Below are positions 1-55,401 of a stretch of 55,401 nucleotides of DNA, one piece after another (the first letter of the stretch is position 1; each line of letters opens with the position of its first letter). Source of the DNA: Pirellulales bacterium (GTDB lineage Bacteria > Planctomycetota > Planctomycetia > Pirellulales > JAIMBC01). The notes below the pieces were generated by a model. It did not search any database. It saw nothing but the letters and a program-made list of their open reading frames with translations, and was not told where the DNA came from. A program made the translations under genes and the position numbers. The stretch lies in NCBI GenBank assembly GCA_023511675.1, contig JAIMBC010000004.1, positions 1 to 55,401 on the forward strand. Direction: 5' to 3'.

Positions 1-632
1 GAGCTGGGGTGGCCGGCTTGCAGGCCATCGCCACCGCACGCCGACTCGGAGCCGTGGTCGCGGCCTATGATGTGCGGCCTGCGGTCAAGCAAGAGGTCGA
101 AAGTCTTGGCGCCCGCTTCCTCGAGCTGCCGCTGGAGACGGCCGGCGCTCAGGATCAGCAGGGCTATGCCCGCGCCTTCGATGAAGCGTTCTACCGCCGC
201 CAGCGCGAACTGCTCACCGAGGCCGTGGCAGCCCACGATGTGGTTATCACCACGGCCGCCGTGCCCGGGAAGCGCGCCCCGCTGCTGATCACCGCAGAGA
301 TGGTCCGGGGAATGCAGCCGGGGTCGATCATCGTCGATCTGGCGGCAGAACGTGGCGGCAACTGCGAACTCACGCAGGCTGATGCCACCGTCTCTGTGGA
401 CCAGGTGGTGATCATGGGGCCTACCAATCTGCCGGCCACGGTTGCCTGGCATGCCAGCCAGCTTTACGCGCGCAACATCTCGTCGCTGCTGTTGCATTTG
501 GCGCCGAAAGGGCAGTTCGCCTACGACCTGGATGATCCGATCACGCGCGATGTGCTGGTTGCTCGGGGCGGCCAGGTCGTGCATCCGGGCGTGCGCGCGT
601 TGCTGGAGGCGCCGAGCGCCGAGCTGAAGTAA
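1..632 (+). CDS. pntAA: NAD(P) transhydrogenase subunit alpha part 1 (NAD-binding), 5' truncated
   Basis: This is the C-terminal 209 residues of the soluble NAD(H)-binding alpha subunit of proton-translocating transhydrogenase, which couples hydride transfer from NADH to NADP+ to proton movement. The reading frame is open to the window edge. It enters in the Rossmann motif (AGVAGLQAIATARRLGA) followed by an acidic YDVRP strand end that would bind the adenosine ribose, and later shows PGSIIVDLAAERGGN, typical of the alanine dehydrogenase/PNT C-terminal domain. No membrane segments follow, so alpha is split as in the three-gene Rhodospirillum rubrum type. The GTG at position 9 lies inside the conserved motif and is not the start. 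It lies 89 bases upstream of pntAB in the same operon. Confidence 0.95.
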   Translation, partial: AGVAGLQAIATARRLGAVVAAYDVRPAVKQEVESLGARFLELPLETAGAQDQQGYARAFDEAFYRRQRELLTEAVAAHDVVITTAAVPGKRAPLLITAEMVRGMQPGSIIVDLAAERGGNCELTQADATVSVDQVVIMGPTNLPATVAWHASQLYARNISSLLLHLAPKGQFAYDLDDPITRDVLVARGGQVVHPGVRALLEAPSAELK

Positions 633-721
633 ACAGGCTGAAGTATCGGCGGCTTTCTCTGAACTGTGCAGCTAGGGATGACGCCGCTTAACAACCAATC
701 CATAGCAAAGGAAACGTGATC

Positions 722-1093
722 ATGGTGCCCTCTTTCGTGTGGTGCTTGCTTCCTGCCTGCGGCGAAGCGTGCCTGTTGGCGGAGCAGGCGGCTGCGGCTG
801 GTCATGAGCGGCTGGATGCCTTGCTGACCGCCCTGACCATTTTCGTGCTTGCCATGTGGGTGGGCTTCGAAGTGATCACCAAGGTTCCGGCCACGCTGCA
901 CACGCCGCTGACCAGCGGATCGAACGCCGTCTCGGGCATTACGGTGGTGGGGGCGCTGGTGGCGGTGGGAGCCGTGGCGAGCACGGCGGCCACAACGCTC
1001 GGTTTTCTGGCCACGATTCTGGCCACCGTCAACGTAGTGGGAGGGTTCTTGGTCACCCACCGCATGTTATCGATGTTTCGCAGGAAGGAGTAG
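722..1093 (+). CDS. pntAB: NAD(P) transhydrogenase subunit alpha part 2 (membrane)
   Basis: This 123-residue membrane subunit carries the N-terminal part of the proton channel (domain II). It has three or four hydrophobic helices and the family pattern F-V-L-A-x-x-V-G-F-E-V-I, then H-T-P-L-T-S-G-S-N-A-V-S-G-I, which is characteristic of PntAB/PntA membrane domains. The ATG at 722 is preferred over the in-frame GTG at 716 because an AAAGGAAA element at 707-714 is better spaced for it. The gene ends two bases before the GTG start of pntB, so the two are translated together. Confidence 0.93.
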   Translation: MVPSFVWCLLPACGEACLLAEQAAAAGHERLDALLTALTIFVLAMWVGFEVITKVPATLHTPLTSGSNAVSGITVVGALVAVGAVASTAATTLGFLATILATVNVVGGFLVTHRMLSMFRRKE

Positions 1094-1095
1094 CC

Positions 1096-2502
1096 GTGGA
1101 TCCGGCACTGCGTATCGCGCTGATCAAGCTGGCCTACCTCGTATCGGCGGTGCTGTTTATCGGCACATTTCGCCTGCTGGCGCGGCCGCGCACGGCGATA
1201 TTAGGCAACCTGTTGGGTGCCCTGGGGATGGTGCTGGCCGTGGGAGCCACGCTCTGCCACCCCGACGTGCAGCGCTACACGTGGGCAGGGGTGGGCGTAG
1301 CCATTGGGGGCGGCATCGGCGCGGCGCTCGCCCTGCGCGTGCCCCTGACCGCCATGCCGCAGATGGTCGCCCTGCTCAACGGCTTTGGCGGTGCGGCGTC
1401 GCTGCTGGTAGCCGCCGCCGAATTGTATCAGGCCATGGCACGCGGCCACGCCTACCGCGCCTGGGACCAGCCGGTGGTCGCCGCGGCGGTCTCCGGTATG
1501 ATCGGCGCCGTGACCTTCTGGGGAAGCCTGGTGGCCTTCCTGAAGCTGCAAGAGTGGCTGTTCCGCAGGCCCGTGCATTACCAGGCCCAGCACGTGGTCA
1601 ATGCCGTTCTGGGGGCCATTGCCCTGGTCCTTGCCATCTGGCTGGCTTCCCGCCCAGACGCGCTGGCAGCCTACTGGCTGCTGGTGCTTGCCGCCAGCGT
1701 GCTGGGCGTGCTGCTCACCATTCCCATTGGCGGGGCCGACATGCCCGTCGTGATTTGCTTGCTCAACTCTTACTCCGGCCTGGCAGCCGCTGGTACGGGG
1801 TTCGTGATCGACAACAACGCACTCATCATCTCAGGATCGCTGGTGGGCGCCTCGGGCATTATTCTGTGCCAGATCATGTGCAAGGCGATGAATCGCTCGC
1901 TGACCAACGTGCTGTTCGGCGTGTTCACGGCTCAGTTAGACGAGGGTCTGGCCGAGCGGGTGTATGCGGGCAAGGTCAAGGGAGCCAGCGCAGAGGAAGT
2001 GGCGCTGCTTTTCGAGTCCGCGCAGAACGTGGTGATCGTCCCCGGCTATGGGCTGGCCGTGGCACAGGCCCAGCACGCACTGCATGAACTGGCCAACGTG
2101 CTCGAGGCGCGCGGCATTCGCGTCACCTACGGCATCCACCCCGTGGCCGGACGCATGCCCGGACACATGAACGTCTTGCTGGCTGAGGCCAACGTGCCCT
2201 ATGAGCAAATGAAGGAGATGGACGAAATCAACCCGTACTTTCCCCAAACCGACGTGGTCCTGGTCATCGGCGCGAACGACGTGGTCAACCCGTTGGCACG
2301 CACAGATCCCTCTAGTCCGATTGCGGGCATGCCGATCTTGAATGTCGATCAGGCCCGCACCGTGGTGGTGGTCAAGCGCAGTCTCAGTCCCGGCTTTGCC
2401 GGCATTCCCAACCCCCTCTTCGCAGCCGACAATACGTTGATGTTCTTTGGAGATGGCAAACAGGCAGTGCTGGAACTGATCTCGGCGGTCAAGCAGTTGT
2501 AG
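1096..2502 (+). CDS. pntB: NAD(P) transhydrogenase subunit beta
   Basis: The 468-residue beta subunit combines eight or nine membrane helices (about residues 5-270) with the C-terminal NADP(H)-binding domain III. The latter shows VIVPGYGLAVAQAQ, then GIHPVAGRMPGHMNVLLAEA, then GANDVVNP, all signature segments of the NADPH site. Length matches E. coli PntB (about 460). The start is GTG at 1096, chosen because AGGAAGGAG (1082-1090) lies just upstream and the protein then begins right before the first membrane helix; the frame is open further upstream but overlaps pntAB. With pntAA and pntAB it forms a complete three-gene transhydrogenase supplying NADPH at the expense of the proton gradient. 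Confidence 0.96.
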   Translation: MDPALRIALIKLAYLVSAVLFIGTFRLLARPRTAILGNLLGALGMVLAVGATLCHPDVQRYTWAGVGVAIGGGIGAALALRVPLTAMPQMVALLNGFGGAASLLVAAAELYQAMARGHAYRAWDQPVVAAAVSGMIGAVTFWGSLVAFLKLQEWLFRRPVHYQAQHVVNAVLGAIALVLAIWLASRPDALAAYWLLVLAASVLGVLLTIPIGGADMPVVICLLNSYSGLAAAGTGFVIDNNALIISGSLVGASGIILCQIMCKAMNRSLTNVLFGVFTAQLDEGLAERVYAGKVKGASAEEVALLFESAQNVVIVPGYGLAVAQAQHALHELANVLEARGIRVTYGIHPVAGRMPGHMNVLLAEANVPYEQMKEMDEINPYFPQTDVVLVIGANDVVNPLARTDPSSPIAGMPILNVDQARTVVVVKRSLSPGFAGIPNPLFAADNTLMFFGDGKQAVLELISAVKQL

Positions 2503-2602
2503 GCCGCGGATGTGACGGCAGGGCATCGCCTTGCCGGGCGCGGCGCGGTACTCTGGATGCGCACTGCCGTCTCCAGGAAAAATGGCCTGATCCGCACGAC
2601 CG

Positions 2603-2938
2603 ATGAGCGAGCAAGCGTCCCAGCCCATCCGCAGCTTTGCGGAGTTCTGGCCGTACTATTTGCAGGAGCACTCGCGGCCCGCCACGCGGGCGTGGCACTG
2701 GCTCGGCACCACGGGGGCGTTGGTCCTGCTGGCGGGGGCAGCGGCGTTTCGGCAGTGGTGGCTGCTGCTGGCCGGTTTGGCGTGCGGGTACGGGCTGGCC
2801 TGGTTCAGCCATTTTGTGATCGAGCGCAATCGGCCGGCCACGTTCAAGCACCCTCTCTGGTCTCTGCTGGCCGATTTGAAGATGTGGTATCTGTTAAGCA
2901 CCTGCCAGAGGGTTCAAGATCAGGAAGCCCAGCCGTGA
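2603..2938 (+). CDS. DUF962 / Mpo1-like membrane protein
   Basis: A 111-residue protein matching the DUF962 (Mpo1/YGL010w-like) pattern: F-x-E-F-W-P-Y-Y-L-x-E-H with R-A-x-H-W-L-G near the N-terminus, two hydrophobic helices, then H-F-V-I-E-R-N-R-P-A-T-F and a D-L-K-M-W ending. The conserved histidines (in EHS, AWHW and SHF) are those thought to bind iron in yeast Mpo1, a dioxygenase that shortens 2-hydroxy fatty acids. Whether the bacterial protein does this is inference. Its stop overlaps the GTG start of the following hydrolase (GTGA at 2935-2938), so the two are tightly co-translated. Confidence 0.85.
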   Translation: MSEQASQPIRSFAEFWPYYLQEHSRPATRAWHWLGTTGALVLLAGAAAFRQWWLLLAGLACGYGLAWFSHFVIERNRPATFKHPLWSLLADLKMWYLLSTCQRVQDQEAQP

Positions 2939-3918
2939 AGTCCGACTGGCGCGCCCTCTACCCCTTTACCTCCCATTACTTGAGGTTAGATGGCCACGCC
3001 TATCACTACCTGGACGAGGGCCGGGGCGAGCCGTTGTTGCTGGTGCACGGGAATCCGACCTGGTCTTTTTACTGGCGCGAGCTGATCCTGGGGCTGCGCG
3101 ACGCCTATCGGGTGGTGGTGCCGGATCATATGGGCTGCGGCCTCTCCGACAAGCCGCGCGGCTACCCGTATCGGTTCGTCCAGCACGCAGAGAACCTCAC
3201 GCGCTTGATTCGGGCACTCGATCTGGACCGTGTGACGCTGGTGGTTCATGATTGGGGCGGGCCCATCGGACTGCGTGCCGCACTGGCGGAGCCGCACAGG
3301 TTTGCCCGTTACGTCCTGTTCAACACGGCGGCCTTCCGCTCGCGGCAAGTCCCGTGGCGTATCGGCATCTGCCGCTGGCCCATCGTCGGCAGGCTGGCCG
3401 TGCAAGGTCTAAATGCCTTTGTACGTGCCGCCACGTGGATGGCGGTGTCGCGACCGCTCTCTCCAGCGGCCCGCGCCGGACTTGTGGCCCCTTACAACTG
3501 CTGGCGCAACCGTGAGGCGGTGTGGCGGTTTGTGCAAGACATCCCCCTCACACCCTCTCACCCCAGCTTTGCCCCCCTCTGCGAACTGGAAGCAGCCCTT
3601 CCCCGGCTGCGACGCCAACCCATGTTGATCGTCTGGGGAATGCGCGATTGGTGCTTCACGCCCGCATTCCTGGCACGCTTCCAGGAGTTGTTCCCCCACG
3701 CCCAGATCCATCCGTTGCACGACGCATCCCACTACCTGGCAGAAGACGCCCATGAGCAGATCGTGCCTCTGCTGAGAGACTTTTTGCGACGGCACGCCAG
3801 CGAGGCTGACACTCACGGACGATCCGAGACGGCAGCCAGCCCAGCAGCCAGGACGAGCGGCTCACCCGGGCCATTGCACGCACAGATGGATCAGGGCTGC
3901 CAGCGGGCCGTGCCATGA
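2935..3918 (+). CDS. alpha/beta hydrolase, OleB/haloalkane-dehalogenase-like
   Basis: A 327-residue alpha/beta-fold hydrolase. The oxyanion region reads L-L-V-H-G-N-P-T-W-S, the nucleophile elbow is V-V-H-D-W-G-G with Asp106 as nucleophile, the acid is probably Asp238 (G-M-R-D-W), and the base is His266 (D-A-S-H-Y). An Asp nucleophile and the cap sequence with D-I-P-L-T-P-S-H-P-S point to the OleB (beta-lactone decarboxylase) and haloalkane dehalogenase family rather than to esterases. OleA, OleC and OleD partners are absent here. The last 40 residues are a low-complexity tail beyond the usual domain end. Start GTG at 2935 overlaps the previous stop; the end overlaps the next start (ATGA). 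Fold is secure, substrate is not. Confidence 0.88.
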   Translation: MKSDWRALYPFTSHYLRLDGHAYHYLDEGRGEPLLLVHGNPTWSFYWRELILGLRDAYRVVVPDHMGCGLSDKPRGYPYRFVQHAENLTRLIRALDLDRVTLVVHDWGGPIGLRAALAEPHRFARYVLFNTAAFRSRQVPWRIGICRWPIVGRLAVQGLNAFVRAATWMAVSRPLSPAARAGLVAPYNCWRNREAVWRFVQDIPLTPSHPSFAPLCELEAALPRLRRQPMLIVWGMRDWCFTPAFLARFQELFPHAQIHPLHDASHYLAEDAHEQIVPLLRDFLRRHASEADTHGRSETAASPAARTSGSPGPLHAQMDQGCQRAVP

Positions 3919-4799
3919 AGCCGCAGCTCTCCCTGGGCCAATGTGCCACCTTGGCCTGCCTGCTGGAGGCCGCGGCGCCCAAGCCGGGCAACGTGCATCG
4001 CGGGGCCGACTTCGAGGATGTCACATTCATCGACTTTGCGGCCAGTGCGGTGCTGATAGGGCCGGCACTTGAGCGGGCTGCTGTGAGCGGCCGATTGGGA
4101 AGCGTGGTCCTCTGCGGCGTGGAGGCAGCTCGGCAAGCCGCAAGCACGAATACCTACCTGGGTGCCGTGCTGTTGCTAGCCCCCTTGGTGCTGGCGAGTC
4201 AAGAACAGGGCTTGGAGGCTGCGGCGCTACGTGCAGGCGTGGTCCGCGTGCTGCGGTCGCTCGATGCACACGATGCGGCTCTGGTCTACCAGGCCATCTG
4301 CCTGGCCGGCGCTGGGGGCCTGGGCAAGGTCGGGGAGGCGGACGTGGCTGGACCGCCGCCGCATGACCTGTTGCACGCCATGCGCCTGGCCGAAGGGCGA
4401 GACCTGGTGGCCCGACAATATGCTCGCGGTTTTGGCGACCTGTTCGATTGTGTCGTCCCGTGGCTGCACTCTGCTCTGGAGCGTGGTTGGCCGATAGCAG
4501 ATGCCATTGTGCACGTTCACGTGCAGTTGATGCATGCACATCCAGACAGTCTGATTGCACGCAAATGCGGCCGGCAGGTGGCCGAGCAGGCCGCAGCACT
4601 TGCCGGACGCGTGCTGGCACAGGGTGCTCCACAAGACGATGGCTACCAGCAGGCTCTCTGCGATCTGGACTTCTGGCTGCGATCCGACGGCCATCGACGC
4701 AATCCAGGTACCACGGCCGACATGCTGGCTGCTGGCTTGTTCGTGCTGCTGCGCAGCGGCAGACTGGTGCCTCCGTTCGCTTTTTACGCTCCGGTGTGA
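3915..4799 (+). CDS. CitG/MdcB family (triphosphoribosyl-dephospho-CoA synthase-like) protein
   Basis: A 294-residue protein of the CitG family, recognised by P-K-P-G-N-V-H-R followed by D-F-E-D-V-T-F-I-D-F-A-A-S-A near the N-terminus and by T-N-T-Y-L-G-A-V-L-L-L-A-P-L at about residue 75. Known members build the prosthetic-group precursor of citrate lyase or malonate decarboxylase. Neither enzyme is nearby, so another nucleotide-derived substrate is possible; CitG-like genes also occur in organisms that make tetrahydromethanopterin, which some planctomycetes do, but nothing in this window tests that. ATG at 3915 overlaps the preceding hydrolase stop by ATGA, making it the third gene of an overlapping trio. 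Confidence 0.85.
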   Translation: MKPQLSLGQCATLACLLEAAAPKPGNVHRGADFEDVTFIDFAASAVLIGPALERAAVSGRLGSVVLCGVEAARQAASTNTYLGAVLLLAPLVLASQEQGLEAAALRAGVVRVLRSLDAHDAALVYQAICLAGAGGLGKVGEADVAGPPPHDLLHAMRLAEGRDLVARQYARGFGDLFDCVVPWLHSALERGWPIADAIVHVHVQLMHAHPDSLIARKCGRQVAEQAAALAGRVLAQGAPQDDGYQQALCDLDFWLRSDGHRRNPGTTADMLAAGLFVLLRSGRLVPPFAFYAPV

Positions 4800-5000
4800 A
4801 CTGCCGCTGCCTTGCCGTTTCTTTGCCCGACGTCCACGGCCGTCGTTCGTTCGAGGTTTGGGCTTTCGCAGGTGTTCGTAGAGTGGCGGTGTGGGGGCTT
4901 GCCCGGGGGCTACAGGGCTCGGCTTGCTTGCCCTACAGGGCATCCGCGCGCAACCCCTTGGCCGACTGTAGATTGCGGCTGTTCAAATCCGCCTTTGCTC

Positions 5001-5017
5001 AGCGGCTGCCAGCCGCT
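5001..5017. terminator. short hairpin between CitG-like gene and lipoprotein gene
   Basis: A perfect 7-bp stem, AGCGGCT (5001-5007) and AGCCGCT (5011-5017), closes a 3-base loop in the 263-bp space after the CitG-like gene. No U-tract follows, so termination is only a possibility; it could equally sit in the leader of the lipoprotein gene. Confidence 0.3.
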
Positions 5018-5062
5018 ATAGTGCGGCTGCCTTCCTGATCCAGCGGTCGACGTTTTCCTCAG

Positions 5063-5746
5063 GTGCCAGCAACCTTGCGCGTGGCCAGAGTTGCATTCGC
5101 CGCTGTCCTGCTGCTGCTCGCCATGTGCGGCTGCGCCAGCGTGCCGTTCGCTCAACGCGCCTTTTGGAATCCCCAAGACGAGGATCCGCGGATCGTCACG
5201 CCTGCCAAGAAGTTGGAACAACTTCAACAGGTTTCCAAGGAGTGCCCGCGGCTGCCTCCGGAAGAGCACGACAGGTTGGCCCTGGAACTAGCTCGCGAGC
5301 TGCGGACCGAGGAAGATCCGCTGGTACGGGCTCAACTGCTCAAGACGCTGGCGGCAGTGCAGTCTGAGACGGCAACGGCCATGCTTCGCGCAGGCACCGA
5401 GGATCCCGATGCGGACGTGCGTGCTGCCTGCTGTCAGGCCTGGGGGCGGCGCGGCGGCGTGGAGGCGGTAAAGGTGCTGGAGCAGGTGTTGCGCGAAGAT
5501 GAGGATCTGGACGTGCGGCTGGCGGCCGTGCGTGCCTTGGGGGAGGTTCGGAGTCCCGAGTCTGTCGCCGTGCTGGCCCTGGTGTTGGATGACCCCGACC
5601 CCGCCATGCGGTACCGCGCCACGCGTTCGCTAGCCAACGTCACAGGGGCGGACTATGGCCCGGACGTCGGCAAGTGGCGAGAATACATAGCAGGCCGCCA
5701 GCCGGCCCCGGAGAGCTGGGTCTCGCGGTTGAAACGCTGGTTCTAA
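5063..5746 (+). CDS. HEAT-repeat lipoprotein
   Basis: A 227-residue exported protein. Residues 6-27 form a signal peptide ending in L-L-A-M-C-G-C-A-S, a lipobox-like site, so it is probably lipid-anchored. The rest is helical repeats: D-P-L-V-R-A-Q-L-L-K-T-L, D-P-D-A-D-V-R-A-A-C-C-Q-A-W, D-L-D-V-R-L-A-A-V-R-A-L-G and D-P-A-M-R-Y-R-A-T-R-S-L, a regular HEAT pattern of about four units that implies protein binding. The start could be GTG 5063 or GTG 5081; neither has a strong ribosome site, and both keep the signal peptide. Partner unknown. Confidence 0.8.
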   Translation: MPATLRVARVAFAAVLLLLAMCGCASVPFAQRAFWNPQDEDPRIVTPAKKLEQLQQVSKECPRLPPEEHDRLALELARELRTEEDPLVRAQLLKTLAAVQSETATAMLRAGTEDPDADVRAACCQAWGRRGGVEAVKVLEQVLREDEDLDVRLAAVRALGEVRSPESVAVLALVLDDPDPAMRYRATRSLANVTGADYGPDVGKWREYIAGRQPAPESWVSRLKRWF

Positions 5747-5873
5747 CTGCCAGACCGTGCCGCCTTCAATCACCGCGGCCTGCTAACCGTGGCAGGGTGG
5801 CCCGCTCGACGCTGGGTCCCCGCGGCCGGTACCGCCTGAGCGTCGAGGCCGGCAGGGACGTATCCTGTACCAC

Positions 5874-6641
5874 ATGACACAGACGAGCCACGAGGCACTG
5901 GCACGGCGTGCTCGCAGCGGAGACCGCCGCGCGCTGGCGCAGATCATCAGCCTGATCGAGGCTGGCGAGGCCCCTCCTTCGCCGGACTCGCCGCGGCGGG
6001 GAGGCCTGGTGGTGGGATTGGCGGGAGGCGTGGGGGCAGGCAAGAGCACGCTGGCGGCGGCGCTGGTCCGCTACCTTCGGCAGCAGGGGAAGCGGGTTGC
6101 TGTGCTGGCCTCGGACCCTTCCAGCCCTCGCACGGGCGGGGCGTTGCTGGGGGACCGCGTGCGGCTGCGGATCGATCCGCGGGACGAGGGGGTTTACTTT
6201 CGCAGCCTGGCCACGCGCGGTGCTGCGGGCGGGCTATCGGCCGCTGTCGCTCCAGCGCGTGACTGGCTGTTGGAGTGCGGGTTCGATGTGGTGCTGGTCG
6301 AAACCGTGGGCGTGGGGCAGGATCAAGTCGCCATCCGCAACATCGTTGACCTGCTATTGGTGCTGATCACACCGCATAGCGGCGACGAGATCCAGTGGGA
6401 AAAGGCCGGGCTGCTGGAGCTGGCGGATCTCGTCGTGGTGAACAAGTCCGATCTGCCGGGCGCCGAGCACGTCTACCAGCAGGTGTGCCGTGCCCTGTCG
6501 CTTGGCACAGAAGGGCCTGCCGTGATAAGCGTGTCTGCTCTGCACGGACAGGGCATTGCTGAGTTATGGGCGGCCCTGATAGCCCGGCAGCGCGACGCCA
6601 ATCAGCAGACAGAGCGGGCTAGCGACTCGCCCGCAGGCTGA
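5874..6641 (+). CDS. MeaB/ArgK family GTPase (short form)
   Basis: A 255-residue P-loop GTPase of the MeaB/ArgK (G3E) family, which chaperones adenosylcobalamin enzymes such as methylmalonyl-CoA mutase. Visible motifs: Walker A G-G-V-G-A-G-K-S-T (about residues 50-58), D-P-S-S-P-R-T-G-G-A-L-L-G-D-R-V-R, the switch E-T-V-G-V-G-Q, and the guanine-specificity N-K-S-D. Family members are usually about 310-330 residues; this one ends soon after the G domain and so lacks the usual C-terminal dimerisation arm. No mutase gene lies in the window. The ATG start is 5 residues before the first conserved helix. Confidence 0.88.
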   Translation: MTQTSHEALARRARSGDRRALAQIISLIEAGEAPPSPDSPRRGGLVVGLAGGVGAGKSTLAAALVRYLRQQGKRVAVLASDPSSPRTGGALLGDRVRLRIDPRDEGVYFRSLATRGAAGGLSAAVAPARDWLLECGFDVVLVETVGVGQDQVAIRNIVDLLLVLITPHSGDEIQWEKAGLLELADLVVVNKSDLPGAEHVYQQVCRALSLGTEGPAVISVSALHGQGIAELWAALIARQRDANQQTERASDSPAG

Positions 6642-7024
6642 GGCATGGGTGCCGTCAGCCAGCCGCATCGTGGCAGTGCGCGGCGGCGGCAGGCAGGGGC
6701 TGTGGGACCCCCCAGCCAGCCGCGCGCTCGCGGCGCCTGGGGTACGGGTCGTATGCCGGCGCCAGGGGGCATGCGGCGCGCTTGCCAACCGAAGCGAACT
6801 GCCCTGCCGTGGCAGCCGTCGGTTGCGCAGCAGTGGTGCCGTCGCTGGTAAAGAGCAGGCCCCCGGCACATACGCCTTCGGCGTATATGCCGGCTGCCCC
6901 TGGAGTCCTGCTTCTGTGACAGCATCGGACGTAGGGAAGAACGAAGTTCAGGCGGTTTTCCGCAGCCCTGGGCAGACAAGACGTCGAGTGCGACGGCAAC
7001 CCGAGGCGAGGAGGATCTATGGCC
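6642..7024. other. intergenic region between convergent genes
   Basis: 383 bases between the MeaB-like gene (plus) and the response regulator gene (minus), which converge. No convincing gene on either strand; the only clear structure is the long hairpin at 6863-6893. Confidence 0.6.
6863..6893. terminator. 14-bp hairpin between convergent genes
   Basis: CCGGCACATACGCC (6863-6876) pairs with GGCGTATATGCCGG (6880-6893) around a 3-base TTC loop, with one mismatch. It lies between two convergent genes and probably marks the 3' ends of both transcripts, though no U-tract follows on either strand. Confidence 0.5.
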
Positions 7025-7717
7025 CTAGGGATTTGAGTGGTGCTGTCGCTCGGGAGGGTGCGAGCACAGCAGGCGGTGGGCCGTCGCGTTGCGCGGCGCG
7101 TCGGTGGGTGCGTGTTCGACGGCGAATACCATCCGCAGCAGTTCGGCGAGGGACTGGGCCTGCATCTTTTGCATGATGGCGTGCCGCCGGGACTCCACGG
7201 TGCGCAGGCCGATGTTCAGCCGCTGGGCGATGGTCTTGTTGGGGTAGCCTGCGGCGACGTATTGCAGCACGGCCTGTTCGTGGTCTGTGAGCAACTCGAG
7301 GCGGCGCCGGATCTCGCGTCGTTCTTCTTCTTGCCGGCGGCGTTCGGCGTCCTGTTGCAGTGCCGCGCGGATACTTTCGCGCAACTCGCTCGAGGCGTAG
7401 GGCTTTTGCAAGACGGTGATGGCGCCGCCGCGCAGGGCCTGAACGGCGATGGGGACGTCGGCATAAGCGGAGATGATGATCACCGGCAGCGCCGATCCCA
7501 TCGCTGCAAGCTGCTGTTGCAGCTCGAGGCCGCTCATGCCGGGCATGCGGAGGTCGGTGACCACGCACCCCGCTTGGTTGACGGGCTGCGTCTCGAGGAA
7601 GCGTTCTGCCGAGTCGAATGCTTCGGCATGCAATCCCAGCGACTCGACAAGTGCGACGACCGAGCGGCGGCCGTCCGCGTCATCATCAATGACAAATACC
7701 GTTGCTGTGTCACTCAT
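7025..7717 (-). CDS. FixJ-type response regulator (REC + LuxR HTH)
   Basis: A 230-residue two-component regulator. The receiver domain (residues 4-115) has the acidic pair D-D-D near residue 11, the phospho-acceptor Asp55 in V-V-T-D-L-R-M-P-G-M-S-G, and the conserved Lys in L-Q-K-P-Y. A charged linker leads to a LuxR/FixJ helix-turn-helix at about residues 140-195 (L-T-D-H-E-Q-A-V-L-Q-Y-V-A-A-G then T-V-E-S-R-R-H). ATG at 7717 was chosen over an upstream in-frame start because the protein then begins two residues before the first receiver strand region and its ATG overlaps the kinase stop (ATGA). It is the output partner of the adjacent kinase. Confidence 0.93.
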   Translation of the reverse strand: MSDTATVFVIDDDADGRRSVVALVESLGLHAEAFDSAERFLETQPVNQAGCVVTDLRMPGMSGLELQQQLAAMGSALPVIIISAYADVPIAVQALRGGAITVLQKPYASSELRESIRAALQQDAERRRQEEERREIRRRLELLTDHEQAVLQYVAAGYPNKTIAQRLNIGLRTVESRRHAIMQKMQAQSLAELLRMVFAVEHAPTDAPRNATAHRLLCSHPPERQHHSNP

Positions 7718-9462
7718 GCGATCGTGTCCTCGTTCGCGATAGGCAATCGGCACTCGAACAGTGTGCCGCCCTCGGGACGCGTCTGGGCGCGGAGCGAGCC
7801 TCCATGTGCTTCCACAATCGCCCGGCTGATTGCCAAACCCATACCCAGCCCGTCGCGCTTGGTGGTAAAAAACGGTTCGAATAATTGCTGAGGATCGATC
7901 GGCGGCAATCCCGGACCATTGTCGGACACGCGGACGACGAGCGTCTCGCCCTCCATCGCTGCGGTTAGTTCCACACGGCCCCCGTCGGGCGACTCCACAG
8001 CGGCCTCACACGCGTTGCGCAACAGATTCAACAACAATTGTTGCAATTGCAAGCGGTCGCCCTGGATGGGCGGCAGGGGATCAACCACGCTCGTTTGCAC
8101 TCGGACGCCCAAGCGCAGTGCCTCGCCCTCCAACAGCGACAGCACCTCATGTAACAGTGTGGGAAATTCCATCTTCACCGATTGCAGCTCGCGATTGCGG
8201 CTGAACGCTTGCAAACGCTTGAGGATTTCTCCAGCGCGCTCCACCTGTGCGGCAATGTGCGCAGCCCAATCTGCCCACTTGTCAAGTTGAGGCGGCCGGG
8301 CCGGATCCATGCTGGCCAGCATGGCTTCGGCATAGTTCTTGATTGCGTGCAACGGCTGGTTGACCTCGTGGGCAATGCCTGCCAGCAATGCTCCCATGGC
8401 CGATAGCCGGGCCAGGTGTTCCAGCTCCCGCCGCCGTTGCCGCTGTTGCTCTTCGGTACGGTGCAGCAACTCTTGTACACGATTGCGTTCGGTGACATCG
8501 CGGGAGATGAACCGGTAACCGCTGAATCGTCCCGCGGGGTCGAAGTGCACCACGCCGGTAGTTTCCAGGCAGACAAGGCGGCCATCCTTGTGCCGAAGGC
8601 GGTGCTCGAAGCATTGCACCGCACGCTGCCTGACTGCCCCCCTTGAAAGCCGTTGTTGCACTGCTTCCTTCTCCACAGCCGGAGAAAGATCCCAGAGCGT
8701 CCGTCCGACGATCTCTGCCGGCGCAAAGCCCAGCAAGGTCTCGACCCGGGGACTGGTGTAGGTGAACTCCCATCGCTCATTCACCTCCCACACCCAGTCG
8801 CCTGTGCTTTCCAGCAGACTGCGAAACCGCTCCTCGCTTTCTCGCAGAGTCTGCTGGGCGCGCTTGATCTCGGTCACATCGCGGGTGATGCCCAGCAAGG
8901 CCGCCACACGGCCGCTCGCGTCGCGCAGCGGCGCAGAACGCGACTGCACGGCGCGGCGCGTGCCTCGTAGGCCGACGATCTCGAACTCCACCTCACCGCT
9001 CTCACCCTGAAACACGCGTGACAGATGCTCTTGCAGCCGGTTGCGGTGTTCGGGCACCACCAGATCCCATACAACACGGCCCAGGATCTGCCCGCGCGAT
9101 TCCGCCTCGAGCATGGCCAGTCCCGCTGGGTTGATGTCAAGGAATCGCCCATCCGGCCCCAGTAGCTTGACACACTCGGGTTCCGTTTCCACGATCCGCT
9201 GATAAAGGTCGCTCGGCGACAGGCCGCCCAGCCGCGGCTGCGGCTCCGGCGCGCTGGCGGCCGCCATCAGCAGGCTGCCTAGCAGCAGCCACCACCTCTG
9301 CTGGCTCTCTGCCACGCAGGTCGCCCAAGGTATCAGGCCCAATCCAACTCCAATGCAAAAAGCCCAACGGATGGACCCTCTGCCCACGGCGTACCAATGT
9401 GGCCAGCCATTGTCCAGACGCAACACCTGGTCTGGCAAGGCGATACGCTTCGGTATCCGCAT
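7714..9462 (-). CDS. PAS-domain sensor histidine kinase
   Basis: A 582-residue kinase. Near the N-terminus two short hydrophobic stretches (F-C-I-G-V-G-L-G-L-I-P-W and W-W-L-L-L-G-S-L-L-M-A-A-A) form a membrane anchor. Two PAS/PAC domains follow (about 80-200 and 205-330), each ending in the typical G-I-T-R-D-V-T or I-S-R-D-V-T-E-R-N. The dimerisation domain holds the phospho-acceptor His in G-I-A-H-E-V-N-Q-P-L, and the ATPase domain shows N-L-L-R-N-A-C-E-A, D-N-G-P-G-L and G-L-G-M-G-L-A-I. Only one membrane hairpin and cytoplasmic PAS domains suggest an internal redox or ligand signal. ATG 9462 is preferred to an upstream TTG at 9489. Confidence 0.92.
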   Translation of the reverse strand: MRIPKRIALPDQVLRLDNGWPHWYAVGRGSIRWAFCIGVGLGLIPWATCVAESQQRWWLLLGSLLMAAASAPEPQPRLGGLSPSDLYQRIVETEPECVKLLGPDGRFLDINPAGLAMLEAESRGQILGRVVWDLVVPEHRNRLQEHLSRVFQGESGEVEFEIVGLRGTRRAVQSRSAPLRDASGRVAALLGITRDVTEIKRAQQTLRESEERFRSLLESTGDWVWEVNERWEFTYTSPRVETLLGFAPAEIVGRTLWDLSPAVEKEAVQQRLSRGAVRQRAVQCFEHRLRHKDGRLVCLETTGVVHFDPAGRFSGYRFISRDVTERNRVQELLHRTEEQQRQRRRELEHLARLSAMGALLAGIAHEVNQPLHAIKNYAEAMLASMDPARPPQLDKWADWAAHIAAQVERAGEILKRLQAFSRNRELQSVKMEFPTLLHEVLSLLEGEALRLGVRVQTSVVDPLPPIQGDRLQLQQLLLNLLRNACEAAVESPDGGRVELTAAMEGETLVVRVSDNGPGLPPIDPQQLFEPFFTTKRDGLGMGLAISRAIVEAHGGSLRAQTRPEGGTLFECRLPIANEDTIA

Positions 9463-9831
9463 GGGAGGAATACTGCCTTCGACCTGCAAACCCTGTTCGG
9501 AGGGAAACGTGTGTAGGCGAGAATGTCAGGGCTGAGGCGGGTACTCCAGGCCGCCTCGCCGCACGCAGAAAGAAAAACCCCGCCGCTTACGCATGGCAAG
9601 ACGGCGGGGCCGGAACAGAGAAGAGGCCGCTTCTAAAACCTCGTGCTACTGGGATGAAGACGTATAAACCTCTGTTACGCAGTCTGGCTGTCGGACGCCA
9701 CCATGCGGTATGATGCGGCCGACAACACTCCTGATGATACCAACTCCTTCACCCATGTCTAGCGGTTGTGAGCCGAAAATCTGCCCACGGCTTGTCGGCA
9801 TCGGCACCAACAGGCAGATAGCCCATTGCAG
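9463..9831. other. divergent intergenic region upstream of kinase and phosphatase genes
   Basis: 369 bases between the divergent kinase (minus) and inositol phosphatase (plus) genes. It must contain both promoters. Apart from the terminator-like hairpin at 9569-9609 I see no gene here. Confidence 0.5.
9569..9609 (-). terminator. intrinsic terminator-like hairpin in the kinase leader
   Basis: On the minus strand an 8-bp GC stem (CCCCGCCG at 9602-9609 and CGGCGGGG at 9578-9585) is followed directly by TTTTTCTTTC. This is a classic Rho-independent shape, placed about 115 bases upstream of the kinase start on the same strand. There is no minus-strand gene upstream for it to end, so it may be an attenuator in the leader or the end of a small RNA. 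Confidence 0.6.
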
Positions 9832-10635
9832 ATGATGGAGCCCGCCAGCTTTCGCCCTGTTTGTGAACATGCCGCACGCTCTGCCGGCGAGTCGTTGCTT
9901 GCCTGGCGCAGCAAGGCTGCGGCGCGTGAAAAAGGCCCCAAGGATCTGGTGACCGAGGCCGATCTCGCCAGCCAGCAGCTCATCCGCCGAATGCTCTTGG
10001 AGGCGCACCCCGACCATGGGTTTCTCGGGGAGGAGCAGTCCAGCGAGGCCCCCTTGCACGACCGGAGGGAGTACCAGTGGATTGTCGATCCGCTCGATGG
10101 GACGACGAACTACGTGCATGGACTGCCTCACTACGCCGTTTCCATTGCCCTCGAGCACGGCGGGCAGCTCCTGGTGGGTACCGTTTACGATCCCGTGACG
10201 CAAGAGTGCTTTACGGCCGTTCGTGGCCAGGGAGCCTACCTAAATGGCCAGCCGCTGCGCGTCAGCCAGACCGCCAGCATGCAGCAGGCGTTGGTGGCCG
10301 TCAGCTTTCCCACCGTTGTGCAGCGCGATGCACTGGAAGTACGCCAGTTTCTGGAGGTGCTTCCCGCGTGCCGAGCCATGCGGCGTCTGGGCTGTTCTTC
10401 ATTGAACCTGGCTTACCTGGCGGCAGGCCGCTTTGACGCCTATTGGGCCGCGAGCACCAAGGTGTGGGATATTGCCGCTGGCGTGCTGTTAGTACAAGAG
10501 GCTGGGGGGCAGGTTTCGGGCCTCGACGGCGGTCCGCTGGACGTGTATCAGGGCCACTTTGCTGCGGCCGCCACGCCAGAGTTGCACGCAGAGTTGTTGG
10601 AAATGCTGCAGCGGGCGGGGCGAGCAAAGAGTTAG
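9832..10635 (+). CDS. inositol monophosphatase family protein
   Basis: A 267-residue Mg2+-dependent phosphatase of the inositol monophosphatase/SuhB family. Metal-binding motifs are present: G-F-L-G-E-E, then W-I-V-D-P-L-D-G-T-T-N-Y-V-H-G-L-P, and the C-terminal V-W-D-I-A-A-G-V-L-L-V-Q-E-A-G-G. Length is normal for the family. Possible substrates are inositol phosphate, histidinol phosphate or 3'-phosphoadenosine phosphate; the sequence does not decide. ATG 9832 or 9835 is preferred to a TTG at 9826. Transcribed divergently from the kinase. Confidence 0.92.
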   Translation: MMEPASFRPVCEHAARSAGESLLAWRSKAAAREKGPKDLVTEADLASQQLIRRMLLEAHPDHGFLGEEQSSEAPLHDRREYQWIVDPLDGTTNYVHGLPHYAVSIALEHGGQLLVGTVYDPVTQECFTAVRGQGAYLNGQPLRVSQTASMQQALVAVSFPTVVQRDALEVRQFLEVLPACRAMRRLGCSSLNLAYLAAGRFDAYWAASTKVWDIAAGVLLVQEAGGQVSGLDGGPLDVYQGHFAAAATPELHAELLEMLQRAGRAKS

Positions 10636-11079
10636 CACGGCATCCCCGGCCTGGCATGCTGGCCGGTGTGCGCATGCAAGCAGACGCAGTGAAGGCTGCA
10701 AACAACCAGCCCCCAGCAAGGCTAGGACTTCAGCGAGGCCGGAGTTCCAACGAGGGTACGTCCCCGCCGAGACAGGTACTGGTGGAGGGAGGGGCTAACA
10801 GGCGGCAAGGCCCACGTTGCCTGAGTAGAAGGAGCGCAGCCGGCCGTGACCTCGACTGTGGCGGGTGCACATGAAGGCTTGAGGTTTACGCATCCCTGGC
10901 AAGTGTTGCGTTTGCCCGGTTCGTCCAATCGCTGCGGGTCGAATGGTACTAAATGCCGGGGGCGTTGATTACACTAGAGCGTAGGCGGGGTGGTTGGTCG
11001 ATGGGGTGTGGCAGCTTCCCTGGCGGCCAACCGAGGCGGGCATGCCTGATGTGCCGGATTGCGTAAGCACGTGAACCGA
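10636..11079. other. intergenic region before the giant-protein operon
   Basis: 444 bases without a convincing gene. It begins with a hairpin, CCGGCC (10646-10651) and GGCCGG (10661-10666), that could end the phosphatase transcript, and contains TACACT near 10967, a possible -10 element for the giant-protein operon (weak, inferred by eye). Confidence 0.4.
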
Positions 11080-14000
11080 ATGCTCTCCATGACGCTGCAC
11101 CGAGGCCGAGGCGGATGGGGCGGCTTCTTGCTGGCCGCGCTGGCAGCCATGATGGGGGTCTGCGCCGGTGGGAGCCGGGCCTGCCTGGCCCAGGCGGGGG
11201 AGCAAGGCAGTGAGCCGGAGGCGCCCGCTGCCGTGGCCCCTGAGACCCTTGACATCTTTCTGATACCGGACAAGGAAGGCCGCTTGCAGCCGATGATCGG
11301 CTGGAAGCTGGAGGATTTTGAGCGACTACGGGCACTTGAAGCACAGCTTGGCCAGGTGCAGCAACCGCCTGGCGTGCGGGTGGAGCAATTCAACCTGGTA
11401 GGGCAGGCGGCCGAAAAGCACGCGGAACTCGAGGCCACGCTGGTGGCTGGGGCCAGCCAGGAAGAGTGGGTACGCGTGCCCTTGCGGCTGGGAACGGCGG
11501 TGCTGAGGGCCCCCGGCCGCTACGAGGGACCAGGGGAGGCGATGCTCAGCTACGACGAGGCGAAGCAACAATACGTGGCATGGTTTCGAGGTCGGGGGGA
11601 TGAACCGCACCGCCTGAGCCTGCCGTTGCTGGTGCCGCTGCAAGCCACAGCGGGCCGGACGGTACTGCGATTTGCGGCGCCGCGAGCGGTCGTTTCGGGC
11701 CTGGTGTTGCAAGTCCCCGGCCAGGTGGGAGCAGTGGAGACAAGCGGGGGCGCCGTGATAGAAGATGTGTTGCACACGGAGGCAGCGACGACGGTGCGCG
11801 TCGCTGGGGTCGCGGGACAGTTCGAATTATCCTGGAGTCAGTCTGGAGGGGAGTCGCCGCGCGCGGCGGCTGCATTGGAAGCGATTGGGCGGATTGTGGT
11901 CCAGGTGGACGGCCGCACGGTGGTCAGTCAGGCCCAGCTCACCGTGCGCAGCTTTGGCGGCGAGTTCGATCAGTTCCAGGTGCGGTTGCCGCCACATGCC
12001 GCGCTGGTGCCCTCCTCGAACCGAGATTACACGGTGGAACCGGTGGGGGAAGCGGACGCGTCCGGCCGCCAAACGGTTCTCGTAAGGCTGGGCAGCAAGA
12101 CCAGCGAGCCGGCCGTGGTGCGGCTCGATGTGCAGCAGGCATTTACCAGCACGGCAGCCGATGAACTGTTGGAGCTGGGAGGTTTCGAGGTTCCAGGAGC
12201 GCTGCGCCAGTGGGGCCAGGTGGCCGTACAAGTGGCGGAAGAGCTACAGGTCGACTGGGGCGAGCTGCGCTTGGTACGCACGCTGGACGAACTGCCCGCT
12301 GACCTGCAGATGCCTGCGGTGGCAGCAGCTTTCGAGTACTTTGGGCAGCCGTATTCGCTGCCGCTGCGCGTGGCGCCGCGGGCGACGCTGGTGAGTGTGG
12401 ACCCGAAGTACAAAGTCTGGGTCGGCCCCGACTCCCTGGAGCTGGAGGCTCGGCTGCGCGTCCGCGTGCTGGGGGCACGACTCACTCGGCTGGAGGTAGA
12501 ACTGGCCGGCTGGCAGCTTGATCCAGCCAGTTTGGGGCCTGCTGCCTCCATCGACCTGGCGCGCCTCGATGTCTCCGACCCCTCGTATGTGGCGGTACCG
12601 CTGGCGCATCCCGTGCAGGGAGACCTGGAACTGGTGCTGAAAGCCGTGCGCGCCGCTCCGGGGGGAAGCATCGAATTCGCCCTGCCGCGGCCGCGCGCGC
12701 AATTCATAGGGCCGGCACAACTCGACATCGTGCCTGCCGGCAATGTCGTGCTTCGACCCTCAGCAGCGGAGTTAGCCGGCCTTAGCCCTCTGGGCGCCGG
12801 CAGCTCCACATCGCTCGATCCCCAGAGCGAGCCGCGCAGCTACCGGGCCGACGTGGCCACGGCCCGCTTTGTGGCTGAGCGCAGCGTCGTCAGCCGACGA
12901 ATCGCGGCCAGGGCCCAAACGCAGCTTGAGTGCCGCAACGATCGTCTGCTGGTGCAGCAGGAGCTGGAGTTTCAGGTAGACAACGAGCCGTTGGGGGAGC
13001 TGGAACTGGTCGGGCCGCTCACCCTGTCTAAGGTGGACGAACTGACCCTCACGTTGGATGGGCAGACGCTGCCGCTTGCCACCCCCGAGGAACGGCAGGT
13101 TGAGAAGGCTGCCGTGTGGCGGGTGCCCCTTGCCGAACCGCGGCTCGGCCGCCTTACGCTGCACGCCCAGTACGCGCTGCCGATAGCAGACCAAAGCGGG
13201 GCGGGGCCTGTAGCCGTGCTGCTGCCGATGTTCATGCCCGCCGCCGGCACGCTGCTGGAGAACCAGCTCGTCGTCGCGTCCGCCGACAATGTGCATGCAG
13301 AAGTCGCGGATCCAGCCTGGTCGGCTGCGGACGCGCCTGCCTCGGCGCAAGGAGCAGGCAACCGTTGGCAGGCGGTGGCGTCGGAACGGCGTTACGAGGT
13401 GCAGCTCCGCATCCGGCGCGTCGAACGGCGCTCCCTGGCACCCACCGTGGTCAGCCGTGCCTGGGTGCAGACCTGGTTCGGTACCCGCAATCGGCAAGAC
13501 CGCGCTGTGTACCGCTTCAGCACGACACAGAGCGTGGTGCGCCTGCGCGTTCCCCGCGACTGCACTGTGGTGCAAGTGCTGCTCGACGGCCGGACGCAGG
13601 TGCCGCGCCTCGGGCGGACTGCGGAGGAGCTGCTGCTGGCGCTCCCCTCCACGCAGCGGCGGGACCAGGCTCACGTGCTCGATGTTCGCTACCGATTTGA
13701 TCAGCGAGGGCCCCGCGGCGGACCGTTGGTGCTAGGCTTGCCCCAATGGGACTCGGACGTGGCCGTGCACCGCCTGTACTGGCAACTGGTGTTGCCGTAC
13801 GACGAGTTGCTGGTGCTCGATCCGCCCTCCCTCTCTCCCGAGTACGAGTGGCGGTGGCAGGCCCTGTATCTCTCTCGCCGGCCGCTATGGGAGCAGAAGG
13901 ACCTGGAAGACTGGTGCGGTGCGCAGCGAGAGCCGGCATTGCCCGCGGCGTCGCGCCGCTATGTGTTTAGTGCATTGGGTATACCAACCGAAGTGCGGCT

Positions 14001-14391
14001 CACGACCCTTACTCGCAGCATGGGAGTGCTGTTGGCGGCGGGCCTTGTGCTGTGTTGCGGGCTGTTGTTGTTGTACGCGCCGAGGCTGCGGCATCCCGCC
14101 TTGTTGCTGGTGGGGGCGGTGTTGTTGGCGGCAGCCGGCGGCCTGTACCCTGAAGCGGCCCTGCTCGGCATCCAGGGGGCGACGCCAGGGCTTGTGCTGG
14201 TGCTAATTGCGGTTGTGCTGCAAGCCCGGCTGGGCCGGCGGCGCTCGGAGGAATCGCGGCGATGGCTTGTCGCCACGGAGTGGCGCCGCCCCTCGAGCGT
14301 GCGGCGCGGTGCCGTGCGAACCGGCGGAGAACTCTCCACGGAGACGGCGCCAGGAAGCGAAGGGCTGATCGTCTCGGGTGGCGGCTCATGA
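11080..14391 (+). CDS. giant exported membrane-anchored protein, module 1 (unknown function)
   Basis: A 1103-residue protein I do not recognise by name. It opens with a signal peptide (G-F-L-L-A-A-L-A-A-M-M-G-V-C-A, cleavage after L-A-Q-A), then a segment D-I-F-L-I-P-D-K-E-G-R, followed by W-K-L-E-D-F-E-R-L-R-A-L-E-A, and about 900 residues of beta-rich sequence with many L-x-L-x-V strands. It ends in three hydrophobic helices (nt 14020-14220) and a short basic tail, so the bulk should lie outside the cytoplasmic membrane. The start is unclear: TTG 11059, GTG 11071 and ATG 11080 are in frame; the ATG is chosen. Its end overlaps the next gene by ATGA, and the modules of that protein resemble it. 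Confidence 0.8.
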   Translation: MLSMTLHRGRGGWGGFLLAALAAMMGVCAGGSRACLAQAGEQGSEPEAPAAVAPETLDIFLIPDKEGRLQPMIGWKLEDFERLRALEAQLGQVQQPPGVRVEQFNLVGQAAEKHAELEATLVAGASQEEWVRVPLRLGTAVLRAPGRYEGPGEAMLSYDEAKQQYVAWFRGRGDEPHRLSLPLLVPLQATAGRTVLRFAAPRAVVSGLVLQVPGQVGAVETSGGAVIEDVLHTEAATTVRVAGVAGQFELSWSQSGGESPRAAAALEAIGRIVVQVDGRTVVSQAQLTVRSFGGEFDQFQVRLPPHAALVPSSNRDYTVEPVGEADASGRQTVLVRLGSKTSEPAVVRLDVQQAFTSTAADELLELGGFEVPGALRQWGQVAVQVAEELQVDWGELRLVRTLDELPADLQMPAVAAAFEYFGQPYSLPLRVAPRATLVSVDPKYKVWVGPDSLELEARLRVRVLGARLTRLEVELAGWQLDPASLGPAASIDLARLDVSDPSYVAVPLAHPVQGDLELVLKAVRAAPGGSIEFALPRPRAQFIGPAQLDIVPAGNVVLRPSAAELAGLSPLGAGSSTSLDPQSEPRSYRADVATARFVAERSVVSRRIAARAQTQLECRNDRLLVQQELEFQVDNEPLGELELVGPLTLSKVDELTLTLDGQTLPLATPEERQVEKAAVWRVPLAEPRLGRLTLHAQYALPIADQSGAGPVAVLLPMFMPAAGTLLENQLVVASADNVHAEVADPAWSAADAPASAQGAGNRWQAVASERRYEVQLRIRRVERRSLAPTVVSRAWVQTWFGTRNRQDRAVYRFSTTQSVVRLRVPRDCTVVQVLLDGRTQVPRLGRTAEELLLALPSTQRRDQAHVLDVRYRFDQRGPRGGPLVLGLPQWDSDVAVHRLYWQLVLPYDELLVLDPPSLSPEYEWRWQALYLSRRPLWEQKDLEDWCGAQREPALPAASRRYVFSALGIPTEVRLTTLTRSMGVLLAAGLVLCCGLLLLYAPRLRHPALLLVGAVLLAAAGGLYPEAALLGIQGATPGLVLVLIAVVLQARLGRRRSEESRRWLVATEWRRPSSVRRGAVRTGGELSTETAPGSEGLIVSGGGS

Positions 14392-17300
14392 GGCTCGCCC
14401 GTCGGTCGGCAGGAATTGTGCTGGTGCTGGCCGCCTGGCTTGCCAGTGCCAGCCTGGCGGTGTCTGGACAGCCGCTGCGCTTTCGCCGCCTGTTTGCGCC
14501 CGCAGACCGCCCCGAACTTTGGCCGCGCGACAGCGACCGCTATGTCCCCATGGAAGCAGCGGAGTTTGAAGAGCTTGTCGAGCTGTTGCGCGGAGTACCC
14601 CCCGGCATGCCCGACCTGGGCCGCGCCCGCCTCGTCCATGCCGAGTATGAGGGCCGACTCGTCGAACCCGATTTGCTGCAAGGGCGGGCCATCCTCCAGT
14701 TCGAACACGACGGAGGAGAGCCGGTGCTTGCCCGCCTCGACGGCTGGGAAATCTGCTTGGCCTCGGCCGCCTGGGAGGAGATCGATGGTCCCCCCGCCCT
14801 GATCGGCGCAGGGCCGGACCAAACGCCGCTTTTGCTCGTGGAACGCTCGGGCCGGCTGGTGGCTTCCTGGACCCTGCGTGGGCAAATCGAGGGAGAAGGG
14901 GCAGTCAGCTTTCCGTTGGCGCTGGCCCGGACCGCCGTTTCGAGCTTGGCTCTGGAGCTGCCGATACCGTTGGCACCCGCCTTCTCAGCAGGTATCAGCC
15001 GCGAGGTACCGGCTGTTGCAGAAGGTTGGCGGCGCTGGCGTGTGGATTTGGGAGGGACGCGCTCCCTCCGCGTGCTGGTGGCCGGCAGCCAGGCCCAGCC
15101 GCATCAGCGGCGGCTGACCTTGGTGGAAGAGCAAACGACATATGATGTGTCTCCGCTGGGGGTGGACGTGCTGTCGCAGTTTACGCTGGATGTGCATCAC
15201 GAGCCGCTAGAGCGGCTCTCCTTATCGCTGGATCCGGGTTTGGAACTCGTGGCGGTGCGCTACGCCGATGTGCCCCTGGCGTGGAAGCTGGACGAGCAGG
15301 CCGAGCCGCTTGTCCGACGTGCCCTGGTGGAACTGCCGGAGCCGGTGCTGGGCACCGGCCGAGTATTGCGCGTGGCGGCCGTAGCGCCCGTGGCCATGGA
15401 TCAGCGCTGGCGTCTGCCGCGCGTGCGGGTAGAGCAGGCCATCTGGCAGGCGGGGCGGATGCATGTACTGGTGCGGGCGCCGCTGGAGGCGAGCGAACTC
15501 GAACCGGTGATGTGCCGGCAGAGCGGTGCGGGGCCGCTTGCGGGAGGCATCGCAGGCGAGATGTTCGAGTTAGATGCCTTTTCGCCCGATGCCGCGGTGG
15601 AGCTGGCGGTTGCCCGGCCGCCTCGTCTGCCGAGCGTGCATGCTGCCGCCGTGGTCAGCGTGGCGCCGGATGAACTGCAACAGCAGGTGCAACTGTGGCT
15701 GAGCTGGAATTCAGCACGGCCCCGCACGGTCGAACTGCAAGTGGCACCTGGCTGGCTGATTGAGGATGTGGCCGGCACTCCGCCGGAGGCTTGGGGCCAG
15801 TGGGAGTTCGTGCCGCAGCCGAACGCCGGAGGTCTGTTACGTCTGCCGTTGGCAGTAGGGCAGGAGGCCGGCGCGGCTGTCAGTCTGACGGTAAAAGGCC
15901 GGCGCCCGCGGGCTGCGGGAGAGGATGTGATCGCCGGCCAAGCGCTGGAGATGCTGCGATTCTCCCAGGTTCGCCCGGCTACAAGCTATCTGTTGTTGCG
16001 GAGCCTGGGACCCTACGAGCTGCATCGCGAGCCGGAGGAGCTGAACGAAGCCGTCGATCGGACCCAGCTTCCCGAGGAGGTGGCGCTGCTGTTCCAGGGG
16101 GTACAAGGCTTGCCAGTGCGCCTGGCGGCGCGTGCCACCCCCTGGCAGGTGCGGCTCGTTCCCCACCCCCCACGCTACCGCGCTCGCATCCACCTCGAGA
16201 CGCACGTCCGCGGCGACGAAATGCTGGAGCATGCCCGCCTGTACTGCCAGCCCGGCAAGTCACCCCTGGACCGCGTGCTCGTGCACTTCACGCAGCGCAG
16301 CCCCACGGCCCCGCAGTGGACGATCGATGTGCGACGCGGCCAGACCTTCACCGTGCGGCGCCTTTCCGACGAGGAGACCCTCGCGCTCGCCGTCAATCCG
16401 CAGGGCGAAACGTGGGAGGTGTCGCTGGAGCCCCCCCGCGATGGCCCGCTGCAGATTCAGGCCCGCCGCCGCCTGCCGCGTGCCAGCACCGCTTCTCTGG
16501 CTCTCGTGTCAGCGCCGCAGGCAGAAGATCAGCAGGGCCTGCTGATCATCCGCTCTTCACCGGCACAGCCTCTGAGGATCGAGAACACGCGGCTAGCCCC
16601 CGCCATGCTCCCCACCCACGATGAATCCGTAGATCTGTGCGCCGCCCTCCGCTACGACCCCGCCCGCGAGTCAGCGCCCGGCCTCCAAGCAGCCGTGCGC
16701 ATTCACGCTCTCGACCCCAGCAGCCAGCCGGCGCGTACGTATGTCTCCGATTTGCGTGTGGACTCGTTCGCAGAGAGTTCCGGCCGCACGCGGCACCGGC
16801 TGGCAGCCATGATTCGAAGCGGCGGCCACACCTCGTGCAGCCTGATGCTGCCGCAGGGCGCACGCGTCCTGAGCGTGAGGACCAATGGCCAGCTTGTGCG
16901 GTCCGCCCGCGACGGCCAGAAGCTGAGCGTGCCGCTCGATCCTGGCCGGCGGTGGCAGCGGCTGGCAGTGGAGTATGAAACCGCCGGGCCAACGGTGCGG
17001 CTGATGTCGCGGTGGCAGGCGTCGTGGCCCGTCTTCGATCTGCCCGTAGCGCAGCGATCGTGGACCTTGTGGCTGCCGCCAGCACTGGTCTGCGTACGGC
17101 CGTCGATGGCTCTGCAACTGTCGCCCAGCGTGTGGCTGCCACGGTTGTTTGGTGGGTTGGCACGCGGCGAAGGGGAGGCGTTTTTCCATCCCCTTTCCTT
17201 GGCGAGTTGGCGTGCGGCGGTGGTTGCGGCAATCGAGCGGCTTTCCTCGGGAGGCGTGGAGGCGGAAGTGCCAGCGTCGCCTTATCGAGGCTGGCGGGCC

Positions 17301-20300
17301 ACGCTGCTGGCCGTGGAAGTTGGAGCGCGTGGCAGGGAACTTGAAGCCGCCCTAGCAGAGGGAGGGGAGGCCGGCGTGTGGCTCGCTTGGCGGGCTGCGC
17401 GAGAGCTGGCCAATCTATCCGCCATGCTAGCGGCTCTGGCACTGGTGCGTTGGCAGGCGGGTCGCCGGGGGTGGTTCGCGGGCTGGCTGGCAGTGCTTGT
17501 AGCCGCAGCGATCGCGCTGCCGCAGGGCCTGCATTCCGTGGCCGCTTGCGCGACGCAGGGCACCCTGCTGGCGCTGGCGTGGAACGTGGCCCGCCCGCGG
17601 CGTGCCGCCGTGCGCAGGCAGGCTACGCTACGGCAGGAGGGCAGTACGCCGGGGGTTCGGGCGGCGCGTGCGGGCGTACTCGGCTTGCTGATGGCCGTGT
17701 TGGTGAGTGCCGCGAATGCCGGTCAACCGCCCGCCGCGCCACGTCATGTTGCGAATGCTGCGGAAGGTACGGCGGGCGGACTCCAGGCAGACGAGGGCCG
17801 ACTGCCCGCCGCTGCGGCGGCGAAGGCAGGGCCCCGTGTATACCAGGTGCTGATTCCCGTGGACGAGCAGCGCCGTCCCACGGGTGATCGCTATCTGGTC
17901 CCCGAGGAGTTTCGCAATCTCCTGCGAGAACGGGCCATGGAAGCGCGGGGGACGCCACGTGCCTGGATGTTGCAAGAGGCTTTGTATACGGGCACCCTTG
18001 CCCGAGACGCCGGCCAGGGCAGTCTGCGGCCGGCTGGTTTTGTGGCACGGCTGAGCGTGCGCGTGTTTACAGCCGGAGCCAGGCTGGCCATTCCCTTCGG
18101 CGAGGGCGGTACGGCTGTGCAGGCAGCGCTGGCGACCCTGGATGGCAATCCGATCGATGCTCAATGGGACGCCGAGGTACGTGTGCTGCGCACCGAGCCT
18201 CTGGAAGCCGGCGAGCACGTGCTGGAACTGCCGCTGGCGTTGCAGGTGCAGAGCCTCGGCCTGCGCGACGGGATGCTGATCTCCTGTCCGCGGCTGTGCC
18301 GCTCAAAGGTGGAGCTATCCCTCCCCGCCGATGCCGAGGACGTGCTGGTGCCCGAAGCCCGTGGCGCGCAAGGGCGGAGTGCGGATGGCCGCCGGTTGTG
18401 GGCCGAGTTGGGGCCGGTGAATGAGTTCTCGTTGCGGTGGCGGTCGCAGGCTCCGGCACCTGCCCAGGCGCCGGTGAGCCTCGAACAACTGGTGTGGCTC
18501 AATCTGCAACCCGGCTCTGTGGCCGCCAAGGTCCGCCTGCACTTCGAGCTGCAACCACGGCAGCTCGACCGCATCCGGCTGTTAGTCGACCAGCGGCTGC
18601 GGATGCTGCCGGTGGAGGCGCCGGCAGGGGCCGTTCCCACAATGCGGATGCTGCCGCGCGAGCCGCGCCTGCCTCGGGATATGGAGCTGCTGGAGTTGGT
18701 CTTCCCCCAGCCCGTGGGGGGCAAGTTCACGCTGACGCTGCCGTTCTTGGTGGTAGGGGCTGTGGGGACTGGCAACGTGCGTCTGCCCCGCATCGAAGTG
18801 GCGGACGCCGTGACCAACCGGTTGTGGGTTGGCGTGGATGTGGATGACGCCCTGGAGTACACGCTTCCCGACGCGGAGCTGGCCCGGCCGGTGAACGGAA
18901 CCGATTTTGCCGCTGCCTGGGGAGCCGAGGCACCGCAGTTGGACTTCGCCGTGGAACTGGCACCGCGGCGGCCTGTGGTGAGCGTCGCCACACGGCGTCG
19001 CAGCGCCACCACCGCCGCCGAGCAGCAACTGGCGTTTGTGTTTGGCCCGTCGGGCACGGCGGTAGAGTACCGGGCACAGCTTGAAACCGTGGGCGGGGTG
19101 GCCTTCCAGCACTATCTGGATTTGCCGGGCGAGTTTCAGGTGGAGACGGTCGACTTGCGAGTAGATGGCCGCGCGGCGGCTGTGCGCTGGGCACGCACTT
19201 CTACGGCGGGAATCGCGATCTTTCTCAGAGAGCCTGCTGGCGGAAAGCAGGAGCTGACCGTACAAGGCTGGCTGCCAGCCCAGCAGGGGAGCAAGTTCCT
19301 CCTGTCCGGATTCGGTCTGCGCGGCGCGGAGACGCGGCGGACCACCGTGCACCTGCGCAGGGAAAGTGCGGTGCTTGTTTCTCCCCTCGAGCCGGTGAAG
19401 GCCACGGAGATCGTGCCGCTGGCCGAAGGGGGCACCTTGCGCGGCTGGCCGGTGAAGTCCTACGTTACAGAAGGGGGAATGCCCGACCTGGCTGTCGAGG
19501 TTCTGCCCAATCAACTTCAAGTGCAGGCGGTGCAGCTCTGCTGGGTCGAACGCAGTGCTGACGCCTGGATGCTGCACGTCGAGATTCGGGCAGAGGTTAG
19601 GGAAGGGCAGCTCGATCAGATTCGGCTGGAGATTCCGCCCCACTGGCAAGGCCCGTTTGAGGTCCTGTCGGCTTCTGGAGAAGCGGCGGGACAGGCCGTG
19701 CTCCGCACGACTGCCACACGTTCCATCTTGCACGTGTTGCTGCGCAACTCCATGAGCGCCATGGCAGGAATCCATTTGCGGGGGACGTGGCAGCCTCCCG
19801 CCAGCGAGCCGGTGGTCCTTCCCCAGATCGTCATGCTGGATGCCGCCGTTCTGGAGCGCTTCGTGTTGCTGCCACAGCGGCTGGGCAGCGAGCCGGCCGT
19901 CTGGCTCACGGAGCGGCTGCAACCGGACACGCTCCCGCAAGGTCTGCCCTTGGTGCCGCCGGCGGGCTCCTTTGAGGCGTTCCGCGTGTTGGCAGAACCC
20001 TTTCGTGCCGAGTTGCGCCGCGAGCCGCCTCCCGCCCATCGTCCTCGCGTGCGTCATGCCGAAACACTTCTCACCTGGTTCGAGAACGGTACGTGGATCG
20101 GCCGCAGCATCTTCGATGTGGAACCGGCCGGCGCTACGGGGATCCTGCTGGATGTGCCCCCCCACATCGCCCTGCTGCACTGCACCGTCGATGGCCTCGA
20201 CGCCGCTCTCCTTCCCAAGACCCCCACACGCTGGGAACTCCCCCTCGCGCCCCAGCCGCTGCCAGTCCGTGTTGAACTCGCTTTCACCTACCAGCCCCCC

Positions 20301-21119
20301 GCGGCGTCGGTCTGGCAATCCGAGAGGGTCTTGGCCTCACCCCGACCGGTGAACGTACCCGCCGGCCAGTGGCTCTGGGCCATTGCCACTCCGCGCGAGG
20401 CCATCCCTCCCTCGCCCCTCGGATGGCAACCCCTCTCCAACCCAGATCTCGAGCGGCAGCGCCTCCGGGACCTCGCCACTCTGCTCAGAGATGCCGCCGA
20501 AACCCTCACTCGCCAGGACAGCGAGGATGCGGAAGGCTGGTATCGCACCTGGGCAGGCCGCCTGCGCGAGGGGCAGTTGCGCCTTTTGCAATGGGCAACA
20601 GCACAGGAGGCATCGCAGCGTTCGCCCATCAGTGAGGAGGTGGCTCGCTCCGTCCGCGAGCAAGACGCCATTGCACTGCGGCTCAATGTGCAACACGTCT
20701 GGCAGCAGATCAAGGATCGCACTCGGCTGCCGCCGCGCTGGCAGCAAAGCAGCGAGTCTTGGGGTCCGGCCGCCATAGCCAGTCAGGCTGCGCTTGCTTG
20801 GCAGGCGGTGGGAGAAACCTCATCCCCGGAACTTACGGTGCGCGTGCCAAGGAGGCTGCGCGCCGCGTGGCAGCCCGCCGTCGCCCTGAACTGCCTGCTG
20901 ATCGTCGGCGCCTACCTGGCAGCGCGCCGCGTCCCGCCAGATTGGTGCTGGAGATGGTCTCGCTTGCTGCTGGTGGCTGCCGGGCTGGGCTGGTGGCTCT
21001 GGCTGCGTCCACCCCAGCTCGGCCTCCTTATCTGCCTGCTGGCACTGCTGGCCGGCATCTTGCCAGCGTGGCGCCGCGCGCGCGAGCCCGGCTCGACACT
21101 CCAGGTAGTCGCTGATTGA
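14388..21119 (+). CDS. giant exported membrane protein, modules 2 and 3 fused (unknown function)
   Basis: A 2243-residue protein with two tandem halves. Half one (residues 1-1075) has a signal peptide (I-V-L-V-L-A-A-W-L-A-S-A-S-L-A-V-S-G), a segment with D-R-Y-V-P-M-E-A-A-E-F-E-E-L, beta-rich sequence, and membrane helices at about 995-1073. Half two starts with a new signal-like helix (about 1090-1112, V-L-G-L-L-M-A-V-L-V-S-A-A-N-A), then V-L-I-P-V-D-E-Q-R-R-P and R-Y-L-V-P-E-E-F-R-N-L-L, again beta-rich, and ends in helices at about 2165-2225. Each half resembles the preceding 1103-residue protein in layout. ATG 14388 overlaps the previous stop. Function unknown; a cell-envelope scaffold is a guess. 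Confidence 0.8.
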   Translation: MRLARRSAGIVLVLAAWLASASLAVSGQPLRFRRLFAPADRPELWPRDSDRYVPMEAAEFEELVELLRGVPPGMPDLGRARLVHAEYEGRLVEPDLLQGRAILQFEHDGGEPVLARLDGWEICLASAAWEEIDGPPALIGAGPDQTPLLLVERSGRLVASWTLRGQIEGEGAVSFPLALARTAVSSLALELPIPLAPAFSAGISREVPAVAEGWRRWRVDLGGTRSLRVLVAGSQAQPHQRRLTLVEEQTTYDVSPLGVDVLSQFTLDVHHEPLERLSLSLDPGLELVAVRYADVPLAWKLDEQAEPLVRRALVELPEPVLGTGRVLRVAAVAPVAMDQRWRLPRVRVEQAIWQAGRMHVLVRAPLEASELEPVMCRQSGAGPLAGGIAGEMFELDAFSPDAAVELAVARPPRLPSVHAAAVVSVAPDELQQQVQLWLSWNSARPRTVELQVAPGWLIEDVAGTPPEAWGQWEFVPQPNAGGLLRLPLAVGQEAGAAVSLTVKGRRPRAAGEDVIAGQALEMLRFSQVRPATSYLLLRSLGPYELHREPEELNEAVDRTQLPEEVALLFQGVQGLPVRLAARATPWQVRLVPHPPRYRARIHLETHVRGDEMLEHARLYCQPGKSPLDRVLVHFTQRSPTAPQWTIDVRRGQTFTVRRLSDEETLALAVNPQGETWEVSLEPPRDGPLQIQARRRLPRASTASLALVSAPQAEDQQGLLIIRSSPAQPLRIENTRLAPAMLPTHDESVDLCAALRYDPARESAPGLQAAVRIHALDPSSQPARTYVSDLRVDSFAESSGRTRHRLAAMIRSGGHTSCSLMLPQGARVLSVRTNGQLVRSARDGQKLSVPLDPGRRWQRLAVEYETAGPTVRLMSRWQASWPVFDLPVAQRSWTLWLPPALVCVRPSMALQLSPSVWLPRLFGGLARGEGEAFFHPLSLASWRAAVVAAIERLSSGGVEAEVPASPYRGWRATLLAVEVGARGRELEAALAEGGEAGVWLAWRAARELANLSAMLAALALVRWQAGRRGWFAGWLAVLVAAAIALPQGLHSVAACATQGTLLALAWNVARPRRAAVRRQATLRQEGSTPGVRAARAGVLGLLMAVLVSAANAGQPPAAPRHVANAAEGTAGGLQADEGRLPAAAAAKAGPRVYQVLIPVDEQRRPTGDRYLVPEEFRNLLRERAMEARGTPRAWMLQEALYTGTLARDAGQGSLRPAGFVARLSVRVFTAGARLAIPFGEGGTAVQAALATLDGNPIDAQWDAEVRVLRTEPLEAGEHVLELPLALQVQSLGLRDGMLISCPRLCRSKVELSLPADAEDVLVPEARGAQGRSADGRRLWAELGPVNEFSLRWRSQAPAPAQAPVSLEQLVWLNLQPGSVAAKVRLHFELQPRQLDRIRLLVDQRLRMLPVEAPAGAVPTMRMLPREPRLPRDMELLELVFPQPVGGKFTLTLPFLVVGAVGTGNVRLPRIEVADAVTNRLWVGVDVDDALEYTLPDAELARPVNGTDFAAAWGAEAPQLDFAVELAPRRPVVSVATRRRSATTAAEQQLAFVFGPSGTAVEYRAQLETVGGVAFQHYLDLPGEFQVETVDLRVDGRAAAVRWARTSTAGIAIFLREPAGGKQELTVQGWLPAQQGSKFLLSGFGLRGAETRRTTVHLRRESAVLVSPLEPVKATEIVPLAEGGTLRGWPVKSYVTEGGMPDLAVEVLPNQLQVQAVQLCWVERSADAWMLHVEIRAEVREGQLDQIRLEIPPHWQGPFEVLSASGEAAGQAVLRTTATRSILHVLLRNSMSAMAGIHLRGTWQPPASEPVVLPQIVMLDAAVLERFVLLPQRLGSEPAVWLTERLQPDTLPQGLPLVPPAGSFEAFRVLAEPFRAELRREPPPAHRPRVRHAETLLTWFENGTWIGRSIFDVEPAGATGILLDVPPHIALLHCTVDGLDAALLPKTPTRWELPLAPQPLPVRVELAFTYQPPAASVWQSERVLASPRPVNVPAGQWLWAIATPREAIPPSPLGWQPLSNPDLERQRLRDLATLLRDAAETLTRQDSEDAEGWYRTWAGRLREGQLRLLQWATAQEASQRSPISEEVARSVREQDAIALRLNVQHVWQQIKDRTRLPPRWQQSSESWGPAAIASQAALAWQAVGETSSPELTVRVPRRLRAAWQPAVALNCLLIVGAYLAARRVPPDWCWRWSRLLLVAAGLGWWLWLRPPQLGLLICLLALLAGILPAWRRAREPGSTLQVVAD

Positions 21120-21123
21120 TCCC

Positions 21124-21834
21124 ATGCTGACTCCGCCCCCCGTCCGGTTGGATTTGCTGGTTGTGGCGCCGCATCCCGATGATGCGGAGTTGGGCATGGC
21201 CGGAACCATGCTGCGCTGCAAGCAGGAAGGGCTTGCGGTGGGCGTGCTCGATCTGACCGATGGCGAACCCACGCCCCAGGGTACGCCGGAGTTGCGGGCC
21301 GAGGAGACGGCCGCCGCCACACGGCTGCTGGGAATCGACTGGCGAGGCAACCTCGGCCTTGTGAATCGGCAGCTCGAGCACACCATGGCAGCGCGGGCAC
21401 GTCTGGCAGGTGCCCTGCGGCTGCTGCGGCCGCGGTGGATATTCGCTCCATACTGGGTCGATGCCCACCCCGACCATGTCGCCGCCACTCAACTCATCGA
21501 GGCAGCACGTTTCTGGGCCAAGCTCACGAAGAGCGACCTGCCTGGAGATCCCTATTATCCCGAGAGGATCTGGTATTACCTGTGCATGCATTTGCGGCAG
21601 GTCGTACAGCCGGCGTTTGTGGTTGACATTTCTCCCTATTGGGAACAAAAGCGTGCGATCATCGAGTGCTACCGCAGCCAGTTCATTGCCGGCCGCCCGC
21701 AAACGCCCCCTACCATGATCGACCGCATCCGCGATCAGGCCGCTTACTGGGGCTGGACCATTGGTACGGCCTACGGCGAGGCCTTTGCCAGCCGCGAGCC
21801 GCCGGGCCTGCGCAGCCTACGCGATCTGTGCTGA
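21124..21834 (+). CDS. bshB1: PIG-L deacetylase, BshB1-like
   Basis: A 236-residue cytoplasmic zinc deacetylase of the PIG-L family. The zinc motif is A-P-H-P-D-D-A-E-L-G at residues 15-24, with the second half A-H-P-D-H near 118. V-L-D-L-T-D-G-E-P-T-P-Q-G-T-P-E, the R-G-N-L-G-L segment and the closing Y-G-E-A-F fit BshB1, which removes the acetyl group from GlcNAc-malate in bacillithiol synthesis. Other bsh genes are not in the window, so the pathway is inferred from similarity. It starts four bases after the giant protein gene ends. Confidence 0.85.
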   Translation: MLTPPPVRLDLLVVAPHPDDAELGMAGTMLRCKQEGLAVGVLDLTDGEPTPQGTPELRAEETAAATRLLGIDWRGNLGLVNRQLEHTMAARARLAGALRLLRPRWIFAPYWVDAHPDHVAATQLIEAARFWAKLTKSDLPGDPYYPERIWYYLCMHLRQVVQPAFVVDISPYWEQKRAIIECYRSQFIAGRPQTPPTMIDRIRDQAAYWGWTIGTAYGEAFASREPPGLRSLRDLC

Positions 21835-21905
21835 AAAACTGGACTGCCTCCCCCGGCCCGCCTCCGAGGTCGCACCCCGACTGTGGGAACCTTGCTGCGT
21901 AGAGT

Positions 21906-23087
21906 ATGATGCAGCAGATGAAGAAGGCAGCGTCACAGCGTCGTAAGAGGAGCCAAGGCCGCTCCTTCCCGCCCTCGCCGGCTGGCCGCGGGCGGACGGC
22001 GGCAGTGCGCAACCGCCCCAGCGCGAGAGCAGAGGCGGGCGAGCGTGCCAGGGAGGATCAAGGCCAGCAGGGAGAACGGTTGCAGAAAGTTCTCGCACGT
22101 GCCGGCCTGGGCAGCCGCCGCCATTGCGAGGAGCTGATCGTCCAAGGCCGCGTGGAGGTCGATCGCCAAGTTGTCACCGAGCTGGGCGTGCGCGTCGATG
22201 CAAACAAGCAAGAGATTCGCGTGGACGGAGAGCCGATCCAGCTCCCTGGCCTGGTCTACTTCATCGTCAACAAGCCGCAGGGGGTGGTGTGTACGCACCG
22301 GGACCCGGCTGGGCGGGCGCGCGTGATCGACCTGCTGCCTGCCACCAGGGAGCGGCTGTTTACAGTGGGGCGGCTCGACCGCATGAGCGAGGGGTTGCTG
22401 CTGGTCACCAATGATGGACCGCTGGCCAACCTGCTGGCCCATCCCCGTTACGGCGTGCCCAAGACCTATCTGGTACAGGTCGCCGGCAAGCCCGAGCCGG
22501 AGTCGCTCCAACAACTACGGCAGGGTGTACGCCTGGCCGAAGGCGTGGCACGCTGCAGCTCGATCCGCTGGCTCAGGCATCACAATAACAGCACGCTCCT
22601 CGAAATCGTGCTCACGGAGGGCAAGAACCGAGAGATTCGCCGGGTGCTGGCCAAGGTGGGGCACAAGGTGATGTGGCTCAAGCGGATTGCCCTCGGCCCG
22701 CTGCGATTGGGGAATCTGGCCCCGGGCGCCTACCGGCGGCTGCGCGACGACGAGCTGCGCCAGTTGCGCGCCTTTGTCCAACGTCGCGGGCGGCGGCCCG
22801 CCGCCTTCGTCCCTGGTATGGCTGAACCGCTTGATCCATCTATGGCGGCTGCATCGTCCCAACCGCTCGATGTGGCTGCTCGGACCGAATCGGACGCACG
22901 GCCCGAAACAGCAGGCCAGCGCGCCTCAGCCACCAGCAGCGCGGGTCCCGCACGTGCTTCCGGGGGCAAGGCTGCCAGGCGTGCTAAACGCGAGCAGCAC
23001 GTGCAACCCCCTGGGCCGGCCGCTGGAGCCGCACAGGTAGGCTGCGGCGTAACCCCGGCAGAAGTGCCGCGTGCGGAGACGCCCTAA
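21906..23087 (+). CDS. RluB/RsuA-family pseudouridine synthase with long tails
   Basis: A 393-residue rRNA pseudouridine synthase. A basic N-terminal tail (1-55) precedes an S4 RNA-binding domain (R-L-Q-K-V-L-A-R-A-G-L-G-S-R-R, about 58-105). The catalytic domain carries Y-F-I-V-N-K-P-Q-G-V-V-C-T, the active-site Asp in G-R-L-D-R-M-S-E-G-L-L-L-V-T-N-D-G, and the RluB/RsuA ending E-G-K-N-R-E-I-R-R. About 100 residues after the fold are Ala/Pro/Arg-rich and look disordered. Target is probably a single uridine in 23S rRNA (RluB) but RsuA/RluE cannot be excluded. Its stop overlaps the pyrK start (TAATG). Confidence 0.9.
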   Translation: MMQQMKKAASQRRKRSQGRSFPPSPAGRGRTAAVRNRPSARAEAGERAREDQGQQGERLQKVLARAGLGSRRHCEELIVQGRVEVDRQVVTELGVRVDANKQEIRVDGEPIQLPGLVYFIVNKPQGVVCTHRDPAGRARVIDLLPATRERLFTVGRLDRMSEGLLLVTNDGPLANLLAHPRYGVPKTYLVQVAGKPEPESLQQLRQGVRLAEGVARCSSIRWLRHHNNSTLLEIVLTEGKNREIRRVLAKVGHKVMWLKRIALGPLRLGNLAPGAYRRLRDDELRQLRAFVQRRGRRPAAFVPGMAEPLDPSMAAASSQPLDVAARTESDARPETAGQRASATSSAGPARASGGKAARRAKREQHVQPPGPAAGAAQVGCGVTPAEVPRAETP

Positions 23088-23968
23088 TGTCTCAGCCTCC
23101 TACGGCAGGCGGCCGCTGGTGGGGCCGCGTCAGCGTGCATGAGCAGGTGCGGCTGGCGCGAGACACGTATCGCTTGCGTCTCGCCTGCCCCGAGCTGGCC
23201 CGGATGATCGTGCCGGGTCAATTCGTCATGTTGCGTTTGGCCGGCTGCAACGACCCTTTGCTGGGCCGCCCGCTTGCGCTCTACGACACCTGGTGTGTGG
23301 AGAACAAGCCGGTCGGCCTAGATATCGTCTACCTTGCCGTCGGCAAACTCACACGCCGGATGGCCCAGCTCGAACCCGGTGCACCGCTGGAAATCTGGGG
23401 ACCGCTGGGCAACGGCTTCCCGCCGGCGCCTCCTCGGCCTCTGCTGCTGGCTGCCGGAGGCATTGGCCAAACCCCTTTTCTGGCGGTGGCCCGCGAACAT
23501 CTGGGCTTGCGCCGCTATGGAGTGGGCCTGCGTTATCCGAGCGCTGAACGCAACGGAGCCAGCCCCGGTACTGTGACGCTCTGTTACGGCACGCGTACTG
23601 CGGAATTGCTGGCCGGAGTGGACGACTTTGAGGCGCTGGGCGTCAACATCCGCCTCAGCACGGACGACGGCACCGCCGGCTACCATGGCCTGGTCACCGA
23701 CCTGGTGGCGTACGAACTCGCCAGCAGCCGCCCAAGCGCCGTATACTGCTGTGGCCCCGAGCCGATGATGGCTGCCGTGGCAAAGCTGGCTAGCCTCGCC
23801 GGCGTGCCCTGCCTGGTCTCGCTGGAAACGCCCATGGCGTGCGGCATCGGCGTCTGCTTTAGCTGCGTGGCCCGCATTCGCCAGCCCGACGGCGGCTGGG
23901 ATTACCAACGTGCCTGCGTCGCAGGGCCGGTGTTCGACGCCTCGCAAGTGGTCTGGGATGCCACCTAG
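23087..23968 (+). CDS. pyrK: dihydroorotate dehydrogenase electron transfer subunit
   Basis: A 293-residue iron-sulfur flavoprotein of the ferredoxin-reductase type. The FAD-binding barrel has P-G-Q-F-V-M-L-R and R-P-L-A-L-Y-D; the nucleotide-binding domain begins L-L-L-A-A-G-G-I-G-Q-T-P-F; and the C-terminal [2Fe-2S] ligands are in M-A-C-G-I-G-V-C-F-S-C plus a distant C in Y-Q-R-A-C. This is PyrK, which passes electrons from class 1B PyrD to NAD+ in pyrimidine synthesis. pyrD is not in the window. The ATG overlaps the preceding stop by one base. Confidence 0.9.
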   Translation: MSQPPTAGGRWWGRVSVHEQVRLARDTYRLRLACPELARMIVPGQFVMLRLAGCNDPLLGRPLALYDTWCVENKPVGLDIVYLAVGKLTRRMAQLEPGAPLEIWGPLGNGFPPAPPRPLLLAAGGIGQTPFLAVAREHLGLRRYGVGLRYPSAERNGASPGTVTLCYGTRTAELLAGVDDFEALGVNIRLSTDDGTAGYHGLVTDLVAYELASSRPSAVYCCGPEPMMAAVAKLASLAGVPCLVSLETPMACGIGVCFSCVARIRQPDGGWDYQRACVAGPVFDASQVVWDAT

Positions 23969-23982
23969 GAGCCCGCTGCAAT

Positions 23983-24402
23983 ATGCATCCACGCTACTGG
24001 ATTCTGTGCGGCGCCCTGCTGGCCGCGGCTGGCGTCGCGGCAGGCGCCTTCCACTCCCACGGCCTTGAAGCGTTTCTCAACCGCCGCAGCCCTGATCCGG
24101 CCGCCAACCTGGCACGCATGGAGCGCTTTGAACTAGCGGTGCAGTATCACCTGGTGCACGCGCTGGGATTGGTACTGTGCGGATTGCTCGGCCTGTATCG
24201 CCCCACCCTGTTTGTGACGCTGGCCGGCCTAGCATTTCTGACGGGAATCGCCTTGTTTTCGGGAGGGCTCTACCTGCGCGCCTTGGGGAGCGACCTGCCG
24301 CTGCCGTACTTGATACCCGCTGGCGGTGTGGCATACATCTTGGGCTGGCTGCTGGCGGCCGTGGCCGCCCTAAGGTCGCCTGGCGGTTCGCAAGGCCGCT
24401 AG
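23983..24402 (+). CDS. DUF423 membrane protein
   Basis: A 139-residue protein with four hydrophobic helices and the DUF423 (YgdD-like) pattern: a first helix with G-A-L-L-A-A-A-G-V-A-A-G-A-F followed by H-S-H-G-L, then A-V-Q-Y-H-L-V-H-A-L, L-A-G-L-A-F-L-T-G-I-A-L-F-S-G-G-L-Y and P-A-G-G-V-A-Y-I-L-G-W. Function of the family is not known. It follows pyrK by 14 bases. Confidence 0.88.
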   Translation: MHPRYWILCGALLAAAGVAAGAFHSHGLEAFLNRRSPDPAANLARMERFELAVQYHLVHALGLVLCGLLGLYRPTLFVTLAGLAFLTGIALFSGGLYLRALGSDLPLPYLIPAGGVAYILGWLLAAVAALRSPGGSQGR

Positions 24403-24723
24403 CGATGGCACAGCGCGGTTGCTGGCGCAGAGTGCCTCCCCTTCGCGCAGGCAAGAGGCCAGCCCTGGGCCTTGCCTTCGTGCCAACGATGGTGCCTCTG
24501 CTTTGCGCGGGCGAGATACCATCGGCACCCTGGGCACACCTCCGATCCTGTGTACGGCCAGGTTCACCTGGCGCTCGGCACGCATCAAACGGCGTTGATA
24601 TCTGCGGGGCGCTTCCGTAAACTCAAGGAGTGCCCTGGTGATCCGATTCCAGTACCCTCCCGCCTGAGTGACACTCCTGCCTGCCAGGGCAGTTGCCAAG
24701 CTCGCAGCTAAGAGGAATCAGCC
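24403..24723. other. intergenic region before the DUF1501 gene
   Basis: 321 bases with no convincing gene. Near the 3' end GCCCTGG and CCAGGGC could pair, and AAGAGGA lies just upstream of the DUF1501 ATG as its ribosome site. Confidence 0.4.
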
Positions 24724-26106
24724 ATGCTCCGCTTCTCTCAGCAGTGTTCCGGCCGTGACCGGATGCGGTGGACCCGCAGGCAAGTGCTCGAGGTAGGCAG
24801 CCTGGGTGCCATGGGGATCACGCTGCCGAAGCTGTTGCGTGCGGGAGCCGAGGGCGGTTCGCCCTCTCCGCGGGCAGATGCCTGCGTGCTGATCTTCCTT
24901 AACGGGGGTCCCAGCCATCTTGACATGTGGGATATGAAGCCGGAGGCCCCCGACGGGATTCGTGGGGAGTTCAAGCCCATTGCCACCAGCGTTCCGGGCA
25001 TAGAACTCAGTGAGCACTTGCCGCGTCTGGGCCGGCTGATGCACCATGCTGCGCTGGTGCGTTCGCTGCATCATAGCGTCAACAACGCGCATGCCATGGC
25101 GGTTTATACCAGCCTGACGGGGCATGACCGCGGAGATGCCACGGTGGCCGTCGGCGCCAACGGAGAGGATTACCCCACGCTCGGCGCAACGGTTAGCCTG
25201 TTGCGCCCACCGGCACAGGTGATGGTGCCCCACGTTTCTCTCCCATATCGGACGCAAGAGGGTGCAGGCGGCCCGCCGCAGCCCGGTTTTGACGGCGGCT
25301 TTCTGGGCCGGCAGTTCGATCCCTTGTTCATTTTGCGCGATCCCAATGCCCCGGACTTCGCCGTGCCGGAGTTGGCGCTGGCGGCCGATCTGACGCCCAC
25401 GCGCGTCGTCTCGCGGCAGCATCTGTTGCAGCAGTTGCGACGGCCGTTCCTGACAGGGCTGCCCCAGCCGGCACTCGATGCCATGGACAGTTTCCAGCAG
25501 CGGGCACTCGATCTGCTTACCAGCGAAGCGGCCCAGCGGGCCTTCCGCATCGATCAGGAACCGGCCGCTGTACGCGAGCGATACGGCCGCAACATCTACG
25601 GCCAGAGCGTGCTGCTGGCTCGCCGGCTCATCGAGGCGGGCACGCGCGTGGTTTCCATCTCCTGGGCGCCTGATGCCAATGCCACCTGGGACACCCATGG
25701 AAGCAACTTTGTGAAACTCAAGAACCAGCTCTTGCCTCAGTTCGACGCCGCCTGCTCCAGCCTGCTGGAGGACCTGGCGGAACGCGGCATGCTAGAACGC
25801 ACGTTGGTGCTGGTCCTGGGAGATTTCGGCCGTACCCCCAAGATCAACGGCAACAACGCCGGCCGCGACCACTGGAATTACTGCTACACGGTGATGCTGG
25901 CCGGCGGCGGCATTCGCGGGGGCATGGTCCACGGTGCCAGCGACAAGATCGGAGCCTTTCCCGCTCGCGACCCGCTCGGGCCGGGAGACGTGGTCGCCAC
26001 CGCCTACCACCTGCTCGGCATCTCCCCAGAGCAGATCCTCTATGATCACCTTGGCCGCCCCCATCGCCTCGTGGCCAAGGGCGACCCCATCCAGGCGATC
26101 ATCTGA
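24724..26106 (+). CDS. DUF1501 protein with twin-arginine-like leader
   Basis: A 460-residue member of DUF1501, an alkaline phosphatase/sulfatase-fold family greatly expanded in planctomycetes. A twin-arginine-like leader (T-R-R-Q-V-L-E-V-G-S-L-G-A-M-G) suggests folded export. The sequence then shows C-V-L-I-F-L-N-G-G-P-S-H-L-D-M-W-D, D-G-I-R-G-E-F, the S-L-H-H-S-V-N-N-A-H stretch and G-D-F-G-R-T-P-K-I-N, all typical. Planctomycete DUF1501 genes are commonly paired with DUF1549/DUF1553 genes, but none is here. AAGAGGA upstream supports the start. Confidence 0.9.
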   Translation: MLRFSQQCSGRDRMRWTRRQVLEVGSLGAMGITLPKLLRAGAEGGSPSPRADACVLIFLNGGPSHLDMWDMKPEAPDGIRGEFKPIATSVPGIELSEHLPRLGRLMHHAALVRSLHHSVNNAHAMAVYTSLTGHDRGDATVAVGANGEDYPTLGATVSLLRPPAQVMVPHVSLPYRTQEGAGGPPQPGFDGGFLGRQFDPLFILRDPNAPDFAVPELALAADLTPTRVVSRQHLLQQLRRPFLTGLPQPALDAMDSFQQRALDLLTSEAAQRAFRIDQEPAAVRERYGRNIYGQSVLLARRLIEAGTRVVSISWAPDANATWDTHGSNFVKLKNQLLPQFDAACSSLLEDLAERGMLERTLVLVLGDFGRTPKINGNNAGRDHWNYCYTVMLAGGGIRGGMVHGASDKIGAFPARDPLGPGDVVATAYHLLGISPEQILYDHLGRPHRLVAKGDPIQAII

Positions 26107-26116
26107 CACACGGACC

Positions 26117-26545
26117 ATGCAGGCAGCAGAAGACCCCCGGCCACAGGCGAGGCGCGCTCCGCCCGCCTCGCGCCTGCTGCTCGATATTGGCGGAGAAGGC
26201 CGCTATCGTGGCGCCTGGAATCTGAATCCCCGCCGCTGGCGAACCTGCGGGCCGCTGCGCGGGCACCCTATCCCCAACTGGCTTCCCGGTCGGGCAGAGT
26301 GCATTCCTCTGCCAGCCGGCTCGGTGCAGACCATCATTGTGGAGCGGACACCCTTGCGGCCCGCCGCCTTGTGGGAGATCCGCCGTGTTGCCGCGCCCGG
26401 CGCACGCGTCCTGCTGCGGCATGCCTGGTGCCCCGGCAGTGAACCCCACCGGCTGGCCAGAGAAATCCTCGGCCCGCCGCTACACGTCAGCCTACGTGTC
26501 ATGACGATGCTGGTCATCCAGCAATCTGTGTTTCGCCTGCCGTAG
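26117..26545 (+). CDS. small methyltransferase-like protein
   Basis: A 142-residue protein that resembles part of a SAM-dependent methyltransferase: L-L-L-D-I-G-G-E-G-R-Y-R-G-A-W-N-L-N-P as a degenerate nucleotide-binding loop, I-P-L-P-A-G-S-V-Q-T-I-I-V-E as the acidic strand 4 region, and L-W-E-I-R-R-V-A-A-P-G-A-R-V-L-L-R as the strand 5 region. The loop lacks the usual G-x-G-x-G, and the protein is far shorter than normal, so binding of SAM is doubtful. The ATG at 26117 lies 10 bases after the DUF1501 gene; the start is uncertain. Confidence 0.5.
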   Translation: MQAAEDPRPQARRAPPASRLLLDIGGEGRYRGAWNLNPRRWRTCGPLRGHPIPNWLPGRAECIPLPAGSVQTIIVERTPLRPAALWEIRRVAAPGARVLLRHAWCPGSEPHRLAREILGPPLHVSLRVMTMLVIQQSVFRLP

Positions 26546-26763
26546 CCGTGCACCACACCGCGCCCGCAAGCCTTGCACCCTGCCGCCGCGTCCTCCCTCT
26601 CCAGCGATCGCTGCCACCTGGTACGATGTGCGACCCATGCCCATGCTGGACCGGCTGCCGCCCGGGGCCTGCATGGCCTGCCCGTACTCGGTGAATCGAG
26701 ATCGCAGCCTGGGGGCGGACAGCCAGCGCACGGCGTTCAGCCATCCTCGGTATGCCGCAAACT

Positions 26764-28029
26764 TCACTCGACCGTGGGCAGCTCTGCGCACAGGACACGC
26801 TCTGCATCGCGGGCATACACGTGCCTGCCGGCATAGGCGGGGTGGACCCACGTCGGTCCGACGAGTGAGGTACGCGCCAGTTCTGCGTACCCTGTGGGTG
26901 CAAAGCGAGCGAGGATTAACTCGCCGTTGGCGTTGAGTACCAACACCTGGTCCTCGTGCCCTGTCCACACCAGGGTGGCCTGGGGATTGCGGTCGCGCGG
27001 CGTCATGCGGTGCCGGTCGTCCCAGAGTTTGCGGCCCGTGGCCAATTCAAAGCAGGTCAGTCCGAGCCCCTTGTCGAGGAGATAGACGTGGCCTTCGCGG
27101 TAGAGGGGTTGAGACATCAGGCCGCGCAGCTTCTTGTCGTCCTCCCAGCGCAGCTCGGCCTGTTGAGGTGCGTCGCCCAGATCGATCGCTTTGGCTCCCT
27201 CCCAATAGCCGCTGACAAAGATCATACCCTCGGCGTGGATGGGCGTGGCAATGGAAACGCCGTAGGTAACGGGGTAGGGGATCTGCCATTGCATGAGGCC
27301 GGAATCCGGGTCGAGCCCCAGCACGTGCTGGGGCGTCCAGGCCACGAGCTGGCTGCCGCTGCCGCGCGGAATGATGATGGGCGTGGCATAGCCTGCCGGA
27401 TCGGCACCGGATCGCCACACCTCTCGGCCCGTGCGGCAGTCGAGTGCCAGCAAACAACCATCAGGCTGTGCCGCTACGTGGAGGATGACCAGATCCTTCC
27501 AAATCACCGGACTGGCGGCAAAGCCCCATTCGGGCACCACGGCCCCCCACTCGCGCCGCGCATCATACTGCCAGCGGAGAGTACCGCTCTTGGCATCGAA
27601 GCAACTGATGTGTCCTACCGCTCCCAGGGTATAGACCGAACCGTCGTGCACGGTGGGAGCGGCACGCGGGCCGTTGCCGTAGTCGAGCTTCTCATAGTCC
27701 GCGTGATATGCCTGTTGCCACAGTACCTGGCCGCTGGAGGCATCTCGGCAGACCAGCCTCTCTACCTGCTCCGGCTCGGTCAGCCGATCAAAGACATACA
27801 ACCGGCCGTCCGCTACCACCAGGCCGGCATAGCCGCCGCCGCATGCTGCGCTCCAAGAGACGCGCAGCCCCTCTGCCGGCCAGGTCTCACGCAGCCGCGG
27901 CCCCTGCCACGTGCCGTCTCCACGAGGCCCCCGCCAGCGCGGCCAATCCTCTGCGGCCGCCAGGGCAGACCAGCACAACCAGCACAGCCAAGGCGCGGCC
28001 GCCAGGCATCTCGCTCGCCAGATGCTCAT
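26764..28029 (-). CDS. exported PQQ-like beta-propeller (BamB-like) protein
   Basis: A 421-residue exported protein. A signal peptide (A-A-P-W-L-C-W-L-C-W-S-A-L-A-A-A) leads into D-W-P-R-W-R-G-P-R-G-D-G, a common planctomycete opening, and then PQQ-type propeller blades with repeated D-x-x-S-G-x-x-L-W and D-x-x-T-G-x-x-x-W patterns (for example D-A-S-S-G-Q-V-L-W-Q, D-A-K-S-G-T-L-R-W-Q and D-C-R-T-G-R-E-V-W-R). Start ATG 28029 has AGGAG eight bases upstream, better than an upstream ATG at 28062. It is probably a protein-binding or outer-envelope scaffold rather than a real quinoprotein, since no cofactor-specific residues are recognisable. Confidence 0.88.
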   Translation of the reverse strand: MSIWRARCLAAAPWLCWLCWSALAAAEDWPRWRGPRGDGTWQGPRLRETWPAEGLRVSWSAACGGGYAGLVVADGRLYVFDRLTEPEQVERLVCRDASSGQVLWQQAYHADYEKLDYGNGPRAAPTVHDGSVYTLGAVGHISCFDAKSGTLRWQYDARREWGAVVPEWGFAASPVIWKDLVILHVAAQPDGCLLALDCRTGREVWRSGADPAGYATPIIIPRGSGSQLVAWTPQHVLGLDPDSGLMQWQIPYPVTYGVSIATPIHAEGMIFVSGYWEGAKAIDLGDAPQQAELRWEDDKKLRGLMSQPLYREGHVYLLDKGLGLTCFELATGRKLWDDRHRMTPRDRNPQATLVWTGHEDQVLVLNANGELILARFAPTGYAELARTSLVGPTWVHPAYAGRHVYARDAERVLCAELPTVE

Positions 28030-28562
28030 CTCGATTCTCGAATCTCCTGCATTGCGCCGCATCTGTTACGCGCCACGGGCGGCGCATGCCAAAACTCCGC
28101 ACCTTGCCTGCCGTCGCGTGCGGCGGCAGCCCGCACGAGATCTGACAACCAAACTAGCAGTACAGCGTGCGTCCTCGTCGCCGGCCATCATACGCGCAAA
28201 TCCTGCCAGGGCAAGACGCTGCGGGCCACACAAATACGTTGCGCGGCCCCTCCGAGCGCACAGGCAGTTCTTCGTGTGCGGAGCCAGCAACCGCGTGGGG
28301 CCATCCGCTGGGACGGGGGTTCGCACCGTGGCGATGACGATGGTGCAAACAATTGCACGGTCCATCCCAGGGGATGACGGTTCCAGGCTCGTGCCGTCCC
28401 TGTGCGGGCCGCTTGGCCAGCAGGAGATGGTTGTGGGACTCAGTGCCCGCGAGACGTGGCAAGGGTCCTGCCAGTGCCGGCTCTGTGTGGGCGTGATCTG
28501 CTTTCGGGCCGTTGGGCAGCTTTGCCAGTCTGGGCGTGTAGCCTCGGCCATCGGCCGGGAGA
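28030..28562. other. intergenic region between fliS and the propeller gene
   Basis: 533 bases, both neighbours on the minus strand. Open frames here lack conserved features, have implausible composition and cross into fliS in other frames. No RNA gene recognised; it should contain the promoter of the propeller gene and the end of the flagellar operon. Confidence 0.4.
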
Positions 28563-29171
28563 CTAACCAGTTGCCGAGAAGCGCGTTGCGCCCGGCATGT
28601 CGTAGGCCGAGAACGGCGCCGCACGCGGGCTGGGCTGGGGGTGAGCCGCGGCCACGTGGGGTGTTGGTATGGATGGCGTCTGGGCAGGCCCTGAGGAAGG
28701 TGGAGGGAGAGTTTGGGGAACGGCGGAGGTGGCGGCGGCCACCTCGGCGGGCTCTGGTCCTTGAGGGCTGCTGGACGCGGCCGGCGCCTGGTCCTCTGCA
28801 AGTTGCCGACACACCATCCGCCAGGTCTCGGCCTCGATGCGCAGGACGCGCAGCGCATCTTCCAGGCGTGCTGCGTCGCGGCGCACATGTGCGTCTACCA
28901 GGGCGCGAAACACGAACACATACAGTGCGGCCACGTTGCGCACCAGTTCCGAGCTGGCGTCCGGCTTGAGCGCCCCAAGCAACTCCCCGATCACGTCCTG
29001 GGCACGCAAGATCAGCTCGCCCCCCTCCTCGGTGCGTCCCTCGCTCCAGGAGGTGCGTGCCCGAGTGATGTACCTGATGGCGGCCTCGATCAGCATCAGC
29101 CGCAGCTTTTGCGGCGGCGCGGTAAGGACTTCTGTTGCCAAATAGTCACGATTGTGCAGATGTGCGGCCAT
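28563..29171 (-). CDS. fliS: flagellar export chaperone FliS with Pro-rich tail
   Basis: A 202-residue protein whose first 125 residues match FliS: Y-L-A-T-E-V-L-T-A-P-P-Q-K-L-R-L-M-L-I-E-A then helical segments with R-A-Q-D-V-I-G-E-L-L-G-A-L and V-A-A-L-Y-V-F-V-F-R-A-L. FliS binds the flagellin C-terminus in the cytoplasm and keeps it unfolded for export. The last 75 residues are Pro/Ala/Ser-rich and beyond the normal FliS length (about 130). It follows fliD by 36 bases, the usual gene order. Confidence 0.87.
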   Translation of the reverse strand: MAAHLHNRDYLATEVLTAPPQKLRLMLIEAAIRYITRARTSWSEGRTEEGGELILRAQDVIGELLGALKPDASSELVRNVAALYVFVFRALVDAHVRRDAARLEDALRVLRIEAETWRMVCRQLAEDQAPAASSSPQGPEPAEVAAATSAVPQTLPPPSSGPAQTPSIPTPHVAAAHPQPSPRAAPFSAYDMPGATRFSATG

Positions 29172-29207
29172 GGCAAATCCCAGTACCCAACAGATACGAG
29201 TGTGAAT

Positions 29208-31985
29208 TCAGACGCGCAGGGTTCGACGTGTGTTGAACGAGTCGGCAAGCTGTTGCAGGCTAGCCAGTGCGGACTGCGTGCTCTGCATGCGCGCGACGGC
29301 CAGTTCGGCACGCTGAAATCCTCGGAGCAGCCGCTGCCGCGCAGCCTCCAGCCGCTCGTCCATGAAGGCCAGTCGAGCTTCATTTTGCTGGATGGTCTGG
29401 CCGAGGGCTGCCGCCCGGTTGACCAGCAGGGAGTTCCCTGCTGCCACGAGAGAGTCCAGCACTTGCTTGAAGCGATCGCTCGCGCCGGTGGCGGGTGTGG
29501 CCAAAAGCTGTTTGACTGCCTCGGCGTTGCGGGCAAACTCGGTCTTGAGCCGTGTGGCATCGAGGGCCAGTTCGCCCTTATCATTCAGGCTCAATCCCAC
29601 GTTTTCCAGCGTGGTGAGGCTGCCGCTGCCGATGCGGCCTGCCAGCAGCCGCACCAGGTCGCTTTCCACGCGCAGCAATGCCGCGTCGCCCTGAAGCAGG
29701 GCCGAGGTGTTGGTGGTGGCGTCGTAGGCTGTCAGCTCCTTGAGCTTGGCGCGCAGGCGGTTGTAGGTATCGACCATGGCCTGCAAGGCGTCCACCAGCG
29801 GCTTGTCCTCCCTGTTTACCGTCACGGTGATGGGCGTGCCGGTTGCCTGTTTGACCTCTAACGACAGGCCGGGCAGTACTTCGGCGAACTGATTGGTGGC
29901 AGAGGCGAGCAGCAGGCCCTGTGCGTTCGAGTTGGGTGTGCCGAACAGCAGCAGGGCGTCGCGGGCGGCGGCGGTTTCGGTGAAGGAGAGGCCGGTGATG
30001 GAGCTGTCGATGCTCAGTGCGGCCGCCAGGCCGGTGCGCGGGCTGGAGAGTGCCAGGCGGTACGGCGTGACGGGCGAGCCGTCGTTGATCACGGTGGCGG
30101 AAACGCCGAGCGCGGCGGCGTTGATCTTCTCGACCAGTGTATTGAGCGAGTCGGCGGCGTTGAGGGCGATCTGCAACGTTGTCGAGCCGTCGATGACCCA
30201 CGTGGGCGTGCCCTCGATATCGACTTGCACGGGGGCATTGAGCAGGCGAAGGTCTCTCGCGGTGGTGCTGTTGCCTTCGCTGACAGTGAGGTTCTGTGAT
30301 CCGTGGGCCGTATCGACCAGGGCAATGCCGTCGCCGGCGTCGTTGATACGGGCATCAATGGCCAGGCCGAGGGACTTGATGGCCTTCAGCACGTCTCCCA
30401 CGGTCTTGTGGCTGCTGGTTACCTGCAGCGTGGCGGAAGCACCCAGTGTATCGGCTATGCGCAGCGTGCCCGTGGCGACGCCAGCCCCAGCGTGCAGGCT
30501 GGCAAGGGGGGTTGCTTCGCTGACGACTTGCCGCCGCAGGTTGCCGCTGTTTTTGCTGGAGACGGCGGCATTGACGGCCAGTTGCAGGCGGTCGGCGGTT
30601 TGGGTCGCGTCGGCGTTGGCGATGACCAGTGGAGCAGCGGTGGAGCCGGTGGTGTCTTCGACGAGGATGCCGTTGCGCGCCGCGTTGACACGTGCGGCAA
30701 GTCCGATGCCGGCGCCGTTGATGGCGGCGATGACATCGTCGAGCGTATCGGCCGTGGCCAGATCGATGGTGGCCTGAGCGCCGCTGCGGTCTTGCAGGTC
30801 GAGCTGGCCGAGGCCGGAGAGGCCCTTGCCGCCATCGAGGCTGGCCAGCAGCGTTGTTTTCAGGCCGGAGAGGAGCCTGCGGCCAGTAATGGTGTTGCCG
30901 GCGGCCGTTGTATTGATCCCCAGGTCGCGCGCGGCGAAGGAGCCGTTGATCTCCTCGACGGCGAAGGTGCCGCCGGCGTCCGTCGTCAGATCTTCCAGCA
31001 CCAGCCGCTGAGATTCGGCATCATAGCTGGCGCGGAGGCGCGCAGGATCGGCCTGGTTGAGCGTGGCGAGGACGTCGCCCAGGGTTCGCTCTGGCGTGGG
31101 AGGGGATTCCGAGCCGGAGGCGGTCCGGTGGAAGTCGATCTCCAGCGGCGTGCTGTTGTTGCGGAAGGTGATCCGCAGATCCGCCAGCAGTGGGTCGAAG
31201 CGAGTGCCGCGGCCGTCGGTGAGTGCGGTGAGGGGCAGCAGATCGAACAGGCGCAGCACGTTCTCGCCCGTGGCCTGGCTGGCTGCCACATTGATGCCGG
31301 CCAGCCCCAGGGAGGCCGCCGTGGTGCCGCCATCGACTTCCTGCACGCTCAGGTTGGCCGAAGACTGGCCTGTGAGATCGAGCAGCCGGATGCGCCCTGC
31401 GACGGTCTCAGCACGCACGTTGATGGCGGTCTGGCTGTTAATAGCACGCAGCACGTCGTCGATATTGCGGGCGGCTGTCAGATCGATTACGGCGCTTGCA
31501 CCAGATCGGTCGGTAATGCGCAGCTTGCCCCGTGCCACACCCTGGCCGCCGTTGAGCAGATCGAGCTGGATGGGCGTATCGACAAATCCGCCAAAGCGCA
31601 GCGACAGCGTGCCCCCGCCCAGTGCCGCGGTGCGGCTGGCCAGCGGCGCGCTTTGCCACTGCTGGGCCTGCGCCTTGGCGAGCGGCGTGAAGGCGTAAGT
31701 CCCCTCCGGAGGTTCTCCCGAAAGCGTGGCGGCCAAGACCGCCGCATCGCTGCTGGAGGCTGCGCGCGCCGTGTACAGGCTTGCTGCGGCCAACCGCGTG
31801 GTCGTGACTTGCAGGGCGATGAGGTTCGCGGTGAGTTGCGTGATGGCCAAACGCTGATCTTCAAGCCGGCGCGTACGCTGCGCTAACAGGTCGCGCGGCC
31901 GCGCCTGAATGGCAATCAGCTTGTTCACCGTCTCTTCGATCGGCAAACCCGTTACCAGGCCTACCGTCGCTTGGATTCGTCCCAT
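29208..31985 (-). CDS. fliD: flagellar filament cap protein FliD, long form
   Basis: A 925-residue filament cap. The N-terminus (G-L-V-T-G-L-P-I-E-E-T-V-N-K-L-I-A-I-Q-A) matches the FliD N-terminal coiled-coil domain, and the C-terminus is again helical. Between them are several flagellin IN-like repeats: G-K-L-R-I-T-D, Q-L-D-L-Q-D-R-S-G-A-Q-A-T-I-D-L and T-L-R-I-A-D-T-L-G-A-S-A each followed by L-x-x-V-I-x-A-I-N-like segments. FliD of E. coli is 468 residues, so the variable exposed region is about doubled. It starts 6 bases after the upstream TPR-glycosyltransferase gene and precedes fliS. Confidence 0.9.
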   Translation of the reverse strand: MGRIQATVGLVTGLPIEETVNKLIAIQARPRDLLAQRTRRLEDQRLAITQLTANLIALQVTTTRLAAASLYTARAASSSDAAVLAATLSGEPPEGTYAFTPLAKAQAQQWQSAPLASRTAALGGGTLSLRFGGFVDTPIQLDLLNGGQGVARGKLRITDRSGASAVIDLTAARNIDDVLRAINSQTAINVRAETVAGRIRLLDLTGQSSANLSVQEVDGGTTAASLGLAGINVAASQATGENVLRLFDLLPLTALTDGRGTRFDPLLADLRITFRNNSTPLEIDFHRTASGSESPPTPERTLGDVLATLNQADPARLRASYDAESQRLVLEDLTTDAGGTFAVEEINGSFAARDLGINTTAAGNTITGRRLLSGLKTTLLASLDGGKGLSGLGQLDLQDRSGAQATIDLATADTLDDVIAAINGAGIGLAARVNAARNGILVEDTTGSTAAPLVIANADATQTADRLQLAVNAAVSSKNSGNLRRQVVSEATPLASLHAGAGVATGTLRIADTLGASATLQVTSSHKTVGDVLKAIKSLGLAIDARINDAGDGIALVDTAHGSQNLTVSEGNSTTARDLRLLNAPVQVDIEGTPTWVIDGSTTLQIALNAADSLNTLVEKINAAALGVSATVINDGSPVTPYRLALSSPRTGLAAALSIDSSITGLSFTETAAARDALLLFGTPNSNAQGLLLASATNQFAEVLPGLSLEVKQATGTPITVTVNREDKPLVDALQAMVDTYNRLRAKLKELTAYDATTNTSALLQGDAALLRVESDLVRLLAGRIGSGSLTTLENVGLSLNDKGELALDATRLKTEFARNAEAVKQLLATPATGASDRFKQVLDSLVAAGNSLLVNRAAALGQTIQQNEARLAFMDERLEAARQRLLRGFQRAELAVARMQSTQSALASLQQLADSFNTRRTLRV

Positions 31986-31991
31986 CCCTCG

Positions 31992-34900
31992 TCAACCGAC
32001 CAAGGCGCTATTCTCGTCGACGCACCACATGCTCTGCCGCTTCGCTCGTGGATCGGCCCACCGAGCCGACAGCTTGAGCAACTCTTCACCAACCCGCACA
32101 AACAGACCTCGCCAGTCGCCCGGCGCCGGCTGCCTGAACAATAGCACGCTGGCGTACCAGCCAGAGTCCTGACCATGTAGAGGCCAACGCCAGCCGCCCC
32201 TGTGCGGCAACAAGTTCCACGTCGGCACGCCCAGCGCGCCAGCCAGGTGGACGCCCGCATTCCCGACAGACACCACCAGATCCAGGGCGGCGATCAAAGC
32301 TGCCCAGCCGTCCACTTCGCGCATCGGATTGAGGTCGGGCCACCAATGGATCGGTACCCCCAGCCGTTCGCTTAAGTCCGCGACCTCGTCCGGGGTGGCA
32401 TCGTACTGCAAGCAAACGTAGTGCACGCCGGGTACGCTGAGGATGGGTCGCCAATCTTCCAGGGCTGTGGAACGCAGTTTTCGATCGACGGCCTTCCAGC
32501 CGCCGCGCCATCCGATGCCGACCTTTAGGCCCGGTCCCAATGCGCACAGCCGCTGCTGCCAGACGTGCAGCCGCCGCGGGTCCGCATGCAGCAGGCGGTG
32601 CTGGCGGGGGAAGCTCTCCCAGCTTGGCCGTAGAAAGCGCGGCAGGCTTCCGGCGGGGATCTGCACGTCGATGGCCGGCTCGCGCGGGCCGGACCACTCG
32701 TGTTCGCTGCCGCGGGGGATCGCCAGCACGGTGGAAGACGGAAAGGACCTGGCAAAGATGGCGCGGAGGCGGGGATCGCAGGCGATCACGACGTGACGCG
32801 CCGCCGCGATCACGTCCGGGTAACAGGTGGCGAACATGATCTCATCCCCCAGCCCCTGCTCCCCGTGGACAAGCAACGTCTTGTTGTCCAGCGGCTCGCC
32901 CTGCCAGAGAGGTGCCGTAAGCCGGGCGCGCGGCAAGGCGGAGTGCTGGCACTTCCAACGCCATTCATACTCCTCCCAGCCTTCGCGATATCTGCCAAGC
33001 TGCAACAGCGTCATCGCTCGATTGGCGTGCGCCAAGGGATAGTCTGGCCAGATGTCGAGGGCCTGGTCATAGCATGCAAGCGCCTCCGCGTCCTGGCCCA
33101 GACGTGCCAGCGCGAATCCCAGATTGGCGAGCACTTCGGGTGCCCGCGGTCGCTGCTTTAGCGCCTGCTGGTAGCAGGCGACGGCCTCGGCAAGCTGCCC
33201 GGCACTGTCGTACAAGCCTGCCAGGTTGGCAAGAATCTCGAATGAGTGTGGAGCCAGTTCACGTGCGCGCCGGCCACAGGCCAGCGCCTCGTCGAGGCGA
33301 TCCATGGCACGCAGCGCCATGGCCTTGTGGTTCCATGCCGCAGGCCGGTTGGGGACACAGCGGAGTGCCGCGTCCAGATAGCTACACGCCTCTGCGGGCC
33401 GGCCCTGCTCGATCAAGAACGCACCCAGCTCTTCCAGCGTGGGGACATGCATTGGTGCCAGCTCGAGTGCACGGCGCAGGCAACGCTCCGCATCTTCGGC
33501 TTGGCCGGCGGCGCGCAGGGTTTGCCCAAGGTTCAACCAGCACTCCACCCTATTCGGATCCTGCGCGCAGGCCCGCTGCAACATGGCCAGCGAATCATCG
33601 AGCTTGCCTTGCAGCCGGTAGACTGCCCCGAGGTTGATGTACGCCTCGATCAGGCCATCCTCCAGCCGCAGTGCCAGGTGGAAGGACTCAGCGGCCTCCT
33701 CCAGCCGGCCGGCGTCCAGCAGGGCCGAACCCAGGTTGTAATGAATCACCGCCGCTTGCGGCGCGATCGCCGCCGCACGCCGCAGCGACGCAACCGCGGC
33801 CTGCACACGGCCCGTCTGGCGCAACAGCACGCCCAGTAAATGCAGCGCATCCGGATGGCGGGGCGCAATGCGTAGCACAGCGCGATACACCGCCTCCGCA
33901 CGCTCGAACTCCGCTTGCCGATGCCAGCCGATGGCCGCCGCCATAGCCTCCCCCACGGCCTGTTCGCTGGGTACTTCCAGCGCCGTCAACCAGCGCTGTA
34001 CGTCCGCATCGACAGGGGGCTTGTGCAGGCACGCTTCCTGATGGGGTGCCTGTGGGGCAGAAACCGCGCCGTTGGTACCTGCCTGCGCAGCCGCCGGCTG
34101 CGGATCACCACCATTGTTCGCTGACCCTGGTAGAGGATACGTCCTGGTAGACAGCTCCTCCGCACGCCCCCCCTCCGGCCGAAAGTGTGCCCCGAGAAGC
34201 TGCCCGTGCAGCTTCCCAGCTATCTCGACAGACGCCGCACGCACTCCAGTAGCTTGCTGCTTGGAGAGCCTCAGCCTCTCACACACGGCCCCGGCTGCCC
34301 GAGAGAGGACTGCCTCCCACGGCTCTCCACGGGCTTGCCGCAACAGTTCCACGCTGCGATACCACAGGCACTCGCTGCCCTCTTGAAGCCAGCGCCAGCT
34401 TGGCGCCACGGGCAAAAGCGCCAGCGTGGGCACGCCCACAGCCCCTGCCAGGTGGACCGTGGCGTTGCCCACAGAAACCACCAGGTCCAGTGCGGCCAGC
34501 AAGGCGGCAAAGCCGTCCAGATCCACCAGCGGGTCGACCTCGGGCAGGTCATGGACCACGTAGCCAAGAGAACGCACCGCCTCGAGATCGGGTGTCGCGT
34601 CGCCGTATTGCAGATTTATGAAGCAAAGCCCTGGCAGGCCCAGCACTTCTCGCCAGCGAACGAGCGCAATGGAGCGGCGGCGGCTTTCGGCCGGCTTGCC
34701 GCCCGCCAGCCAGGAAAGCCCCACGTAGGGGCCCGGCCCCAGCCGAGCAAGCTGTTGCCGCCAGTGCTCTACCTGACGGGGATCAGGGACCAGGTAGCGT
34801 GCACGCCGCGGAAAGGCGTCGCGGCGGCGGCGAAAGTGCAAGGGCAGGCTGCCGGCCGGGACCTGCACGTCGATCCGTTCCGGCAAGTTTGGCGGAAGAT

Positions 34901-35768
34901 AGTCGTTCCGTCTCTGCCAGGCGTAGACCCCCGCAGTGGGAAACGACCGGGCGAACAAGGTTGCCAGCCGCGGCTCGCACACCAGGACCACCCGCTCGGC
35001 GCAGCGGATAGCGTCTTCGAGGCATGAAGCAAAGAGGATCTCGTCCCCAATGCCCTGCTCGGGATGCACCAGCAGCGTCTTGCCTTCCAATGGCTCGCCC
35101 TGCCAGCGCGGCTGGGGATAAAGGTCGTGATGCACCTGAGAGGCGGCCACGCGCAGCTCGAAATCGGGCCAGCCGCGTTCAAAGTCTCCCGTCAGCAAGC
35201 GGCACACGGCCAGGTTCCACCGCGCCACCAGATGATCAGGCGCCAGGGCCGCAGCGCGTTCGTAATGCTCGATCGCTCGCCACGGCTCGCCCAGTTCGGC
35301 ATATGCGTGGCCCAGATTGTACTGGGCGATGGGGCACTGTGGGTCAAGCTCGACGGCCCGTTGCGCCGCAGGCAGGGCCTCCTCATAGCGCTCCAGGTCT
35401 TGCAGCACGGCCGTCAAATTGGTCCATGCCGGCTGGAACTGGGGAACGAGAGCTACCGCGCGCTGGTATTCCCACAGCGCCTCTTGCAACCGGCCCAGCT
35501 TGCGCAGGATGCCCGCGCGCGTGAACCGCAAGATGCCATTTCCCTCGGCCGCCGCCACGGCTCGATCGAGCCAGCCCAAAGCCTCCTCATGCCTGCCCTG
35601 CTGCTGGGCCGCCAGCCCAGCCAGTTGCAGCGCCGCGGGATGCTCGGGGGCTTGCGATAAGATGGCGCGACACAGCTCCTGGACTCGCTGGAACGCTCCC
35701 GCCTCCAGTGCGGCCCGTGCCTCGGCCTGCCAGACAGTAAGCTGGTCGGCTGCCGATGCCTGCGTCAT
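31992..35768 (-). CDS. TPR protein with two glycosyltransferase-like domains
   Basis: A 1258-residue cytoplasmic protein made of two tandem TPR plus glycosyltransferase-like units. Residues 1-215 are TPRs (A-x-x-x-x-P-x-x-x-x-A-x-x-x-L-G pattern); 225-500 carry L-V-H-P-E-Q-G-I-G-D-E-I-L-F-A-S-C and V-S-V-G-N-A-T-V-H-L-A-G-A-V-G; a linker and a second TPR block (about 600-950) follow; the second domain has L-V-H-G-E-Q-G-L-G-D-E-I-M-F-A and S-V-G-N-A-G-V-H-L-A-G-A-L-G. The domain resembles GT9/GT41-like enzymes found next to flagellin genes. Start ATG overlaps the upstream gene stop; fliD follows after 6 bases. Flagellin glycosylation is a contextual inference. Confidence 0.85.
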   Translation of the reverse strand: MTQASAADQLTVWQAEARAALEAGAFQRVQELCRAILSQAPEHPAALQLAGLAAQQQGRHEEALGWLDRAVAAAEGNGILRFTRAGILRKLGRLQEALWEYQRAVALVPQFQPAWTNLTAVLQDLERYEEALPAAQRAVELDPQCPIAQYNLGHAYAELGEPWRAIEHYERAAALAPDHLVARWNLAVCRLLTGDFERGWPDFELRVAASQVHHDLYPQPRWQGEPLEGKTLLVHPEQGIGDEILFASCLEDAIRCAERVVLVCEPRLATLFARSFPTAGVYAWQRRNDYLPPNLPERIDVQVPAGSLPLHFRRRRDAFPRRARYLVPDPRQVEHWRQQLARLGPGPYVGLSWLAGGKPAESRRRSIALVRWREVLGLPGLCFINLQYGDATPDLEAVRSLGYVVHDLPEVDPLVDLDGFAALLAALDLVVSVGNATVHLAGAVGVPTLALLPVAPSWRWLQEGSECLWYRSVELLRQARGEPWEAVLSRAAGAVCERLRLSKQQATGVRAASVEIAGKLHGQLLGAHFRPEGGRAEELSTRTYPLPGSANNGGDPQPAAAQAGTNGAVSAPQAPHQEACLHKPPVDADVQRWLTALEVPSEQAVGEAMAAAIGWHRQAEFERAEAVYRAVLRIAPRHPDALHLLGVLLRQTGRVQAAVASLRRAAAIAPQAAVIHYNLGSALLDAGRLEEAAESFHLALRLEDGLIEAYINLGAVYRLQGKLDDSLAMLQRACAQDPNRVECWLNLGQTLRAAGQAEDAERCLRRALELAPMHVPTLEELGAFLIEQGRPAEACSYLDAALRCVPNRPAAWNHKAMALRAMDRLDEALACGRRARELAPHSFEILANLAGLYDSAGQLAEAVACYQQALKQRPRAPEVLANLGFALARLGQDAEALACYDQALDIWPDYPLAHANRAMTLLQLGRYREGWEEYEWRWKCQHSALPRARLTAPLWQGEPLDNKTLLVHGEQGLGDEIMFATCYPDVIAAARHVVIACDPRLRAIFARSFPSSTVLAIPRGSEHEWSGPREPAIDVQIPAGSLPRFLRPSWESFPRQHRLLHADPRRLHVWQQRLCALGPGLKVGIGWRGGWKAVDRKLRSTALEDWRPILSVPGVHYVCLQYDATPDEVADLSERLGVPIHWWPDLNPMREVDGWAALIAALDLVVSVGNAGVHLAGALGVPTWNLLPHRGGWRWPLHGQDSGWYASVLLFRQPAPGDWRGLFVRVGEELLKLSARWADPRAKRQSMWCVDENSALVG

Positions 35769-38407
35769 GGATTGGCACCTTGAGAGGGGGGACTGGCGAG
35801 GGGAACTCCTGGCAGTCCAAAGTGCGGTGCAGCGTGAGGGCCCGTTGCCGACGAGGCACGGGACGGATCTCCCAGCGGGGACGGAGCCGAACCATCGCCG
35901 CTGGCAGCCGGCACGTTAGGTGCCGCCACGTTCGATGCCATGGGACCCAGCGCCGCCACGATCGGCGGCAGCGTGCCGGCCATGTTTCCACTGGGGGAGG
36001 CGGCTGCAGTACCACCTTGCTGCCTGGCGGCAGTAATGCCCAGGGGAACGGGAGAGGGCGCGGCATGAGGGGCCTGGGCGCGTCTCGCACGATGGGCATG
36101 CCGTACAAGCTCCTCCGCCTCCTGGCTGCGGCCTAGCCGGCAGAGCAGCTTTACCAGATTGCACCGGGCTGGCTCACAATCTGGAGAGATGGCGAGCGCA
36201 CGGCGATAGGCCAGCAGGGCCTCTTCGGAATAGCCGCCCAGTTCGAGGGCGCGGCCCAGATTGTTGTGGGCAGCAAAGTACGTGGGTTCGCTACTCAAGG
36301 CGCGCAGGAAGCTGGCCGTGGCCTCGGGGTACATGCCGGCCTCAAGCTGCGCGACACCCAGGGCATTGTGGGCCTTGGCATAGTCTGGCCTGAATGCCAG
36401 CGCGGTGTGATAGCAGCGGAGGGCCTCGGCGGCGTGACCCATTTGCCAGAGGTGCTTGCCCAGGCTGAGCAGGATCTCGGGAGAATCTGGCGTCAGCTCC
36501 AGGGCATTCAGGTAGGAGTGGACGGCTGCGGCCAGCTCGCCTTGTGCGGCCTGGGCCGCGGCGAGTTCGCAAAGCAGGATAGGCTCTTGGGGACTGATGG
36601 CCAGAGCCCGACGCAGGGAGCGAATGGCCAGGTCGAATTTGCCTTGTGCGCGGGCCACGGTGCCCAGCAAATGCAGGGCGTCGAAGTTCCGCGGCGTATG
36701 ATCCAGGATTTCGCGGGCCAACCGTTCGGCCTCTGCGAGGCGGCCGGCGCGGAAGAGCTGCACGGCCTGTTCAAGCACCTCCCCGGAGCGTGCCACGCGA
36801 GAAAAGGCGGCTTGTTCCGGTGGCTTCACGGGCGAAGGTAGAGCAACCGTCGTCCCGGTTGGCACTTCGGCGCCAGAGGGTGGTCCATGGTCGGTGTGAA
36901 CGAAGAAGTTCTCGCTCGAGCCCACGGCGCGCTGGTAGAGAAGCTGCGTTACCTGCGCCAGCACGGGCTCCCATGCCCCGCGACGCGGCTGGCGGAACAG
37001 CCGCACGCTGGAGTACCAGGGACTGTATTCGGTGGCACTCAGCCAGCGCCATGAGGGTACCAGCGGCAACAACGTCCACGCTTCCGCCCCCACGGCGCCG
37101 GCCAGGTGCACGGTGGCATTTCCCACGGAGATCACCAGGTCCAATGCGGCGATCAGGGCGGCAAAGCTGTCCAAATCAATCAGGGGGTCGCAGTCCTCGA
37201 ATTGGTGGATGGTCAGACCCAGCTCTCGCCGCGCCGCCTCGAGTTCGTCGTGCCGCTCGCCATACTGAAGACTGATGATCTTGGTACCAGGCACCCGGCA
37301 CAGCCGCTGCCATTGCGCCAAAGACATGCTGCGCTTGCGGCGTTCGACCGGCTGGCCGCCCGCCTGCCAGGAAATGCCCACCGCCAAACCGGGCCCCAAT
37401 GCGCCAAGCCGCCGACGCCAGTGCTCCACTTGCTGCGGATCCGGCACCAGGTATCGCTCTCGCTGCGGAAAACTCTCGGCCGTAGGGCGCAAGTACAAGG
37501 GCAGGCTGCCGGAGGGAATCTGCCAGTCCACCTGCTCCGTGATGGGCGCCGGGGTCCAGTCCTTCAGCCGCTGCCAGCCGTAGACCACAGCCTGAGGAAA
37601 GCTGCGATGAAACAGCGGCCTTAGCCGCGGATCGCACACCAGGATCACCCGCGCCGCCTGACTGATCACGTCCGGCACGCATGAAGCGAACAGGATCTCG
37701 TCTCCCAGCCCTTGCTCGCCGTGAACCAGCAAGGTCTTGCCCGCCAGCGGAGAACCATCCCACCGCGGCTGCGTGTAACGGTCGATCGAGACCTCGCCGG
37801 CTGCCTCCCGCCACTCGTATTCCTCCCATCCCTCGCGATAGCGGCCCTGTACCAAATGACAGTAGGCACGGTTCCAATGCGCCTTCGCCGAATCGGGACA
37901 CAGCTCGATCGACCGGACAAAATGCCGGTCCGCCTCGGTAAAGCGGCCCAGTTCCCGCAGCACATTGCCCAGGTTGTAATGCGAGATGTGGCAGTTGGGA
38001 TTCAACTCCAACGCCCGCTCGCACCAGGGCAGGGCCTCCTCGATCCGCTCCAAACGCTCCAGCACCGCACCCATGTTGATCACCGCCGGCTGGAAGTGCG
38101 GCGCCTTCTCCACCGCTCGCAAAAAGTGCGGCAGGGCCTCCTCGAAACGCTCCAGCTTGACCAGCGTGGTGCCCAGCTCGAAGTCATTGAGATGCTGGCC
38201 AGGGTCCGCCTGCGCCGCCGCGTGCAGCAGCCGCAAGGCCTCTTCCATTTGCCCCCGCTTGCGGGCAATTACCCCCAGGATCCTCAGCAAGCCGCTGTTC
38301 GCCGGCTCCAGGGCCAGAAGCTGCCGGTACAGCCGCTCGGCAGCATCCAGCTCGTCGGCATCGAAGTGCCTGTTGGCCTCCGCCAGTATCTGCTGCGGGT
38401 CGATCAT
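35765..38407 (-). CDS. TPR protein with a glycosyltransferase-like domain
   Basis: An 880-residue paralogue of the next gene. TPRs fill about residues 1-230; a glycosyltransferase-like domain follows (about 232-510) with L-V-H-G-E-Q-G-L-G-D-E-I-L-F-A-S-C and V-I-S-V-G-N-A-T-V-H-L-A-G-A-V-G; a second TPR array occupies about 550-760; and the C-terminus is a Pro/Ala/Ser-rich tail of about 70 residues. The ATG at 38407 has a G-rich element just upstream; the frame stays open further upstream but that part looks non-coding. Overlap by ATGA with the 1258-residue gene shows one operon leading into fliD and fliS. Confidence 0.85.
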   Translation of the reverse strand: MIDPQQILAEANRHFDADELDAAERLYRQLLALEPANSGLLRILGVIARKRGQMEEALRLLHAAAQADPGQHLNDFELGTTLVKLERFEEALPHFLRAVEKAPHFQPAVINMGAVLERLERIEEALPWCERALELNPNCHISHYNLGNVLRELGRFTEADRHFVRSIELCPDSAKAHWNRAYCHLVQGRYREGWEEYEWREAAGEVSIDRYTQPRWDGSPLAGKTLLVHGEQGLGDEILFASCVPDVISQAARVILVCDPRLRPLFHRSFPQAVVYGWQRLKDWTPAPITEQVDWQIPSGSLPLYLRPTAESFPQRERYLVPDPQQVEHWRRRLGALGPGLAVGISWQAGGQPVERRKRSMSLAQWQRLCRVPGTKIISLQYGERHDELEAARRELGLTIHQFEDCDPLIDLDSFAALIAALDLVISVGNATVHLAGAVGAEAWTLLPLVPSWRWLSATEYSPWYSSVRLFRQPRRGAWEPVLAQVTQLLYQRAVGSSENFFVHTDHGPPSGAEVPTGTTVALPSPVKPPEQAAFSRVARSGEVLEQAVQLFRAGRLAEAERLAREILDHTPRNFDALHLLGTVARAQGKFDLAIRSLRRALAISPQEPILLCELAAAQAAQGELAAAVHSYLNALELTPDSPEILLSLGKHLWQMGHAAEALRCYHTALAFRPDYAKAHNALGVAQLEAGMYPEATASFLRALSSEPTYFAAHNNLGRALELGGYSEEALLAYRRALAISPDCEPARCNLVKLLCRLGRSQEAEELVRHAHRARRAQAPHAAPSPVPLGITAARQQGGTAAASPSGNMAGTLPPIVAALGPMASNVAAPNVPAASGDGSAPSPLGDPSRASSATGPHAAPHFGLPGVPLASPPSQGANP

Positions 38408-38616
38408 CCCCACACCCCCAGGATTCTGTTTTGTACGCCAGGGCAGCGTTGGTCCCTGAACAGCACCGCGTCTGCCCCGAAAGCTCTTGTGAAAGCGCCG
38501 GGCTGCAAAGGCCGGCAAGATGGGAGTTCTGCAACGGCAAACCGCGTTCATCAGGCGGTCCGCTCCCCATCATGTGCAACATCGACTATTAGCGGCGGGG
38601 GCTTTGCGAAAAACTG

Positions 38617-38650
38617 GCAGACTGTGCCGGTGCTCTCAGTGCGCATGCCC
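38617..38650. repeat. 34-bp imperfect direct repeat, copy 1
   Basis: Starts GCAGACTGTGCC and ends near GCGCATGC. The second copy lies at 38690-38723; by eye about 26 of 34 positions match. Function unknown; a paired regulator site upstream of the flagellar operon is possible. Confidence 0.45.
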
Positions 38651-38689
38651 CCGCTGCCCCTGAGGCTGCCCTTGGTGGCTGGTTGACTT

Positions 38690-38723
38690 GCAGACTGTGC
38701 CCGTGCCATCGGCGCGCATGCTC
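38690..38723. repeat. 34-bp imperfect direct repeat, copy 2
   Basis: Second copy of the repeat at 38617-38650, 73 bases apart start to start, a spacing close to seven helical turns. Starts GCAGACTGTGCC and ends GCGCATGC. Confidence 0.45.
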
Positions 38724-38768
38724 AGCGCATGGTTATGAATGCGCGTTGTTGTGCATGCGCGGCCGGGT

Positions 38769-40403
38769 CTAACTCTTCACCTTGCTTTCGGGGGCAGGGG
38801 CTGGCGGGGCAGGCAAGGGAGGGGGGCCATTCCCGTTCGACGGTTGGAAGCGGGCAGTGAAGCGCTCCCAATCGATGACGAGGGCACCGCCGTTAGCCTT
38901 TTGTTGCTCTTCCCAGTTCATGAGCAAGTCGAGGCAGGCGTGGTCGATGTGCCAGAGGCCTTCCAGGTTGACGTGCAGCTCGCTGCCTGGAGGCACCTGG
39001 TCCAGCGAGGCGGCCAGCTTGGGCAATTTGAGGAACGTCGCGGCCCCTTGCAACCGCAGCACGCTGCGCTGGCGTGCCGGGTCCGTATCGAGCTGGATTT
39101 CCAGGTGGCTGAACCGGTACAGCAGTTGTGCCACGGCCAGTCCGAAGCCGACCACCAGGCCCGTCAATAAGTCGACCACCACCACCACCGTTAGCGTTCC
39201 CAGGTAGGTCAGCACCTCGCCTCGGCCGAAGCGTGCCAGCTCGAGCACGGTCCGCGGCCTCATCAGCTTCCAGCCGGTGTAGACGAGAATCGCGGCCAGA
39301 CTGGCAACCGGCACATGCAGCAGCACGTTGGGAAAGACCGCCACGAACACCAGCAGCCACACCCCGTGCAAAATGGTTGACAGGCGTGTCCGCGCCCCTG
39401 CCAGCACATTCGCCGTACTACGGACAATCACGCCAGTGATCGGCAGCACGCCCAGCAGGCCGCACACGATGTTGCCCGCACCCTGGGCCACCAACTCGCG
39501 TTCCAGATTCGTCCGAGGGGCGTGTTGCTGCATGGAGTCCACGGCCACGGCCGTCAACAGCGATTCGGCACTGGCCACGAAGGCAAGCGTCACCGCTGCT
39601 ATCCATACCGAACGACTCAACAGCGGGGCCAGCTCGATCCGTTGACGTGCCTCGTCATACAGGTCTGGAACATGAATCACGGTGGCTAACTTGTCCGGCA
39701 GGTGGATATTCTTGGGGTCCAGGCCGAAGCTCTCCAAAATCAGGGCCGACACGGTCGCCACGCCCACCCCGATCAGAGGCGCGGGAACCATCGCCAGCCG
39801 CTTGGGACGCAACCAGGACCACGAAACCACCGACACGATGGTCAACACGCCGACCAGCGCGGCGGGATAGTGAGGGCCCTGGGTCAACCCCTTGTAGACG
39901 GCCACGGGAACGGTCGCCAGGTTGATGATGCCCCCGAAACTGCGGCCCGAGCCGGGAGGCCTATCATCCACCATCACGTGCAATTGAGACGCGAGAATCA
40001 ACACGCCAATGCCCGAGAGCATCCCCTGCACAATGGCCGGGGATACCGCGCGGAACCACTGGCCGAACCGCAAGGCGCCGCACACCACTTGCATGGTGCC
40101 GGCCAGCAAGACCACCAGGGCGAAACTGGTGCGATCCATCTGGGTCCAGTATTGACTCACCAGCACGGCCAGGCCGGCGGCCGGGCCACTCACCTGCAAG
40201 GAACAGCCGGCGAGCGCACCCGTCACCACCCCGCCCACGATCCCCGTAATGATTCCAACCGCCGCGGCTTCCTCAACCGGCACGCCGCTGGCAATGGCAA
40301 TTCCCATGCACAGCGGCAGCGCTACCAGGAACACCACCAACGACGCCAACAGATCCTGCTGAGCCGTGCCCCAGATGGTTTTGCCAGCGTGGTTGTCGGA
40401 CAT
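38769..40403 (-). CDS. SulP-family anion transporter with STAS domain
   Basis: A 544-residue membrane transporter of the SulP (SLC26) family. The N-terminal signature appears at once: D-L-L-A-S-L-V-V-F-L-V-A-L-P-L-C-M-G-I-A-I-A-S-G, followed by G-I-I-T-G-I-V-G-G-V-V-T-G-A-L-A-G and S-G-P-A-A-G-L-A. About 12 membrane segments precede a C-terminal STAS domain with E-L-H-V-N-L-E-G-L-W-H-I-D-H-A. It lies 86 bases downstream of a beta-carbonic anhydrase gene on the same strand, which favours bicarbonate (BicA-like) rather than sulfate as substrate. ATG 40403 was chosen over an upstream in-frame start because AAGGG lies about 10 bases before it. Confidence 0.9.
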   Translation of the reverse strand: MSDNHAGKTIWGTAQQDLLASLVVFLVALPLCMGIAIASGVPVEEAAAVGIITGIVGGVVTGALAGCSLQVSGPAAGLAVLVSQYWTQMDRTSFALVVLLAGTMQVVCGALRFGQWFRAVSPAIVQGMLSGIGVLILASQLHVMVDDRPPGSGRSFGGIINLATVPVAVYKGLTQGPHYPAALVGVLTIVSVVSWSWLRPKRLAMVPAPLIGVGVATVSALILESFGLDPKNIHLPDKLATVIHVPDLYDEARQRIELAPLLSRSVWIAAVTLAFVASAESLLTAVAVDSMQQHAPRTNLERELVAQGAGNIVCGLLGVLPITGVIVRSTANVLAGARTRLSTILHGVWLLVFVAVFPNVLLHVPVASLAAILVYTGWKLMRPRTVLELARFGRGEVLTYLGTLTVVVVVDLLTGLVVGFGLAVAQLLYRFSHLEIQLDTDPARQRSVLRLQGAATFLKLPKLAASLDQVPPGSELHVNLEGLWHIDHACLDLLMNWEEQQKANGGALVIDWERFTARFQPSNGNGPPPLPAPPAPAPESKVKS

Positions 40404-40489
40404 CTTCGGCGCCCTTGGCTTCACGATGATGCGGCCGTGCGGCGGCCCCGCGGCTGCTACCCGCCACGAGGTGCGGCGCAACCCTGAGG

Positions 40490-41158
40490 TTAGATCGGAT
40501 GTTCGTGGGTGCCTGCGCCGGCCGCCAAGGGCACGGTAAAGGCGGAATCGATCGACAGGAACTGCCCTTGCTGCGGCTGGTAGGCAAACACCTCTCCCGT
40601 TTCGATCTTGTAGACCCAGCCGTGCAGCTTGAGCTGTCCCCTGGCCAGGCCGGAAGCCACGCTGGGGTGGGTGCGCAGATTCTCAAGCTGCACCAGCACG
40701 TTTTCTTCGATGGCCGTGGTCAGCGCCGCTTCTCCCGTGCGATCGCCGTATTTCTCGCACATGATCCGCCGGGTTGCTTCGGCATGCGTCAGCCACTGGC
40801 GCACGGCTGGCAGATGCTCCACCAAGCGCAAGTTCAACAGGGCGTTCATGGCTCCGCAGCGGGAATGGCCGCACACGATCACGTCTTTGACGCCCAGTTC
40901 GGCGACAGCGAATTCGATCGTCGCCGCCTCGCCCCCCGCCGCTACGCCATATGGAGGCACGATGTTCCCCGCGTTGCGCATGATGAACAGCTCCCCCGGC
41001 TCGGTCTGCGTGATCAGGTTCGGATTCACCCGCGAGTCGGAGCAGGTGATGAACAGCGCCAAGGGGCGCTGGCCCTCCGCCAAACGCTCAAAGAACTCGC
41101 GCTGCGAGCGGAACAGTTCGCACTGGAATCGATGGATGCCTTCGATCAGCTTTTGCAT
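40490..41158 (-). CDS. beta-class carbonic anhydrase
   Basis: A 222-residue zinc enzyme interconverting CO2 and bicarbonate. The ligands are visible: Cys39 and Asp41 in F-I-T-C-S-D-S-R, and His98 and Cys101 in [27 protein letters not shown] is the typical substrate-pocket segment, and length is normal. No signal peptide is seen, so it is cytoplasmic. The SulP transporter gene follows on the same strand, making a likely bicarbonate transport and hydration unit. Confidence 0.95.
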
Positions 41159-42208
41159 GGTATGGTCCTACTTGCATACCGGGTGACCCACTGCTGCGAT
41201 GTTCTACCGCGAGGACACACCAGCCCGCTCTGCGTTCGCCGAACCTGCGCTCTATGGACCGAGTGCAAAAGGCTAGCGCTCAGCCGCTGGCCGCCTAGGT
41301 GGGCACCAAGTTCCCACGAATGCCTGGAACAGGCGGACCGGGGCGAAATTGCCACATCGGCCGCCGCGCCGCTGTAGGCTGCCCCAAACTTGGATTAGCA
41401 GCGCAGGGGAACACCGCTGCCGGCTCGAACCTTCCCGACAGCAACGCACACGAGAAGACCAGCCGCACGAGAAGCACTCGAGATCGGCATCTCCCACGGG
41501 ACTCCTATCCCTGAGACTACCTGCCAGGTGTGCCCCAGCCGCCGCGCGCTCCGCTGCGGCACCGCCTCCCGCGGTTTGTGCTTCTTGCTATCCACCAGAA
41601 CAGCGCCTTCCTCCTGCTCCAGCCACATGCGTGTCGGCTGGGAAAATCCGCCGCACAGCAGCCCTAACGAGAGCAGCACCGCCAGCACGCGCAGCCAGCG
41701 GCTGCACCGCCTGGGGGAGTATGATCGCCGGCGCTGAATGGGCCTGATGTGCATCAAACGGTTGATAGGAAAACGCAAACTACTTATCTGTACTCAAACT
41801 ACGATGAGGTGTCAACCGTCGTTCGCTTACCGCTAACACGGTAGCTCGGCGGCTGCTCGTCCCGCCGCAAGCACCGCGGCCCACCCGCACCAAGGCGCGA
41901 CTGCTCGGCCGCCAGATGCGGCCCGACAGCACGAGGGGATGAAGCAACGCCCTGCGGCGCCCCTGCCGCGTCGACTGGTCCTACTGGATAGACGCTACCA
42001 CAGCCAACGGCAGGCAGGGTGTACGGACGCCCATCAGTGGCCGGCCGTCCCGCCGCTCGCAAGCCAGATGTGAGACCGCGGTCTGGCAGCAGGATTCTGC
42101 TGGGTCGGTTCCGAACGACACGGCATCGACAGCCCGCCCCGATCGCTGGCCGGCACCTTCGTTTCAGGCCGCCTTGGGCGGCCAGCCGCGTGCCCCCCTC
42201 TGCGCCAG
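41159..42208. other. long intergenic region between carbonic anhydrase and oxidoreductase genes
   Basis: 1050 bases with one doubtful small gene at 41395-41754. Otherwise no conserved coding frame, tRNA-like TpsiC loop or repeat was recognised. Confidence 0.4.
41395..41754 (-). CDS. doubtful small membrane protein
   Basis: A 119-residue frame with a basic N-terminus and one clear hydrophobic helix (W-L-R-V-L-A-V-L-L-S-L-G-L-L-C-G-G) that could be an anchor or signal, then W-L-E-Q-E-E-G-A-V-L-V-D-S. The C-terminal half has little coding character. It lies alone in a large intergenic region. I cannot name a family; it may not be a gene. Confidence 0.3.
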   Translation of the reverse strand: MHIRPIQRRRSYSPRRCSRWLRVLAVLLSLGLLCGGFSQPTRMWLEQEEGAVLVDSKKHKPREAVPQRSARRLGHTWQVVSGIGVPWEMPISSASRAAGLLVCVAVGKVRAGSGVPLRC

Positions 42209-43489
42209 CTAGACGGTCCCCGCATACAGAACCTGTGGCTCTGCCCCACCGGGACGCAACAGCACCAGACCTCCCGCCGGGTGATCCACCACCGCCACAC
42301 AGTTGGGAATGCCCGCGGCGTGCTGGGCCAGAATGGCCTCCATGGCCTGCACAGCGGCCACGGTCTGCCGGTCGGCGGAGAGGTCGTTGTATGCCAGGGC
42401 CCTGGCAGCTTCGAGCCGTGCCGGGCGCTCAGCGGCTGGCCCGCCGAACTCGACATGCGCCACTTCTCGTGCAAAGCGCTCCAGCACCTCGACTCCGTAG
42501 CCTCGCTGCGACCGCTCTCCCCACGGCTCGAGAAATGTGCCGTTATAGTGGTTGTTGATGGTAATCTTTCGTCCCAGCGGGGTGACGCCTTCGATTGTCA
42601 GTTCCACCCCGCGTTTGCGGCTGTGCCCGTTCCACACGCCGTTGTCGAAGCGGAACTGCACCTCTTGCTCGACATAACCGGGAAAGTTCTCGGGCGTAAC
42701 CCAGCTTGTATGGATGTCAAATGCCGCCTCGCGCCCGTCAGGGTAGCGGTAAACCAGTCGGAGCTGGGTGCTATCCCACGTATCGCCGTTGGGCGGTCCT
42801 ACAAGGCCGCGCTGGCCGGTGCAAGCGACGCTCGCCAGCCGCCCGCCGAACGTGAAATCGATCAACTTGATGTAGTGCACCGCCACATAGGTGCCGGGGT
42901 TGCGGCCCCGAATCCACTCCGCAAATTGGCTCTGCGCAATCTGCTTGGGCTCCAGGAGCGAACAGTAGCCGTGATTGACGTGGACCAACTCTCCATCCGC
43001 CACCAGGGTGCGCAGCTTCTTGTGATCGGGGTCCAGCAGCTTGTGGTACACCACCTTGGCAAGCACGCCCTGCTGGCGCGCCAGCCGATCCAGTTCATCC
43101 AGCTCCGCGAGGGAGAGCACCGACGGCTTCTCGATTAGCACGTGCTTGCCGGCTGCCAGCGCCGCGCGCGCGGCGGCGAAGTGCCTGTTGTCGGGCGTCG
43201 CCACACAGACGAAGTCTACCCCCGCACGCAGCAGCTTCTGCACCGAGTCCGGCTCGGTAAAGCTCTCGAAGGCCGCTACCCGTCCGGCAGCGCTGCGGCG
43301 GTACGCCTCGGCACGCGTACCCGTGCGGCTGGCCACGGCACGCAGCTCAACACGGCACACCCCAAACGCGGGATCGTACAACGGATGTCGATGTACCTGC
43401 TCAAAGAATGGGCGGTACGTCTCATCGAAAATCATGCCCATGCCCACCATGCCCGCTCGCAGTACATGGTCGCTCGCAGTCGCTGTCAT
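42209..43489 (-). CDS. Gfo/Idh/MocA family oxidoreductase
   Basis: A 426-residue NAD(P)-dependent oxidoreductase. The Rossmann start is A-G-M-V-G-M-G-M-I-F; A-T-P-D-N-R-H-F-A-A-A and G-K-H-V-L-I-E-K-P-S-V are the family signatures, the latter carrying the catalytic Lys of the E-K-P motif. Substrate-domain segments such as N-H-G-Y-C follow. Members act on sugars, inositols or related polyols, and planctomycetes have many. ATG 43489 is chosen over an upstream TTG. No sugar-pathway neighbours define the substrate. Confidence 0.9.
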   Translation of the reverse strand: MTATASDHVLRAGMVGMGMIFDETYRPFFEQVHRHPLYDPAFGVCRVELRAVASRTGTRAEAYRRSAAGRVAAFESFTEPDSVQKLLRAGVDFVCVATPDNRHFAAARAALAAGKHVLIEKPSVLSLAELDELDRLARQQGVLAKVVYHKLLDPDHKKLRTLVADGELVHVNHGYCSLLEPKQIAQSQFAEWIRGRNPGTYVAVHYIKLIDFTFGGRLASVACTGQRGLVGPPNGDTWDSTQLRLVYRYPDGREAAFDIHTSWVTPENFPGYVEQEVQFRFDNGVWNGHSRKRGVELTIEGVTPLGRKITINNHYNGTFLEPWGERSQRGYGVEVLERFAREVAHVEFGGPAAERPARLEAARALAYNDLSADRQTVAAVQAMEAILAQHAAGIPNCVAVVDHPAGGLVLLRPGGAEPQVLYAGTV

Positions 43490-43675
43490 ACTCGGCCCTG
43501 TTCGCAATCACATGGAGGCAGATCACGGCTGTACCATACGGGCACGGGCACGCGCTGTAAAGCCGCACGCCGAGTCGGCAAGCGGCAGTGCACCCCCCGC
43601 TGCGCCGCGGGAGGCGGGCCCTTGGCAAGCAGCAGCGAGACGTGGGACCTGCCCAGCAGCCCCTGGGGCCTGCCC

Positions 43676-45715
<2,040 letters not shown>

Positions 45716-46129
45716 TTATCGCCGCTCGCCGCCCTCGGCGAGTGCCCGCGACCGCGCCGGCTGCGCCCCACCCGTCTCGACAGACGGGGGCTCTCTGCCT
45801 GCCTCGCCGTGCGCGTCCGGCGGCGACGCCATCGCCGCCGCGCCCCGCAGCTTCGGCGTGTCGTCAACATGCCGCCGCCATCTTCCATGTGCGGCCACGG
45901 CCCCCAGCGACGCCCCCACCAGCACGGCCAACTCCGCCGTCAACATCCGGTCTCCATGGCGAGAAAGAAACGCCGCGGTGCGAGATGGCGGCCTGCCAGC
46001 CACCGCCTGCCGATACTGCGGAGATGCCCGCACTGTCAGGATCGCATAGCCGCTGGCCGTCACGGTGAAGGCGATCCCAGCGATCAGCAGCATTACGTAG
46101 CAAAAACTTGAAAAGGTCCGTCGCAACAT
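45716..46129 (-). CDS. small membrane protein, unknown
   Basis: A 137-residue protein with two hydrophobic helices (V-M-L-L-I-A-G-I-A-F-T-V-T-A-S-G-Y-A-I-L at about 12-31 and A-E-L-A-V-L-V-G-A-S-L-G-A-V-A at about 65-79) and a hydrophilic C-terminal half rich in Ala, Pro and Glu. GAAGG lies upstream of the ATG at a fitting distance. It precedes ligA by about 40 bases on the same strand. No family recognised; probably a real gene. Confidence 0.55.
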   Translation of the reverse strand: MLRRTFSSFCYVMLLIAGIAFTVTASGYAILTVRASPQYRQAVAGRPPSRTAAFLSRHGDRMLTAELAVLVGASLGAVAAHGRWRRHVDDTPKLRGAAAMASPPDAHGEAGREPPSVETGGAQPARSRALAEGGERR

Positions 46130-46390
46130 CAGCTAGCCTTCGCCTTCTAAAACACGCGACATCGTATGAGTATACCGCACGCCTGCCAGATACCCAATGG
46201 CACGCGTATGGCAAGCGGGGCGGGCACAAGGCGGCGCGCCGTGCCGGCGGCACCGTGGTGTCTTGCCGGCTGTCGCCGGGGCGGGGTAGACTGCTTTCTG
46301 GGGTGCATGAGGGGCCGCTCGGGCGGGGTGCGCCCTAGGCCGCACCATGTGCGTGGAGGAAAGTGCCCGTGGCCTCGGCAGGCTGTCCTG

Positions 46391-48709
46391 ATGGCTAGTG
46401 ACGAATTTGACCCTTACTTGGCATGGTTGGAGATTCCGCCCCACCGGCGGCCCCCCACGCACTATGACTTGCTGGGACTTGCGGCCTTCGAGAGCGACCT
46501 GACACGCATTGAGCAGGCTGCCCTGGAACGGCTCGAACGGGTGCGCAGGTACAAGGTGGGCAAGCGCGAAGACGCTGCCGCTACCCTGGAACGTGAGCTG
46601 GCGACAGCGTGGGATTGCCTGCGCGACGCCGAACGCAAGCGCACTTATGATGCCCTGCTGCGGGGCAGCATCACCCTGCCAGACAGCCCGCAGCAGACCG
46701 TCAGCGAGACCAGCCCCAGCAGCCAGGCGGATCAGCCGCAAACCGCCGTGCTCATCTCCTCGCCACATGAGACCGTCGGAGATGCCGCCAATTCCAACCT
46801 GATTATTGCCGAACTGGTATCGCAAGCCTCGCCACCCGGCTGCGCGGCCGCTGGGGCGCCCCAGGGGCCGCTGGATCGCACGCCCGGTCAGAATCAGTTG
46901 GCCGGCAACCCCTTTGCGGCGGCAAAGATAGGGCCTGCTCCGCCAACCGTAGCGTCCCAGCCGTACACTACGGCTCTCCCTCCAAAAGTAGTGCCACAGC
47001 AACGAGGCGGCGTGTCTCTGCCCCAACTCGCACCTCGCCTGCAGCTCACGCGTCGAGCCAAGGCCATGGGCGCCTTGTCCATCTGCTTGACGATCCTGGC
47101 CCTGGTCCTGTGGCAGACGGGACCGGGCTTCCGCGCAACTCCAGGGGGCAGCGATGTCGATTGGCAGGCTGGCGTGGCCTGGGTTGAATTGGTTGATACG
47201 GCCGGCGAGCAGGCGGGACACACCACGCTCGCGTTTGTGCAGCCAGACGGCCTGGCCCTACTTTGTCTGCGGGGACGCGAACACGCCATTCCACTGAGAG
47301 CGCGAACGCCGCAGGGGGCAACGGTGTTCTTCCAAGGCGGCGTCGCGTTGGATGCAGGGCTGCGACTGGTGGCTTGCAGCACGGAGGCGGCTGTCGGCGC
47401 GGCAGTGCGACCGTTCGATATGGTGGGACGGCTGCCCGCCCGAGGAGCCACCGTCAGGCTGGTGTGGTGCGAACCGCCGAACGGCGGGCTGCGGGTGGTT
47501 CCCGGCACTTGGCTGGGCATGAGTCGGAGCAGCTTGGCATCGAGCGGTGTGAGCGGCGCCTTGGAGGACAGCCCCGCCACAGCACCGGTAAATCAGACGG
47601 AGCCCCTGTGGGAGGTACAGGTTGCTGTGCAGAGCATCCCCGCTGGTGCGATCGCATTGAATCAGCGCCAGCAGCTCGTTGGCATGTGCGTTCTCACGCG
47701 GGACAGGGCGGGGGACGCTTGCCTGATACTTGCCGCTTCAGACCTGGCTCGGCTGCTTCGCGCGGCCCGCTCTCAGAGCATCGAGCCGCTGGACGAGTTC
47801 CGTGAGCGTTTCGTCGCTCTTGCGGCACATGACAGTGTGCCACGCGAGGCCGAGAGGGAAGGGGCCGGAGAACACCTCCCCAGTGAAGGTTCGGAGGCGG
47901 GCCCGATCGGCGCACTTCCCAGCCTTTCGGAACCGCCAGGCGGCACCCATGGGGACGCCACGGGGCAGGACGGCTCCACACCGGCCGGCAAGGCCGAAGA
48001 TCCCGATCGCAGCAGCGCTTCACCTGGGTCGCCGCCAGGATCGGCAGGCGCGCGCAGCCCGACATCCCCGACCGATCCCATTCTCGGCCCCCTGCTGGAG
48101 GCAGCGCTGGCCGCCATTGATCTGGCCAATGCCCTGGATCGTTTCCCGCCCTTGCGCATGGACAATGGTTGGACACTCTTCTGGGAACAAATGTATGACT
48201 TCCAAACCATCCGTTTTCACCTAACGCAAACGGATTGCGGCCAGCGGGTCGAGATTCTCGCCAGCGACAATCCTGGCAACAGCGCAAGCTTTATTGGCCA
48301 CGTACGCAATGGAAAGCTGCACGGCTGGGGTGCCATTCTCAGTGCGGAGGGCACGCTACGGTTTTTGGGTGAATACAAGGATGGCCAGCTTGCGGGCGAG
48401 AGTTGGTGGTTCGATCAGCAAGGGGGCCTGCTCATGTGGGCGGATGCCGAGGCAGAGGGGAAGGTTAAGGCGGTTGTTGTCGCTAGCAAGCGTCGTGCGT
48501 TCGTGCTTTGTATCGATCCCGAGATGCCCACCGTATTCGAGATCGCGCACACCGCCGACGGCCTACGGCTTGCTCCCCCGCTTGATACTGCTCGGTCGCA
48601 CCAAGAGCTGCAAGAACTTTTCAAGAGGATCGATCGTGCCCAACTGCCCGGCTTGCTGGACGCATTCAAGACGGCACTCGAGGAGCGCGGCGCCGCTCTG
48701 GGCTATTGA
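46391..48709 (+). CDS. J-domain-like, membrane-anchored protein with MORN-like repeats
   Basis: A 772-residue protein. The N-terminal 90 residues resemble the planctomycete J-domain-like start: D-P-Y-L-A-W-L-E-I-P-P, then P-T-H-Y-D-L-L-G-L, later Y-D-A-L-L-R. The H-P-D tripeptide that activates Hsp70 is absent. A membrane helix lies at about 226-245 (S-I-C-L-T-I-L-A-L-V-L-W). The next 200 residues look like a degenerate trypsin-like fold (W-V-E-L-V-D, G-A-T-V-F-F-Q-G-G-V-A, L-V-G-M-C-V) without a recognisable catalytic triad. A charged linker leads to MORN-like repeats (about 634-690: G-H-V-R-N-G-K-L-H-G-W-G, G-E-Y-K-D-G-Q-L-A-G). ATG 46391 is chosen because upstream sequence looks non-coding. 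Confidence 0.75.
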   Translation: MASDEFDPYLAWLEIPPHRRPPTHYDLLGLAAFESDLTRIEQAALERLERVRRYKVGKREDAAATLERELATAWDCLRDAERKRTYDALLRGSITLPDSPQQTVSETSPSSQADQPQTAVLISSPHETVGDAANSNLIIAELVSQASPPGCAAAGAPQGPLDRTPGQNQLAGNPFAAAKIGPAPPTVASQPYTTALPPKVVPQQRGGVSLPQLAPRLQLTRRAKAMGALSICLTILALVLWQTGPGFRATPGGSDVDWQAGVAWVELVDTAGEQAGHTTLAFVQPDGLALLCLRGREHAIPLRARTPQGATVFFQGGVALDAGLRLVACSTEAAVGAAVRPFDMVGRLPARGATVRLVWCEPPNGGLRVVPGTWLGMSRSSLASSGVSGALEDSPATAPVNQTEPLWEVQVAVQSIPAGAIALNQRQQLVGMCVLTRDRAGDACLILAASDLARLLRAARSQSIEPLDEFRERFVALAAHDSVPREAEREGAGEHLPSEGSEAGPIGALPSLSEPPGGTHGDATGQDGSTPAGKAEDPDRSSASPGSPPGSAGARSPTSPTDPILGPLLEAALAAIDLANALDRFPPLRMDNGWTLFWEQMYDFQTIRFHLTQTDCGQRVEILASDNPGNSASFIGHVRNGKLHGWGAILSAEGTLRFLGEYKDGQLAGESWWFDQQGGLLMWADAEAEGKVKAVVVASKRRAFVLCIDPEMPTVFEIAHTADGLRLAPPLDTARSHQELQELFKRIDRAQLPGLLDAFKTALEERGAALGY

Positions 48710-48871
48710 CCGGCAAGCCAGGTACAGGCGGGGACCGCACCGGCGCGGCCTGCCAATCGTGTGGTACCGTCTTGAGATTGGTTTGCGTAAAGTACTGTTG
48801 GTTTGGCCGGACGGTCTGGCGGCAAGCATGTGCACCGCCGACCGTGGCCATCTAAGCATGAGGGATGAGCA

Positions 48872-49888
48872 ATGAGCGAGATCCGAACTGCCTGGCGATG
48901 CTGGGTGGCTTTGTCCGGTTTGGCAGTGTTCGTGGCTGGCGCTGTGTGGGGTGCGAGCGGCGGTGGTGCACAGCCGGGTACGGCAGATCAGGTACCAAGT
49001 GCTACGGCCGATCCCGCTGTGCTGGCCCCCTTGCCGCGAGCCGCGCCGCCGGCCGAGGACGGCAAGCTCCGCGTCATCGTGTTTGGCGGCCATCCCGACG
49101 ACTGCGAGCTGGATGCCGGCGGCACGGCGGCGCGCTGGGCGAAAATGGGACACAAGGTCAAGTTCGTGTCCTGCACCAATGGAGATATTGGACACTGGCG
49201 GATGGCCGGAGGGCCGCTGGCGCTGCGCCGCAAGGCCGAGGTGCAACGATGTGCCGAGATCCTCGGCATCGAGACCGAAGTGCTCGACATCCACGATGGC
49301 GAGCTGATGGTCACCATGGGGAACCGCCGCACCATCTGCCGCTTGATTCGACAGTGGCGGGCAGACGTGGTGATCAGCCATCGGCCCAACGATTACCACC
49401 CCGACCACCGCTATACCGGACAGCTGGTGATGGATGCCGCATACATGGTGACGGTACCCTACTTTTGTCCCGACACGCCTTATCTCACCCGCAACCCCGT
49501 GTTCCTGTTCTCGGAAGACGGCTTTCAGCGTCCCCATCCCTTTACCGCCGACGTGGTCGTGCCGATCGACGAGGTGATCGAGCAGAAACTGGCTTGTGTC
49601 GACGCCCTCGAATCGCAGTTCTACGAGGGGGGCTGCAACGGCGGTCCCGAACTGTTGCCCGATCCCGCCGACACCGCCGCCGTGGCAGCACGCAAGCAGG
49701 AGATCCGGCAGCAGTTTGCCGCGAGATTCGCCGCGGTAGCGGAGCGGCACCGCAAGAAGTTGGCGGAACTGTGCGGGCCCGAGGCGGCACGCACGGTCCG
49801 GTATGCCGAGGCGTTCGAGATCTGCGAGTACGGCCGCCGCCACAGCGAGCAGGAACTGCGCACCTTGTTCCCCTTCTTCGAGCGGTAG
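48872..49888 (+). CDS. exported PIG-L family deacetylase
   Basis: A 338-residue PIG-L/LmbE deacetylase with an N-terminal signal peptide (W-V-A-L-S-G-L-A-V-F-V-A-G-A-V-W-G-A), so it should act outside the cytoplasm. The zinc motif is V-F-G-G-H-P-D-D-C-E-L-D-A-G-G at about 73-87, and the second metal motif is N-D-Y-H-P-D-H-R-Y-T-G. Planctomycetes often have several secreted paralogues of unknown substrate, probably N-acetylated sugars. It is distinct from the cytoplasmic BshB1-like protein at 21124. It follows the J-like protein gene by about 160 bases. Confidence 0.88.
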   Translation: MSEIRTAWRCWVALSGLAVFVAGAVWGASGGGAQPGTADQVPSATADPAVLAPLPRAAPPAEDGKLRVIVFGGHPDDCELDAGGTAARWAKMGHKVKFVSCTNGDIGHWRMAGGPLALRRKAEVQRCAEILGIETEVLDIHDGELMVTMGNRRTICRLIRQWRADVVISHRPNDYHPDHRYTGQLVMDAAYMVTVPYFCPDTPYLTRNPVFLFSEDGFQRPHPFTADVVVPIDEVIEQKLACVDALESQFYEGGCNGGPELLPDPADTAAVAARKQEIRQQFAARFAAVAERHRKKLAELCGPEAARTVRYAEAFEICEYGRRHSEQELRTLFPFFER

Positions 49889-50355
49889 CGCCGCGATAAG
49901 GGCAGCCCCGAACTGGCGCTGTTCGTGGAAAGCGTGGGATAGCCGTCTCTGCCCGAGGGGGGTGCAGAGAGCAGTCGCTGGACGAGCATGGCGGCGCCGG
50001 CTGTGTTCTTCCGAAGGGCGTACAGAGAGGTGCCGCAGATCGCGGCCGCTGCGAGCAGGGCATAAGGCACTCGCTGGCCGTCTAGCGCGCAGGCCCAGGC
50101 GGCCATGGATAGCCGACTGGGATTAGCGGAAACGCGGTGGGCTGTCGGGCAATTCCTGCCGGAGCAAGTTGGCTGAACGGGGAGTGCACGAACCGCCAGG
50201 CTTGGCTTGGAACAAGTCGGTTGTCACTGATCCGCGGGGGCAAGGAGGGCCGCGCGTCTGCGTGGCCCGACGGGATGGTGTGGCCCTGCGGGATGCGTGC
50301 CCAGCCCGTCTGGCGCATGGAAGGTACCGGCCAGAGGCGGCCTGAGCGCGCGCCG
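49889..50355. other. intergenic region between convergent genes
   Basis: 467 bases between the PIG-L gene (plus) and the selenoprotein candidate (minus). A minus-strand frame (ending inside the PIG-L gene) opens with a plausible hydrophobic stretch but shows no family features and overlaps the PIG-L gene extensively; not called. No strong terminator seen. Confidence 0.4.
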
Positions 50356-51615
50356 TTAATCGTGCGCCTGGAGTTTCATGGGCACGTCGAGCCGTTTTCC
50401 GTCGCGGATCACATTCAAGGTAACGGTATCGCCCACCTCGTAGTTCAAGCGGATGTAGGCGTTGAACTGGAGCATGGTCATCTCGAGTTCTAGCCCGTTG
50501 ATGCCCACCACAATATCTCCGGCGCGCACGCCGGCGGCTGCGGCCTGAGGCGGAACATAGTCTCCCTGCCGGAACGCGAGACGGCTGGGTGCCAGACCTA
50601 GGGTGGCCTTCTGCTCGGCACTCAGGTCAGGCCCCCACACGCTGGCTCGCGGGGCGATTCCCCACATGGAACCGCGCCAGGAGATGTCTGACTTGCGCCA
50701 GCCCTCCTTGAGGGGCAGCTTGCCCTGCAGTTCGCGGCCGTCGCGCTGCCAGGCCAGTAGCATATGCTGGGCATCGGCCGGTGTGCGATGGAGGGCGTAT
50801 TGAAGATCGGCGTAGGAGGCGATGCTCATGGGTTCCGCCCCTTCGTCCGGCTTCACCCACAGCAGCCGATCTTGCGATTGCAAACCCGCCTCTGCCGCGG
50901 GGGATCCGGGCACGACCTGCTCCACCAGATCGCCTTGGTCCACCTCCATGATCAGACCCAAGTTCTCCGGCGGCGGATAGACCCACACGCGCTCTTTGCG
51001 CCAGTCTCCCTCGAAGGCCTCGCGACGGAAGTCGTACACCTGATGGCAATGGATGCAGTCGCCCTGCTTCAGACGCTGCGCAGCGCGGAATTGCTCGGGG
51101 CGGTCAGGCTCGTGAGAGGGGAGCGGGACCAGCTCCGCCGGGCGCCGAGGATGGCGCCGATGTGCTTCCAGTGCGCGCTGCATGGCATACTTCAGCCCGG
51201 CCAGGGAGAGATGGGCCTCGGCCTCCCCTTCATTGCGGCCACCGTAGCGCCCGTAGATGCCGCCCTGCGCATTCATGAAAAAGGCGGCCCAGGTGAGATC
51301 GTAATCAAAGTCGAACAGCCGCAGATCCACGCCGCGCATGTTGGTAATGCGCACCAGCACGAATTGCTCGGCCAGTTCTGCTATTTGCGGGTCCAGACGA
51401 ACGACCTGTTCGTCGAAGCCTTTGCAGTCCGGTCACCGTTCGCATCGGAAGACCACGAACAGTGCTTTGCCCGTCCGGCGCGCAATCTGCTGTCCCTCCT
51501 CATAGCTGGAGATCCAGGCTGCTTCTTCCGCCCCACCGCGCGCACCTGGGTGCCACCATACGGCTGCCACGCCCAACATGGCTCCGATCAAACAGACGCT
51601 TGACCGCCGCTTCAT
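50356..51615 (-). CDS. putative selenoprotein: thioredoxin-like, CXXCH and PDZ domains, in-frame TGA
   Basis: Read through one TGA (codon 61, 51433-51435), this is a 419-residue exported protein. Residues 1-27 form a signal peptide; 30-130 look like a thioredoxin-like domain (A-R-R-T-G-K-A-L-F-V-V-F-R-C-E-R-TGA-P-D-C-K-G-F-D); C187-I-H-C190-H191 is a CXXCH haem-binding motif; two PDZ-like domains follow (about 215-300 and 330-415; V-P-G-S-P-A-A-E-A-G-L and V-R-A-G-D-I-V-V-G-I-N-G). The frame before and after the TGA is the same, and the TGA falls between two Cys residues (C58, C64). An AGGUC-loop hairpin follows (51396-51414). AGGAG lies 7 bases before ATG 51615, which overlaps the sigma-factor stop. 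If the TGA is not decoded, this is a pseudogene: residues 1-60 only. Confidence 0.7.
51396..51414 (-). promoter_or_regulatory. putative bacterial SECIS hairpin
   Basis: On the minus strand GACGAAC (51414-51408) pairs perfectly with GTTCGTC (51402-51396) around the 5-base loop AGGTC (51407-51403). The stem starts 19 bases after the TGA, and the loop 26 bases after it. This falls in the range seen for bacterial SECIS elements, and AGGUC matches the loop of the E. coli fdhF SECIS. G is among the first two loop bases, another known requirement. Confidence 0.65.
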
Positions 51616-52178
51616 GCAACATCTCCTGCCCAATGGGCGCGCATGTGGCGCAAGGCCTTGTACTTGAGGTCGCTCACACGGGCCGCCGGCAGGTCCAGCC
51701 GCTCTGCGATCTGGGCCACGCTCCAGCCCTGGCTCCACAGCTCGATTACCTCGCGCTGCCGCGGCGGCAAGGCCTCCAAAGCCGCAGATACGGCTTCCTT
51801 GACTTCAGCCAGGCACACATCCGACTCTCCCGCCGCCGGCTGATGGCACAGCGAGACATGCGGCCTTGCCCGACGCCAACGCTGCACGGTGCTCCAAATC
51901 GAGCGATTCAACTCGCGCCGCTCCTCGGAAGCCGCCTCGCCGATGGCCAGCCCCAATCGCTCTCGGCCGATGCGGGCCAACAGCCGTGCAAACGCCTCTC
52001 CCGTACAATCCGGCCAGTCTTGAGGCGAGATGCCCGCGTTCCGCCAGCTTGCCGTGCAGTAACGCTCGATTTGACTGACGGCGGCAACCTCCCGCTGCTC
52101 CGCTTGGGGGCTTACGGCAAGGGCCACGGCCATGGCACAGGCCGCAGACACCCTCGTCGTATAACCGGTCTTGCTCAT
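51612..52178 (-). CDS. ECF-type sigma factor
   Basis: A 188-residue sigma-70 family factor. Residues about 40-110 resemble region 2 weakly (S-Q-I-E-R-Y-C-T-A-S-W, W-P-D-C-T-G-E-A-F-A-R-L-L). Region 4 is clear at the C-terminus: A-L-E-A-L-P-P-R-Q-R-E-V-I-E-L-W-S-Q-G-W-S-V-A-Q-I-A-E-R-L-D. A hydrophobic stretch near the N-terminus (A-A-C-A-M-A-V-A-L-A-V) is unusual for a sigma factor. ATG 52178 has GAGG upstream; an upstream in-frame start looks non-coding. Its stop overlaps the start of the selenoprotein candidate, suggesting that the sigma factor and that redox protein work together. No anti-sigma gene is seen. Confidence 0.8.
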   Translation of the reverse strand: MSKTGYTTRVSAACAMAVALAVSPQAEQREVAAVSQIERYCTASWRNAGISPQDWPDCTGEAFARLLARIGRERLGLAIGEAASEERRELNRSIWSTVQRWRRARPHVSLCHQPAAGESDVCLAEVKEAVSAALEALPPRQREVIELWSQGWSVAQIAERLDLPAARVSDLKYKALRHMRAHWAGDVA

Positions 52179-52709
52179 GATTACCTCGCTCTGGTATCCG
52201 CACCCCGCCTCTATCTTACCGCGGCAGCCGCATCGGCCAAGACACCGGCTGCTACCTTTGCCCATGAATCGACGCCAAGCCGGGCGGTTCTCGCCGCGGA
52301 CCGCCGCGCCTCCGTCGCTGAAGGCCAGCAGGTCGCCTGCGTTACACGTTTCTCGCCGTCTGAGTCGTGCACGGAGCGATCAGCCGTCACCTTTGGGCGG
52401 TGACCGACAGCCGCAGGGAGCCGAGGGACCATGGCCGCCGGCGCTGATCGCTGCTGCTCACCCTTTCCTTAACGCTGCCAGGGGAACAGAAAATGGCAGC
52501 CATCCGCAAGCCATGCGGCGCTCTCCGCCTGGGGGAACGACAGTGGGGAGCTGCCGGCTGTCAGGCGGGGCGGTGCTGCATCGGGCGCGCGGCTCGTTGG
52601 CTGATCCGCCCGGAACCTGCTCTCCCAGGCATGGCCGTATTGCACGCACGCCTTCACGAAGCTTACGATCAGTGCCGCTATGGCGGCGCTGCTGCTGTGA
52701 GTCGATCCC
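52179..52709. other. divergent intergenic region upstream of sigma-factor and VOC genes
   Basis: 531 bases between divergent genes. It should contain the sigma-factor promoter. Frames across it show no conserved features. I see no RNA gene or repeat. Confidence 0.4.
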
Positions 52710-53081
52710 ATGGCCTTTGCACATTTCACCTTGCCCACGCGCGACGTGGCGGCGGCCAGCCGCTTCTTTCAGGCCGTCTTCGGCTGGCGGCCAGTCGAAC
52801 ACCACACGAACATACCGCCGGAGCTGCGGCCGGCCTGGCTGGAGATTGCACCCGGCCAGGAGGTGCACCTGCTGGAAGTGGCGGACTTCGCGCCGTCTCC
52901 GTTCGAGCGGGAGTATGGCCGGCACATCGCGCTGCTGCACCCTCTGCACGACCTGGCCGCACTGCAGGCCCGCCTCGTGCAGCACGGCGCTGAGCTGATC
53001 GCCCCTCAACGGCAGACCAGCGCCAAACGGTTCTTCTTCAAAGATCCCAATGGCTACGTGTTCGAGGTGATCGGCACGTGA
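52710..53081 (+). CDS. VOC (glyoxalase/dioxygenase fold) protein
   Basis: A 123-residue single-domain vicinal oxygen chelate protein. It begins F-A-H-F-T-L-P-T-R-D-V-A-A-A-S-R-F-F-Q-A-V-F-G-W-R, with the first metal-site His, continues with H-L-L-E-V-A-D and H-I-A-L-L, and ends with the characteristic F-F-K-D-P-N-G-Y-V-F-E-V-I. Likely ligands are His5, a central His and the last Glu. Such proteins include glyoxalases, fosfomycin-resistance enzymes and extradiol dioxygenases; the substrate cannot be told from sequence. Confidence 0.88.
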   Translation: MAFAHFTLPTRDVAAASRFFQAVFGWRPVEHHTNIPPELRPAWLEIAPGQEVHLLEVADFAPSPFEREYGRHIALLHPLHDLAALQARLVQHGAELIAPQRQTSAKRFFFKDPNGYVFEVIGT

Positions 53082-53260
53082 GCAGCGGCCTTAGCCGGTA
53101 GCTGGGCAACAGCGAGTGATGTGCGTAAAAGGCGGCCAGTGATTTCCGCGCTAGCGACGTGCCTGACGCGCGGCTAGGCCGCGCCTCCGCCAGCCAAGGG
53201 CAAGCTCACGCCCCAGAGAGAGCGGCGATAGGCAGTGTCGAGATGGGAATGGGGAAGGCT

Positions 53261-53283
53261 TGCCGGGCCCGGGATGCCCGGCA
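53261..53283. terminator. GC-rich hairpin between convergent genes, 1
   Basis: TGCCGGGC (53261-53268) pairs with GCCCGGCA (53276-53283) around a 7-base loop. Between the VOC gene (plus) and the HTH-receiver gene (minus). No U-tract. Likely a transcript end shared by both. Confidence 0.5.
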
Positions 53284-53326
53284 GGCCGTCGGCCGACTCA
53301 TTCAGCCGCCCCCCCTCCGTGAAGAT

Positions 53327-53351
53327 CCGCCGTAGGGGTCCGCTACGGCGG
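53327..53351. terminator. GC-rich hairpin between convergent genes, 2
   Basis: A perfect 9-bp stem, CCGCCGTAG (53327-53335) and CTACGGCGG (53343-53351), with a 7-base loop, 29 bases downstream of the HTH-receiver gene stop on the minus strand. No U-tract on either strand. Confidence 0.5.
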
Positions 53352-53379
53352 GTTGTACGAGGCGCCCTGAGTGGGCACT

Positions 53380-53955
53380 CTAGCGAACCAGTTCCTTGCG
53401 AGCACCGATCAAGGTGCGCAGGCGTTCAGCCAACAGGGCTGTGTCGAAGGGCTTCTTGAACGTCTCGTTGATGGCAGAGCGGTCGAAGCTGATGGAGCTG
53501 CCGTCGTCCGGCAGCAGGGCAATCAAGATCGTATCCGCGTACTCAGCATTGCGCCGTAGGTTCTGGCAGATTTGCAGGGCCTCGGTGCGGCCGATGGCAA
53601 AGTCCACCACCATCGCATCCGGATGGAAGCTCTCCGCCTGGATGCCCGCCTCAAAACCGCTAGCGGCAAATGCCAGCTTGAACGAGCGCTCAGGCGGCAA
53701 CTCCCGTTTCAGATTCTCTACCAGCAGTTGGTCCTGGCTCACCAGCAGCACCTTCGCGTAGGCTTCGTCCTCCAGGTCGCCCAGCGGCATACCGTGCTCT
53801 TTCAGGAAGCGGATCAGGTATTCGCGGGGGATGCGACGGTCCTGCGAACCGGGGATGCGGTATCCCTTCAGCCGGCCAGAATCGAACCATTTGCTGACGG
53901 TGCGCGGGGCCACCTTACAGATCTTGGCGACCTGACCCGTTGTAAAGACCTTCAT
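53380..53955 (-). CDS. HTH (excisionase-like) plus receiver-like regulator
   Basis: A 191-residue regulator. Residues 1-55 form a MerR/excisionase-like helix-turn-helix (F-T-T-G-Q-V-A-K-I-C-K-V-A-P-R-T-V-S-K-W-F-D-S-G-R-L-K-G), which commonly binds DNA. Residues about 66-185 resemble a receiver domain: V-L-L-V-S-Q-D-Q-L-L opening, a candidate acceptor Asp in A-M-V-V-D-F-A, and a K-K-P-F motif near the end. The acidic pair usual at the start of a receiver is reduced, so phosphorylation may be lost. HTH-first order is unusual compared with response regulators. No kinase neighbour. Confidence 0.82.
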   Translation of the reverse strand: MKVFTTGQVAKICKVAPRTVSKWFDSGRLKGYRIPGSQDRRIPREYLIRFLKEHGMPLGDLEDEAYAKVLLVSQDQLLVENLKRELPPERSFKLAFAASGFEAGIQAESFHPDAMVVDFAIGRTEALQICQNLRRNAEYADTILIALLPDDGSSISFDRSAINETFKKPFDTALLAERLRTLIGARKELVR

Positions 53956-54336
53956 TGCAGGCTCTCCGAATACATCGCAATGTTTGGGATGGCGCTCGGC
54001 GCGGTCTGCGTACTCTCCGCTGCCGAACGGGCGCGCCCCTTTGTCTGCGGCCGGACGGCTGGTGGACGCTCCGTCGTGCCGGCTGTGGGCGGGCAGCCGG
54101 CCGCAAACTCTGGGTCGGGGCTTGGCTCGTCTGTCGGTTGTGTCGGCGGCTAGTCAGCTCCTTCTGATCAGCGCCTGGTACCCTTCATCGGCCGGTAAGG
54201 CGGGAAGAGGTCAGTGAAAATCCGCAAAATAGGAAAGCTGCGTTCCTCGCGGCCTAGTGCGGACAATCGCTGACGTCTTGCACTGCCGGCAGGGATTGCC
54301 ATCCGCAGGAAGGAGAACTGGCGGGATAGAGCGGGC

Positions 54337-54366
54337 AAAAAAAACCCGCACGCCCCTCAAAGGTGC
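54337..54366 (-). terminator. intrinsic terminator-like site on the minus strand
   Basis: On the minus strand CGCAC (ending the sequence TCGCAC) pairs with GTGCG, followed directly by GG and a run of eight T (complement of 54337-54344). The shape is that of a Rho-independent terminator for transcription coming from the right. No gene ends just before it, so the upstream RNA is unexplained. Confidence 0.5.
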
Positions 54367-54498
54367 GACCATTTGGCAGGTTTCCCCCCTAGGGATGGCT
54401 GCCTGGCGGCGGATTCCACGGAACGACCGCTACAGTGCAAGCCTTCCGCAAGTTGTATTCGAGTCCCCCGAACAAGGGACTTTAAACCATTTGTTAAA

Positions 54499-54535
54499 CT
54501 GGGCCGAAGGTGCCTGATTGGCAGGCACAGCCCAG
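54499..54535. repeat. two-stage inverted repeat
   Basis: CTGGGC (54499-54504) pairs with GCCCAG (54530-54535), enclosing GTGCCTG (54510-54516) paired with CAGGCAC (54522-54528). A second hairpin, AGTCCC (54462-54467) with GGGACT (54476-54481), lies just before. Clustered with the terminator at 54337 these suggest a structured RNA. Confidence 0.45.
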
Positions 54536-54739
54536 TCTGGCGGCCTGAGCCGGGCTGGCAGCCCCGCCCTGCCACCTTCCACTTCCTCTTGCGGAAAAAC
54601 CTGCCGAGGGGGGCCCAGATGCGCGCCCCATCTCGCCTCTCCCTATTGTGTCTCTACGCGGAGCAGATATGTCGAGTTCGCGGCGCGACGGGGTGCCAGG
54701 CCGTGCAGGGGAGACAGAAGTGCGAGCTACGCAGTGCGT

Positions 54740-55107
54740 GGCGGCACGCGCGTGCCGTCCCCGAGCTTACGCGGCAACGAGGTGCATGCTGTTGCGCTAG
54801 CCAACTGGCCCGCGGTGGTGTTTGGCAGCACACGCCAGTACGCCCCCGCACAGCCCGGGCGCCCGCGTGTGGGCCGACTGTCTGGCTGCAAACTTTGGCG
54901 GCACACACCACCGTGCCCGCGGCCGTTCGCTAAAGCACAAAGCAGGCCGGTTTGTCTCCCCCTTACAACGCAAGCCAGGGGTGGTCCATTGCACGAACGG
55001 CACGCAGGTACGGTTCCCCTGGATGTACCATCTCCGCCAGCCCATGCTGTCGGCAAGTTCGGAACGGACGATCTACGTCTCAGAAATGGCACCAGCGTAC
55101 CGTTCAC
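54740..55107. repeat. three degenerate copies of a GGCACG...GTACCG-like motif
   Basis: Copies start at 54740, 54996 and 55085. The shared core is GGCAC, three to five bases, then GT(A/G)C. In plus-strand frames they read G-G-T-R-V-P, N-G-T-Q-V-R and N-G-T-S-V-P; the second copy is in a different frame from the others. Possibly remains of a repetitive protein gene. Confidence 0.3.
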
Positions 55108-55199
55108 TTCACGAACGGAGCCCAGTAGTAGCAAGGCGCCGCATGGAGCGATGCTGAGGCGACCATGCACCGGCCGTGCCGACAGGCGCGAGGGGGCGG

Positions 55200-55401
55200 T
55201 CACGCGGCCTGTTCGGCTTCCTTGGCCGCTGGCCGACCGTCAGACGAGCCGGCGTTATCCGCGGCTGCTGTGGCTGGCGGCAACACGAGGCGGCCGTCAG
55301 CACTGACGTCCTCGAAACGCACGCTGACGCGCTTTGATACGCCGGACTCTTGCATGGTCACGCCATGCAACGTCTGGTCACAGGTCATGGTGGACTTGGA
55401 G
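55200..55401 (-). CDS. C-terminal part of an unidentified minus-strand protein, truncated
   Basis: The frame is open to the window edge and ends at 55200. About 66 residues are visible, including V-S-K-R-V-S-V-R-F-E-D-V-S-A-D-G-R-L-V-L-P-P followed by an Ala-rich charged end. An ATG lies at 55388 but the frame continues beyond it, so this is probably the tail of a longer protein. No family recognised. Confidence 0.45.
   Translation of the reverse strand, partial: SKSTMTCDQTLHGVTMQESGVSKRVSVRFEDVSADGRLVLPPATAAADNAGSSDGRPAAKEAEQAA

Follow-up and report, generated by a model that had tools for sequence, protein, structure and literature searches.

A predicted Trx7/PDZ selenoprotein of a Pirellulales bacterium and its relatives with selenocysteine or cysteine at the redox site

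The minus strand of a 55,401-nucleotide stretch of DNA from a Pirellulales bacterium (the window, meaning the whole stretch analysed) carries a gene whose codon 61 is TGA. From comparative sequence evidence we conclude, with a probability of roughly 0.95, that this codon encodes selenocysteine (Sec) and that the gene is a real selenoprotein gene. A preliminary description of the window had proposed the same. This reading stood, with the Sec genes of the genome, an alignment column of Cys or Sec and a SECIS-like hairpin in its favor, while the suggested novelty did not; relatives with two Sec residues had gone unseen there.

Results

Reading frame and domain structure

The frame runs from an ATG at 51615, preceded at a distance of 7 nt by AGGAG, to a TAA ending at 50356 (50356-51615; all features given here are on the minus strand). 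The translation, starting with MKRRSS, contains TGA codon 61 (51433-51435) as the sole in-frame stop and comprises 419 residues when this is read through. The TGA is embedded in RCER-TGA-PDCKGF and is followed by 358 codons up to the TAA. The frame, the ribosome-binding motif and the position of the TGA as described previously were thus borne out.

A basic and hydrophobic stretch of about residues 1-30 (51526-51615) was recognized by eye as a probable export signal. Pfam placed a Thioredoxin_7 domain at residues 33-106 (PF13899; 51298-51519), followed by a pair of PDZ domains, which together with further comparison were assigned to approximately residues 225-300 and 326-415 (PF17820, PF13180; 50371-50943). 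The motif CIHCH at residues 187-191 (51043-51057) is a possible site of covalent heme c attachment. The thioredoxin-like, CXXCH and PDZ features named in the preliminary description could therefore all be located.

The upstream gene, which codes for a protein with a sigma-70 region 4 (51612-52265), stops at an ordinary TGA, its end sharing 4 nt with the selenoprotein start (ATGA). Because this neighbor terminates at TGA, the codon is not reassigned genome-wide, in agreement with the earlier remark that the code is not altered as a whole. The sigma-factor-like gene was not located beside relatives in any other fetched locus, many of which had short flanks, and the neighbors in the loci L047 and L048 were different. 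A conserved operon was rejected on these grounds. As judged from the sequences the gene itself is conserved beyond chance, with homologues in other orders and phyla keeping the frame on both sides and TGA or Cys at codon 61.

Family identity

The window protein scored 472.3 bits against NF041199, 'Trx7/PDZ domain-containing (seleno)protein', at a curated cut-off of 300, with residues 33-415 aligned to positions 2-390 of the 390 in the profile. In addition to the score above cut-off, Thioredoxin_7 followed by PDZ and a Cys/Sec redox column were found; by sequence the protein is a member of this already predicted family. The idea that the selenoprotein could be new to the literature gave way to this strong match, the family being mentioned in two reviews (PMC9312934, PMC13188914). 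There, in 2022 and 2026, it is given as a Thioredoxin_7/PDZ protein with a CxxU motif, with one Sec in the 2026 review, which traces NF041199 back to a paper of 2008 (PMC13188914). Among the papers searched, the 2026 review alone mentions NF041199. In the 2008 paper, the GOS survey, Zhang and Gladyshev predicted a 'putative secreted serine protease MucD' selenoprotein from two marine sequences, which has CxxU as well as a predicted SECIS (PMC2398784). Apparently, this MucD selenoprotein and NF041199 are one family that was first named differently.

The window protein shares the order of Trx7 and PDZ and the CxxU motif with NF041199 as portrayed in the later review, yet UxxU with two Sec residues was seen in many of the relatives collected here, instead of the CxxU with one Sec given there (PMC13188914). 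It likewise has CxxU and the predicted SECIS in common with the MucD selenoprotein (PMC2398784). However, the 2008 name derives from the similarity of the PDZ part to HtrA-type proteases, whereas our domain search gave no protease domain in the window protein. An HtrA/DegP (MucD) serine protease was consequently rejected, since the trypsin-like domain is absent and the PDZ part alone matches. The VPGUxxT thioredoxin-like selenoproteins (NF041382, NF041383) share the thioredoxin-like region around Sec in weak matches (E of about 0.001), but these cover only window residues 32-96, reach about 18 bits against cut-offs of 350 and 275, and the motifs are different. Redox proteins of the Thioredoxin_7 type, AGR2 among them, have the same thioredoxin-like domain by sequence, but lack Sec at the position of U61; AGR2 chains match only the thioredoxin part, without CxHCH or PDZ.

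The active site and the CxHCH motif

The redox motif reads C58-E-R-U61-P-D-C64 (51424-51444). In alignments with ordinary Trx7 proteins from other genomes U61 corresponded to the first active-site Cys in all eight cases and C64 to the second or its equivalent; with AGR2, which has CPHS, U61 was opposite the Cys of CxxS. Taken together the two alignments indicate that U61-x-x-C64 is likely the canonical thioredoxin pair, the CxxC of thioredoxin, and that C58 is extra. Sec61 is therefore likely to sit at the position of the thioredoxin nucleophile; the preliminary description had placed the TGA where a redox residue of a thioredoxin-like fold is expected. C58 was kept even better than C64, with Cys or Sec in 90 of 90 against 86 of 90 members, and the four members without C64 retained both 58 and 61. 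Thus C58 may be the partner in some members. An AlphaFold model built from six sequences had a mean pLDDT of 73 and was of low confidence near residues 57-70, too weak to locate the active site on its own; the structures that matched it best were PDZ-bearing proteases with low TM-scores.

CxHCH was present in all 90 aligned and in 71 of 71 further members. A search for the heme attachment machinery yielded a Cytochrom_C_asm protein in the source genome. That CxHCH carries a c-type heme is plausible from the motif. With the export signal recognized by eye the protein is likely an exported thiol/selenol redox protein.

Exchange of Sec and Cys

The search of relatives and GTDB genomes revealed homologues with TGA at exactly codon 61, including one MAG from the Gemmataceae and two with the label Poribacteria. 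Column 61 of the 90 aligned members was occupied by Cys (71) or TGA (19) and by nothing else, as the inspection of this column suggested at the outset should reveal for a Sec residue. Column 58 contained Cys in 83 and TGA in seven members, column 64 Cys in 86. In the members read through, neither TAA nor TAG was found inside the protein. A tree was computed with the redox and hairpin columns removed. The Sec/Cys label required five changes on it and a three-state label eight, so Sec and Cys were swapped several times. Three genomes had one Sec and one Cys copy each, L086/L100 (G129), L089/L106 (G144) and L087/L114 (G297).

The Sec machinery

The preliminary description had named selA, selB, selD and tRNA-Sec as the genes to look for, and all four were present in the source genome: tRNA-Sec with anticodon TCA (66 bits), selB (379 bits), selA on the same contig as selB (551 bits) and selD (277 bits). 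GC content and tetranucleotide composition of the contigs with the Sec genes were similar to those of the window, with correlations of 0.94-0.99 compared to 0.67-0.89 for stretches of other genomes, which makes a binning error unlikely.

The Trx7/PDZ family occurred in 80 of 397 genomes of the order. Among these, 14 of the 15 genomes that carry a TGA copy had a detectable selB, compared with 17 of the 63 that have only Cys copies (Fisher p of about 3e-6, uncorrected for kinship). tRNA-Sec and selA were each detected in 14 of the 15 TGA-bearing genomes, all of which have at least one component. One of them, G234, has tRNA-Sec, while selA and selB were undetected although the genome is 99% complete; its congener G355 has both. 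Another, G282, was without detectable tRNA-Sec. These missing components are possibly assembly gaps.

The SECIS-like hairpin

Bacterial SECIS elements are hairpins shortly past the UGA with a G within the first two loop positions. The window has such a structure, GACGAAC-AGGUC-GUUCGUC (51396-51414), with a conserved 7-bp stem beginning 18 nt past the TGA and the apical loop AGGUC 25 nt from the UGA. Seven pairs were formed in 19 of 20 TGA members and six in the remaining one, so that the hairpin said beforehand to be needed was found in 20 of 20 with at least six pairs; 72 Cys members formed 0-5 at the same place. When the TGA members were recoded synonymously, equal pairing arose in only roughly 1-4% of the trials, or in 17% with the six-pair member, hence the hairpin is unexplained by the protein sequence alone. 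The encoded peptide, D-x-Q-[VL]-[VA]-R, was fixed in Sec members and variable in Cys members. The covariation score and the percentage paired of the TGA members exceeded all 500 shuffles, but the changes were concentrated in two pairs and kin sequences can beat shuffles without a structure. For this reason the difference between TGA and Cys members is the stronger evidence. Folded alone, the hairpin of TGA members averaged -9.5 kcal/mol, with a range of -7.7 to -12.7, whereas Cys members averaged -2.0 at the corresponding place.

In a later set at the fixed place, at least six of seven pairs were seen in 33 of 48 TGA members and in none of the 23 Cys members. Among the remaining TGA members, several had a shorter or shifted hairpin with a loop of AGUU or similar; in L144, L146, L150, L152 and L190 a shifted hairpin has a 4-nt AGUU loop replacing the 5-nt loop. 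The window's own 45-nt stretch past the TGA did no better than shuffles in single-sequence folding, which preferred a rival fold, and an Rfam scan of the hairpin region gave no match. The hairpin is thus backed by comparison rather than by single-sequence energy.

A form with two Sec residues

A phylum-wide search covered 392 genomes. Among the 150 matches listed, 51 had no in-frame stop, 33 had one TGA, 65 two and one three, and all 166 in-frame stops were TGA, none TAA or TAG. From this list 48 TGA members were retrieved, 32 with UxxU and 16 with CxxU; in this sample of the phylum, members with two Sec residues accordingly outnumber those with one. The UxxU members belonged mostly to classes other than that of the window. 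Two TGAs three codons apart, usually followed by a third Cys, were seen in L048, L049, L050, L051, L091, L092 and L099 as well as in many of the phylum-wide matches. The candidate with three TGAs (G477) turned out on re-reading to have just a UxxU pair inside the protein, which leaves no triple-Sec member in the set. Two same-strand family copies lay close together on one contig in G672:C198, G511:C242, G681:C27 and G440:C255, suggesting tandem duplication.

The two-Sec UxxU form, common across the phylum, seems to be undescribed so far. In those portions of the family literature that were accessible we found neither this form nor Sec at the nucleophile position nor the invariant CxHCH; subscription papers and unpublished annotation may differ.

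Discussion

A nonsense mutation in a pseudogene or the miscall of a TGC or TGT codon might be suspected, as the source genome was read from a single assembly, fragmented into 422 contigs. Yet TGA occurs at the same codon in many separate assemblies of several families and in the MAGs labelled Poribacteria, it is accompanied by the hairpin, the remaining frame is conserved, and TAA and TAG are missing from the phylum-wide matches listed. For the family this comparison already refutes an error or a pseudogene, which we consider very improbable. Still less probable is that TGA is decoded, by reassignment or suppression, as a different amino acid such as Trp. Any readthrough would preserve the frame, but column 61 alternates with Cys alone, never with Trp, Arg or Gly, the genome has selA, selB, selD and a tRNA-Sec with the matching anticodon, and the neighboring gene stops at TGA.

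Sec readthrough depends on the supply of selenium, and the TGA could mainly be a selenium-dependent switch with a 60-residue peptide or a restart at GTG 51360 as the main product. This GTG does open an in-frame ORF of 334 codons. The restart product, however, would be devoid of the active site, most of the thioredoxin domain and the signal sequence, and conservation extends across the TGA; we regard a regulated truncation as highly unlikely, much like an error.

Thus we favor the view that codon 61 is read as Sec. SelB and Sec-tRNA-Sec would bind the hairpin 18 nt past the UGA and Sec would be inserted at residue 61. Sec61 would then act as nucleophile in U61-P-D-C64, a site of the thioredoxin type to which C58 would add one more thiol in a resolving or partner role. 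The exported protein may serve in thiol/selenol redox exchange outside the cytoplasm. A c-type heme is probably bound at CxHCH, or else the motif probably makes up a second redox or metal site; the two PDZ domains are likely to grip substrates or partners by their C-termini. Relatives presumably use the Cys versions for the same purpose, and their genomes often lack a Sec system. A more far-reaching and rather doubtful possibility is that the family forms a selenium redox relay outside the cytoplasm that is linked to heme, in which the commonest Sec form, U-x-x-U-x-x-C, would make a diselenide or selenenylsulfide and pass electrons to or from the c-type heme of CxHCH while the PDZ domains recruit partners; the window protein would be the single-Sec form.

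Standard gene calling ends the protein at residue 60 or restarts past the active site, and the redox centre is consequently missing from the annotation. The widespread two-Sec form would widen what reviews record for the Trx7/PDZ family. The family gives a clean natural experiment on how Sec and Cys replace each other, with five or more changes on the tree and an RNA hairpin that is present with Sec and gone with Cys.
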